Part shown: positions 1 to 47,293 of the stretch, piece by piece
Numbering within the stretch: the stretch's first letter is position 1
How the letters are laid out: each line of letters begins with the position of its first letter
Assembly: GCA_003560165.1 (NCBI GenBank)
Contig: PWJC01000028.1
Span: 1-47,293, forward strand
Origin: Bacteroidales bacterium
GTDB lineage: Bacteria > Bacteroidota > Bacteroidia > Bacteroidales > UBA7960
DNA length: 47,293 nucleotides
Direction of reading: 5' to 3'
Program-made: the position numbers and the translations under genes
Notes under the pieces: generated by a model
The model's database searches: none
What the model was told of the DNA's origin: nothing
What the model saw: the letters and a program-made list of their open reading frames with translations, nothing else

Positions 1-1
1 C

Positions 2-430
2 TCAGAACGGAAGATCGTCTTCTTCGGGAGGCATTCCCGCCTCCCTGTTTTCCTTATCCCCGGCCCGGGCAGCGGGGCTTTCGGCACCTGACTGGGACGG
101 CCTGCTACCCACAAAATTGATCACATCGCCAATGATCTCGGTGGTATAACGCTTGTTCCCCTCCTTATCATCCCATTGACGGGTTTGCAGACGGCCCTCG
201 ATATATACCTGGCTGCCCTTTGTCAGGTATTTTTCAGCCAGCTCTGCACGGTTGCGCCAAAGCACCACATTATGCCATTCTGTCTTTTCGACCATCTCCC
301 CATCCTTTCCCTTGTACACTTCATTGGTCGCCACGGGGAAGCGTGCCATTTTTACCCCGCTTTCCAGGGTATTGATGTCGGGATCCTTGCCCAGGTTGCC
401 CAGCAAGATCACTTTGTTTACTCCTGCCAT
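2..430 (-). CDS. ssb: Single-stranded DNA-binding protein
   Basis: 142-residue SSB that coats single-stranded DNA during replication, repair and recombination. The N-terminal part (MAGVNKVILLGNLGKDP, then a WHNVVLW strand and the YIEGRLQTRQW segment) is a typical OB fold. It is followed by a short Gly/Ala/Glu-rich linker and the acidic tip EEDDLPF, which in this family docks partner proteins. I start at the ATG at 428-430 because the 37 upstream in-frame residues are AT-rich and unlike SSB. The stop codon is at 2-4, so the gene is complete. It lies on the same strand as mutY further along, and ssb/mutY/HU/rng neighbourhoods are common in Bacteroidota. Confidence 0.95.
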   Translation of the reverse strand: MAGVNKVILLGNLGKDPDINTLESGVKMARFPVATNEVYKGKDGEMVEKTEWHNVVLWRNRAELAEKYLTKGSQVYIEGRLQTRQWDDKEGNKRYTTEIIGDVINFVGSRPSQSGAESPAARAGDKENREAGMPPEEDDLPF

Positions 431-604
431 ACGATTGTTTTTTTCGGTGAATAAAATAAATATGTATGCTAAAATAATTATTTTTAAACTATATTTTTTT
501 TGGCCGGCGGGTTTTGCCCTGTTTAAACACCCAGTTGTCAAAAAACAGTTGGCAGCGGCAAGTTACGGGATACCGAAGTTAAGAAAAAAACCATGCACAG
601 GCCC
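431..604. other. AT-rich divergent intergenic region
   Basis: Together with the leader of the next gene this makes a gap of about 318 bases between ssb (minus) and the lipoprotein gene (plus). The part nearest ssb (about 440-520) is very AT-rich and probably holds the ssb promoter, but I see no clean TAnnTTTG match on the minus strand. No ORF or RNA structure here is convincing. Confidence 0.4.
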
Positions 605-636
605 TTGATAACGAACAATAGTTTTCCGTAACTTTA
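605..636 (+). promoter_or_regulatory. Candidate Bacteroidota promoter for the lipoprotein gene
   Basis: TTG at 605-607 and TAACTTTA at 629-636 are separated by 21 bases, close to the Bacteroidota TTTG/TAnnTTTG consensus (7 of 8 at the -7 box). Transcription would start near 642, placing the GAAA microsatellite at 651-709 inside the 5' untranslated region. Confidence 0.45.
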
Positions 637-650
637 GCAATGGGAAGGTG

Positions 651-709
<59 letters not shown>

Positions 710-747
710 CAACTTTTAAATTACCTAAACTTAAAAATTATAAACAC

Positions 748-1848
748 ATGGAAACAACATGGAACACCAGGATGCTGTTGCTGCTGACAGGTTTTTTTGC
801 CATAAGCCTTGTTTCGTGCGAGGATGACGGCACAGAAAGTCTTTCTGCCGACGAGGCCAGGGCAGAATTGCAAGCGGCAGGCGACGAAATCATGACCCAC
901 ATGGGGCTGATGATGGCCACTCCTCCCATGGAGTCGCTCAGTTTTTTCATGATGCTGATGGACATGGATTTTGATTTCGATATGCGGGAAGCCGCAGCCA
1001 GGTCGGTCGAATCGCCGCATGAGCTCACCATGCCGGGCATCGGCCGCCTTCCGGCACTGGGCAGGGGATTGGCCGCACAAAAAGGTCAGCCCGACGAAAC
1101 GATTTTTTACGGAGTATTTCGCTACAACTTCAATACCGGCGAATTTGACCAGATCAACCAAACGGAAGTGGACTACCTCGAATTCCAGTTCCCTGCCAGC
1201 GAATCGGCTTATGATACGCGGCTGATCAACGGCATTCTGCGCATCGACAACCTATTGCTTGCCGAAGTGGTGATCGATGACGGATTCGGGGTGGATACCG
1301 ACGTCGTACCCGTCAGGGCCGATGTGCGTCTGGATGTCGACAATCAAACCCTCATGAGCCTGAGCTATCAGTTGAGCCTGAACCCCGAAGGCTTGCCCAC
1401 AGCCGGTTCAATGACGCTGGACATGCCGCCCTACGTCATGGAGATGAATTTCAGCGGGAGCGGGAGGAACTTCAACACCACCCTTGATTTCAGGGCAGAT
1501 GGTACCCCCCTGATGGTGTCCGACCTCGACATCAGGTACACGGCCGGACTCGACGACGTGGAGAGGGTATCGGGATATTTCCAGCTGAGCCCGCTGCGCT
1601 TTTCGGGGAACATCCTGCCTCTTGCCCAGGAAGAATGCCACTACACCGACCTTGATTGCATGAACAACAACATGGACATCGAACTCTTGCAGGCAGCCAA
1701 AAACAAGCGCATCGGCAAAGTCGAATACCGGTTGTACGAAGATCCGCACTGGGGAGAGGCTTATCCGGAGCTGGCCATTGTGTATGCCGACGGGAGCTAT
1801 GATTTCTTTTTCGAGGCCTTCCACCTCGACGAAGGCTTCCTGAAGTAG
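748..1848 (+). CDS. Putative outer-envelope lipoprotein of unknown function
   Basis: A 366-residue protein I do not recognise. The N-terminus (METTWNTRMLLLLTGFFAIS then LVSC) is a type II signal peptide with the lipobox Cys at about residue 24, followed by an acidic stretch (EDDGTE). In Bacteroidota this would give an envelope-anchored lipoprotein. The body has a Met-rich stretch near residues 48-75 and then alternating polar/hydrophobic segments suggesting a beta-rich fold, with a few Cys near residue 300. The start at 748 is chosen because the signal peptide begins there. It is monocistronic, convergent with mutY, and sits behind a GAAA repeat that could affect its expression. Confidence 0.75.
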   Translation: METTWNTRMLLLLTGFFAISLVSCEDDGTESLSADEARAELQAAGDEIMTHMGLMMATPPMESLSFFMMLMDMDFDFDMREAAARSVESPHELTMPGIGRLPALGRGLAAQKGQPDETIFYGVFRYNFNTGEFDQINQTEVDYLEFQFPASESAYDTRLINGILRIDNLLLAEVVIDDGFGVDTDVVPVRADVRLDVDNQTLMSLSYQLSLNPEGLPTAGSMTLDMPPYVMEMNFSGSGRNFNTTLDFRADGTPLMVSDLDIRYTAGLDDVERVSGYFQLSPLRFSGNILPLAQEECHYTDLDCMNNNMDIELLQAAKNKRIGKVEYRLYEDPHWGEAYPELAIVYADGSYDFFFEAFHLDEGFLK

Positions 1849-1894
1849 GAGGTCTGGGAAACGAAGGGGCGAGCACCTGGTAACAAAGGGTCGC

Positions 1895-2956
1895 TTACTC
1901 AAGCAAACGCTCGATCAGCCTGGGTTTTGCCATGGCCTCAAAACCCCTGACATCTGTCAGGATGTATTTTTTGCCGAACATTTCCAACTGCCCGGGCCCG
2001 TGACTCAGCCGGAACAGCCGGGCGTGGATGGTCTGATGACTTAACTGGTGTTTGAGCGAGCGGACCATCTCTCCTGAAACAGACTCATGATCATGCCCCG
2101 GCAGGACGGCCCGGCAGGCGCGGGCGAAAACCTCCGCTTCGTGCATTTCGTGTCCTGTTTCGAACAAAGGCAGTTCGTACAGCCCTCTCCAGATGTCGTT
2201 GCCCGAACGCTGGCCAACGAAAAAACCCGGCAGCCCGCCGGCGGTGGTGGCATGCACCAGAAAATAATTGAAATAACGCGGCCGGGTTTTCTTTTTTGGC
2301 TTTCGCGCAGGAAACCGCATCACTGCATTGCGCTGCAAGGCAAGGCACTGGCTGTTGAACAGGCATTCGTGACATACCGGCCCAAAGGGTTTGCACACCA
2401 GCGAGCCGAAATCCATCAGTGCCTGGTTATAATCCCCGGGCCGGCTTTCCGGCATCAGCGAGAGAGCCAGGTCGTAAAATGCCCGCTTTCCCCCGGCCGT
2501 GTCAATCGGATGTTCGATGGCAAACAAACGCGACAGCACGCGGTACACATTCCCGTCAATCACCGGCACCCGCTCTCCGAAGGCAATGGAGCCAATGGCT
2601 GCGGATGTATACGGACCGATCCCGCTCAAACCCGACAATGCCTGGCTATCGGAAGGAAGCTGTCCATTATGTTCGCTGATGATCTGCCGGGCAGCCCTGT
2701 GCAGGTTCCTGGCCCTGGTGTAATAACCCAGGCCCTGCCACAAACGCAACACCTCGCCCAATGGGGCAAGGGCCAGGCTGTGCAAATCGGGGAATGCCTC
2801 AATAAACCGGCTAAAATAGCCCACTCCCTGCTCCACACGGGTTTGCTGGAGGATGACCTCCGAAACCCAGATGCGGTAGGGATCGGAATCCCCCCGCCAG
2901 GGCAGTGAGCGGCCGTTTCTGTCATACCACCACAACAAGCGTGACGCGAAATCCAT
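1895..2956 (-). CDS. mutY: A/G-specific adenine DNA glycosylase
   Basis: 353-residue MutY, which removes adenine mispaired with 8-oxoguanine in base-excision repair. The helix-hairpin-helix glycosylase core carries the catalytic Glu in SEVILQQT (E33) and the catalytic Asp in VIDGNV (D134), after the LSGIGPYTSAAI hairpin. The [4Fe-4S] cluster loop is complete: C188, C195, C198 and C204 in the pattern C-X6-C-X2-C-X5-C. The C-terminal ~120 residues form the NUDIX-like 8-oxoG recognition domain. The length is normal for the family. It is convergent with the lipoprotein gene and divergent from the HU gene. Confidence 0.95.
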   Translation of the reverse strand: MDFASRLLWWYDRNGRSLPWRGDSDPYRIWVSEVILQQTRVEQGVGYFSRFIEAFPDLHSLALAPLGEVLRLWQGLGYYTRARNLHRAARQIISEHNGQLPSDSQALSGLSGIGPYTSAAIGSIAFGERVPVIDGNVYRVLSRLFAIEHPIDTAGGKRAFYDLALSLMPESRPGDYNQALMDFGSLVCKPFGPVCHECLFNSQCLALQRNAVMRFPARKPKKKTRPRYFNYFLVHATTAGGLPGFFVGQRSGNDIWRGLYELPLFETGHEMHEAEVFARACRAVLPGHDHESVSGEMVRSLKHQLSHQTIHARLFRLSHGPGQLEMFGKKYILTDVRGFEAMAKPRLIERLLE

Positions 2957-3021
2957 AAGAAGACATCCGGACTGAAAATAAAAACAAAATTAGCTTAAAC
3001 GATTGATGTAAAAATAATTAA

Positions 3022-3056
3022 TTTGTTTTCTTATAACCGGAAAAAACGTATATTTG
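3022..3056 (+). promoter_or_regulatory. Candidate promoter for the HU gene
   Basis: TTTG at 3022-3025 and a perfect TAnnTTTG box (TATATTTG, 3049-3056), spacer 23. The predicted transcription start near 3062 gives a 5' UTR of about 50 bases before the HU ATG at 3114. Confidence 0.55.
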
Positions 3057-3113
3057 CATCCCAAAATCAACGGAAAAAACAATCTAATCAACCCATTACC
3101 AAAAACGCGCATT

Positions 3114-3404
3114 ATGACTAAAGCGGAAATTGTAACAGAAATTGCCAACAAAACCGGCATTGAAAAAGTAGCTGTTCAGGCCACAGTAGAAGCCTTTATG
3201 AACACCGTAAAAAACGCCCTGGTAAAAGGAGAAAACGTTTATCTGAGAGGGTTCGGCAGCTTTATTATCAAAGAAAGGGCAGAGAAAACCGGCAGGAATA
3301 TTTCCAAAAACACCACCATCATCATCCCGGCTCACTGCATCCCTGCCTTCAAACCCGCCAAGGAATTCGTGAGCGAGGTAAAAGCTTCGGTAAAGGCTTC
3401 CTGA
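3114..3404 (+). CDS. HU-family DNA-binding protein
   Basis: 96-residue HU/IHF-family nucleoid protein that bends DNA as a dimer. It starts MTKAEIVTEIANKTGIEK and has the GFGSF turn (LRGFGSFIIKER) that precedes the DNA-binding beta arm. It ends in a typical HU tail with PAFKPAKEF. The 20 upstream in-frame residues include the promoter region, so the start is set at 3114. A tiny ribosomal-protein gene follows 55 bases downstream and may be co-transcribed with it. Confidence 0.93.
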   Translation: MTKAEIVTEIANKTGIEKVAVQATVEAFMNTVKNALVKGENVYLRGFGSFIIKERAEKTGRNISKNTTIIIPAHCIPAFKPAKEFVSEVKASVKAS

Positions 3405-3459
3405 GCAGATCGACCAGAATTCTGAAAATTATGTGACCCCATTTAACCCGAAGAAAAAG

Positions 3460-3549
3460 ATGCCTAGCGGAAAAAAAAGGAAACGACACAAAATGGCCAC
3501 CCACAAGCGCAAAAAACGCCTGAGAAAAAACAGGCATAAGAAGAAATAA
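3460..3549 (+). CDS. 29-residue AURKAIP1/COX24-type small ribosomal protein
   Basis: A very basic mini-protein beginning MPSGKKRKRHKMATHKRKKR and ending in a KNRHKKK-like tail; 19 of its 29 residues are Lys, Arg or His. It matches the pattern of the DUF1713/COX24 C-terminal family, whose members include mitochondrial mS38 and the actinobacterial small-subunit protein bS22, and which NCBI annotates in Bacteroidota as AURKAIP1/COX24 domain-containing. The expected role is binding rRNA in the 30S subunit. It lies between HU and RNase G and is followed by a strong terminator (3592-3629). Confidence 0.85.
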   Translation: MPSGKKRKRHKMATHKRKKRLRKNRHKKK

Positions 3550-3591
3550 GCGACTTGAGGGCAGTTGCCTGATCACCTGCACTAATTTTTC

Positions 3592-3635
3592 AAAATTACA
3601 TAATGCCCTTTAAGGTGTTATGTAATTTTATTTTC
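3592..3635 (+). terminator. Intrinsic terminator after the HU/small ribosomal protein genes
   Basis: A perfect 12-bp stem, AAAATTACATAA (3592-3603) against TTATGTAATTTT (3618-3629), followed by ATTTTC. It separates the HU/mini-protein unit from rng. The stem is AT-rich and nearly symmetric. Confidence 0.7.
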
Positions 3636-3674
3636 GACTCCCCGGGCATTGCCCTGGTGTTTGTAACCCTCCCC

Positions 3675-3694
3675 CATTCATTGTTAAATGAATG
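3675..3694 (+). promoter_or_regulatory. Hairpin in the rng 5' leader
   Basis: CATTCATT (3675-3682) pairs perfectly with AATGAATG (3687-3694) across a GTTA loop, 25 bases before the rng GTG. A second small hairpin (GGGC-ATT-GCCC) lies just upstream near 3645-3656. A weak -7 box (TATTTTCG, 3629-3636) would put both in the rng 5' UTR. A role in RNase G control is inference only. Confidence 0.35.
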
Positions 3695-3719
3695 ATGAAC
3701 CCTTTAAAATATCTCTGAT

Positions 3720-5270
3720 GTGAACAAAGAATTGATCATTGATTCCGGCACAACGGAGGTTGTTATGGCTTTGATCGAAGAGAAGCAGCTTGTTGAGCTG
3801 CACCGCGATCGAAAGAACAACAACTACTCCGTGGGCGATATCTACCTCGGGAAGACCAAAAAGGTCATTTCGGGGCTGAATGCCGCCTTTGTGGATGTGG
3901 GATACGAAAAGGATGCTTTTTTACACTACCTCGACCTGGGCAGCCAGGTCAACAGTTTGAACAAATACGTCAAGCTGGCCATGTCAGGAAAAACCAATTT
4001 GCTGGCCATGGATCGTTTTCATCCGGAAAAAGAGATCGAGAAGACCGGGAAAATCAGCGACGTGCTCTCGGCCAACCAGCCAATACTTGTTCAGATTGCG
4101 AAAGAACCCATTTCGACCAAGGGCCCGCGCATCACCAGCGAAATATCGCTTGCAGGCCGTTACCTGGTCGTTGTGCCTTTTTCTGATCGTATTTCGGTAT
4201 CGCAAAAAATACAGAGCACGGAAGAAAAAAGCCGCCTGAAGCGCCTGGTGCAAAGTATCAAACCGAAAAATTTCGGGGTGATCATTCGCACCGTTGCCGA
4301 AGGAAAAATGGTGGCCGATCTGGACGCCGACCTCAACAGTTTGGTGTCCAAATGGTATGGCATTGCCGAAAAGCTTGCCCATGCCAGGCCCCCGAAGATC
4401 ATCCTGGGCGAGATCAACCGCTCATCCGCCATGCTGCGCGACCTGCTCAATGAGTCGTTCAACAACATTCACGTCAATGACCCCATAATGTATGAAGAGC
4501 TAAGGGACTACATCAAAACCATTGCCCCCGAGAAAATCGACATACTGAAGCTCTATAAGGGGAAAGCATCGATTTTTGATCATTTCGGTGTGGAAAGACA
4601 AATAAAGGGATCCTTTGGCAAGGTGGTATCCATCAAAAGTGGAGCTTACCTGGTGATTGAACACACCGAAGCCCTGCACGTGATCGACGTGAACAGCGGT
4701 CAGCGCATGAAAAGCGACAACAGCCAGGAAGACAACGCCCTGGAGGTAAACCTGGAAGCAGCCTCTGAGGTTGCCCGCCAACTCAGGCTACGCGACATGG
4801 GCGGTATCATCGTGGTTGACTTCATCGACATGCAACAATCTGCAAACCGCAGGAAGCTGTATGAGAAGATGAAGGATGAAATGAGCAAGGACAGGGCCAA
4901 ACACAACATTTTGCCACCCAGCAAATTCGGTCTTGTGCAGATCACCCGGCAGCGGGTCAGGACCGAAACCAGTGTGGAGATACTGGAAAAATGCCCTGCC
5001 TGCGGCGGCACCGGGAAAATTAAACCCAGCATCATCCTGATCGATGAGATCGAAAGCAATCTGCGCTACCTCATCCGCGAACAGAACGAGCCCTCGCTGA
5101 CACTGAGGGTGCATCCGTTTATGCATGCCTATCTAACAAAAGGCTTTCCGTCGGTCAGGCTAAAATGGTTCTTCAGGTACAAAAAGTGGATAAAAGTTTA
5201 TCCTTCCACATCCTTTCACTTCCTCGAATACCGGTTTTTTAACAAACTGGACGACGAAATCAAGCTTTGA
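3720..5270 (+). CDS. rng: Ribonuclease G/E family endoribonuclease
   Basis: 516-residue RNase G, a single-strand endoribonuclease for rRNA maturation and mRNA decay. The S1 domain is at about residues 30-120 (VGDIYLGKTKKVISGLNAAFVDVGY). The DNase I-like catalytic region contains VIDVNSG and IIVVDFIDM with the two metal-binding Asp residues. The CPACGGTGK motif is the zinc-link that holds the dimer. There is no long RNase E-type C-terminal scaffold, so this is the short form. The start is GTG at 3720, where homology to the family begins; an ATG one base upstream (3719) is out of frame and stops immediately. It has its own hairpin-containing leader and a strong terminator at 5281-5319. Confidence 0.93.
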   Translation: MNKELIIDSGTTEVVMALIEEKQLVELHRDRKNNNYSVGDIYLGKTKKVISGLNAAFVDVGYEKDAFLHYLDLGSQVNSLNKYVKLAMSGKTNLLAMDRFHPEKEIEKTGKISDVLSANQPILVQIAKEPISTKGPRITSEISLAGRYLVVVPFSDRISVSQKIQSTEEKSRLKRLVQSIKPKNFGVIIRTVAEGKMVADLDADLNSLVSKWYGIAEKLAHARPPKIILGEINRSSAMLRDLLNESFNNIHVNDPIMYEELRDYIKTIAPEKIDILKLYKGKASIFDHFGVERQIKGSFGKVVSIKSGAYLVIEHTEALHVIDVNSGQRMKSDNSQEDNALEVNLEAASEVARQLRLRDMGGIIVVDFIDMQQSANRRKLYEKMKDEMSKDRAKHNILPPSKFGLVQITRQRVRTETSVEILEKCPACGGTGKIKPSIILIDEIESNLRYLIREQNEPSLTLRVHPFMHAYLTKGFPSVRLKWFFRYKKWIKVYPSTSFHFLEYRFFNKLDDEIKL

Positions 5271-5280
5271 GACTTGAAAA

Positions 5281-5319
5281 AAACAGCGGGAAGGCTTGCC
5301 GCCTTCCCGCTGTTTTTTT
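5281..5319 (+). terminator. Strong intrinsic terminator after rng
   Basis: A 15-bp perfect stem (5281-5295 against 5301-5315), loop TTGCC, followed by a run of T to 5319. It lies 11 bases after the rng stop codon. Confidence 0.92.
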
Positions 5320-5335
5320 ATTGGCGGCATTGAAT

Positions 5336-5343
5336 TACCTTTG
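5336..5343 (+). promoter_or_regulatory. Candidate -7 box for recX-prfB
   Basis: TACCTTTG is a perfect match to TAnnTTTG and lies 30 bases before the recX ATG, immediately after the rng terminator. No good TTTG element is seen at the usual spacing, because the terminator T-run occupies that position. Confidence 0.4.
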
Positions 5344-5373
5344 TACAGGTGGCAACCCGGCCCTCACAAACGC

Positions 5374-5859
5374 ATGGAAAATGACAGGGAAAATCGCGAC
5401 GTTTCGGCCGAAGTCTTGAAAAGCAAGGCGGCAAAGTTCTGTGCATACCAGGAAAGAAGCCCGGCAGCAGTCGAACGAAAGCTGCTAAGCTGGGGTGCCA
5501 GCCGGGCGCAGTGCCAACAGCTCATCGACTGCCTGACGGATGAGGGCTTTGTGAATGACCGGCGGTTTGCCAGGGAGTTCGCCCTCGGAAAGTTCCGTCA
5601 GCAACACTGGGGCAGGATAAGGATACGCTCGGAGTTGGCCGGTCATCAAATCCCGCCCGACCGGATCGATGAAGCCCTGGCGTTGATTGACCAAGCCCTA
5701 TACATCAGGAAGCTCGACACATTGATCGACAAAAAGCGAATGTCGGTCACGGAGAACAGCATGGATAAAGCCCTGCAAAAAACCGCTGCCTACTGCATAC
5801 AAAAGGGATACGAACCTGCACTGGTATGGGAGCGACTCAGGGGCGGCAAAAGCGAATGA
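5374..5859 (+). CDS. recX: Regulatory protein RecX
   Basis: 161-residue RecX-family protein, a modulator of RecA filaments. It shows the repeated three-helix pattern of the family: KAAKFCAYQERSPAAVERKL near the N-terminus, LTDEGFVNDRRFAREFALGK in the middle, and a final repeat around KGYEPALVWERL. I use the ATG at 5374 because the residues encoded upstream of it come from terminator and promoter sequence. prfB starts 21 bases downstream of the stop, so the two genes probably form one transcript. Confidence 0.88.
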   Translation: MENDRENRDVSAEVLKSKAAKFCAYQERSPAAVERKLLSWGASRAQCQQLIDCLTDEGFVNDRRFAREFALGKFRQQHWGRIRIRSELAGHQIPPDRIDEALALIDQALYIRKLDTLIDKKRMSVTENSMDKALQKTAAYCIQKGYEPALVWERLRGGKSE

Positions 5860-5880
5860 CCACTTTAACAAAGAACACAT

Positions 5881-6964
5881 ATGATTTATGCAGATCACAT
5901 CAAGGATTTGAACAGGAGGCTGGATGCCTTAAGGAGGTTTCTTTGACATCGATGCAAAGAAAGAAGAGGCAGCCTCACTGCAAAGAGAAAGCCAGGCCCC
6001 TGACTTTTGGGACAGGCCTCAGGAGGCCGAGAAAAAACTGCGGCAGCTCAGCAGCCTGAATCAGTGGATCGACGCCTACGAGAAGACCCATCAGCAGCTG
6101 GAAGACCTCAGAGTGCTGCATGATTTTTACCAGGAAGGCGAAGGCAGCGAAGAAGATGTCGAAAAACACTATGACAAGACACTCAGGCTGATCGAAAAAC
6201 TTGAGTTTAAAAAGATGCTCAACAAGGCAGAGGATCAGCTGAACGCCATTGTTACCATCAACGCCGGAGCAGGCGGCACCGAAAGCCAGGACTGGGCAGA
6301 GATGCTGATGCGCATGTATTTGCGGTGGGCCGAACGCAACAAATGCCGGACACGTATCCTCGACATCCAGGAGGGGGAGGGTGCCGGTATCAAAAGCTGC
6401 TCCATCGAGATGGAGGGCGACCACGCCTTTGGCTACCTGAAGGGCGAGAGCGGGGTCCACCGCCTGGTCAGGCTTTCCCCCTTCGATGCCAACCACAAAC
6501 GCCATACTTCCTTTGCCTCGGTGTATGCCTACCCCGTGGTGGACGAAAACATACAGATAGACATCAACCCGGCCGATCTTAACTGGGACACCTTTCGTTC
6601 GAGCGGTCCGGGCGGTCAAAACGTCAACAAGGTGGAAAGTGCTGTCAGGGTAAGGCATGCCCCAAGCGGCCTTGTTGTGGAGTGCCAGGAAACCCGTTCC
6701 CAGGCCCAGAACAGGGAGAAGGCCCTGACCATGCTCAAATCGCAGCTCTATGATATGGAACTGCGGAAAAAACAAGAGAAGCTTGACGTCATGGAAAGCA
6801 GCAAGAAAAAAATCGAATGGGGTTCGCAGATCAGGAGTTATGTTTTTCATCCCTACAAAATGGTCAAAGACCTTCGCACCGGCGTAGAGACCTCCAATGT
6901 ACAACAAGTGATGGACGGCGAACTCGACGAATTCATCAAGGCCTACCTGATCGAATTCTCCTGA
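5881..6964 (+). CDS. prfB: Peptide chain release factor 2, with programmed +1 frameshift
   Basis: RF2 recognises UGA and UAA stop codons and triggers peptide release. The first 21 codons (from ATG 5881) end at CTT followed by an in-frame TGA (5944-5946). Shifting +1 at CTT-TGA-C continues as DIDAKKEEAASLQRE and runs to the stop at 6962-6964, giving a 360-residue protein of normal RF2 length. The catalytic GGQ is in SSGPGGQNVNKVESAVR, and the neighbouring elements (INAGAGGTESQDWAEML, GVHRLVRLSPFDANHKRHTSFAS) are intact. The frameshift is the classic autoregulatory device in which low RF2 favours shifting. recX lies just upstream and a weak terminator follows at 7059-7092. Confidence 0.96.
5930..5947 (+). 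promoter_or_regulatory. RF2 programmed frameshift site
   Basis: The slippery codon CTT (5941-5943) is followed by TGA and then C (5947). AGGAGG at 5932-5937 lies 3 bases before CTT, as in the well-studied E. coli site where an internal Shine-Dalgarno-like element stimulates +1 slippage. It is notable because Bacteroidota otherwise make little use of Shine-Dalgarno pairing at starts. Confidence 0.93.
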
Positions 6965-7058
6965 ACCACTTCGCCGGATCTTTTTCCTGGCAAACTTTCA
7001 GGCTGTTTTCAATCAGCCGTTTATGTTGCTGCGGTTAATAACTTTTGGTTTTTGTTGA

Positions 7059-7092
7059 AAAACAATGGGCGTTTTTCATTGTTTTGTTTTTT
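7059..7092 (+). terminator. Weak AT-rich terminator after prfB
   Basis: AAAACAATG (7059-7067) pairs with CATTGTTTT (7077-7085) across a 9-base loop and is followed by GTTTTTT. It is AT-rich, so efficiency is uncertain, but it is well placed between prfB and nrdJ. Confidence 0.5.
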
Positions 7093-7199
7093 AACTTCGC
7101 CTGTACGACCACCACTTTCAGATTTACTTATCATCATTTTTCTTTGCTTACCCCAAGGCGCTGTGCCTGGGACCATTCACGACGAAAACTCACAACAAT

Positions 7200-9890
7200 A
7201 TGGGCGATAAAACCACCTTGGGCAAAACAACGAACGCAACAAGGCAGTCTGCTGAGGGTGAAAACCTCTATCATGGCGTGCTTGACAAACGCAGCCTGCC
7301 CGGAGAGTCACCGGATTCACCGTCAGGTACACAGGCCGGGGACAAAAAGCAGGAAAACCCCGGCCCCTTGCCTGCCAGGTTCGACTACGACAGCGTTCTG
7401 AAAAAATCCACTGCCTACTTTGGAGGAGACAGCCTGGCCGCCGGGGTATGGGCCAACAAGTACGCCCTCAAGGACTCCCAGGGAAATTTGTACGAACAAA
7501 CCCCCGACGACATGCACCGCCGTATTGCCAGGGAGATCCACCGCATTGAAACCAACTACCCCAATCCCCTTTCCGAAGAAACCATTTATCACTTGCTGAA
7601 AGATTTCAAATTCATTGTTCCCCAGGGAAGCCCCATGGCCGGTATCGGCAATCCTTTTCAGATCGGATCGCTTTCCAACTGCTTTGTGATCGGCAGTAAC
7701 GGCAGCGCCGATTCGTACGGTGGCATCATGAAGGTCGACGAGGAACAGGTACAACTCATGAAGCGCCGTGGCGGTGTGGGTCACGACCTCTCCCACATCA
7801 GGCCAAAAGGCAGCCCGGTCAAAAACTCCGCACTTACCTCCACAGGCCTGGTCCCCTTTATGGAGCGGTATTCCAATTCGACCCGTGAAGTCGCACAGGA
7901 CGGCAGAAGGGGCGCCCTGATGCTTACCGTATCGGTCAATCATCCTGATGCCGAAGGTTTCATCGATGCCAAACTGGAACAGGGCAAAGTGACCGGGGCC
8001 AACGTATCGGTCAAGATCACCGATGACTTCATGCGGGCTGTGGCCGAAGACAAAGACTTTTTACAGCACTACCCCATCGGCTCGTCCTCGCCCGGATACA
8101 CCAGACTGATCAGGGCAAGGGAGCTGTGGAATAAAATCGTCCACAATGCCTGGAAATCGGCCGAGCCCGGCATACTTTTCTGGGATACCATCATCAGGGA
8201 ATCCGTTCCCGACGCCTATGCCGACCGGGGCTTTACCACGGTATCGACCAACCCCTGCGGAGAGATCCCTCTATGTCCCTATGATAGCTGCCGGCTTCTG
8301 GCCATCAACCTGTTCAGTTATGTAGAGCATCCATTTACCGCCAAGGCCAGCTTCAACTTCGCCCGCTTCCGCGAGCATGTGGGCCATGCCCAGCGGATCA
8401 TGGACGACATCATCGACCTTGAACTCGAAAAAATTGACAACATACTGAATAAGATCACCACCGACCCCGAAGAAGAAGAACTCAAACGCACGGAATGGCA
8501 ACTATGGCAAAAGATCCGTGAAAAGTGCATTCAGGGGCGGCGCACCGGAATCGGGATCACGGCCGAAGGCGATATGCTGGCTTCCCTGGGATACCGCTAC
8601 GGGACCCGGGAAGCCACCGACTTTTCGATCAGGATTCACAAGACCATGGCCATAGAAGCCTACAGGGCATCGGCCAGGCTGGCTGCCGACAGGGGCGCTT
8701 TCCCGGTATACAGCACCGAAAAGGAAAAGAACAACCCCTTTATCCTCCGCCTGAAGGAAGCCGATCCGACGCTTTACGCAGACATGTGCAAGCACGGACG
8801 CAGGAACATCGCCCTGCTCACCGTTGCCCCCACCGGCAGTGTCTCCATACTCACCCAGACCACTTCCGGCATCGAGCCCGTTTTCATGGTGGCCTACAAG
8901 AGGAGGAAGAAGGTGAACCCCAACGATAAAAACGCAAGGGTCGACTTTGTTGACGAAGTAGGCGATCACTGGGAAGAGTACCATGTGTTTCACCATAAGT
9001 TTGTCGACTGGCTGAAGGTCAACGGATACGATATAGAGCAGGTGAAGCTGATGAAGGAAGACGAACTCAGCGACATCATCCGCAAGTCGCCCTATTACAA
9101 GGCCACGGCCAACGATGTGGACTGGGTGGCCAAGGTAAATATGCAGGGGGCTGTGCAAAAATGGGTCGACCACTCCATCAGTGTTACCGTGAATGTGCCC
9201 GGAGACACCCCCGAAGCACTTGTGGGACGGATCTACCAGACCGGATGGGAAAGCGGGTGCAAGGGCTTGACCGTTTATCGCGATGGCTCCCGCTCAGGGG
9301 TGCTGGTCAGGGAAAGCAAGAAGGGAGCGGAGGGGGAGTTCAGGGAGAATAATGCCCCCAAACGCCCGAAAGTGCTTGAATGCGAAGTGGTCCGGTTTAA
9401 CAACGATTCAGAAAAGTGGCTGGCGGTTGTCGGCCTGTTGCACGAACGGCCCTACGAGATATTCACCGGAAAGGCCGAGGGCTTTTATCTGCCCCCCTAT
9501 GTGCAAAAAGGCTGGGTCATCAAAAACCGGCTGACAGGTGGCGAAAAACGCTACGACTTCCAGTTTTTGGACAACGATGGCTACAAGGTGACCATCGAGG
9601 GGCTATCCCGATCCTTCCACAAAGAGTACTGGAATTACGCCAAGCTGATATCGGGGATATTGCGCCATGGCATGCCGCTGCCCTCGGTGGTGGACGTGGT
9701 AGAAGACCTGAGCCTGAACAGCGACAGGTTGCACACATGGAAAAACGGGCTGGTACGTGCCCTCAAGAAATTCATCCCCGACGGCACCAAGGCCGAAGGA
9801 CGCATCTGCAACAGCTGCCAGCAGGAAACGGTAATCTACCAGGAAGGGTGCCTCACATGCACTGCCTGCGGCGAAAGCAAATGCAACTGA
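7200..9890 (+). CDS. nrdJ: Adenosylcobalamin-dependent (class II) ribonucleotide reductase
   Basis: 896-residue class II reductase making deoxyribonucleotides with a B12-derived radical, independent of oxygen. Active-site elements are present: the first redox Cys in SNCFVIGS (C161), the NPCGEIP motif with the radical Cys and catalytic Glu (C353, E355), and the phosphate-binding APTGSVSILT loop. There is no recognisable N-terminal ATP cone; the first ~60 residues are low complexity. The C-terminus holds a Cys-rich element (CNSCQ, CLTCTACGESKC) typical of the redox/zinc tail. The start at 7200 is the first ATG in frame. I see no cobalamin riboswitch upstream. The gene is convergent with the AbgT-family gene. 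Confidence 0.93.
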   Translation: MGDKTTLGKTTNATRQSAEGENLYHGVLDKRSLPGESPDSPSGTQAGDKKQENPGPLPARFDYDSVLKKSTAYFGGDSLAAGVWANKYALKDSQGNLYEQTPDDMHRRIAREIHRIETNYPNPLSEETIYHLLKDFKFIVPQGSPMAGIGNPFQIGSLSNCFVIGSNGSADSYGGIMKVDEEQVQLMKRRGGVGHDLSHIRPKGSPVKNSALTSTGLVPFMERYSNSTREVAQDGRRGALMLTVSVNHPDAEGFIDAKLEQGKVTGANVSVKITDDFMRAVAEDKDFLQHYPIGSSSPGYTRLIRARELWNKIVHNAWKSAEPGILFWDTIIRESVPDAYADRGFTTVSTNPCGEIPLCPYDSCRLLAINLFSYVEHPFTAKASFNFARFREHVGHAQRIMDDIIDLELEKIDNILNKITTDPEEEELKRTEWQLWQKIREKCIQGRRTGIGITAEGDMLASLGYRYGTREATDFSIRIHKTMAIEAYRASARLAADRGAFPVYSTEKEKNNPFILRLKEADPTLYADMCKHGRRNIALLTVAPTGSVSILTQTTSGIEPVFMVAYKRRKKVNPNDKNARVDFVDEVGDHWEEYHVFHHKFVDWLKVNGYDIEQVKLMKEDELSDIIRKSPYYKATANDVDWVAKVNMQGAVQKWVDHSISVTVNVPGDTPEALVGRIYQTGWESGCKGLTVYRDGSRSGVLVRESKKGAEGEFRENNAPKRPKVLECEVVRFNNDSEKWLAVVGLLHERPYEIFTGKAEGFYLPPYVQKGWVIKNRLTGGEKRYDFQFLDNDGYKVTIEGLSRSFHKEYWNYAKLISGILRHGMPLPSVVDVVEDLSLNSDRLHTWKNGLVRALKKFIPDGTKAEGRICNSCQQETVIYQEGCLTCTACGESKCN

Positions 9891-9898
9891 TCCGCACG

Positions 9899-11485
9899 CT
9901 ATTGCAGGTAGATGTATTCGCCCACCCCTATCGGCAGGCCGAGTACGTACCAGACAAAAAGCAGCACCACCCACATCACAAACAGTATCACCGCGTAGGG
10001 TATCAGCAGTGAGACGATGGTGCCAATGCCGATGTTCTTGTTGTACTTATGTATCCATCCCAGCAATAGCGGGAAATACACATACAAGGGGGTGACGCAA
10101 TTGGTGATGGAATCGCCCACACGGTACATCAACTGCACAAAGGCCGGACTGTAATTCAACTGGGCCAGCATGGGAATGAAAATGGGAGCAAAAATGGCCC
10201 ATTTGGCAGATCCGCTGCCCAGAAAAATATTCAAAAAGGCCACCAGCACCATAAAGAGGATGAACAATATGGGGCCGGTCAGCCCGGTGGTTGTCAGAAA
10301 ATCCGCCCCGACGATGGCCAGGATGGTATCCAGGTTCGACCAGCTGAACAGATTAATGAACTGGGCCACGATCAGCATCAGCACAATATAGCCCGAGAGT
10401 TCTTTCATGCCATGTTCCATCTGCTTCAGGATGTCGTTGGGCTTTTTGATGGCACCGGTAGCTTTTCCGTAATAATAACCTGGGATGGCAAAGAAGAAGA
10501 AGAGTATGGGAATCAGCCCGCGCAGGAAGGGGGAGGGTACCAGGCCCCCGGTTTCCTGGTTGCGAAGCGGAGCACCTGCCGGGGCCACCAGCAGGATGAT
10601 CACCACCGAATAGATCAGCAAAGCCAGCCCGGCCCTCTTCAGGCCTTTCTTTTCCTCGGCCGAGAGGGTGCCTGAATGCACCTGGTGGTCAAATTCGCCC
10701 AGGAGTTCAAAACGGTTACACCGGGGTATGGTGTACCGCCTGGCGATGAATGCCCCCCCGAAGGCAAGCAGAAAGGTGGAGGCGATCATAAAATACCAGT
10801 TGGCCGTAGCGCTCACTTCCATGGCCGCGGGCATCTGCTGGGTGATTTCGGTACTGATACCGGCCAGCAGCACGTCGGTGCCTGCAATGAAGAAGTTGGC
10901 GGTAAAACCGGCCGTAGCTCCGGCGTAGCCGGCCACAAGCCCGGCTATGGGATTCAGTCCCATCTGGGTAAAGATCAGCGCGGCAATGGGGGGTACGATC
11001 ACAATGCCGGCATCGGAACCGATGTTGCCACATGCACCAATGATGAAGATCACTGGCAAAACAATTTTCCTGGGCACCGAAAAGGCCACGGTGCGCATGG
11101 CAACCGCAAGCAGGCCACTGCGTTCAGCAATGGACACACCCATGAGCATTACCAACACAAGACCAAAGGGCGCAAAATGGGCAAAATTGGTAACCACCTC
11201 TTCGAGAAAGCGCCTCAGGCCTTCTCCCGATATGAGGTTTTCTGCTTCCACCAGGCTGCCGTCGTCGGGATGAATGGCACTGACCCCCAAAAAGGAGGTA
11301 ATGCCGCTGAGAATGACGATCAAAATACATATCCACAAAAATATCCAGAAGGGATGGGGGAGTTTGTTGCCCATTATTTCGACCCAACGAAGAAAGCCCT
11401 TGGATTCGTTTTCCGGAACGGAATTGCTTTGCCCGCCTCCGCCGCTTTTTTCCCGACCCGGTGTCTGTTGTTTTTCTTCAGCCAT
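9899..11485 (-). CDS. AbgT-family transporter
   Basis: 528-residue multi-pass inner-membrane protein of the AbgT family (p-aminobenzoyl-glutamate uptake in E. coli; some members export sulfonamides). After a polar Gly/Ser/Glu-rich N-terminus come hydrophobic helices from about residue 40 on. Re-entrant-loop signatures are visible: GNIGSDAGIVIVPPIAALIF and GATAGFTANFFIAGTD in the first half, and GSGSAKWAIFAPIFIPML plus DSITNCVTPLYVYFPLLL in the second. I use the ATG at 11483-11485; an alternative TTG lies six codons upstream. Substrate cannot be told from sequence. It is monocistronic with its own promoter. Confidence 0.88.
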   Translation of the reverse strand: MAEEKQQTPGREKSGGGGQSNSVPENESKGFLRWVEIMGNKLPHPFWIFLWICILIVILSGITSFLGVSAIHPDDGSLVEAENLISGEGLRRFLEEVVTNFAHFAPFGLVLVMLMGVSIAERSGLLAVAMRTVAFSVPRKIVLPVIFIIGACGNIGSDAGIVIVPPIAALIFTQMGLNPIAGLVAGYAGATAGFTANFFIAGTDVLLAGISTEITQQMPAAMEVSATANWYFMIASTFLLAFGGAFIARRYTIPRCNRFELLGEFDHQVHSGTLSAEEKKGLKRAGLALLIYSVVIILLVAPAGAPLRNQETGGLVPSPFLRGLIPILFFFFAIPGYYYGKATGAIKKPNDILKQMEHGMKELSGYIVLMLIVAQFINLFSWSNLDTILAIVGADFLTTTGLTGPILFILFMVLVAFLNIFLGSGSAKWAIFAPIFIPMLAQLNYSPAFVQLMYRVGDSITNCVTPLYVYFPLLLGWIHKYNKNIGIGTIVSLLIPYAVILFVMWVVLLFVWYVLGLPIGVGEYIYLQ

Positions 11486-11574
11486 ACTGATGCTTGATTG
11501 CAAAGAAGTGAATAATTGATTTGTTTAGAAAGATTCTAAGTAAACAAGCCTGCTCCAGGCTGTTACACAGATGG

Positions 11575-11603
11575 CAAAAATACAATTTTCGCTGTATCTG
11601 CAA
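11575..11603 (-). promoter_or_regulatory. Candidate promoter for the AbgT-family gene
   Basis: On the minus strand TTG (11603-11601) and TATTTTTG (11582-11575, a perfect TAnnTTTG) are 18 bases apart, giving a start near 11569 and an 80-base leader. Confidence 0.5.
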
Positions 11604-11633
11604 CAGGAATGCCATTATTTGTTGAATCGGGAG

Positions 11634-11666
11634 AGAAAAAAATCCGGCGCCTGACGGCGCCGGATT
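11634..11666 (-). terminator. Intrinsic terminator after the EF-G2 gene
   Basis: An 11-bp GC-rich stem (11641-11651 against 11656-11666) with a 4-base loop; on the minus strand it is followed by a T-run (A-run on the plus strand at 11636-11642). It lies 28 bases past the EF-G2 stop codon. Confidence 0.88.
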
Positions 11667-11693
11667 AAGGGGTGGTTTCGGAAATTGGCAGGG

Positions 11694-13829
11694 CTATTCT
11701 TCCTCTTTTTGCTCTTCTTCGTATGCTTTCAGCAATTGTTCCTGGACGTCTGCCGGGACCTGCTGGTATTCGGCAAATTTCATTCCGTAGGTGGCCCGCC
11801 CGCTGGTAAGCGAACTCAAACTGGTCGAATAGCGGTTCAATTCCGCCAGGGGCACCTTGGCCTTGATGCGTTGATAGTTGCCTTCGCTTTCCATGCCCAT
11901 GATCAGGGCACGGCGGCCCTGGAGGTCGGTCATTACATCGCCCATCTTTTCTTCGGGCACCATCACCTCCACGTCATAGATCGGCTCCATGATCTTCGGG
12001 CCCGCATTCCTGAAGGCCTCCCTGAAGGCATGCCGCCCGGCCAGTTTAAAAGAGATCTCGTTGGAGTCGACCGGGTGCATTTTCCCATCGTACACATTCA
12101 CGACAATATCCCGGGCATAGGAGCCTGTCAGGGGCCCTTCCTCCATCTTTTCCATGATCCCTTTCAGGATGGCGGGCATAAACCGGGCATCAATGGAACC
12201 GCCCACGATGCAATTGTTAAAAATAAGTTTTCCTCCCCAACTGAGTTCGTGTACATCCTGCTTTCTGACCGGAAACTCTTTCTGGTCAGGTTTGCCTTCC
12301 TCATAAGGTTCGATCATCATATAGACCTCGCCAAACTGCCCGGCGCCTCCCGATTGTTTCTTGTGACGGTAACTGGATTTGGCAGTTTTGGTAATGGTTT
12401 CGCGATAGGGGATCTTCGGGGGGTAGAACTCTACTTCTACCTTGTGCAGATGCTCCAGCATCCATTTGGCCACATTCAGGTGCATTTCGCCCTGTCCCGA
12501 CAGAATCATCTGCTTGAGTTCCTTGGATTGCTCAAACAGCAGGGTGGGATCGATGTTGTTCATTTCCCTCAGGATGCTGCCCAGCTTTTCATCATCACCA
12601 GAATTTTTGGCCTTCACCGCCATACGGTATTTTGGCTCGGGGAATCCGATGGGGGCAACCCTGGTCTCCTGGTTTTTGGTACCGGTCAGGGTATTGTTCG
12701 TATTGGTATCTTTGAGTTTGATAGTTGCGGCAATATCGCCGGGCATCACTTTTTCGACCTTATTCCTGTTTTTCCCGGCCACCACAAACAACTGGGAAAG
12801 CCTTTCCTTAGACCCGGTCTCTGAATTGAGCAAGTCGGCCGATTCGGCGATGTGCCCCTCAAAAACCTTAAAAAACGATATCTCACCAAGGTGGGGCTCG
12901 ACAGAAGTCTTGAACACAAAAACAAGGGGGTCTTTGCTGTCAACAGCCTCCAGGGTATTTCCCTTCATGTCGGTGGTGGGAGTGACTTCGGCCGGTGAGG
13001 GAAGGTTTTCATTCACAAACTCCATGAAACGTTCCACACCCTGGCTGTGCTTGGCAGAGCAGCACAAGATGGGGAACATGGTGCGAGTTGCGATCCCCTG
13101 TTTGATGCCCCTGGCCAATTCCTCCCCAGTGAGGGTTCCGTTCTCGAAAAAAGCCTCCATCAGCGACTCCTCGCTTTCTGCAGCAGCCTCTATGATAGCA
13201 TTCCTGTACTGCCCGGCCTTGTCCTTTTCTTCGGCGGGAATCTCCAGCACCTCGGCTTTTCCGCCTCCGACAGGGAACTTAAGCATTTTCATTTTCAGCA
13301 CATCCACCACCGAATCGAAACCCTGGCCCGGATTCATAGGATATTGCGCAATAATGGCCCTGTCGCCGAACTGGGTATTCAGTTGTCTGACAGATTCATC
13401 AAAATTCGCCTTTTCGTGCTCCAGTTGGTTAACCAGGAATACAGCAGGCTTTTCGAGGCCATTGATATGGCGCCAGGTAATTTCTGTACCCACTTCCACC
13501 CCGCTTTGCGCATTGATCACCATCACGGCCGTGTCGACCACTTTCAGTGCAGCGATCACTTCGCCGATAAAGTCGTCGAAACCGGGTGCATCGATAATGT
13601 TGATCTTCTTGCCGGCGTACTCCGAATAGAGCACCGTCGAGAACACCGATGCCTGCCGGTCAAGCTCTATCTCTCGGTAATCGGACACAGTGTTCTTGTC
13701 GTCTACCGACCCCTTCCTGTTAATCACATCCCCCTCAAACAACATGGCCTCGGCCAGGGTGGTTTTCCCGGATTTGGCTCCGCCAACAAGGACAATGTTT
13801 TTCAGTTCGTTTGTCTGATATACTTTCAT
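11694..13829 (-). CDS. EF-G paralogue (EF-G2 type) with degenerate GTPase site
   Basis: 711-residue elongation-factor-G-like protein with the full five-domain length. The P-loop GGAKSGKTT (residues 16-24) is intact. The G3 motif reads DAPGFDDF: the catalytic His of the canonical DTPGH is Phe (F84). G4 is NQLE instead of NKxD, and the switch-I RGIT element is absent. It closely resembles, from memory, the Bacteroides EF-G2 paralogue reported to support translation without GTP hydrolysis and to matter during nutrient limitation. Domains II-V follow in normal order. It is therefore probably not the housekeeping EF-G. Candidate promoter at 13963-13994 and terminator at 11634-11666 make it monocistronic. 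Confidence 0.88.
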   Translation of the reverse strand: MKVYQTNELKNIVLVGGAKSGKTTLAEAMLFEGDVINRKGSVDDKNTVSDYREIELDRQASVFSTVLYSEYAGKKINIIDAPGFDDFIGEVIAALKVVDTAVMVINAQSGVEVGTEITWRHINGLEKPAVFLVNQLEHEKANFDESVRQLNTQFGDRAIIAQYPMNPGQGFDSVVDVLKMKMLKFPVGGGKAEVLEIPAEEKDKAGQYRNAIIEAAAESEESLMEAFFENGTLTGEELARGIKQGIATRTMFPILCCSAKHSQGVERFMEFVNENLPSPAEVTPTTDMKGNTLEAVDSKDPLVFVFKTSVEPHLGEISFFKVFEGHIAESADLLNSETGSKERLSQLFVVAGKNRNKVEKVMPGDIAATIKLKDTNTNNTLTGTKNQETRVAPIGFPEPKYRMAVKAKNSGDDEKLGSILREMNNIDPTLLFEQSKELKQMILSGQGEMHLNVAKWMLEHLHKVEVEFYPPKIPYRETITKTAKSSYRHKKQSGGAGQFGEVYMMIEPYEEGKPDQKEFPVRKQDVHELSWGGKLIFNNCIVGGSIDARFMPAILKGIMEKMEEGPLTGSYARDIVVNVYDGKMHPVDSNEISFKLAGRHAFREAFRNAGPKIMEPIYDVEVMVPEEKMGDVMTDLQGRRALIMGMESEGNYQRIKAKVPLAELNRYSTSLSSLTSGRATYGMKFAEYQQVPADVQEQLLKAYEEEQKEEE

Positions 13830-13962
13830 AGCGATTAGATATGGTTAAAAGTGGATAATTCCGCCCCGGGGGCCCGGCACCTGCCCCACCAGTATCAATT
13901 GGCTGTTTTTCATGTGCTTAAGGCCACACCAGGCGACGGGTAAGACCCGGGTAAAAAGTGGC

Positions 13963-13994
13963 TAAAGTTAACAAAAAAGCCAGACGCTTCCCAA
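13963..13994 (-). promoter_or_regulatory. Candidate promoter for the EF-G2 gene
   Basis: On the minus strand TTG (13994-13992) and TAACTTTA (13970-13963, 7 of 8 to TAnnTTTG) are separated by 21 bases. The start near 13957 leaves a leader of about 125 bases before the ATG at 13829, in which I see no clear structure. Confidence 0.4.
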
Positions 13995-14023
13995 AAAAAA
14001 CACAAATAAAGGGCTCTTGCACC

Positions 14024-14938
14024 CTACACCCTAAAGGAAACAAGTTTTACGAATTCCAGCAGGCGTTCCCTGATGTCATCCTGGCTAAGATTCAATAAGC
14101 GTTCAGTCCCGAATTTCTCAACAGCAAAACTCGCCAGGGCCGATCCATAGATCAACCCATTCTTCATGCTGTCGAAAGAGGTATTGCCTTCCCTTGCCAG
14201 ATAACCCATAAACCCGCCTGCAAAGGCATCTCCGGCACCCGTTGGGTCGTGCACCAGTTCCAGGGGCATGGCCGGGGCAGCGAACATCTGCCCTTCATGG
14301 AACAGCAAAGCCCCGTATTCGCCCCGTTTGATGATCAGGGTGGAGGGGCCCATGGCCAGGATCTTCCGGGTAGCCTTTACCAGGGAATATTCTCCCGAGA
14401 GCTGCCTGGCTTCCTCTTCATTGACGGCCAGTATATCCACCATCGAGATCACTTCCAGCAGGTCGTCCATTGCCGTGTCCATCCAAAAATTCATGGTATC
14501 CATACAGATCAGCTCCGGACGGGGCTCCATTTGTTCAACCACCCGCTTCTGGAGGCAGGGGGTAAGGTTCCCCAGCATCAGAAAACGGCTCTTTTTAAAG
14601 GCTTGCGGAAGTACGGGGTCGAAACCGGCCAGCACATTGAGCTCGGTGCACAAGGTGTCGCGGACGTTCATATTGGTATGGTACCGGCCCGACCAGAAAA
14701 ACGTCTTGCATCCGGCTTCCACACGTATGCCACTGGTGTCGATCTTGCGATCTGACAATAGCCTGGTGTATTCTTCCGGAAAGTCGCCCCCGACTACCGA
14801 TACCAGGCGCACCTCATCGGTGAGCAGGCTGGCGGCCAGGCCGATGTAGGTGGCTGCACCCCCGAGTATTTTTCCCGATTTGCCCCATGGGGTTTCAATT
14901 TCATCAAAAGCTACGGTGCCAACAACCAATAAACTCAT
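14024..14938 (-). CDS. PfkB-family carbohydrate kinase
   Basis: 304-residue ribokinase/PfkB-family sugar kinase. The N-terminal substrate region (GGAATYIGLAASLL) and the C-terminal anion-hole/catalytic motif DPTGAGDAFAGGFMGY with the catalytic Asp are both present. The start is at MSLLVVGTVAFDEIETPWG; an ORF extension upstream overlaps the flavodoxin-like gene and is discarded. The sugar substrate is not evident. It is the last gene of the five-gene minus-strand operon that begins with the glycogen-synthase-like gene, 13 bases after the flavodoxin-like gene. Confidence 0.88.
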   Translation of the reverse strand: MSLLVVGTVAFDEIETPWGKSGKILGGAATYIGLAASLLTDEVRLVSVVGGDFPEEYTRLLSDRKIDTSGIRVEAGCKTFFWSGRYHTNMNVRDTLCTELNVLAGFDPVLPQAFKKSRFLMLGNLTPCLQKRVVEQMEPRPELICMDTMNFWMDTAMDDLLEVISMVDILAVNEEEARQLSGEYSLVKATRKILAMGPSTLIIKRGEYGALLFHEGQMFAAPAMPLELVHDPTGAGDAFAGGFMGYLAREGNTSFDSMKNGLIYGSALASFAVEKFGTERLLNLSQDDIRERLLEFVKLVSFRV

Positions 14939-14951
14939 TACCCAGCATTTT

Positions 14952-15578
14952 TTAATCCTTCGGGCCGGATTCCCGGTCAGGCCGCTCAATGTATTCCCGG
15001 TTCAGTTTCAGTGCCGTTTCGGCCACGCGCTGACCCAGCGACTTCCCTTTCTCAAGGAAATGCGGGTGTATGGGCGCTTCGGCAGGGAACACCTCTTCCC
15101 CCCGGATGGCGGAGGCACCAAAGGGCATGGTCCAGTCGGGTCCTCCGATCACAATCATGCCGAATATCAGCATGGACTGCAAAATATTCATCTGGGTGAT
15201 CTCCTCACCTGCCGAGAGCCCGCCGGCTGTGACAAAAGCTGCTCCCAGCTTATCTTTCAGGGGTTCTCCCTCAAATGGCCACGACGCGATGAAGGCCGAA
15301 ACGCCGGGGGCGACATTGGCATTGTACACCGGGCTGCCAACAACAATGGCATCTGCATCCATCAGATCAAGTGCAGTGGTTTCACCGACCTCCTTCAATA
15401 CCACCCTCACACCGATCACCCGCAGTGCCCCCTCCTGCACGGCTTCGGCCATCAGCCTGGTATTCCCGGTCTGGCTGTAATAGGTTACCAGTATGAGAGG
15501 TTCGGAAGCCCGGGCGGGCAGTCCGCCAGGCGAAAAGAGAAAAACCAGCAACAGCAATAATTGAATTCTCTGCATCAC
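14952..15578 (-). CDS. Flavodoxin-family protein with signal peptide
   Basis: 208-residue flavodoxin/NAD(P)H:quinone-reductase-like protein. The FMN phosphate loop is clear: YYSQTGNTRLMAEAV near residues 33-47, and later segments (VVGSPVYNANVAPGVSAFI, FVTAGG) fit the flavodoxin fold. The first ~25 residues (MMQRIQLLLLLVFLFSPGG then ARAS) look like a Sec signal peptide cleaved after ARA-S, implying an extracytoplasmic location, which is unusual for an FMN flavodoxin. It sits between glmS and the PfkB kinase with gaps of 19 and 13 bases. Electron partner and substrate are unknown. Confidence 0.82.
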   Translation of the reverse strand: MMQRIQLLLLLVFLFSPGGLPARASEPLILVTYYSQTGNTRLMAEAVQEGALRVIGVRVVLKEVGETTALDLMDADAIVVGSPVYNANVAPGVSAFIASWPFEGEPLKDKLGAAFVTAGGLSAGEEITQMNILQSMLIFGMIVIGGPDWTMPFGASAIRGEEVFPAEAPIHPHFLEKGKSLGQRVAETALKLNREYIERPDRESGPKD

Positions 15579-15597
15579 GATTCTGGATTGGATTTAC

Positions 15598-17436
15598 TTA
15601 TTCGACAGTCACCGACTTGGCAAGATTTCTGGGCTGATCTACGTTGCATCCCCGCAGTACGGCAATATGGTACGAGAGCAACTGCAGGGGAATGGTAGCC
15701 ACAATGGGCACCAGCAACTCATCGACATCCGGTATTTCGATTATATGGTCTGCAAGCCTGCCCACCGCCTCATCTCCCTCCGTGACCACAGCGATTACGA
15801 TGCCCCGGCGGGCCTTTACTTCCTGGATATTGCTCAGCAGTTTGTCGTAATTGCCTTTTCGGGTGGCAATAATCACCACGGGCATTTCCTCATCGATCAG
15901 GGCAATGGGGCCGTGTTTCATTTCGGCCGCAGGATAGCCTTCGGCATGGATATAGGATATTTCCTTGAGCTTCAAAGCTCCCTCCAGGGCTACGGGGAAA
16001 TTGGTGCTGCGGCCCAGATATAAGAAATTCCTGGCGTTGTGAAAGATCCCTGCGATGTCCCTGACCTTTTCATTGACCTTCAACACCTGTTCCACTTTGG
16101 ACGGGATCGACTCGATCTCATTCAACAGCTGGTAAAAACGCGATTGGGGAATGATCCCCTTCTGGTTGCCGACCGACAGGGCCATGAGGGTGAGAAGGCT
16201 TACCTGTGCCGTGAACGCCTTGGTGGAAGCAACGCCAATTTCGGGCCCGGCGTGGGTATAGGAGCCGGCATGGGTGGCCCTGGCTATGGATGAGCCCACC
16301 ACATTGCAAATGCCCAGGATGGTGGCCCCCCTGCTCCTGGCCAGTTCTACTGCGGCAAGGGTGTCAGCCGTTTCGCCCGACTGGCTGATGGCGATCACCA
16401 CATCGCCTTCGTTAATGACAGGGTTGCGGTAACGGAACTCGGAAGCATATTCCACCTCTACGGGAATCCGGGCCAGGTCTTCAAAAAGATATTCGCCCAC
16501 CAGGCCCGCATGCCACGATGTGCCACAGGCCACGATGATGATCCGCTGGCAATTGACCAGTTTCATGTGGTAGTCGGCAATGCCCCCGAGCGAAATAATG
16601 CCCTTTTCGGCATTTACCCGTCCGCGCATACTGTCTTTGATGCTCCTGGGCTGCTCATAGATCTCCTTGAGCATGAAATTGGGGAAGCCTCCTTTTTCAA
16701 TGGCAGAGAGCTGCATTTCCAGTTGACAGACATAAGGTGTCCTGTCCTGGTTTTTGATGTTCTTGATCTTCAGGTCGCCATTGCGCGGAATGATGGCCAT
16801 CTCCTCATCGTCGAGGTAGATCACATTCCTGGTATAGCCCACAATGGGGGTGGCATCTGAAGCCACGAAAAACTCCTTATCGCCAAGCCCGATCACCAAC
16901 GGGCTGCCTTTTTTTGCCACAATAAGCTGGTCGGGATCCTCCCCGGAGACAACCACAATGGCGTAGGCACCGACCACCTGGTTCAGGGCAATGCGCACCG
17001 CCTCATCCAGCGAAACCTGCTCATTATCCTGGATATCCTCGATCAGGTGAATCAGTACTTCCGTATCTGTTTCGCTGACAAAGGAGTAACCCCGGTTAAT
17101 CAGTTCTGCACGCAGGCTGTCATGGTTTTCGATGATGCCATTATGGATGATGGCCAGTTTCCGCGAGGGGCTGTAATGAGGGTGGGCATTTACGGTGTTG
17201 GGTTCGCCGTGGGTGGCCCAGCGTGTATGTGCAATTCCGGTGGTCCCCCTGATCGTTTCTCCGTTGATCAGGCGGCTCAGGTCATCTACCTTGCCCTTGG
17301 TCTTGAACACTTTCAGCTCGCCGTCGAGCAATGCGATGCCTGCACTGTCGTAGCCGCGGTATTCGAGCCGGTACAGGCCCTGAAGAAGAAAGGGAACCGC
17401 CTCCCTGTGGCCAATATAAGCGACAATACCGCACAT
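15598..17436 (-). CDS. glmS: Glucosamine-fructose-6-phosphate aminotransferase (isomerizing)
   Basis: 612-residue GlmS, converting fructose-6-phosphate and glutamine to glucosamine-6-phosphate for peptidoglycan and LPS precursors. It begins MCGIVAYIGHREA, so Cys2 is the glutaminase nucleophile. The N-terminal domain has HTRWATHGEPN and the C-terminal part has two SIS isomerase domains (SQSGETADTL, STKAFTAQ). It ends in the conserved AKSVTVE tail. Length is normal. It lies 16 bases after the DUF4270 gene, so it is transcribed from the operon promoter upstream of the glycogen-synthase-like gene. There is no room for a glmS ribozyme. Confidence 0.96.
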   Translation of the reverse strand: MCGIVAYIGHREAVPFLLQGLYRLEYRGYDSAGIALLDGELKVFKTKGKVDDLSRLINGETIRGTTGIAHTRWATHGEPNTVNAHPHYSPSRKLAIIHNGIIENHDSLRAELINRGYSFVSETDTEVLIHLIEDIQDNEQVSLDEAVRIALNQVVGAYAIVVVSGEDPDQLIVAKKGSPLVIGLGDKEFFVASDATPIVGYTRNVIYLDDEEMAIIPRNGDLKIKNIKNQDRTPYVCQLEMQLSAIEKGGFPNFMLKEIYEQPRSIKDSMRGRVNAEKGIISLGGIADYHMKLVNCQRIIIVACGTSWHAGLVGEYLFEDLARIPVEVEYASEFRYRNPVINEGDVVIAISQSGETADTLAAVELARSRGATILGICNVVGSSIARATHAGSYTHAGPEIGVASTKAFTAQVSLLTLMALSVGNQKGIIPQSRFYQLLNEIESIPSKVEQVLKVNEKVRDIAGIFHNARNFLYLGRSTNFPVALEGALKLKEISYIHAEGYPAAEMKHGPIALIDEEMPVVIIATRKGNYDKLLSNIQEVKARRGIVIAVVTEGDEAVGRLADHIIEIPDVDELLVPIVATIPLQLLSYHIAVLRGCNVDQPRNLAKSVTVE

Positions 17437-17452
17437 AATGGATGGTTTCGGC

Positions 17453-18811
17453 TTATTCGAAAACTGTGTAGAAGATCTCCAGCCGCATCGGGTTCTCCTG
17501 CCGGCCCGGCCCGCGCAATACCACCCGGCTCATGTTCTCACCGGCCCCGGCAACCACCAGAGCGAGGCCTTTGTTGGGATGGATGTCGTCAAGGACCTGC
17601 TGGACATATTGGGTAATATTGAAAGTGTACTGATTGGTTGCGGCATCGAAAACGCCGCCGAAATAGGACTGCCCAACCTGAAAGTCGCGTAAAAATTCCA
17701 GTTCGTCGTCGTCGGTATACCTCAGCAGCAGCAGCTGCCGGGAGGGTGGTAGCAACTCCGTGACAAAATCAACGTCGACCGGCACTACCATCTGGGCCTT
17801 GTTGATCAGCACCCTGGGCAAATCGGCCAGTTCTTCCAGATGAGGAAAGTGAATATTGCTCCGCAACACCCCCAAAGACTGAACAAAGAGCAGGCTGTCG
17901 CCCAGTGCCAACTCCTGGTCCTGTACCTGAGCCCGCAAAACTTCGTGGGTTTCATCGAACCCGAAATGCTCCACCCGGCTGCTGCGTTTGGCAAATTCGT
18001 TGATGGGAAACCGCTGCATTCGCGAAACCGTATCGCCCTGGTTGCGGTAGAACAACTCCAGGGAGGTCATGCCGGCAAGCATGTTCAGGCTGTAAAGCGA
18101 ACCGGTTTCGTCGGTTTGGGCATCCAGGGTAATGAAGAGGCCCTTGAATGCTTCCAGGTAATTGGGTACATTTTCAAAAGCGGGAGTGCCATTGGCATCA
18201 ATGATCTTTTGCCCGAAGGCCGGCGACAGGGGGATACGTATATGCGGGGGCAGCAAAATGGTGTCAACCATCACACTGTCGGTGGGGGCGGGCCTTAGCA
18301 GGAAGCCGCCGGGATCAAGCGTAATGGGTTCGGGTTTGTGCGGAATGTCCATGCTGGAAAAAAGGGTGTCGGCCTCGGGGAAGTTTTCACTGAGTTCATA
18401 GACCCTGATGTTATGGAAAACTTCCACATTTCCGTAATATTGGCCGGTATAGGCCATCACCAGGTGAATCGAGTCGAGCACCGGATCTTCGCCCAGCGAA
18501 AGGTCGTTCATGGCCAGCCTGGTCTCGGTATAGATGCTGGCCCGGGTTTTGCCGAAAACAGGGTCATCGATCACCCCAAGCACATTGGTGCTGGCAAAAT
18601 TGGTGGCCACACTGTCGTCCGGCATTGTGTAGGCCAACACCTTCAGCGTGTCGATGGTTTGCAGGCGAACATGCGAATCGATCAGATCCAGCCCGATCTC
18701 ATCAGATTCTTCGCAACCAGCCAACACAAAGATCGCACATAATGCGAAGCAGGCAGCTTTCAAAAGGCCGAAAAAATCCCCGTAAAAACGGGGATTGTTG
18801 AGTTTTTCCAA
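17453..18811 (-). CDS. DUF4270-family lipoprotein
   Basis: 452-residue lipoprotein. The N-terminus has a hydrophobic segment ending in lipobox LAGC (Cys about residue 33) followed by EESDEIG. The DLIDSHVRLQT and VLGVIDDPVFGKTRASIYTE segments are characteristic of the DUF4270 family of Bacteroidota, which is commonly found next to the half-length glycogen synthase and glmS, as here. The molecular function is unknown. An alternative shorter start is possible because the N-terminus before the hydrophobic core is long. The 70-base gap to the upstream gene holds no promoter I can recognise. Confidence 0.82.
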   Translation of the reverse strand: MEKLNNPRFYGDFFGLLKAACFALCAIFVLAGCEESDEIGLDLIDSHVRLQTIDTLKVLAYTMPDDSVATNFASTNVLGVIDDPVFGKTRASIYTETRLAMNDLSLGEDPVLDSIHLVMAYTGQYYGNVEVFHNIRVYELSENFPEADTLFSSMDIPHKPEPITLDPGGFLLRPAPTDSVMVDTILLPPHIRIPLSPAFGQKIIDANGTPAFENVPNYLEAFKGLFITLDAQTDETGSLYSLNMLAGMTSLELFYRNQGDTVSRMQRFPINEFAKRSSRVEHFGFDETHEVLRAQVQDQELALGDSLLFVQSLGVLRSNIHFPHLEELADLPRVLINKAQMVVPVDVDFVTELLPPSRQLLLLRYTDDDELEFLRDFQVGQSYFGGVFDAATNQYTFNITQYVQQVLDDIHPNKGLALVVAGAGENMSRVVLRGPGRQENPMRLEIFYTVFE

Positions 18812-18881
18812 GGTTCAGTAAATTTTTGTGATCGTTCAGGCAAACAAGCCCGGTTGCTGAACGCAAAGGTAGAATAATTTA

Positions 18882-19709
18882 TTATTCCGAAAACACCGTT
18901 TCTGAAACCAGGACAGTGTCATAAAACGTATTGTATGCGTCGATATAGGAGTCCCTGCCATGGTATTCCAGAAGGGGTTTTCCGCTTTGCCTGGCGTATG
19001 TTTCAAGGCTGGGATCGATCGATTCTTCACCCAGGATCACACCATCGGAATAATCGATGGCGAGCTTGCTGATGTTCTCGAACGAAGGATCGGCGTATTT
19101 TTGCAACACAGTCTTGTCAATGCCCTTGGTCTTCATTTTCACCGGCATGTCCTTGCCCAATTCGTCGCCAAAGCCGTCGTTGTAAATCGAGTAAACCACC
19201 TTGGTGTCAGAAAATATGGGGTTGTCTTTCAGAACCACTTTCAGATAGAAAGGCATCAGGCTGGTAAACCATCCGTTGCAGTGCACCAGATCGGGTGCCC
19301 AGCCCAGTTTTTTTACCGTTTCAACAACACCCCGGGTAAAGAAGATCGCCCGTTCGTCATTGTCTTCAAAATACTTTCCGGTTTTGTCGGTAAGGGTGAA
19401 CTTGCGCTGAAAAAAATCTTCGTTGTCAATGAAGTAGATTTGCATTCTTGCAGACTGGATGGAAGCCACCTTGATGATCAGGGGGTGGTCTTCATTGTTG
19501 ATGACCAGGTTCATCCCCGAGAGGCGGATCACTTCATGAAGTTGGTTGCGGCGTTCATTGATACAGCCATAGCGGGGCATAAAGGTGCGGATCTCCTTTT
19601 TTCTTTCCTGAATCCCCTGAGGCAGGTACCTGCCGATATGGCCCATATGGGTTTCTTTCAGGTAAGGGGTGATCTCCTGCTGAACAAAGAGAACTTTGGG
19701 TTTTTCCAT
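18882..19709 (-). CDS. Glycogen/starch synthase-like protein, N-terminal half only
   Basis: 275-residue protein matching the N-terminal Rossmann half of GT5 glycogen/starch synthases: MEKPKVLFVQQEITPYL then the APDLVHCNGWFTSLMPFYLK segment that corresponds to PDIVHAHDW in full-length enzymes. The C-terminal nucleotide-sugar domain with the E-X7-E motif is absent, and no such sequence follows before the DUF4270 gene. Proteins of this length are widespread in Bacteroidota, so it is a family rather than a fresh truncation. Catalytic activity is doubtful. The start is at MEKPK (19707-19709). It is the first gene of the glmS operon. Confidence 0.82.
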   Translation of the reverse strand: MEKPKVLFVQQEITPYLKETHMGHIGRYLPQGIQERKKEIRTFMPRYGCINERRNQLHEVIRLSGMNLVINNEDHPLIIKVASIQSARMQIYFIDNEDFFQRKFTLTDKTGKYFEDNDERAIFFTRGVVETVKKLGWAPDLVHCNGWFTSLMPFYLKVVLKDNPIFSDTKVVYSIYNDGFGDELGKDMPVKMKTKGIDKTVLQKYADPSFENISKLAIDYSDGVILGEESIDPSLETYARQSGKPLLEYHGRDSYIDAYNTFYDTVLVSETVFSE

Positions 19710-19748
19710 AGAAGTAATGAACTTAAGTAGCTGTAATAAAATATACTG

Positions 19749-19779
19749 CAAAAATACACATTTTTTTGCTAATATTCAA
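19749..19779 (-). promoter_or_regulatory. Promoter of the glycogen-synthase-like/glmS operon
   Basis: On the minus strand TTG (19779-19777) and TATTTTTG (19756-19749, perfect TAnnTTTG) have a 20-base spacer. The start would be near 19743, about 33 bases before the first ATG. It overlaps the divergent panC promoter. Confidence 0.55.
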
Positions 19780-19798
19780 CTATTCATTTGTAGCTTTG
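19765..19798 (+). promoter_or_regulatory. Promoter of the panC-panD operon
   Basis: TTTG (19765-19768) and TAGCTTTG (19791-19798, perfect TAnnTTTG) with a 22-base spacer; start near 19804, about 74 bases before panC. It is interleaved with the minus-strand promoter at 19749-19779. Confidence 0.5.
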
Positions 19799-19877
19799 TC
19801 GATTTGTTTTTCGGTCTTCATAAACCGCAAACATATCCGGACAAGGCTCGGAACAATCAAGACCTATTCGATTCAAC

Positions 19878-20723
19878 ATGCTAGTCTTTGAGCGAAAAAA
19901 CCAATTGTCCGACTGGGCCCGCCAGGAAAAATCGACGGGCAGAACCATCGGCTTTGTTCCGACCATGGGTGCGCTGCACCGCGGACACCTGTCGCTGGTG
20001 AGCCGTGCCGGGATGGACAACGACCTGGTAATCTGTAGTATTTTTGTAAATCCCATCCAGTTCAACAACCCACAGGATCTTAAAAAATACCCCCGCACCC
20101 CCGAACGCGACCTCCGGCTGTTGCGCGAAGCCGGCTGCACGGCCGTGTTCTGTCCTTCCGGCACCGAAATGTATCCCGGTCCTGTCACCACCACCTATGA
20201 TTTCGGGCAACTCGACAAGGTGATGGAGGGCCGTTTCAGGGAGGGTCATTTTAACGGTGTGGCCATTGTGGTGAATGAACTTCTCGACGTGGTCGGTCCC
20301 GACAGGGCCTACTTCGGCCAAAAGGACTTTCAGCAGTTGCAGATCGTAAAGGCCCTGGCCAGAAAGGAACATCCCGGAACGGAAATTATAGGCTGCCCCA
20401 CGGTGAGTGAAGACGACGGCCTGGCCCTTAGCAGCCGCAATGCACGCCTGAGCGAACAGGCCCGGCGCGAGGCACCATGCATCTACCGGGCCCTGCAAAT
20501 GGCCAGGGACAGTTACCCCCACACCCCCATTGGGGAGATCAAAAAACAGCTTGCCCGGTATATTGAGACCAGCCCGCAGCTGAAGCTCGAATACTTTGAC
20601 ATTGTGTGGGCCGACAGCCTGATGCCGGTTGAGCGCCCGGATCCCTCCCGGCAGGTGGTGGGCTGCATTGCCGCATATGCAGGCAAGGTACGCCTTATTG
20701 ACAATCTGGCATTTAATTCATAA
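19878..20723 (+). CDS. panC: Pantoate-beta-alanine ligase
   Basis: 281-residue PanC, joining pantoate and beta-alanine to make pantothenate (coenzyme A pathway). The nucleotidyltransferase motif is in VPTMGALHRGHLSLV, and the pantoate/ATP region FGQKDFQQLQIVKAL and LSSRNARLS are intact. The length is standard. The following gene is panD, whose product makes the beta-alanine used here, so two consecutive steps are encoded together. Confidence 0.96.
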   Translation: MLVFERKNQLSDWARQEKSTGRTIGFVPTMGALHRGHLSLVSRAGMDNDLVICSIFVNPIQFNNPQDLKKYPRTPERDLRLLREAGCTAVFCPSGTEMYPGPVTTTYDFGQLDKVMEGRFREGHFNGVAIVVNELLDVVGPDRAYFGQKDFQQLQIVKALARKEHPGTEIIGCPTVSEDDGLALSSRNARLSEQARREAPCIYRALQMARDSYPHTPIGEIKKQLARYIETSPQLKLEYFDIVWADSLMPVERPDPSRQVVGCIAAYAGKVRLIDNLAFNS

Positions 20724-20780
20724 TTTTGTGTTCTTTTTATCGCCCTGGCAGCAGGGCTTCCTCATTTGAAAACCTGCATT

Positions 20781-21125
20781 ATGCTAGTTAAGCTATTGAA
20801 ATCAAAAATCCACAGGGCGGTGGTCACCGAAGCCGACCTGAATTATATAGGCAGCATCACCATAGACCAGGACCTGATGGATGCCGTGGGCATCCTTGAA
20901 CACGAGAAGGTACAGGTAGTCAACATCAACAACGGAGAGCGCCTGGAAACCTATGTTATTAAGGGCCAGAGGGGAAGCGGCGAGATCTGCATGAACGGTC
21001 CCGCCGCCAGGAAGGTCCAGCCCGGCGACATCGTCATCATCCTTGCCTATGCCCTGATGGACAACGGGCAGGCCAAAAGCCACCAGCCACAGATTATTTT
21101 CCCCGACAGCCACAACAAAATCTGA
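20781..21125 (+). CDS. panD: Aspartate 1-decarboxylase
   Basis: 114-residue PanD proenzyme, a pyruvoyl enzyme making beta-alanine from aspartate. The self-cleavage site is Gly24-Ser25 in [10 protein letters not shown], where Ser25 becomes the pyruvoyl group. The conserved Asn/Gly segment [17 protein letters not shown] and the NGPAARKV motif are present. The ATG at 20781 is chosen over an upstream ATG because Ser25 then has the usual numbering. A membrane-protein gene follows 9 bases after the stop. Confidence 0.96.
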
Positions 21126-21134
21126 CCTCACACC

Positions 21135-22181
21135 TTGAGTGCATCTGCCAGAAGATATCTTCGTGTGCTCATCTCACTTTCCCTGGGCATTTTGCTGCTA
21201 TGGCTCATTACCCGCGGACAGGATGTCGGGCTGATCGTGCAGCATCTGCGCCAGGCCAACTTCCTGTGGATATTCCTGGCCATGATCTGTGCCCTGGTCA
21301 GTCATTTTCTCCGGGCAGTCCGGTGGAATATGCTCATCGGCACCATGGGGTACCATACCAGGCCCTTCCAGACTTTTTATGCAGTAATGACAGGTTATCT
21401 TGCCAATCTGGCCATTCCGAGAATGGGTGAGATTACCCGCTGCGTGACCCTGGGCAAGGCCTCAAACACCCCTTTCAATGCCCTGGCCGGCACTGTGGTC
21501 GCAGAGCGGGTGTTTGATGTGATCAGCCTCTTTTTTATTGTCGTTATGACCATCGCTTTTCAGTTCGTTTTTCTGAAAGACTTTATCCACCGCCTGTTCT
21601 GGGAGCCCCTTCTGGCCAGGGGCACCGGAAACTGGGGCAGCATTGTCCTGGCCCTGGCCATTTTGCTGCTGCTGCTGACCCTGGCCGCCTGGCAACTATG
21701 GAACAAATTGAGGGCAGCTGATGAGGACAGCATCTATTTCAGGATAAAAAGGCAACTCAGGGGCTTTGTCATCGGCTTCAAGACCATTGCCCGGTTGCGC
21801 GGCAAGGTATGGTTCCTGGTCTATACGGTATGTATCTGGGGGCTGTACTACCTTACGGTCTATCTTTGCTTTTTTGCCATTGAAGCCACCTCCCACCTCA
21901 GCCCCATCGTGGGGGTGACGCTGCTGGCCGTTGGCAGCCTGGGCATTCTGGCACCCGTTCCGGGAGGGATCGGCACCTACCACTTCCTTACCATCATTAC
22001 ACTTGTCGAGTTGTACGGCATCGAATCAGAACCTGCCACTTCGTACGCATACATCACCCATGCCACCCAGATCGCAGTCAACGTCCTTGCCGGCAGCGCA
22101 TCATGGATCATTCTCTCTGTCCATGGCAAAAGACCCTGGTTCCCCAACCAGCCGGACCAGGCCAAACATCAAAAGCTATGA
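21135..22181 (+). CDS. Flippase-like integral membrane protein (LPG synthase TM-domain family, UPF0104)
   Basis: 348-residue protein with about eight hydrophobic segments, starting SLGILLLWLITRG. It carries the family signatures RAVRWNMLIGTMGY, NLAIPRMGEITRC (with the conserved R/GE) and PVPGGIGTYHFLT. This family shares the transmembrane domain of lysylphosphatidylglycerol synthases and includes predicted lipid flippases. The start appears to be TTG at 21135, as no in-frame ATG exists before residue ~47. The stop overlaps the ATG of the next gene (ATGA), indicating translational coupling. Substrate unknown. Confidence 0.85.
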   Translation: MSASARRYLRVLISLSLGILLLWLITRGQDVGLIVQHLRQANFLWIFLAMICALVSHFLRAVRWNMLIGTMGYHTRPFQTFYAVMTGYLANLAIPRMGEITRCVTLGKASNTPFNALAGTVVAERVFDVISLFFIVVMTIAFQFVFLKDFIHRLFWEPLLARGTGNWGSIVLALAILLLLLTLAAWQLWNKLRAADEDSIYFRIKRQLRGFVIGFKTIARLRGKVWFLVYTVCIWGLYYLTVYLCFFAIEATSHLSPIVGVTLLAVGSLGILAPVPGGIGTYHFLTIITLVELYGIESEPATSYAYITHATQIAVNVLAGSASWIILSVHGKRPWFPNQPDQAKHQKL

Positions 22182-22678
22182 GCCAAAGTAAGCACCACCT
22201 CCTCGAAACCAAGTTGGTTGGTCCGGATAAACTGATGCTGCTGGTCCGGCAATGGAAATCCACCGGAAAGCGCATCGTATTCACCAACGGATGCTTCGAC
22301 ATCCTGCACGCCGGGCATGTCGATTACCTCTCACGGGCAGCCGATCATGGGCAGGTGCTGATTGTCGGACTGAACACCGACCACTCGGTGAAAAGGATCA
22401 AGGGGCCGAACCGTCCGCTGAACCCACAACAGGCCAGGGCAAAACTGCTGGCTTCGCTTTTTTTTGTCGACGCCGTGGTGCTGTTCGACCAGGACACCCC
22501 CGAAGAACTGATCCGCCTTATCGGCCCCCACATCCTGGTAAAGGGCGGAGATTATCAGCCGGACACAATTGCAGGGGCATCAAATGTCATTCAGGACAAA
22601 GGCAGGGTGGTTACCATCCCCCTGCTGGAAGGCTACTCCACTTCGGGGCTCATCGAAAAGATCAGATCGTTGAAGTAA
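22178..22678 (+). CDS. RfaE2-type nucleotidyltransferase (heptose-1-phosphate adenylyltransferase-like)
   Basis: 166-residue cytidylyltransferase-fold protein with the signature FTNGCFDILHAGHVDYL (HxGH nucleotide-binding motif) and VKGGDYQPDTIAG near the end. It corresponds to the adenylyltransferase half of RfaE/HldE, which makes ADP-heptose for LPS. It lacks the kinase half, as is usual in Bacteroidota. The start at 22178 overlaps the previous stop by four bases. The exact substrate is inferred from the family. Confidence 0.85.
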   Translation: MSQSKHHLLETKLVGPDKLMLLVRQWKSTGKRIVFTNGCFDILHAGHVDYLSRAADHGQVLIVGLNTDHSVKRIKGPNRPLNPQQARAKLLASLFFVDAVVLFDQDTPEELIRLIGPHILVKGGDYQPDTIAGASNVIQDKGRVVTIPLLEGYSTSGLIEKIRSLK

Positions 22679-22798
22679 GGCTGGCATGGCCCGGGGTTTT
22701 AAGAAAAAATAACGTTTAATCATCCCATTAATCCGTAATTTCGTAAACGAAGGGTACAATTCCTGTACATCCTTCGCCACCTTAAGCCGGATCAGGAA

Positions 22799-24475
22799 AT
22801 GACCATGAACAAAAAGCCAGACAACATCCCATTCAGGGCCTACCTCCCTGTTATACTGGCCCTTGTGCTTGCGGCAGGTTTTATGCTGGGTCTCTACCTG
22901 CGCATGCCCGAGAGCGGACCTTCCGAAAGAAGTTTTTTCAGCATAGGGGCCGACCGGTACAACAAGGTCAACGATGTGATCAATTACGTAATGGAGTCCT
23001 ATGTGGATACCGTATCAAGGGAACGACTGACCGAAGAGGCCATCGTCAGCCTGTTGAAGAACCTCGACCCCCATTCATCCTATATCCCCGCCTCCGAATT
23101 CCAACGGCTGACCGACCCCCTCATGGGCAGCTTTGAAGGCATCGGCATCGAGTTCAACATGATCAAGGACACCGTTGTGGTGGTCCATCCCATACCTGGC
23201 GGGCCCAGTGAACATGCCGGGGTAATGCCGGGCGACCGCATTGTCATGGTCAACGATACCCTGATCGCCGGTGTGGGCATGGCCACCTCCGAGGTAGTGT
23301 CGAGGTTGCTGGGCCCGAAAGGGACCGTTGTCAATGTGTCGGTTTTCCGCCCCGGAATCCAGGAACTCCTGGATTTCTCCCTTACCCGTGACAAGATCCC
23401 CTCCTACAGCCTCGACATCGCCTATATGGTGGATGAACAGGTGGGCTATATCCGGCTGAACAAATTCTCCGCCACCACGCATGCCGAATTTTTATCGGCA
23501 CTGGAGCGGCTGAACCGCGAAGGCATGGAGAAGATGATACTCGACCTGCGTGGAAACGGCGGAGGCTTTCTGGACGCGGCCATCCAGGTGGCCGACGAAT
23601 TGCTCGAACCCGGGAAACTCATCGTATATACCCAGGGGCGGCGAAGGCCAAAGTCCTATGCCAGCTCATTGAAACAGGGTGGTTTTCAGACCCGGCCCCT
23701 GGTGGTGCTCATCGACGAATGGTCGGCCTCGGCAAGCGAGATCATTGCCGGTGCCGTTCAGGACAATGACCGCGGCCTTGTCGTTGGCAGGCGCTCGTTC
23801 GGGAAAGGCCTGGTACAGGAGCAGGTCCGCCTGAACGACGGATCGGCTCTGCGGCTTACCGTGGCCAGGTATTACACGCCCACAGGCAGGAGCATACAAA
23901 AACCCTACGACGAGGGCGAAGAAGCCTATTTCAGCGAATTCATGCAAAGATACCACAACGGCGAACTGCTCAGCCCCGACAGCATCCGTTTCGACGACTC
24001 CCTGCGTTTTGAGACCCCTGCCGGGCGGGTTGTTTATGGAGGCGGGGGCATTATGCCCGATGTGTTCGTGCCCATAGACACATCCGGCGACATCCGGTTT
24101 TTCAACCAGGTGTCGAACCGCGGCCACATCTACCTCTTTGCTTTCGACTACACCGATCGCAACAGAATCAGCCTGGAAGGCTATGGCGACCCTGCCGGTT
24201 TTGTTGACCGCTTTCGTATTACCGATGCAGTGTTTAGCGAATTTCTGGACTTCCTCCGCAACATGGGTATGGAGGTCCCCGGACGGCTTGCGCGGGATAG
24301 CGAACAGTTGATCCGCAACAGCCTGAAAGCCTATATCGGGAGGAATGTATTCGGGGCTGCTGCATTCTACCCCATACTGCATCAGCACGACCAGGGATTC
24401 AGAAAGGCCCTGGAGAGCCTGAAGGATGAAGCGGCCATGGCCTCAGTGCGCAATGGCGGGCAAGAGGCACAATAG
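22799..24475 (+). CDS. S41-family C-terminal processing peptidase
   Basis: 558-residue CtpA/tail-specific-protease type enzyme. An N-terminal hydrophobic anchor (residues ~13-33) places it in the inner membrane or periplasm. A PDZ domain follows (FEGIGIEFNM to RLLGPKGTVVNVSV), then the protease core with LDLRGNGGGFLDAAIQVADEL, the nucleophile Ser in EWSASASEIIAGA (about residue 313) and the general-base Lys in FGKGLVQEQ (about residue 335). The C-terminal ~130 residues are an extra domain common in Bacteroidota homologues. A second Met two codons in is an alternative start. It ends 2 bases before the convergent HD-domain gene. Confidence 0.9.
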   Translation: MTMNKKPDNIPFRAYLPVILALVLAAGFMLGLYLRMPESGPSERSFFSIGADRYNKVNDVINYVMESYVDTVSRERLTEEAIVSLLKNLDPHSSYIPASEFQRLTDPLMGSFEGIGIEFNMIKDTVVVVHPIPGGPSEHAGVMPGDRIVMVNDTLIAGVGMATSEVVSRLLGPKGTVVNVSVFRPGIQELLDFSLTRDKIPSYSLDIAYMVDEQVGYIRLNKFSATTHAEFLSALERLNREGMEKMILDLRGNGGGFLDAAIQVADELLEPGKLIVYTQGRRRPKSYASSLKQGGFQTRPLVVLIDEWSASASEIIAGAVQDNDRGLVVGRRSFGKGLVQEQVRLNDGSALRLTVARYYTPTGRSIQKPYDEGEEAYFSEFMQRYHNGELLSPDSIRFDDSLRFETPAGRVVYGGGGIMPDVFVPIDTSGDIRFFNQVSNRGHIYLFAFDYTDRNRISLEGYGDPAGFVDRFRITDAVFSEFLDFLRNMGMEVPGRLARDSEQLIRNSLKAYIGRNVFGAAAFYPILHQHDQGFRKALESLKDEAAMASVRNGGQEAQ

Positions 24476-24477
24476 TT

Positions 24478-25041
24478 CTAGAGGCCGATATCTGGTGCGA
24501 CTTTCTTCATGGCATTCAGCGAGAGTTCCACAAATTCCGGAAGGCCCAGCCCGAGTTTTTCACATTCCATGATGGTCTCCCTGCTTACCGAAGCGGCAAA
24601 TGCCTTTTCCTTCATGCGTTTGGTGATGGATTTGGGTTTGACACTGCCCACTTTCTTATCCGGGTATACCAGTGCGGTTGCAGTGATCAAACCTGTGATG
24701 GTTTCACCCGCCGACAATGCATGATGCAGGGGCTTATGCCTTTCCTGATCGTGGGCAGCGTCTTCATTGTGGAGCATAACCGCCTCAACAATATCCGGAG
24801 AGATCCCCTTCTGTTCTAAAATTTTTGCTCCCTCCATGGCATGTATCCTCGGATCTGCATTGGTGATCTCCACATCAATATCATGCAGCAAGCCAGCCAG
24901 CCCCCAATGGTCAGGGTCTTCACCCAGACGTTCTGCCAAAGCCCTTAGCACGGCTTCAGAAGCCAGACTGTGAGCGATCATTTTTTCATTTTTCACATAC
25001 GATTTAAGCAGATCAAGTGCTTCTGTTCTTTTCATAGTCAT
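24478..25041 (-). CDS. HD-domain protein
   Basis: 187-residue HD-superfamily protein. The metal-binding pattern is visible: H in MIAHSLASEAVLRAL, HD in LAGLLHDIDVE, and later IHAMEGAKIL and MLHNED, fitting the H...HD...H...D layout of HDIG-type hydrolases. The specific substrate is unknown. The start is set at MTMKRTEALDLLKSY (25039-25041); the longer ORF runs into the promoter. A perfect TAnnTTTG box lies at 25109-25116 on the minus strand. Confidence 0.82.
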   Translation of the reverse strand: MTMKRTEALDLLKSYVKNEKMIAHSLASEAVLRALAERLGEDPDHWGLAGLLHDIDVEITNADPRIHAMEGAKILEQKGISPDIVEAVMLHNEDAAHDQERHKPLHHALSAGETITGLITATALVYPDKKVGSVKPKSITKRMKEKAFAASVSRETIMECEKLGLGLPEFVELSLNAMKKVAPDIGL

Positions 25042-25108
25042 CGTTTTACATCTCTGGTTCTTCTGTTTAGCTGAAAGTAATATCCCAACATTTTGCCAAA
25101 GGCTCGTG

Positions 25109-25141
25109 CAAATATAAAATAAAGACCTCCATCCAACCAAA
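25109..25141 (-). promoter_or_regulatory. Candidate promoter of the HD-domain gene
   Basis: On the minus strand TTTG (25141-25138) and TATATTTG (25116-25109) are 21 bases apart, matching the Bacteroidota consensus at both boxes. The start is near 25103, 62 bases before the ATG. Confidence 0.55.
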
Positions 25142-25219
25142 TCGGTCTATAAGTCTTCAAGAAGCGCCAACTCTTTTCTGAATTTTACGGTTTCTCTGAT
25201 TATAAGGATCAAAAGGTTT

Positions 25220-25897
25220 GTGTCCTCTAAAGAAATCTGGGAGCCAGTGACCACAGCTGCAAGGCCGGTTACTGCCATTACCCTGGGAGCAGGGGCCAGG
25301 GATAATACCTATGGGAATTTTGCCATCAGTTTTCCTGAAATGCTAAGTATAGTTGGTGTTGCCGAACCCATTCCCATCAGAAGAGAAAGGTATGCCCGGC
25401 GGCACGAAATTCTTCCCGGGCATGTTTTCACCACCTGGGAGCATGTATTTGAAAGGTCCAAATTTGCCGATGCCATCATTATATCAACCCCCATGGAAAA
25501 TGATCAGCCCGACCATTATGTATGTGCCATGACCTTCGATGTCGGTATTACGGCCAGTTTCAACATGGAGGCCTTCACCTCATACCATGGCCGCCGAATA
25601 CACATTATGGGATCAATGAAAGACATCAGAGGCGATATGCAGGAGTTCATAATGACAGATTTCATGACCCGCGAAAGCACTACGTTTGACAACACTGCCG
25701 GTGAAAATGATCCATTTGGTGCGTCCGGTCATGGTGGAGGAGACTGGCGGTTAATGTATGACTGGGTAAAAGCAGTAGCCAAACAGTATCCTTCCATGCT
25801 GACCTCAACCATAGATGCTTCAATCGAAAGCCACCTAATGGGATTTGCAGCCCGGAAGAGCCGACTTGGGGGAACCATTGAAGCCATTCGTATATAA
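25220..25897 (+). pseudogene. Gfo/Idh/MocA-family oxidoreductase with large internal deletion
   Basis: A 225-residue frame whose ends match the two ends of a Gfo/Idh/MocA oxidoreductase (normally ~420 residues) while the middle is missing. The N-terminal Rossmann part is present (ITLGAGARDNTYGNFA, IVGVAEPIPIRRERYA, ADAIIISTP). It then jumps at about 25486-25495 directly to a C-terminal segment (NDQPDHYV, FNMEAFTSYHGRRIHIMGSM, HGGGDWRLMYDW). The EKP catalytic-lysine motif and most of the substrate domain, roughly 200 residues, are lost without breaking the frame. The start (GTG 25220) is also weak. Most likely a decayed gene; a binning or assembly collapse is possible. Confidence 0.75.
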
Positions 25898-25915
25898 TGC
25901 CTTTTAAATGCCTTC

Positions 25916-27016
25916 TCAGGCCTGGGCTTCACTGTCCATTGCCGGATAATCAACATAACCCCTGGGGCCTCCATGATAAAAAGTATCCTTATCAGGCTCA
26001 GTAGGCTCATTCCCTGATTTAAGCCTGTCAACAAGGTCAGGGTTTGAAATAAAAGGTTTTCCAAAAGCCACCATATCTGCATAGCCACTGTCAATCATTT
26101 GCAGGGCACTTACCCGGCTATGACCGCCACATGAGATGAGCCTTCCATCATATATTTCTCTATACAAAGGAAGCACCGTTCTTTCAGGCTCACCAAGACG
26201 TTCGCCTTGTGTCATCATCTCGCTGATGTGCAGATATGCCAACTTATAACTGTTTAATTTATTTACAATGTATCCATAGGTATCTTCAGGTTTGGAGTCG
26301 GCCATTCCAATTTTCACCTGCCTGGGTGAGAGCCTTAACCCAACCTCATCAGCAGGCACATACTGCATGACCTCATCCAGCACCATAAACAAAAACCTTG
26401 AACGATTCTCAAGGCTTCCGCCAAACTCGTCATTCCGTTTATTGGTTCCATCCATGATAAACTGGTCAATGATATAAGAATGGGCACCGTGAACTTCAAC
26501 CCCATCAAAACCCGCCTCCATGGCATTTCTGGCTCCAAGGCCAAAATCTTTGATGGTAGCATGTATTTCGTTGACAGTCATTGACCGGGAAGGCTCATAG
26601 GGCAATCGTCCGCCGGGCGTGAGCACTTCTCCAACAGGTACGACCACCGAAGCCGATAAGGGAGGCTTCCCTTCAGGTTGTAAAAGTCGATGAGACCATG
26701 GCCCCACATGCCATAACTGGAGAAATATCCTGCCCCCCTCTTCATGCACAGCCCTGGTTACTTTTTTCCATGCCTCTGTCTGGACTCTTGAATAGCATCC
26801 GGGCGACCCGGTAAACCCATAACCTTCAGGCGAGACCTGGCTTCCTTCTGCCACAATCAGACCGGCCGAAGATCGCTGACGATAATAGAGTGCCATAAGG
26901 TCATTGGCTTTGAGTTCAGGAGCTGTTGCCCGGCGTCTGGTAAGGGGAGCCATCACGATGCGATTTGTCAGGGTCAGAGGCCCAAGTTTATACGATTCGA
27001 AGATTTTTTGTGTCAT
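25916..27016 (-). CDS. Old Yellow Enzyme family FMN oxidoreductase (alkene reductase)
   Basis: 366-residue NemA/OYE-type flavoprotein reducing activated C=C bonds with NAD(P)H. FMN-barrel signatures are present: LTNRIVMAPLTRRRA, GRIFLQLWHVGPWSH, and the active site EVHGAHSYIIDQFIMDGTNK followed by RNDEFGGSLENRSRF. The C-terminal phosphate-binding part reads SCGGHSR and DMVAFGKPFISNPDLVDRL. The active-site pair is H..H (HGAH) rather than H..N. The start is at MTQKIFESYKLGPL (27014-27016). Substrate unknown. Confidence 0.9.
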   Translation of the reverse strand: MTQKIFESYKLGPLTLTNRIVMAPLTRRRATAPELKANDLMALYYRQRSSAGLIVAEGSQVSPEGYGFTGSPGCYSRVQTEAWKKVTRAVHEEGGRIFLQLWHVGPWSHRLLQPEGKPPLSASVVVPVGEVLTPGGRLPYEPSRSMTVNEIHATIKDFGLGARNAMEAGFDGVEVHGAHSYIIDQFIMDGTNKRNDEFGGSLENRSRFLFMVLDEVMQYVPADEVGLRLSPRQVKIGMADSKPEDTYGYIVNKLNSYKLAYLHISEMMTQGERLGEPERTVLPLYREIYDGRLISCGGHSRVSALQMIDSGYADMVAFGKPFISNPDLVDRLKSGNEPTEPDKDTFYHGGPRGYVDYPAMDSEAQA

Positions 27017-27145
27017 ATTGTCATCATTTTGGAATATTTTCAATGTTTGTTTCGGCTCACAAACCCTTTACTGTAAAAGTAACCAGAATATATTCAATAT
27101 GTGTTTCGACTGGCATTGTCCACATAATTCAATTTAAAATGGCAG

Positions 27146-27179
27146 TTTGTCGATGGCTTAATAATAATAACTACCTTTG
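27146..27179 (+). promoter_or_regulatory. Candidate promoter of the DEAD-box helicase gene
   Basis: TTTG (27146-27149) and TACCTTTG (27172-27179, perfect TAnnTTTG), spacer 22. The start near 27186 implies a 5' UTR of about 130 bases, long for this window; it contains a short inverted repeat (GCGC-CAA-GCGC around 27228-27238). Confidence 0.5.
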
Positions 27180-27316
27180 CACCGGTAATTACGAGTTGGG
27201 TTTTTTCTTTGCCCGTTTTCGAACAAGCGCCAAGCGCTGCGCAGTATAATCTCTCCACCTCATATTTCCGGGATTCAATCTAAACAGGTCACGCACAAGC
27301 GAGACCATTTAATAAT

Positions 27317-28594
27317 ATGTTAACTACCATTATGACGAATTTTGACAGTCTTCAATTAGACTTGCCCCTTTTGCAGGCATTAAAAAGCAAAGGATACACA
27401 GAACCAACCCCTGTCCAGGCACAGGCCATCCCCCTTATTCTTGAAGGCAGGGACATTTTTGGCAGTGCCCGCACAGGCACAGGCAAAACGGCAGCATTTG
27501 CCCTTCCGCTTCTTCAACTCCTGTCCAACAAACAAAAAGTGGCACGCCATCCCAGGGCATTGATCCTGGCCCCTACCCGCGAACTGGCCCAGCAGATCGC
27601 TGACAGTTTCAGAGATTACGGGAAAAACACCCGCATCAGGCACACGGTGATCTACGGCGGGGTTTCACAGCAACCCCAGGTCGATTCACTGCGCAGGGGT
27701 TGCGATGTGGTCATTGCCACACCGGGGCGTTTGCTCGACCTGGTCCAGCAAAAACACCTCAGCCTTCATGCCGCAGAGTACCTGGTACTGGATGAAGCCG
27801 ACAGGATGCTCGACATGGGCTTTATCAACGACATCAGGCGTATCTGTGAGCAGTTGCCTGACCAAAGGCAGTCGATGTTGTTTTCGGCCACCATTCCGCC
27901 AGATGTCAAAAAACTCGCTGCCAGTTTGCTGCAAAACCCGGTTAGCGTAGACATCGAACCGGATTTCACCTACGACACCATCACCCACGAGCAGGTGTAC
28001 TTCATCGACAAGTCGTCGAAGGCCGCCTTGTTGCAGCACCTTGTCAAAGAAGAACGCATTGACCGTTCCCTGGTATTTACCCGCACCCGCAGGGGAGCCG
28101 ACAAACTGGTCAAGGCGCTTGCCAGCAAAGGCATCATGGCCCAGGCGATTCATGGCGACAAGTCTCAGGCACAGCGTCAAAAAGCGCTCAATCAGTTCAA
28201 GAGCTACAAGCTCAGCATGCTGGTGGCCACCGACGTGGCCTCGCGGGGTATCGATGTGCAGGATCTCTCGCATGTGATCAACTTCGACATCCCCGAGCAG
28301 ACAGACACCTACACCCATCGCATTGGCCGGACCGGCCGTGCGGGGCAGAATGGCATCGCCTATTCGTTCTGCAGCCCCGACGAGCGGATGTACCTGAAAG
28401 ACATTCAGAAAGCTACCGGAAAGAGCATCCCCGTGGCAACACATCCGTATGCAGGAGTTCCCGGCATCGAATCGGTAGTTCATAAAAGCCCTGTTGCCAA
28501 CGGGCATGGCAGGAAACAAAAAGCAGCCCCTGTCTGGCACACCCAAAAATCAGGCCGGGCAGGCAGGGTACGACAAGCCAGACAGCCCGCTTAA
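27317..28594 (+). CDS. DEAD-box ATP-dependent RNA helicase (RhlE-like)
   Basis: 425-residue superfamily-2 RNA helicase. Motifs in order: Q-motif (GYTEPTPVQAQAIP), Walker A ARTGTGKTAAF, Ia PTRELA, TPGR, DEAD (VLDEADRMLDMGF), SAT, and in the second RecA domain TDVASRGIDV and HRIGRTGRAG. A short basic tail (GRKQKAAPVWHTQKSGRAGR) may bind RNA, as in RhlE relatives. MTNFDSL at 27332 is an equally good start. Expected roles are ribosome assembly or mRNA turnover, especially in the cold. It has a long 5' UTR and is followed by degenerate heptamer repeats. Confidence 0.93.
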   Translation: MLTTIMTNFDSLQLDLPLLQALKSKGYTEPTPVQAQAIPLILEGRDIFGSARTGTGKTAAFALPLLQLLSNKQKVARHPRALILAPTRELAQQIADSFRDYGKNTRIRHTVIYGGVSQQPQVDSLRRGCDVVIATPGRLLDLVQQKHLSLHAAEYLVLDEADRMLDMGFINDIRRICEQLPDQRQSMLFSATIPPDVKKLAASLLQNPVSVDIEPDFTYDTITHEQVYFIDKSSKAALLQHLVKEERIDRSLVFTRTRRGADKLVKALASKGIMAQAIHGDKSQAQRQKALNQFKSYKLSMLVATDVASRGIDVQDLSHVINFDIPEQTDTYTHRIGRTGRAGQNGIAYSFCSPDERMYLKDIQKATGKSIPVATHPYAGVPGIESVVHKSPVANGHGRKQKAAPVWHTQKSGRAGRVRQARQPA

Positions 28595-28646
28595 CCGGGA
28601 GTCTGGCATAAAGCCGGGGCGGTCATATTTTTTCCCGGTGGGGTCG

Positions 28647-28695
28647 AAGACAAAAGACGGCAGACAGAAGGTAGCGGGTAGAAGGCAGAAGATAG
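28647..28695 (+). repeat. Degenerate heptamer tandem array (GA-rich strand)
   Basis: Seven consecutive 7-base units such as AAGACGG, CAGACAG, AAGGTAG, CGGGTAG, AAGGCAG and AAGATAG. The reverse complement gives units CTGCCTT, CTACCTT, CCGTCTT, the same family as the array between hisA and hisF at 45275-45351. It lies between the helicase gene and the asnA leader. Confidence 0.8.
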
Positions 28696-28777
28696 AAAAA
28701 GAAAAAATCCTTCCTCCGTCTCTTCCGTTATCTTCACTGGCTTGCTCCACTACCCCCAAGCAGCCGATAAAATATAA

Positions 28778-28808
28778 TTTGCCTGTTTGCAAAAAAGACG
28801 TATTTTTG
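28778..28808 (+). promoter_or_regulatory. Promoter of the asnA leader/asnA transcript
   Basis: TTTG (28778-28781), 19-base spacer, TATTTTTG (28801-28808): a perfect Bacteroidota-type promoter. The start is expected near 28814, about 20 bases before the leader-peptide ATG at 28835. Confidence 0.72.
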
Positions 28809-28834
28809 AAGCCGGCAAGCAAAAACAGCCACCC

Positions 28835-28891
28835 ATGAACGCGACAGTGTATTTCTTCAGCAACAACAATAATAACAATTCCCCTCCCTAA
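28835..28891 (+). CDS. Asparagine leader peptide of the asnA attenuator
   Basis: An 18-residue ORF, MNATVYFFSNNNNNNSPP, with six consecutive Asn codons (28862-28879; AAC and AAT mixed) and seven Asn in total. It lies between a strong promoter and an intrinsic terminator placed just before asnA. Its only likely role is to let the translating ribosome report charged tRNA-Asn: stalling at the Asn run would leave the antiterminator segment at 28894-28901 free, while a ribosome reaching the UAA (28889-28891) would cover it. Mixed Asn codons argue against a simple DNA repeat. Confidence 0.88.
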   Translation: MNATVYFFSNNNNNNSPP

Positions 28892-28959
28892 ACACAGGCG
28901 GTTGCATTGTTGTGTACATAACTATACCGGAGCCCGCCTGTTTGGCGGGCTTTTTTTTT
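28863..28959 (+). promoter_or_regulatory. asnA attenuator: competing RNA structures
   Basis: Three alternative pairings are visible. Terminator: GCCCGCC (28932-28938) with GGCGGGC (28944-28950), then nine T. Antiterminator: ACAGGCGG (28894-28901) with CCGCCTGT (28934-28941), 8 bp, which would destroy the terminator. Early stem: ACAACAAT within the Asn codons (28863-28870) with ATTGTTGT (28906-28913), which cannot coexist with the antiterminator except as a pseudoknot. This is the layout of classical ribosome-mediated attenuation. Confidence 0.82.
28932..28959 (+). terminator. Attenuator terminator before asnA
   Basis: A 7-bp all-GC stem with TGTTT loop followed by nine T residues, ending 19 bases before the asnA ATG. 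Confidence 0.93.
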
Positions 28960-28978
28960 CACCCAAAGCCCTTACCCC

Positions 28979-29989
28979 ATGGCAGAAACAACAGGTGTAC
29001 TGAAAACCGAAAAGGCCATTGCCTTTGTCAAGTACAGTTTCGAAAAAGCATTATCCCGGAGGCTGAAGCTGTTCAGGATCTCATCGCCCATTGCCGTAAT
29101 GGAAAATACCGGCCTCAACGATGAACTGAACGGCGTCGAACGGCCGGTGAGTTTCAATACAAAATGGGGCAACGGCAGTCTGGCGGTCATCGTTCATTCA
29201 CTGGCGAAATGGAAGCGGCTGCGCCTGAAAGAAATCGGTGTCAAACCAGGCAGGGGCCTGCTGACAGATATGCGGGCCCTCAGGCCGGAAGAGGATTATT
29301 CACCCATCCACTCGATCTACGTAGACCAGTGGGACTGGGAAAAACGCATCCATCCCAAATACCGGACAATCTCCTATTTAAGGAATGTTGTCCATAATAT
29401 ATACGGGGCATTGAAAGAGACCGAACATCGCCTTTGTCTCGAATTTCCGGAGATCACCCCCCTGTTGCCAAAAAGCCTCCGGTTTATCCATGCCGAAGAA
29501 CTGCTGCAAACATACCCGGATCTCACCCCCAAACAAAGGGAAACGGCCATCGCCAAAAAATACGGGGCAGTTTTCATCAACGGGATCGGAGCGGTGTTGT
29601 CGAGCGGCGAAGCCCACGATGGCCGGGCACCCGATTACGACGACTGGTCTACAGTGAACGAAGAAGGGAGTACCGGACTGAACGGCGATCTGATACTCTG
29701 GAGTCCGGTATTGAATAACGCCATAGAAATATCCTCCATGGGGATACGGGTCGACCCGGCGGCCCTGCAGCGGCAGCTGCACATCCGCGGCTGCATCGAA
29801 AAATCCGCCTACCCCTTTCACCGCATGTTGCTTCAGGGCAAGCTTCCGCAGAGTATCGGAGGCGGCATCGGTCAGTCCAGGTTGTGCATGTTCATGTTGC
29901 GCAAAACCCATATCGGAGAGGTGCAAGCCAGCATCTGGCCATCCGGCGAAAGGGAGCGTCTGGCATCGATGGGGGTCCATCTGCTTTGA
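28979..29989 (+). CDS. asnA: Aspartate-ammonia ligase (asparagine synthetase A)
   Basis: 336-residue AsnA making asparagine from aspartate, ammonia and ATP. It resembles class II aminoacyl-tRNA synthetases: the N-terminal FVKYSFEKALSRRLKLFRISSPIAV, the SLAKWKRLRL segment, LRPEEDYSPIHSIYVDQWDWEK, and the C-terminal GGGIGQSRLCMFMLRKTHIGEVQ motif-3-like loop with the arginine. The length is normal. The gene stands alone behind a leader peptide with six Asn codons and a terminator, so expression is probably tied to Asn-tRNA charging. It is convergent with the S9 peptidase gene. Confidence 0.96.
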   Translation: MAETTGVLKTEKAIAFVKYSFEKALSRRLKLFRISSPIAVMENTGLNDELNGVERPVSFNTKWGNGSLAVIVHSLAKWKRLRLKEIGVKPGRGLLTDMRALRPEEDYSPIHSIYVDQWDWEKRIHPKYRTISYLRNVVHNIYGALKETEHRLCLEFPEITPLLPKSLRFIHAEELLQTYPDLTPKQRETAIAKKYGAVFINGIGAVLSSGEAHDGRAPDYDDWSTVNEEGSTGLNGDLILWSPVLNNAIEISSMGIRVDPAALQRQLHIRGCIEKSAYPFHRMLLQGKLPQSIGGGIGQSRLCMFMLRKTHIGEVQASIWPSGERERLASMGVHLL

Positions 29990-30014
29990 TGCCAGCGCCC
30001 TTACTTCCCTCCGG

Positions 30015-32762
<2,748 letters not shown>

Positions 32763-32896
32763 TGTTCAGGAAGTTTTTTATGAAACCCATTTGCTGCCGG
32801 GAAGGCAGATTGCCCATAAAAGTACAGTTTTTTCAGCATTTTTCGAGCAGAGAATACATGCAGAACATGTCCATGCTTTATTTTTTTTCGTATTTG

Positions 32897-32928
32897 TTTG
32901 TCCGTATTAAAATATATCCTTAACATTG
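32897..32928 (+). promoter_or_regulatory. Promoter of the aromatic operon
   Basis: TTTG (32897-32900), 20-base spacer, TAACATTG (32921-32928; 7 of 8 to TAnnTTTG). The start near 32934 is about 15 bases before the leader-peptide ATG at 32949. Confidence 0.6.
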
Positions 32929-32948
32929 TATCGACAAAAAGACATATC

Positions 32949-33011
32949 ATGCTGTTTTCGCGTGCAACCACCACTTATTATTATCTTTCTTTCCGCCGGG
33001 GGGATTGGTAG
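32949..33011 (+). CDS. Tyrosine/phenylalanine leader peptide of the aromatic operon
   Basis: A 20-residue ORF, MLFSRATTTYYYLSFRRGDW, with three consecutive Tyr codons (32976-32984), two Phe codons and a final Trp codon before the TAG at 33009-33011. It sits between a promoter and a terminator immediately before tyrA. The Tyr run is placed so that a stalled ribosome would leave the candidate antiterminator at 33000-33009 free, while one finishing the peptide would cover it. Tyr is therefore the likely main signal. Confidence 0.8.
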   Translation: MLFSRATTTYYYLSFRRGDW

Positions 33012-33077
33012 TGGCATGTGCCGTAAAAAGCAAACAGATTCATAAACCAGGCCCCGCAATTGCGGGGTTTTTTTTTT
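33000..33077 (+). promoter_or_regulatory. Aromatic-operon attenuator: terminator and antiterminator
   Basis: Terminator: CCCCGC (33052-33057) with GCGGGG (33062-33067) around AATT, followed by ten T (33068-33077). Candidate antiterminator: GGGGATTGGT (33000-33009) with ACCAGGCCCC (33046-33055), nine of ten positions paired including one G-U, which would sequester the 5' arm of the terminator. The tyrA start codon follows the T-run directly (ATG at 33078 or 33084), so the terminator also occupies the ribosome-binding region. Confidence 0.75.
33052..33077 (+). terminator. Attenuator terminator before tyrA
   Basis: A perfect 16-base palindrome (33052-33067) giving a 6-bp GC stem plus an AATT loop, followed by ten T residues. 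Confidence 0.92.
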
Positions 33078-33083
33078 ATGTGT

Positions 33084-33935
33084 ATGAGAAAAATTGTTTG
33101 CATAGCAGGACTGGGCCTTGTCGGGGGGTCCATGGCCATCGATCTCAGGAAGCGGGGATTTGCCAGCCACATTATCGGGGTTGAAGAGAACCCTGTACAT
33201 CAACGGCGCAGCCAGGAACTTGGTTTGGTGGATGAGTTCGCAAGCCTCGAAACAGCAGTCCGGTCAGCCGATCTTGTTATCCTGGCCACCCCGGTGGACG
33301 TAGTCGGGCAATTACTCCCTGCCGTTTTGGATCTGACATTGGGAAAACCCACTGTGGTTACCGATACCGGATCAACCAAGTCCTGCATCATTGATCTGAT
33401 TAAAGATCATCCGAACAGGCCTCAATTTGTGGCGGGCCACCCCATGGCGGGCACCGAGTACTCCGGTCCTGACGCTGCCAGCGGGGGATTGTTCGATCAG
33501 AAATGCGCCATAATATGCGATCCGCACGACAGTAATCCGGAGGCAGTGGCCATGGTTGAAGAAATGTACCACGTACTTCAGATGCCGGTTATCCGGATGG
33601 AGGCCTCTCAGCACGATGTGAGCGCCGCCTATGTTTCCCATATTTCACATATCGTTTCATTTGCCCTCTCCCTTTGTGTACAGGAAAAGGAAAAAAATGA
33701 AAAAAGGATCATGAGCCTGGCCGGCGGCGGCTTTGCCAGTACCGTCAGGCTGGCTGCCAGCAAATCTTCAACCTGGGCTCCCATTTTCCTTGAAAATGCA
33801 ACACCTGTGCTTGAAGCCCTTGATGCATTCATGGGGTATTTGCAGCAATTCAGGAACCAGATAGCCCTGGATGACCGCGAAAAAATCAGCCAATTAATCC
33901 AACAGGCAAACCATATGCAAAAAATCATCAATTAA
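33084..33935 (+). CDS. tyrA: Prephenate dehydrogenase
   Basis: 283-residue TyrA converting prephenate to 4-hydroxyphenylpyruvate, the tyrosine branch. The NAD-binding GLGLVGGSMAIDLRKRG lies at the N-terminus, followed by LVILATPVD, TDTGSTKSCI, and the catalytic region FVAGHPMAGTEYSGPDAA with the conserved His. The helical dimerisation part contains SHISHIVSFAL. Starts at 33078 and 33084 are both possible; 33084 fits the usual position of the Rossmann motif. It is the first gene behind the Tyr/Phe leader and lies 17 bases before the DAHP synthase gene. Confidence 0.93.
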   Translation: MRKIVCIAGLGLVGGSMAIDLRKRGFASHIIGVEENPVHQRRSQELGLVDEFASLETAVRSADLVILATPVDVVGQLLPAVLDLTLGKPTVVTDTGSTKSCIIDLIKDHPNRPQFVAGHPMAGTEYSGPDAASGGLFDQKCAIICDPHDSNPEAVAMVEEMYHVLQMPVIRMEASQHDVSAAYVSHISHIVSFALSLCVQEKEKNEKRIMSLAGGGFASTVRLAASKSSTWAPIFLENATPVLEALDAFMGYLQQFRNQIALDDREKISQLIQQANHMQKIIN

Positions 33936-33952
33936 CCCAAATACAGTTCCCT

Positions 33953-35068
33953 ATGAGGAATCTCCAAAACAAATCATCCGCTATGGCAAAGGGCAGGTCT
34001 TCGAGGCCACTGCTCATTGCCGGCCCCTGCAGTGCTGAGTCACCAAGGCAACTTCTTGAAACAGCCACAGCCCTGGCTGCCACAGGGAAGGTAGATTATT
34101 TCAGGGCAGGGGTCTGGAAGCCACGTACCTCGCCGGGTTCTTTCGAAGGCATGGGATCAAAAGCTCTGGGTTGGCTGAAAGAGATCAGACAAGCCACAGG
34201 TCTGGCCATCTGTACCGAAGTGGCCAGCGTTAAGCATGTGGAAGAAGCCCTGCTGCACGATCTGGACATGATCTGGATTGGAGCCAGGACGGTGAGCAAC
34301 CCCTTTCTCGTGCAGGAACTTGCAGAGACATTGAAAGGGACAACCATCGGCGTAATGGTCAAAAACCCCATGGCTCCCGATCTTGATTTGTGGGCAGGGA
34401 GTATCGAACGCTTCCGTCAGGCAGGCGTTGGACAGGTAAGCGCCATTCACAGAGGCTTTTTTTACTGGACAAAGTCCTTGTTCAGAAACCACCCCTGGTG
34501 GCATATCCCCTCCGGACTAAAGAAAAGGATGCCCGACCTGCCTGTTATCTGCGATCCGAGCCATATTGCCGGCAACAGCAAAATGGTGCCCCTGATCGCC
34601 CGCAGGGGCCTGGAACTGGGGATGGACGGGCTGATGATCGAAGTGCATCCCGAACCCGCCAGGGCCCTGAGCGATGCCAGACAACAGCTCAGTCCGGGAG
34701 CCTTCGCCAGCCTGATCCTGCAATTGTTTGGCGGCCAGGAGGGGGAAGCCACGCACTACGACGGCATGCTTGAAGAACTAAGGGCAGAGGTGGATGTGAT
34801 CGACCAGGTCCTTGTATGGGCACTCTCGAACAGGATGAAGCTGGCGGGGGAAATTGCCGGAGTCAAGGCACATACCCATACCGGTATCCTGCAGACCAAT
34901 CGCTGGGAGCAGGTCATCGAAGGGGTTATGGCCAAATCGCGGGAGTCGGGCCTGCGCCCCGATTTTATACGAAACCTTTTCGACCAGATTCATCGCGAAT
35001 CCCTGTCGATCCAGAAAGGCTCCCCCGAAAACAAAAAACCGGGAATTTGTCATACATTTGCCATATAG
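33953..35068 (+). CDS. Bifunctional 3-deoxy-7-phosphoheptulonate synthase / chorismate mutase
   Basis: 371 residues with two domains. About residues 15-265 are a DAHP synthase, the first step of the shikimate pathway: LIAGPCSAES, WKPRTSPGSFEG, IGARTVSNPF, HRGF, CDPSHIAG, MIEVHPEPARALSDARQQ. About residues 275-365 are an AroQ-type chorismate mutase helix bundle (LEELRAEVDVIDQVLVWALSNR, EIAGVKAH). This fusion couples entry into the pathway with the branch to Phe/Tyr. The ATG at 33983 is an alternative start. Confidence 0.93.
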   Translation: MRNLQNKSSAMAKGRSSRPLLIAGPCSAESPRQLLETATALAATGKVDYFRAGVWKPRTSPGSFEGMGSKALGWLKEIRQATGLAICTEVASVKHVEEALLHDLDMIWIGARTVSNPFLVQELAETLKGTTIGVMVKNPMAPDLDLWAGSIERFRQAGVGQVSAIHRGFFYWTKSLFRNHPWWHIPSGLKKRMPDLPVICDPSHIAGNSKMVPLIARRGLELGMDGLMIEVHPEPARALSDARQQLSPGAFASLILQLFGGQEGEATHYDGMLEELRAEVDVIDQVLVWALSNRMKLAGEIAGVKAHTHTGILQTNRWEQVIEGVMAKSRESGLRPDFIRNLFDQIHRESLSIQKGSPENKKPGICHTFAI

Positions 35069-35077
35069 CCAAGCCAT

Positions 35078-36133
35078 ATGGAAACGATCAAGGTCAAAGG
35101 CGGGGCCCTGGAATGCCTCGTTGTGGTGGGGGGGCAGCTGAATCAGCTCCATAGTTACCTGCCTGCCGACAATGTATTCATCATTACCGACCACCACCTC
35201 TACCACATTTATGGTCAGGAGTTCCCCGGTTTCCCGGTATATGTCGCCGAACCGGGCGAACAGAGCAAAACCATGGAGTCGGCCCGGAACATCTTTTACT
35301 GGCTGATGGAGAAAGGGGCCGGACGCAATGCCTTCATTCTGGGCATCGGCGGTGGCATGGTGTGCGATCTGGCCGGATTTGTGGCGTCGGTGTTTATGCG
35401 GGGAGTAAAATACGGTTTCGTGGCCACTACATTACTGGCCCAGGCAGATGCAAGCATCGGAGGCAAGAACGGGATCAACCTGGATGGGTATAAAAACATC
35501 ATCGGCACATTCAATCAGCCTGCCTTTGTGCTCTGCGACACCGGCATGCTCCGCAGCCTCCCCCAGGAGGAGATAAAAAGCGGGCTGGCCGAAGTGGTCA
35601 AGCACGCCCTGATTGCCGACAAAAACATGTTCGGGCGCATTGCCGAAAACCCCGGCTCCATCTTCCGGCTCGAGGAAAGCATGATCAACTACCTGGTGTC
35701 CCGGTCGGTGCACATCAAGTCGGGCATTGTTTCGCGCGACGAAAGAGAAGCCGGTGAGCGACGTAAACTGAACCTGGGGCACAGCTGGGGGCATGCTGTC
35801 GAAAAAACCGACGCAATACCCCATGGCAAGGCGGTATCCATTGGCATCGCCTTCGCAGCCCATTTGTCGGAATACATCGGATGCCTGAAAGAGGATCAGC
35901 GCAAACAGATCGTTTCATTGCTCGAATCGATCGGCCTGCCAACCAGCACAACCACCAACCCCATGACCATCTTCCGGGCCATGGTAAAAGACAAAAAAAG
36001 GGAAAATGCCCGGATCCATTTTGTGCTGATTGCCGGCATCGGACAGGTGAGCGTGGAGCCCATATCCCTGTCGGAGCTGGAGGCCTTTGTGCAGACACTG
36101 AAGGGGAGTGACACCCCCGGCCAAACCCATTAA
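35078..36133 (+). CDS. aroB: 3-dehydroquinate synthase
   Basis: 351-residue AroB, NAD- and metal-dependent cyclisation of DAHP to 3-dehydroquinate. Signatures: GGGMVCDLAGFVASVFMRGV, TTLLAQADASIGGKNGIN, a metal-site Glu in EEIKSGLAEVVKHALI, and the His ligand in LNLGHSWGHAVEK. The start is 9 bases after the preceding stop. The length is standard. Confidence 0.95.
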   Translation: METIKVKGGALECLVVVGGQLNQLHSYLPADNVFIITDHHLYHIYGQEFPGFPVYVAEPGEQSKTMESARNIFYWLMEKGAGRNAFILGIGGGMVCDLAGFVASVFMRGVKYGFVATTLLAQADASIGGKNGINLDGYKNIIGTFNQPAFVLCDTGMLRSLPQEEIKSGLAEVVKHALIADKNMFGRIAENPGSIFRLEESMINYLVSRSVHIKSGIVSRDEREAGERRKLNLGHSWGHAVEKTDAIPHGKAVSIGIAFAAHLSEYIGCLKEDQRKQIVSLLESIGLPTSTTTNPMTIFRAMVKDKKRENARIHFVLIAGIGQVSVEPISLSELEAFVQTLKGSDTPGQTH

Positions 36134-36152
36134 CGCCTGGGAGAAATTCGGC

Positions 36153-37070
36153 ATGAATAAACTGTATACAGTATTTGGCAGTCCTGTGCTTCATAGCAAG
36201 AGCCCGCAACTTTTTCATCACCTGCTCGAAGCCGGGGATTTCTATACGAGAATCCGGCCCGGCTCAGCGCCGGACCTCATTCGAATGTTCAGGTTATGGA
36301 ACATTCGCGGGGCCTCGGTCACCTCCCCTTTCAAAGAAAGCATCTTTCCCCTTATCGACGAAGCATCCGATACGGCCAGGCATATCGGGGCCGTGAACTG
36401 CATACGGTATGAAGGGGGGTCTATTGCCGGGCATAATACCGATCACCATGGGGTGAATGCTGCCCTGGAAGAAGCGGGCGTGGACCTAAATGGGGCAAGG
36501 ATATTGGTGCTGGGCGCCGGCGGTGCCGCCAGGGCTGCCGTATACGGCCTGGTCCGGGCCGGGGCCGGAGTCAGCGTCTGCAACCGCACCCGGGCGAAAG
36601 CCGAACGCATTGGCCTGCAATACGGTGCAGATGTCATTGGCTGGGACGATCCTGCCCCCCGGGCTGCATTCGATGTCGTGGTTTCGGCCCTCCTGCCCGA
36701 GGCCAAACCTCCGTTTGCCGACCGTTGGGAATACGGTTTGCTGCTTGATGCCATCTACAAACCCTCAGCAATGAAAGCCCATGCCCTGACCCGGGGGATC
36801 CCGGCCATCAGCGGAGAACGCTGGCTGATCCATCAGGGCATTGAGGCTGCCAGATTCTATATGGACAAGAACCCCCAACCGCGCACCATGGCATTGGAAC
36901 TGGACAAAATCCCGAACAGGGAAAACCTCCGCATTTTAGTGGCCGACAGGGAAAAACCCGCCGATGTTCACCGACTGCGGCCCGACCTGGTGATATCTGC
37001 CCCAGGCATGAACAAGGCCCGGATAAAACGCATCATCCATGAAGAGAAAGTGCTTGCCTTCGGCGGTTGA
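36153..37070 (+). CDS. aroE: Shikimate dehydrogenase with C-terminal extension
   Basis: 305-residue AroE, reducing 3-dehydroshikimate to shikimate with NADPH. Shikimate-binding residues are in FGSPVLHSKSPQLF, the catalytic Lys is in VTSPFKES, NTDHHG is present, and the NADP loop is LGAGGAARAAVYGL followed by NRTRAKA. Homology ends around residue 250 (LIHQGIEAARFYM). A further ~50 residues (NRENLRILVADREKPADV...) run on and I cannot assign them. The start at 36153 is preferred; an ORF start at 36108 would overlap aroB by 26 bases. aroA overlaps its 3' end by 32 bases. Confidence 0.9.
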   Translation: MNKLYTVFGSPVLHSKSPQLFHHLLEAGDFYTRIRPGSAPDLIRMFRLWNIRGASVTSPFKESIFPLIDEASDTARHIGAVNCIRYEGGSIAGHNTDHHGVNAALEEAGVDLNGARILVLGAGGAARAAVYGLVRAGAGVSVCNRTRAKAERIGLQYGADVIGWDDPAPRAAFDVVVSALLPEAKPPFADRWEYGLLLDAIYKPSAMKAHALTRGIPAISGERWLIHQGIEAARFYMDKNPQPRTMALELDKIPNRENLRILVADREKPADVHRLRPDLVISAPGMNKARIKRIIHEEKVLAFGG

Positions 37071-38301
37071 TGGCAGCCTTCAGGCACCTCCCTCCAAAAG
37101 CGCTGCCCAACGAGCTATTGCCATTGCCTCCCTTGCCCCCGGGCTATCGGTGATCAGGCACCCCGGGCAATGCGACGACGTACTTTCTGCCATTGGGGTC
37201 TGCCTCGATCTGGGGGCCGGCCTGCAATGGCACAAAGACGATCTGCACATACAAGGAGGCATCGACACCCCAAAAAAGCCTCTTAACTGCGGAGAATCCG
37301 GGCTCGGCCTGCGGATGTTTTCGGGCATCGCGTCAAGCCTGGGCGAAGAGGTGGTGCTTACCGGCGAAGGCAGCCTGCCGGGCAGGCCAATGGTTGCCCT
37401 GGAAAATTCTCTCCGGACCCTTGGGGTCGTATGCCGAACTCAGAATGGCTACCTGCCCGTAAAGGTAAAGGGGCCTATCCGGGCCGAAGAAGCCAGCATC
37501 GACGCTTCATCAGGATCACAGGTGCTTACCGGCATTCTGATCGCAGCCCCCCTGAGTGGGAACAGCCTGAATATTTGTGTTGAAAACCTGAAAAGCAAAC
37601 CGTATATCGACCTCACCCTTGAGCTCATGAAGGCATTTGGTGCGGAAGCCACCCATTCGGGATACAGGGAATTCCATATCAGGGGAGGGCAGTCGTACAA
37701 AGCCACGCATTACGTGGTGGAAGGAGACTGGAGTGCTGCCGCATTCCTGCTGGTGGCGGGCGCCACTGCCGGAAGGATCCGGGTGACCGGATTGGACCCC
37801 CGGTCGTTCCAGGCCGACAGGAAGGTGCTGAAGGCCCTGGAGATGGCAGGAGCAGGCATCCTCTTCGGGCAGGCGGGACTCGAAGTATGGAAGAGAAAGC
37901 TGACCCCTTTCTCGTTCGATGCCACCGATTGTCCCGATCTCTTCCCCCCCCTGGTATGCCTGGCGGCCAGCTGCCGGGGGAGAAGCAACATCAGGGGCAT
38001 CGACAGGCTGAGCATCAAGGAAAGCGACCGTGCGGCCACCCTGATGGAGGTGTTCGGCAAGATGGGCATAGTAGTTCAGTTGCGTCAAAACACCATGATC
38101 ATAGAGGGCCGGCGCGCCGGGGGGGCCACGGTAAGCTCACACGGCGATCACCGCATCGCCATGGCTGCCGCCATCGCGGCTCTCAATGCCGGAAACCCGG
38201 TAAACATTATGGATGCCGGGGTCGTTAATAAGTCCTACCCCGGTTTTTTTGAAGACCTGGAAAAGGTGAGTACAGCGGCCGGAAGAGGTGAAGAGGCCTG
38301 A
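37039..38301 (+). CDS. aroA: 3-phosphoshikimate 1-carboxyvinyltransferase (EPSP synthase)
   Basis: 420-residue EPSP synthase. Key elements: APPSKSAAQRAIAIA (substrate Lys), ESGLGLRMFSGIAS, GRPMVALENSLRTLG, SGSQVLTGILIAAPL, GDWSAAAFLL, TDCPDLFPPLVCLAA with the catalytic Asp, KESDR, HGDHRIAMAAAIAAL and the final KSYPGFFEDLEK. The start lies inside aroE (32-base overlap), so translation is probably coupled. The length is normal. Confidence 0.94.
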   Translation: MKRKCLPSAVDGSLQAPPSKSAAQRAIAIASLAPGLSVIRHPGQCDDVLSAIGVCLDLGAGLQWHKDDLHIQGGIDTPKKPLNCGESGLGLRMFSGIASSLGEEVVLTGEGSLPGRPMVALENSLRTLGVVCRTQNGYLPVKVKGPIRAEEASIDASSGSQVLTGILIAAPLSGNSLNICVENLKSKPYIDLTLELMKAFGAEATHSGYREFHIRGGQSYKATHYVVEGDWSAAAFLLVAGATAGRIRVTGLDPRSFQADRKVLKALEMAGAGILFGQAGLEVWKRKLTPFSFDATDCPDLFPPLVCLAASCRGRSNIRGIDRLSIKESDRAATLMEVFGKMGIVVQLRQNTMIIEGRRAGGATVSSHGDHRIAMAAAIAALNAGNPVNIMDAGVVNKSYPGFFEDLEKVSTAAGRGEEA

Positions 38302-38340
38302 ACGGGCGGCCCCTGCTGCCTGTCTGCAAACAGCAAGAAG

Positions 38341-39324
38341 ATGAACAGTTTTGGGCGAATATTCAGAATGCATATTTTTGGCGAATCACATGGCCCCCTG
38401 GTTGGACTGTGCCTTGATGGCTGCCCCCCGGGCATAGCCCTGAAGGAGGAGGACTTCCTGGCCGACCTGGACCGCAGAAGGGCCGGTGCCAGGGGAACAA
38501 CCCCCCGGGTAGAGACCGACCATCCCGAAATTGTTTCCGGATGCTTTGAAGGGCATACCACGGGAGCCCCACTGACCCTGTTGTTCACCAACCGAAACAT
38601 GCGTTCAGGAGATTATGCTGCACTGGCCCGGACGCCAAGGCCCGGACATGCCGATTTTGTCGCTTCAAAACGTTTCAGGGGCTTCAACGACCCCCGGGGC
38701 GGCGGGCATTTTTCGGGCCGGCTGACCCTGGCCCTGGTGGCAGCAGGGGTGGTGGCAAAAAAATTACTTCCCGGCATCCGGATCTCGGCCCGCCTGCTTT
38801 CGGCAGGCGGACATTCCGACATCGCCTCTGCCATTGACCGGGCCATGAAGGAGGGCGACAGCCTGGGCGGACTGGTCGAATGCCGGGCAGACAACGTCCC
38901 CGCCGGCTGGGGAGAACCCTTTTTTGATCCGGCAGAGGCGGTGATCAGCCACCTGGCTTTTGCCGTTCCTGCCATCAAAGGCATCGAGTTTGGTTCGGGC
39001 TTTGCAGCCGCTGCCATGAAGGGCAGCCGGCACAACGACCCCATCATCAACAGAGAAGGGAAGACCGCTTCGAACAATGCAGGCGGGATCAGCGGAGGGC
39101 TCACCAACGGCAACGAACTGGTCTTCCGGGTTGCCGTAAAGCCCACTTCGAGCATTTCCAAAGAACAACAAAGCCTGAACCTGGAAAGCGGGATAATGGA
39201 GCCCCTTTCGGTAAAGGGGCGGCATGATGCCTGCATCGCCCTGAGGGTACCCGTGGTGATAGAGGCCATTACCGCCATGGCCCTGGCCGATCTGAAATTG
39301 ATGGCCGCCAGGGGGGAAGGATAA
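38341..39324 (+). CDS. aroC: Chorismate synthase
   Basis: 327-residue AroC, FMN-dependent formation of chorismate from EPSP. The signatures FGESHGPLVGL, RRAGARGTTPRVETD, RPGHADFVAS, FNDPRGGGHFSGRLT and NNAGGISGGLTNG are present. It is about 30 residues shorter than typical enzymes but covers both ends. It is the last gene of the aromatic operon; no terminator follows before the his leader region, so read-through into the his attenuators is expected. Confidence 0.93.
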   Translation: MNSFGRIFRMHIFGESHGPLVGLCLDGCPPGIALKEEDFLADLDRRRAGARGTTPRVETDHPEIVSGCFEGHTTGAPLTLLFTNRNMRSGDYAALARTPRPGHADFVASKRFRGFNDPRGGGHFSGRLTLALVAAGVVAKKLLPGIRISARLLSAGGHSDIASAIDRAMKEGDSLGGLVECRADNVPAGWGEPFFDPAEAVISHLAFAVPAIKGIEFGSGFAAAAMKGSRHNDPIINREGKTASNNAGGISGGLTNGNELVFRVAVKPTSSISKEQQSLNLESGIMEPLSVKGRHDACIALRVPVVIEAITAMALADLKLMAARGEG

Positions 39325-39362
39325 AAAATACTTCCTTTGATTGAACAAATTCCCCTTGTTGG

Positions 39363-39391
39363 TTGTAGTTAATAAAAAAGAATTACCTTAG
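39363..39391 (+). promoter_or_regulatory. Candidate promoter of the his operon
   Basis: TTG (39363-39365) and TACCTTAG (39384-39391; 7 of 8 to TAnnTTTG), spacer 18; another TTG at 39359-39361 gives spacer 22. The start near 39397 is about 16 bases before the first His leader ATG (39413). Confidence 0.5.
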
Positions 39392-39412
39392 CTGGCTCCG
39401 AACACAAAGACA

Positions 39413-39472
39413 ATGACCGGAAAAACCCATCATCACCTCCATCGCACAATCCATTCCCCAAAAGGGAGTTGA
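39413..39472 (+). CDS. Histidine leader peptide 1
   Basis: A 19-residue ORF, MTGKTHHHLHRTIHSPKGS, with five His codons, three of them consecutive (39428-39436). It ends with TGA at 39470-39472, 42 bases before the first attenuator terminator. Both CAT and CAC codons are used. The peptide has no other recognisable feature, and its position after a promoter and before a terminator fits a His-sensing leader. Confidence 0.87.
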   Translation: MTGKTHHHLHRTIHSPKGS

Positions 39473-39540
39473 CCGGAACCATCGTGGGTTTTTTCACAGA
39501 GAACATACCATCAGGCCCCGGGAAACCCCGGGGCTTTTTT
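39420..39540 (+). promoter_or_regulatory. First his attenuator module: competing RNA structures
   Basis: Region 1 AAAAACCCA (39421-39429, including the first His codon) pairs perfectly with region 2 TGGGTTTTT (39485-39493), 9 bp. Region 2 can instead pair with region 3 GGGAAACCC (39520-39528), six Watson-Crick pairs plus three G-U, as antiterminator. Region 3 is part of the terminator hairpin 39515-39534. A ribosome stalled on the His codons would mask region 1 and favour region 2-3 pairing. Confidence 0.8.
39515..39540 (+). terminator. First his attenuator terminator
   Basis: GCCCCGGG (39515-39522) with CCCGGGGC (39527-39534), AAAC loop, then six T residues. Confidence 0.93.
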
Positions 39541-39566
39541 ATTGAGCCAAAACAAATTGCACAAGC

Positions 39567-39626
39567 ATGACAACCAACAGCCATACCCTCCATCATCATC
39601 CTGCGCTTCAGGCGGCCGGGCGATAA
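39567..39626 (+). CDS. Histidine leader peptide 2
   Basis: A second 19-residue ORF, MTTNSHTLHHHPALQAAGR, with four His codons, three consecutive (39591-39599), ending TAA at 39624-39626. It begins only 26 bases after the T-run of the first terminator, too close to have its own promoter, so it is translated only from transcripts that passed the first gate. The sequence around the His run differs from leader 1. Confidence 0.87.
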   Translation: MTTNSHTLHHHPALQAAGR

Positions 39627-39702
39627 AGGATTGGCTATGTAACAAAAACACAGCATCACTTACGCAGGGGGACCGCCGACACCGGCAGGCCCCCTTTTTT
39701 TT
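39579..39702 (+). promoter_or_regulatory. Second his attenuator module: competing RNA structures
   Basis: The terminator is strong (39667-39694 plus T-run). Competing pairings are short: AGCCA (39579-39583) with TGGCT (39632-39636), and TTGGC (39631-39635) with GCCGA (39675-39679) within the terminator 5' arm. An alternative antiterminator is GGCGG (39611-39615, inside the leader ORF) with CCGCC (39673-39677). The 1-2-3-4 order matches the first module but pairing is weaker, so the antiterminator call is tentative. Confidence 0.55.
39667..39702 (+). terminator. Second his attenuator terminator
   Basis: GGGGG (39667-39671) pairs with CCCCC (39690-39694); the stem continues CC/GG and GCCG/CGGC with single bulged A residues at 39672 and 39687, 11 bp in all, and is followed by eight T. 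It ends 22 bases before the hisG ATG. Confidence 0.92.
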
Positions 39703-39724
39703 ATTATCAAAACACCAACTAAGC

Positions 39725-40594
39725 ATGACACACAAAAACAAACTGTTGACCCTGGCCGTTCAAAAAAGCGGCCGGTTGAGCGAAGACTCCCTGAGCCTGC
39801 TCAAAAAATGCGGCATTGGCATTCAGAACGGCCGCAACCGTCTAAAAGCCACCGCCAGTGGGTTCCCCCTCGAGCTGATCTTTTTGCGCGACGACGACAT
39901 CCCCCAATATGTAGAGGACGGGGTGGCCATGGCAGGCATACTGGGACTCAACGAGGTCATTGAAAAAAACCGCAAGGTCAGCATCGTCAGCGAACTGGGG
40001 TTTTCGCGCTGCCGGCTCTCGGTGGCCGTTCCTAAACAGGTCGATTATCCGGGCAGGGAATACCTCAACAACAAGCGCATCGCCACCTCCTATCCGGCCA
40101 TTCTTCAGTCATTCCTGAACGATAACGGCCTGAAGGCCGAGATACACCCCATCAGCGGATCTGTCGAAGTCACCCCGGGTCTGGGCCTGGCAGACGCCAT
40201 TTTTGAGATCGTGAGCTCGGGGGGCACCCTGATTGGTAACGGGCTGAAAGAAGTGGAGGTTGTTCTGGAAAGCCAAGCGGTGATGATCGCCCGGGAAGGC
40301 CTCCCGGCAGACACCGGAGAACTTTTGCAGCAACTGCTCTTCAGGATCAAGGCCGTTCAAAAGGCCAGCAACAACAAATACATCCTGCTGAACGCACCCA
40401 AAGAAAAGCTCGGGCGCATCAGTTCGTTATTGCCGGGGATGAAGAGCCCCACCCTGATGCCGCTGGCCGAAAAAGGCTGGTATTCTCTGCATTCGGTGAT
40501 CAGCGAAGATGATTTCTGGAACGTGATCGACAATTTGAAAGAAGCAGGCGCCCAAGGCATACTTGTGATCCCGATAGAGAAAATGGTGGTTTGA
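39725..40594 (+). CDS. hisG: ATP phosphoribosyltransferase
   Basis: 289-residue long-form HisG, the first and feedback-controlled step of histidine synthesis. The catalytic part starts LLTLAVQKSGRLSEDSL and includes the PRPP-binding segment SGSVEVTPGLGLADAIFEIVSSGGTL; the C-terminal ~75 residues are the regulatory HisG_C domain (LMPLAEKGWYSLHSVISEDDFW). The start at 39725 is chosen because the in-frame upstream 61 codons belong to the attenuator. It is the first structural gene after the two His leaders. Confidence 0.95.
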   Translation: MTHKNKLLTLAVQKSGRLSEDSLSLLKKCGIGIQNGRNRLKATASGFPLELIFLRDDDIPQYVEDGVAMAGILGLNEVIEKNRKVSIVSELGFSRCRLSVAVPKQVDYPGREYLNNKRIATSYPAILQSFLNDNGLKAEIHPISGSVEVTPGLGLADAIFEIVSSGGTLIGNGLKEVEVVLESQAVMIAREGLPADTGELLQQLLFRIKAVQKASNNKYILLNAPKEKLGRISSLLPGMKSPTLMPLAEKGWYSLHSVISEDDFWNVIDNLKEAGAQGILVIPIEKMVV

Positions 40595-40630
40595 AAGCAC
40601 CCTTTAAAAAGAACCGGAATAAAACAGGCT

Positions 40631-41911
40631 ATGAAAATCGTATCGAAGATCATCCCGGCCGAATATGAACGAATCCTGCAGCGGCCAAAGGAAGTGCAGG
40701 AAGGACTGGAACAAAAGGTGAGCCGCATCATCGAAAGGGTCGAACAGGGGGGCGACGAGGCCCTGCGCGAACTCTGCCGGGAGATCGACGGCCGCGTACC
40801 CCAACAGTTTGAAATACCCCCGTATCAGCTGGTACTGGCCGGAAGCGATGTGGACGGCCACCTGAAATCGGCCATCAGCCAGGCCATCGAAAACATCCGC
40901 ACCTTTCACCAGGCCCAGCTGCCGATGCCGGTGTCGGTCGAAACCATGCCCGGTATCCGCTGCAGCCTGCATTACGAGCCCATCGAAAAGGTGGGGCTCT
41001 ACATACCCGGAGGCACCGCCCCCCTGCTGTCTACCGTATTGATGACGGCCATCCCGGCAAGCCTGGCGGGTTGCCGGGAGATCATTGCCTGCACCCCACC
41101 CGGGGCGCCCCCCGAATTGCTATACACCCTCAGTCTGTTCAAAATGAGGGTGTTCTCCATCGGAGGGGCACAGGCCATTGCAGCCATGGCACTGGGTACC
41201 GAAAGCATACCCAAAACCGACAAGGTGTTTGGCCCGGGCAACGCATGGGTCACTGCCGCAAAAATGCAGCTGGCAGGCCGTGGACTGGCCATCGATATGC
41301 CAGCCGGCCCATCGGAGTTAATGGTCATTGCCGACGACACGGCCATCCCGTCATACATTGCCGCCGATTTGTTATCGCAGGCCGAGCATGGCCCCGACAG
41401 CCAGGTGGTTTTGGTGGCAACCTCGATGGACATCATCCGGGCCACCATGGATGAAGCAGGGAGGCAGATCGAAAAATTGCCGCGAAGGGAGGTAGCCAGA
41501 CAGGCGATGAGACAGAGTCTGGCCATTTGTGCAGATAATGTGCAGCAGGCATTGGATATCAGCAACTACTATGCTCCCGAACACCTGATATTGTCGGTAA
41601 GGGAAGCCCGGAAAGCCGCCGGACAAATCCGCAATGCCGGATCGGTCTTTCTCGGCAACTTCACCCCTGAATCGGCGGGCGACTATGCCAGCGGCACCAA
41701 CCACACCCTTCCCACAGGCGGATTTGCCAGGGCATGGAGCGGAATCACCACCTCTGCCTTCATGAAGGCCATTTCCATACAGGAGATCACCCGCGAAGGA
41801 CTACTGAAACTGGCACCAGCCATATTGCAGATGGCCGGTGCCGAACAGCTCGACGCCCACGCAAGCGCCGTATTGCAAAGGATACAAAAACCCCCGGAAG
41901 ATGTCATTTGA
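40631..41911 (+). CDS. hisD: Histidinol dehydrogenase
   Basis: 426-residue HisD, oxidising histidinol to histidine in two NAD-dependent steps. Signatures: GLYIPGGTAPLLSTVLM, KVFGPGNAWVTAAK, IDMPAGPSELMVIAD, SQAEHGPDSQ (catalytic/zinc residues) and AGSVFLGNFTPESAGDYASG followed by the NHTLPTGG motif. Its end overlaps the start of the next gene by 11 bases. Confidence 0.95.
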   Translation: MKIVSKIIPAEYERILQRPKEVQEGLEQKVSRIIERVEQGGDEALRELCREIDGRVPQQFEIPPYQLVLAGSDVDGHLKSAISQAIENIRTFHQAQLPMPVSVETMPGIRCSLHYEPIEKVGLYIPGGTAPLLSTVLMTAIPASLAGCREIIACTPPGAPPELLYTLSLFKMRVFSIGGAQAIAAMALGTESIPKTDKVFGPGNAWVTAAKMQLAGRGLAIDMPAGPSELMVIADDTAIPSYIAADLLSQAEHGPDSQVVLVATSMDIIRATMDEAGRQIEKLPRREVARQAMRQSLAICADNVQQALDISNYYAPEHLILSVREARKAAGQIRNAGSVFLGNFTPESAGDYASGTNHTLPTGGFARAWSGITTSAFMKAISIQEITREGLLKLAPAILQMAGAEQLDAHASAVLQRIQKPPEDVI

Positions 41912-43607
41912 CCTGAACTCATTGCTCCCGCCCCACATCAGGGAGCTGAAGCCCTATGTTTCGGCCAGGGATGACTATCCCGGCAACGATACGCCTGCCG
42001 TATTCCTCGACGCCAATGAACTGCCCGGACCCATGCAGGGGATGCCGTCCGGCATCAACCGCTATCCGGGCAAAGAAGCCGTCATTCTCAAAGAACAGAT
42101 CGCAGCCGTAAAAGAACTGGAAAGCGACCGGGTTTTTCTAGGCAACGGCAGCGACGAGATCATCGACCTGCTGATGCGCTGTTTTGCCCGGCAGGGGCAG
42201 GACAGCATCATGATCTTCCCCCCCGCTTTCGGGATGTACGCGGTACGGGCCGCTGCCAACAACCTGAAGGTGGAGGAGGTGCCCCTCGATGCCGGTTTCA
42301 CTATCGATGTCCGGGCAGCCCTGGCAGCCACCGGTCCTCAAACCAGGCTCATCTTCGTTTGCCACCCCAACAACCCCAGCGGGAATGCCCAGCAAGTCGA
42401 AACCATCCGCCGGATTGCCAGGGAGTTCAACGGTCTGGTGGTCGTTGACGAGGCCTATATCGATTTCTGTCCCGAAAAAAGCCTGCTGCCCGTACTCCGA
42501 TCACACCCCAATCTGGTCGTATTGCAAACCTTCTCCAAAGCCTGGGGACTGGCAGGAGCCCGTGTGGGGGTGGCGTTTGCATCTGCAGCCATTACCGGGG
42601 TCCTGAAAAAGGCGGGTTTCCCATACAACGTAGGTTCGCCAGCCCTGAAGCTGGCCGGCGAAGCCCTGAACCGGCATGCCGAATACCGGCTGAACCTGAT
42701 CCGGCTCCGCAGGCTGCGCGATGAACTCGGCAGCCGACTCAGGGAAATGCCCCTGGTCGAAAAGGTGTATCCTTCCGATGCCAATTTCCTCCTGGTGAAA
42801 ACCCGCGATGCCGGGCTTGTATACCGCCACCTGGCCAAACTGGGAGTGGTGGTGAGGAATCGTGACAATGAGGCCGGGTGCAAAGGATGCCTTCGCATAA
42901 CGGTGGGCAGCGCCACCGAGAACGAACGGCTGATCAGGAGCTGGGAAATCCTCGGGAAAAACCCACAGAAAGCACGGCGCAAAGCGGCCCCCGAAACGGC
43001 AGGGGAAGGTCGGGTGCAAAAAACCGAACCTCCACGCGAATCCATCATCCGCCGCAAAACCAGCGAAACCGACATCACCCTCAGGCTAAACCTTGATGGA
43101 AAGGGCGAAGCTAACATACAAAGCGGGATCGGGTTTCTCGATCATATGCTGCAACAGATCGCAAGGCACGGCCTGATCGACCTGGAGGTGGATGCCCGGG
43201 GCGACCTGGAGGTAGACCTTCACCACAGCATCGAAGACATCGGCATATGCCTGGGATCGGCCCTGAAGCAGGCACTGGGAGATAAAGCCGGTATCGAACG
43301 CTATGGTTTTGAACTCCCGATGGACGATAGCCGGGCCAGGGTATTGATCGACCTCGGGGGAAGGAACTACCTCAGCTGGGACGCTTCATTTAGCGCAACC
43401 GAAGTGGGGGGCATCCCGGCAAGCCTCTTCCGGCATTTTTTCCGTTCGCTGGCCGAGGCCGCCAGTTGCAACCTGCATGTGGAAGCCAGCGGAGATGACG
43501 ATCACCATCAGATCGAGGCCATTTTCAAGGCCTTTGCCCGTGCACTGCGCATGGCAAAAAGCAAAAATACCTCAGGCATCATGCCGAGCACCAAGGGCCG
43601 GCTATAG
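41901..43607 (+). CDS. Fusion of histidinol-phosphate aminotransferase and imidazoleglycerol-phosphate dehydratase
   Basis: A 568-residue fusion. Residues ~1-350 are a PLP aminotransferase (HisC): LDANELPGP, NRYPG, FLGNGSDEIIDLL, CHPNNPSGN, the Schiff-base Lys in TFSKAWGLAGARVG, and RITVGS. A charged linker (~351-378, KNPQKARRKAAPETAGEGR...) leads to residues ~379-568, an IGP dehydratase (HisB C-terminal activity) with SGIGFLDHMLQQIARH, DLHHSIEDIGICLG and DDDHHQIEAIFKAFARAL. The usual Bacteroidota HisB is instead a phosphatase-dehydratase fusion. The frame is open throughout with no internal stop. The two activities catalyse consecutive steps. Confidence 0.93.
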   Translation: MSFDLNSLLPPHIRELKPYVSARDDYPGNDTPAVFLDANELPGPMQGMPSGINRYPGKEAVILKEQIAAVKELESDRVFLGNGSDEIIDLLMRCFARQGQDSIMIFPPAFGMYAVRAAANNLKVEEVPLDAGFTIDVRAALAATGPQTRLIFVCHPNNPSGNAQQVETIRRIAREFNGLVVVDEAYIDFCPEKSLLPVLRSHPNLVVLQTFSKAWGLAGARVGVAFASAAITGVLKKAGFPYNVGSPALKLAGEALNRHAEYRLNLIRLRRLRDELGSRLREMPLVEKVYPSDANFLLVKTRDAGLVYRHLAKLGVVVRNRDNEAGCKGCLRITVGSATENERLIRSWEILGKNPQKARRKAAPETAGEGRVQKTEPPRESIIRRKTSETDITLRLNLDGKGEANIQSGIGFLDHMLQQIARHGLIDLEVDARGDLEVDLHHSIEDIGICLGSALKQALGDKAGIERYGFELPMDDSRARVLIDLGGRNYLSWDASFSATEVGGIPASLFRHFFRSLAEAASCNLHVEASGDDDHHQIEAIFKAFARALRMAKSKNTSGIMPSTKGRL

Positions 43608-43759
43608 GTGGAAGGTGGAAGGAACGATGGAACGATGGAACGATGGAACGAAAAAGTTGAAGAGTTGAAGAGTTGAAGAGTTGAAAAGTTGAAAAGTTGA
43701 AAAGTTGAAGAGTTGAATCTTAAACCCATTAAACTATTAAACTATTAAACTATTAAACC
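43607..43759 (+). repeat. Stacked octamer tandem arrays between the hisC/B fusion and hisH
   Basis: Two GGTGGAA units (43607-43620), 3.75 GGAACGAT units (43621-43650), 7.75 GTTGAAGA/GTTGAAAA units (43656-43717) and four ATTAAACT/C units (43728-43759) lie one after another. Three of the four unit types are exactly eight bases. A hairpin around TGGGATTTCCCA follows near 43763-43774. The rest of the gap to hisH shows nothing I can name. Confidence 0.92.
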
Positions 43760-43868
43760 TGTTTGGGATTTCCCAGGGTTTAAACTGGCGCACTGCCTGC
43801 GGACAGTGGATAAACGACGTTTCGACATTTAGCAATTATCCCTGGGCCAGGTAAATAATTACAAACAC

Positions 43869-44456
43869 ATGAACGAAATCATCAGGATCGTGGACTACAG
43901 GGCCGGGAACATTGCCTCGGTCATTAATGCCCTGGGGCGTTTGGGCGGTTCGGCTTCCCTGGCTTCCCGGCCGGCCGAACTGGCAGGGGCCCGCAAACTC
44001 ATATTCCCCGGAGTGGGTCACGCACGTCCGGCCATGGAGGCCCTGATGGCAAGCGGAATGCACAAGGCCATCCGTGAATTTACCGGTCCGGTACTCGGCA
44101 TTTGCCTTGGCATGCAACTGATGGCCGGGCAGTCTGAAGAGGGCGAAACCCCGGGCCTGCACATTTTCGACCAGCCCATACGGCGCTTTGGGCCATCGTT
44201 GAAAGTGCCCCATATGGGATGGAACAATGTTTTTGACCTGAAGGGCCCGCTGTTTGCCGGAATCCCTGAAAACACCCATTTTTATTTTGTACACAGCTAT
44301 TACATGCCCATTTCGGCCGACACTACCGCCAACTGCCATTACGGTTTGCAGTTTGCGGCCGCGGCCACTTCCGGGAACCACTTCGGGGTGCAGTTCCACC
44401 CCGAAAAAAGCGGGGAGGCCGGCATGCAATTGCTGAAAAACTTCATCGGATTATGA
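43869..44456 (+). CDS. hisH: Imidazole glycerol phosphate synthase, glutaminase subunit
   Basis: 195-residue HisH supplying ammonia to HisF. Class I glutaminase triad: nucleophile Cys in LGICLGMQLM, and His/Glu in VQFHPEKSGEAG. The oxyanion region FPGVGHARPAM precedes it. The stop overlaps the hisA start as ATGA, so translation is coupled. hisF, its partner, lies after hisA. The 261-base gap upstream of hisH is filled by tandem repeats. Confidence 0.94.
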   Translation: MNEIIRIVDYRAGNIASVINALGRLGGSASLASRPAELAGARKLIFPGVGHARPAMEALMASGMHKAIREFTGPVLGICLGMQLMAGQSEEGETPGLHIFDQPIRRFGPSLKVPHMGWNNVFDLKGPLFAGIPENTHFYFVHSYYMPISADTTANCHYGLQFAAAATSGNHFGVQFHPEKSGEAGMQLLKNFIGL

Positions 44457-45175
44457 TCGTCATACCTGCCATCGACATTATGGACGGAAGCTGCGTCCGT
44501 TTGCTGCGCGGAGCCTTTGAGCAGCGCAGCACATACAGGCATACGCCCCTGCAGATCGCAAGGGAATTCGAATCGGCAGGCATCACCCACCTGCACCTGG
44601 TTGACCTGGATGGGGCACGCAGCGGCCGACCGGTCAACCTGAAGGTTTTGGAAACACTGGCAACCAATACCTCCCTGTCGATCGACTACGGAGGGGGCAT
44701 CCGGAATGCTACCCATATCAGGCAGGCTTTTGAAGCCGGGGCCAACCAGGTGAACCTGGGAACCTATCTGTTTTCGGAAGAAGAATTGCCCGGACAAAGC
44801 CTGGCCGATTTCGGGGCCGACAGGCTGATCGCCGCCGTTGACAGCAAGAATGGCAAGGTGGCCATCAACGGCTGGCAGCAACAGACAACCAGAACGGTTT
44901 CAGGGTTCATGGGTGAGCTGGCCGGCATGGGATGGACCTTTTTTGCCGTCACCGACATCAGCCGCGACGGCACCATGGCAGGCCCCGACCCCGGGTTCTA
45001 TTCTCCCCTTGTGGAAGAGTTCCCGGGGCTGAAGATCATTGGCGGAGGCGGAGTGGCCAGCATGGAGCATCTACTCATGCTGAAAGCGTGCGGTCTGTAT
45101 GCCGCCGTTACCGGGAAAGCCCTGCTCGAAGGAAAGATAAGCCCGGCTGAGCTCAGTACTTTTATACAACCCTGA
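44453..45175 (+). CDS. hisA: Phosphoribosylformimino-5-aminoimidazole carboxamide ribotide isomerase
   Basis: 240-residue HisA, a (beta/alpha)8 barrel performing the Amadori rearrangement of ProFAR to PRFAR. Catalytic Asp8 is in IPAIDIMDG; the second Asp is in TDISRDGTMAGPD. Phosphate-binding loops YGGGIRN and IGGGGVAS are present. It overlaps hisH by four bases and is followed by a 228-base repeat-rich spacer before hisF. Confidence 0.94.
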   Translation: MIVIPAIDIMDGSCVRLLRGAFEQRSTYRHTPLQIAREFESAGITHLHLVDLDGARSGRPVNLKVLETLATNTSLSIDYGGGIRNATHIRQAFEAGANQVNLGTYLFSEEELPGQSLADFGADRLIAAVDSKNGKVAINGWQQQTTRTVSGFMGELAGMGWTFFAVTDISRDGTMAGPDPGFYSPLVEEFPGLKIIGGGGVASMEHLLMLKACGLYAAVTGKALLEGKISPAELSTFIQP

Positions 45176-45202
45176 TCACCCACGTGGGAGGAATGATGGA
45201 AC

Positions 45203-45365
45203 AAAGACGGAGGACGGAAGACGGAGGAACGATGGCACAAAGGAACGATGGTACGAAAAAACTGACTTTTTTTCTACCTTCTACTTTCTGCCTTCTACCT
45301 TCTACCTTCTACTTTCTGTCTTCCGCCTTCTGTCTTCCGTCTTCCGTCTTCGACCTTTCGACTTT
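45203..45365 (+). repeat. Heptamer tandem arrays in inverted orientation between hisA and hisF
   Basis: A GA-rich arm (AAGACGG, AGGACGG, AAGACGG; 45204-45224) and a TC-rich arm of eleven 7-base units (TACCTTC, TACTTTC, TGCCTTC, TGTCTTC, CGTCTTC and variants; 45275-45351, then two decayed units) face each other. Positions 45210-45225 pair with 45336-45351 over 16 bp with one G-U. Two GGAACGATGG copies (from 45226 and 45242), the same word as the octamer array before hisH, lie between the arms. Confidence 0.88.
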
Positions 45366-45403
45366 TCGAACCAGATAATTACAAACAGGACAAAACAAAC
45401 AAC

Positions 45404-46156
45404 ATGCTGACCAAACGCATCATTCCCTGCCTGGATATCAAAAACGGACGTACCGTGAAAGGCGTGAGTTTTGACAATCTCCGGGACGCTGGCGATCCGG
45501 TGGAACTGGCTGCCAGGTATTCGGAACACGGGGCCGACGAACTGACCCTTCTCGACATTACCGCCACCCTCGAAGCACGGGCCACCTTCGTGCAGGTAGT
45601 GGAAGAGGTGGCCGCAGCCATATCCATCCCATTTACCGTGGGGGGTGGCATATCGAGCGAGCAGCAAGTGGAACTGCTGCTTTCAGCAGGGGCCGACAAG
45701 GTGTCGGTAAACACCGCCGCCCTGCTTGATCCGGGGCTGATCACCCGGCTGTCAAACGCTTTTGGCAATCAATGCGTGGTGGTGGCCATCGACGCAAAAT
45801 TGCAGCAGGGCCGGTGGGAGGTGGTGAGCCATGCCGGCACCCGCCCGACAGGATTGCCGGCCATCGGCTGGGCAAGGCAATGCTGTGACCTGGGGGCCGG
45901 AGAGATACTGCTTACCTCATTTACCGCCGATGGCACCCGTGGGGGCTTTTCGCTCGACATCACCGGGGAGGTGGCCCGGGGAGTCAGCATCCCTGTGGTG
46001 GCTTCGGGCGGAGCCGGCAGCCCTGCCCACTTCTTCGATGTGTTCACCCTGGCCGGGGCCGATGCCGCCCTGGCTGCCGGCATCTTCCATTACGGCATGG
46101 TGAGCATCGGGCAGGTAAAGGCGTATTTAAAAAAGTACGGGGTCGGCGTAAGATGA
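45404..46156 (+). CDS. hisF: Imidazole glycerol phosphate synthase, cyclase subunit
   Basis: 250-residue HisF, the barrel subunit that uses HisH-derived ammonia to make IGP and AICAR. Catalytic Asp11 is in IIPCLDIKNGRTVKG and Asp130 in VVVAIDAKLQ. Phosphate-binding TVGGGI and ASGGAGS are intact. The LLTSFTADGTRGGF loop keeps the second Asp of the usual DxDGT but has Thr in place of the first. It lies downstream of the heptamer-repeat spacer. Confidence 0.94.
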   Translation: MLTKRIIPCLDIKNGRTVKGVSFDNLRDAGDPVELAARYSEHGADELTLLDITATLEARATFVQVVEEVAAAISIPFTVGGGISSEQQVELLLSAGADKVSVNTAALLDPGLITRLSNAFGNQCVVVAIDAKLQQGRWEVVSHAGTRPTGLPAIGWARQCCDLGAGEILLTSFTADGTRGGFSLDITGEVARGVSIPVVASGGAGSPAHFFDVFTLAGADAALAAGIFHYGMVSIGQVKAYLKKYGVGVR

Positions 46157-46222
46157 TAAACGGCAGACCCCGGGCGGAGGCAGGCAGCGAACAAGTAACC
46201 AACTTTAAACGAATTCTGACAC

Positions 46223-46837
46223 ATGGACCCGGAAACACTTAATTTCAGCAAAGGTGGGGGGCTGATCCCCGCCATTGTCCAGGACGCTGCAAGCGGCAGT
46301 GTGCTCATGCAGGCCTATATGAACCGCGATGCCCTCAACAGGACGTTGTCGACCGGCAAGGTGACTTTTTTCAGCCGCAGCAAACAAAAACTGTGGACAA
46401 AAGGGGAAACCTCGGGCAATTACCTGCTGCTGGGGGAGATTCTTGCCGACTGCGATCGCGACTGCCTGTTGATCAGGGCGCGTCCGCAGGGCCCTGCCTG
46501 CCATACCGGGCAGAACTCCTGCTTTGGCGTACAGGCAGAGGATGACAGGCCTTCGCTGCTTTTTTTACACACCCTCGAAAACCTATTGCGCGACCGGAAA
46601 AACGCCGACCCCGGGTCGAGCTATACCGCCCGGCTGCTGGCAGAAGGGCCGAAAAAAATAGCAAAAAAGCTTGGTGAAGAGGCCGTGGAAGTGGTCCTGG
46701 AGGCAGAGCAGGGCAGCCGCGAAAGGCTCATCGAGGAGGCGGCCGACCTGGTTTATCACCTGAGTGTACTGCTGCTGTCGAGAGAGTTGTCGTGGGAGGA
46801 TGTGGCCGCTGAGCTTGAAAAAAGACACTCAGGCTGA
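46223..46837 (+). CDS. hisI: Bifunctional phosphoribosyl-AMP cyclohydrolase / phosphoribosyl-ATP pyrophosphatase
   Basis: 204-residue HisIE. Residues ~1-110 are the cyclohydrolase with metal ligands in DCDRDCLL and GPACHTGQNSCF; residues ~112-204 are the pyrophosphatase, an all-helical MazG-like domain (KLGEEAVEVVLEAEQ, EEAADLVYHLSVLLL). The two steps follow HisG in the pathway. It is the last his gene; its end overlaps the convergent DUF255-type gene by 9 bases. Confidence 0.94.
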   Translation: MDPETLNFSKGGGLIPAIVQDAASGSVLMQAYMNRDALNRTLSTGKVTFFSRSKQKLWTKGETSGNYLLLGEILADCDRDCLLIRARPQGPACHTGQNSCFGVQAEDDRPSLLFLHTLENLLRDRKNADPGSSYTARLLAEGPKKIAKKLGEEAVEVVLEAEQGSRERLIEEAADLVYHLSVLLLSRELSWEDVAAELEKRHSG

Positions 46838-47293
46838 GGGATGGCTTCCGCTGCCGAGTTGCTCCAGCACTTCCTCCAACGTTTCCACGGGCTGTTTGCA
46901 ATGGTCCTGTTCGCATACATAGAGCAGGGTCCTGTCGCCGGCAAACCTTCGGGCAAGCAGGGGGACCCGGGTATGCTGCTCCCCTTCGGCCCCGGCAATC
47001 AGCACATCGGGAAGATAATGCCGGTTCAGCCTGGCAGCCAGGGCAGGGGCCCCGGGGCCTGCGATGGCCAGGGTGCGGAACCCCCCTACCTGGAGCAGCA
47101 ATAGCTTTCCCCAGCCGGTATGGCCGAAACCGTATTTCTGCAATGTTTCTTTCATGTCGGCGAGCATCAGGCGGCTTCGTTCAGCCCAGGCGCTTTCTTC
47201 GAAAACCATCGACAGGCAGAATAAAACCCTGGCCATGACGCTGTTTGACGACGGGATAACATTGTCGTAGCTTTCGAAACTCTTTGCCGGCAA
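46829..47293 (-). CDS. Thioredoxin-domain (DUF255/YyaL-type) protein, 3' part only
   Basis: The last 154 residues of a longer protein; the 5' part lies beyond the window edge. The segment YDNVIPSSNSVMARVLFCLS matches the conserved region of the YyaL/SSP411 family (N-terminal thioredoxin-like DUF255 plus a glycoside-hydrolase-like helical barrel). The tail includes YVCEQDHCKQPVETLEEVLE, also usual for this family. Function is poorly known. Its stop codon lies inside the hisI 3' end. Confidence 0.8.
   Translation of the reverse strand: MPAKSFESYDNVIPSSNSVMARVLFCLSMVFEESAWAERSRLMLADMKETLQKYGFGHTGWGKLLLLQVGGFRTLAIAGPGAPALAARLNRHYLPDVLIAGAEGEQHTRVPLLARRFAGDRTLLYVCEQDHCKQPVETLEEVLEQLGSGSHPSA

Follow-up and report, generated by a model that had tools for sequence, protein, structure and literature searches.

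Attenuation is commonly taught as one gate per operon, and the his leader of enterobacteria is a single one. Its ribosome-mediated logic is described in PMC9413887, and His leader attenuators have been described for Proteobacteria and some Firmicutes (PMC9413887, PMC2965389). The enterobacterial leader (RF00514) has in common with the locus presented here a short His-rich open reading frame (ORF), alternative stems and an intrinsic terminator before the his operon; it differs in its phylum and in being single, as PMC9413887 implies, whereas the present one is double. Leader-peptide double attenuators as such are already known. The leader of Salmonella mgtCBR contains tandem attenuators for two different signals (PMC3641672), and as in our locus two leader ORFs and two attenuators stand in series before the same genes; the mgtCBR gates, however, sense ATP and proline and are unlike intrinsic terminators, whereas those described here would read His codons and end in intrinsic terminators. 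The macrolide-resistance operon mefA/msrD carries the leaders mefAL and msrDL, two erythromycin-sensing attenuators which its authors term a double-lock system against basal expression (PMC10314930). Here, too, two ribosome-mediated transcription attenuators answer to the same signal, but that signal is a drug and mefA separates the two gates, whereas in our locus both gates precede the first gene and the signal would be an amino acid.

Tandem riboswitches for one ligand are described as giving a steeper, more digital response (PMC9481103). Pseudo-cooperative tandem riboswitches and double T-boxes (PMC9481103, PMC9413887) resemble what is proposed for our locus, in that one leader holds a pair of gates responding independently to a single signal, with a steeper response; unlike in our locus, the ligand or tRNA binds the RNA directly and neither a leader peptide nor a ribosome takes part. 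Within the same phylum, leader-peptide attenuation upstream of amino-acid biosynthesis operons is reported for Flavobacterium psychrophilum (PMC9723704), which is the likeness to our locus; the difference is that "histidine" and "his operon" are absent from the main text of that paper and that no tandem arrangement was seen in the part available. In the open-licence literature, outside which most subscription papers lie, we found no report of two leader attenuators for the same amino acid in series before a biosynthetic operon.

We analysed a 47,293-nt stretch of DNA from a Bacteroidales bacterium, referred to as the window. An earlier note on this DNA had proposed that its his operon is preceded by two His-sensing attenuators in series. 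Our results strengthen that proposal: the tandem arrangement and its stems are conserved, leader 1 alone is preceded by a promoter motif, and folding predicts switching upon His stalling. We consider two ribosome-mediated His-tRNA attenuators in series to be the best explanation and very probably the correct one. The architecture is a conserved, recurrent variant of the textbook mechanism.

Organization of the his leader region

The window contains an aro operon followed by the his operon on one strand. The aro genes are, in order, those for prephenate dehydrogenase and a DAHP synthase/chorismate mutase-like protein, then aroB, an aroE-like gene, aroA and aroC, the 3′ end of which is at 39324. 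The his operon starts with hisG (39725–40594, + strand, ATG at 39725; TIGR00070, E 2e-53) and continues on the + strand from 40631 to 46837 with hisD, a hisC-hisB fusion, hisH, hisA (named by its best match, the score being below the curated cut-off), hisF and hisIE. The interval between aroC and hisG is occupied by two leader modules, and all of their features lie on the + strand. Both modules consist of a His-rich short ORF followed by an intrinsic terminator, and both stand between the promoter motif and the his operon.

Leader ORF 1 (39413–39472) encodes MTGKTHHHLHRTIHSPKGS, with 5 His, and similar His-rich peptides are found in the 12 aligned type-1 modules (window counted). It is followed by terminator 1, a hairpin at 39514–39535 with a U-tract to 39543 (−19.8 kcal/mol), and, after a gap of 31 nt in which the U-tract is counted, by leader ORF 2 (39567–39626), which encodes MTTNSHTLHHHPALQAAGR with 4 His and belongs to a set of 15 aligned type-2 modules (window counted). 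Terminator 2 is a hairpin at 39666–39695 with a U-tract to 39703 (−21.3 kcal/mol). The two ORFs translate as previously stated, and the description of two His leaders before hisG, each with a GC hairpin and a U-tract, holds. A simple terminator scan of the window reported only terminator 1 and missed terminator 2, probably because the second stem is interrupted.

In module 1, a 9-bp 1:2 stem joins 39422–39430 to 39484–39492. A putative antiterminator of the type conserved in relatives pairs 39464–39470 with 39524–39529 (6 bp with a bulged A; GGG-A-GUU with AACCCC), and an alternative helix specific to the window pairs 39486–39494 with 39520–39528 (9 bp). The pairings first proposed for module 1 were therefore right in part: the 9-bp 1:2 stem has a counterpart helix in the alignment of relatives (A2, below), and the proposed 2:3 helix does exist but is not the one that the relatives share. 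Module 2 has 1:2 and 2:3 pairings as well, which were absent from the earlier note. Its 1:2 stem pairs 39582–39588 with 39633–39639 (6 of 7 pairs are formed in the window), and its putative antiterminator pairs 39611–39615 with 39673–39677 (GGCGG/CCGCC), corresponding to helix 71–77/137–143 of its relatives.

On this basis, transcription of the his operon would start ahead of leader 1, and the polymerase would meet two separate ribosome-mediated attenuators. When charged His-tRNA is low, a ribosome would stall at the His codons, so that segment 2 could base-pair with a portion of the terminator and the polymerase would continue. The portion concerned would be the 5′ arm in module 2, whereas in module 1 it would be the loop and 3′ side or, by other pairings, the 5′ arm. 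When His is plentiful, the ribosome would reach the stop codon and cover segment 2, and the terminator would form. We infer that stalling at the two gates would be largely independent, because each needs its own ribosome, so that the two read-through fractions would multiply, with less leak when His is plentiful and a steeper rise at shortage. The double arrangement probably keeps the his genes more tightly off and switches them more sharply; a steeper response and a lower basal level would agree with a review of tandem riboswitches (PMC9481103). It is possible, if doubtful, that the two gates instead differ in their threshold of His-tRNA charging and serve to grade the response, not to sharpen it. 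The number and layout of the His codons differ between the modules (means of 4.7 and 6.0 across 25 tandem loci), and so does the stem architecture, but both leaders carry a His run only.

Chance expectation and conservation in the genus

The occurrence of such modules was assessed with a detector that demands an ATG ORF of 8–45 codons in which some stretch of 8 codons contains at least three His, and behind it an intrinsic terminator no weaker than −10 kcal/mol. Across the hisG upstream regions of 251 loci, drawn from the window's own genome, its genus, family and order and a set of 80 named loci, two modules were detected at 33 loci, one at 185 and none at 29, with too little upstream sequence at 4. 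Among 741 dinucleotide shuffles of these regions (3 per locus), 738 had no module, 3 had one and none had two. When the whole window was scanned on both strands for a His-rich short ORF with a terminator, modules 1 and 2 were the sole matches. Once duplicates and one false call had been taken out, the tandem set comprised 25 loci. It contains L142, whose first terminator is weak (−10.4) and doubtful. L081 is counted as single, its second module coming from a short upstream frame unlike a leader; L113 is also counted as single, yet is probably tandem, a type-1 module having been found there by the covariance model R1 described below, together with another His ORF that has no detected terminator. 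In L016 the script set the start of the leader too early, which affects the promoter position.

For the genus, 21 genomes were searched; hisG was found in 17 and the upstream region was readable in 16 (not in L020). Both modules are present in 11 of these 16 (L002, which is the window, L003, L004, L005, L007, L008, L010, L011, L013, L014 and L016), a count that comes from related species and is not made up of independent cases. The comparison of related hisG upstream regions, which had been named as a check, thus did not reveal the lack of conservation that was to refute the tandem reading. Ten relatives whose hisG is 73–82% identical to that of the window keep both leaders with their His run and terminator. 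The remaining members have a single module, of type 1 in L006 and of type 2 in L009 and L012, or another single leader in L024 and L029, where hisG is 60–61% identical to the window's. Two loci from neighbouring genera, L015 and L017, have type 2 only.

In the hisG tree, the single-module L012 is nested in a clade of tandem rows, and L006 and L009 fall in an otherwise tandem group of open branching order, positions which suggest losses of either gate within the genus. These three single modules each have a −7-like promoter element 26–29 nt before them, as expected if each gate works alone. Related species make up a full set (both gates, type 1 only, type 2 only) that lets the multiplication and sharpening of a response to amino-acid starvation be tested directly.

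Two further observations concern these loci. In L006, which has the type-1 module only, about 35 bases from the 3′ end of aroC are partially repeated in direct orientation just behind it, about 360–240 nt upstream of hisG. L024 (genome G007) and L029 (genome G009) are assigned to the genus of the window, yet have a divergent hisG and a different leader, which suggests that their his genes were replaced or transferred.

Conserved stems and predicted switching

Two alignments were examined, A2 with the 12 type-1 modules and A3 with the 15 type-2 modules. In A3, the 1:2 stem (helix 33–39/86–92, the His-codon region with GGGUAUG) has 85.7% of its cells paired and double changes at 2 pairs, and the terminator helix has double changes at 7 of 9 pairs. 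Taken together, and scored on a structure partly derived from the same alignment, these two helices have 90.8% of cells paired and double changes at 9 of 16 pairs. Their double-change cells number 25, where shuffles give 7.0 and none of 500 attains that number. The A3 antiterminator (71–77/137–143) is paired in 82.5% of cells versus 24–45% in slid versions. Its 5 double-change cells were reached by 16 of 500 shuffles; the pairs with double changes number 2, which 225 of 500 shuffles reached, and one slid version has 3. The changes are CG to UA at 71:143 in three sequences, GC to AU at 75:139 in two and, after one misplaced gap was moved, GC to UA at 72:142 in L003 and L004. This covariation supports an antiterminator in module 2 that would be mutually exclusive with the terminator.

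In A2, the 1:2 stem (the His-codon region with the segment after the stop codon) has double changes at 4 of 7 pairs. The antiterminator 70–76/132–138, in which GGGUGUU at the leader stop pairs with AACACCC, a segment spanning the terminator loop and 3′ side, has 94% of its cells paired, with one-sided G-U variants only and no double changes. On a structure again partly derived from the alignment, the 1:2 stem and antiterminator of A2 together are 89.9% paired (39–49% in slid versions). Their double-change cells number 7, a value that 2 of 500 shuffles attain, but sliding the partners by +1 or +3 raises it to 8.

The effect of stalling was predicted by folding, with an assumed ribosome footprint that ends 13 nt past the first base of the codon in the A site. 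Two ribosome positions, on a His codon and on the stop codon, were considered, and for each the ensemble energies obtained with and without a forced terminator were compared. With the 3′ arm blocked, the His stall shifted the balance by more than 1 kcal/mol toward antitermination in all 27 modules of the genus set plus L015 and L017, and in 20 of 26 modules from 13 other tandem loci (L142 left out); the other 6 of the 26 shifted by less than 1 kcal/mol or in the wrong direction. Because a longer free stretch alone could shift the balance, we ran a control with 200 shuffled spacers, using one middle His codon per module. In this arm-blocked test the shift of the window's module 1 was reached by 2 shuffles and that of module 2 by none, and at most 10 shuffles reached the shift in 6 of 12 type-1 and 13 of 15 type-2 modules. 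The arm-blocked test is blind to the conserved helix of module 1, because that helix uses the 3′ side of the terminator. In an arm-free version, where the penalty falls on the terminator's own pairs only and the conserved type-1 helix is allowed, module 1 of the window was reached by 1 of 200 shuffles and module 2 by 14, and at most 10 shuffles reached the shift in 12 of 12 type-1 and 9 of 15 type-2 modules. The two energy tests thus disagree in part on module 2 of the window (0/200 vs 14/200). A His-stalled ribosome is predicted to favour antitermination, clearly in module 1 and, for module 2, in one of the two tests.

With a cruder measure, the sequestration of the terminator's 5′ arm before its 3′ arm emerges, the stalled and stop states of module 1 do not differ (0.67 vs 0.69), and those of module 2 are 0.61 vs 0.14. 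When no ribosome is present the values are 0.59 and 0.61 for modules 1 and 2, which hardly differs from the stalled state. An untranslated leader terminates in the textbook model of attenuation, and the folding of the window gives no support for termination of the untranslated leader. In every case examined in the window the terminator is the more stable state, so that switching would have to be kinetic.

These measures can also be read differently, with one module regulating and the other surviving as a remnant, neutral or in decay, whose contribution is no more than a terminator that leaks in part. In that case one would point to the two single states found in the genus (L006, L009 and L012), to the drift of the shared module 1 antiterminator in the window, to the sequestration measure that reveals no switch in the window's module 1 and to the one energy test out of two that module 2 passes. 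We nevertheless regard a remnant as improbable, given that the ten relatives at 73–82% hisG identity retain both leaders, the His run and the terminator, that the window's module 1 beats the shuffles in both energy tests, and that the operon should be choked by a strong terminator whose gate no longer works.

Relation to the upstream aro operon

The position of the leaders behind aroC raises the question of whether module 1 mainly insulates the his genes from read-through out of the aro operon. aroC is upstream in 12 of 16 genus and near-genus loci (in L007, L008 and L010 it was located further upstream by tblastn), and in the window the sole terminator candidate seen in the aroC–leader 1 interval is a hairpin (−17.2 kcal/mol) that is loose and has an interrupted T-tract. 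Against this, a plain terminator would need no conserved His leader, and the tandem state does not clearly follow aroC: loci with aroC upstream comprise 9 tandem and 3 single ones, and those with none within about 1.5 kb comprise 2 tandem (L011, L014) and 2 single ones. As tandem and single states are not clearly associated with aroC, the second gate is left unexplained by the aro operon, with the proviso that the loci are few and a link may still exist. Insulation as the main role of module 1 appears quite improbable to us.

A candidate promoter before leader 1

The candidate his promoter of the window lies at 39363–39391 on the + strand, with TTG at 39363–39365 and a −7 element, TACCTTAG, at 39384–39391 that agrees with 5 of the 6 fixed positions of TAnnTTTG, the Bacteroidota promoter consensus as quoted in PMC7366714. 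We defined the motif as a TAnnTTTG-like −7 element placed 15–45 nt before leader 1, with TTG 17–24 nt upstream of the element. The full motif precedes leader 1 in 19 of the 25 tandem loci, where shuffles lead one to expect 0.8, and the −7 element alone does so in 22 (5.9 expected). A scan for promoters of the E. coli type gave no candidate before leader 1. Between the modules, the TAnnTTTG-like element (TA and at least 5 of 6 positions), the sole promoter type scanned there, is absent from all 1,666 bp of inter-module sequence in the 25 loci, and this includes six long gaps of 96–296 nt (five genus loci and one other). A transcription start between the modules, which the earlier note had singled out as incompatible with gates in series, was not found by this motif; judged in the same way, the two complete modules would lie on one transcript from one promoter. 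That each module has a start site of its own, the two being alternative leaders rather than gates in series, can be given almost no weight: the six long gaps between terminator 1 and leader 2 could hold a promoter, but the element found before leader 1 in 22 of 25 loci occurs nowhere between the modules and the gap of the window itself measures 31 nt.

Origin and spread of the two module types

The module types were compared across 68 loci among L001–L117 with two covariance models, R1 for type 1 and R2 for type 2. R1 gave 40–43 bits for module 1 in a different genus within the family (L027, L114, L115 and L116) and 17.6–24.7 for type-2 modules, and R2 gave up to 55.6 bits for Chitinophaga leaders and at most 31.0 for type-1 modules. 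By these scores each module type is closer to leaders found in other genera than to the module beside it. We also considered a recent tandem duplication of one leader and rejected it, the scores being higher for the leaders of other genera than for the neighbouring module; the earlier view that the modules are not copies of each other, and that a recent duplication is unlikely, is backed by the same comparison.

The order-wide sample comprised 294 genomes with hisG in 146, of which 145 were examined (G168 was left out, its match lacking the hisG start). A single module was detected at 106 of these loci, a tandem at 13 and none at 25, and 1 had no upstream sequence. At least one His module thus precedes hisG in 119 of 145 loci, which makes His leaders a common feature of hisG upstream regions in the sampled order. 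Beyond the window's family, tandem loci occur in five families (f14, f40, f63, f93 and f111). Among the 80 named loci, 67 have one module, 8 two and 4 none, with no upstream sequence for 1; seven of the eight two-module loci are genus assemblies already counted and the other is false. The contrast originally drawn with enterobacteria, where a single his leader is usual, needs to be widened: the single state is also the commoner one in the sampled order (106 single vs 13 tandem of 145), and the contrast is not limited to enterobacteria.

On a hisG tree of 235 rows, the fewest changes between the single and tandem states number 9, a rough count from a quick tree with many open forks, in which gains and losses are not separated and rows without a module are left aside. 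The tree omits L032–L040 and L043, nine of them being the same assemblies as genus members and L043 only close to L019, and also L112 and L120, whose proteins are identical to others. The His gate may have been doubled several times in Bacteroidales, and sometimes reduced again, from different source modules and for a pseudo-cooperative response to His-tRNA, as a leader-peptide counterpart of tandem riboswitches; we give this broader proposal an even chance.

At the gathering level, a search of the window against Rfam returned no match. RF00514 (His_leader), which has a cut-off of 49 bits, gives module 1 a score of 20 and no hit to module 2 up to E 10, so that both modules are below the gathering threshold of this family. 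Rfam may lack a Bacteroidota His leader family, given the 119 of 145 loci with a module, the Rfam search itself having covered the window alone.

Further features of the window and its genome

In the genome of the window (G000, 95% complete), no match was found to homoserine dehydrogenase (PF00742) or to IlvD (PF00920), each of which is present in all 14 control genomes. The organism may thus lack the synthesis of Thr/Met and of branched-chain amino acids and yet retain that of His. In a search for tandem leaders at other amino-acid operons, the single PF00425 gene of this genome had no recognisable aromatic leader. Directly before the prephenate dehydrogenase gene and the aro operon of the window, a Tyr-rich leader ORF, MLFSRATTTYYYLSFRRGDW, with three consecutive Tyr, is followed by a terminator hairpin at 33051–33068 and a T-tract. 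The whole span, 32949–33068, is probably a single Tyr (or Tyr/Phe) attenuator of the aro operon, and the second match of model R1 in the same genome (32934–33078, E 0.03) overlaps this leader.

Within the his operon, HisC and the HisB dehydratase are joined in one 589-aa ORF at 41838–43607, with HisC at residues 32–368 and the HisB dehydratase at residues 400–589. Nine other genus members, as well as G021, G024, G042 and G050, have a near-full-length match that is free of stops, and in G013 and G019 the match contains one stop. G007 and G009, the genus members with a divergent hisG, match as separate HisC and HisB pieces.
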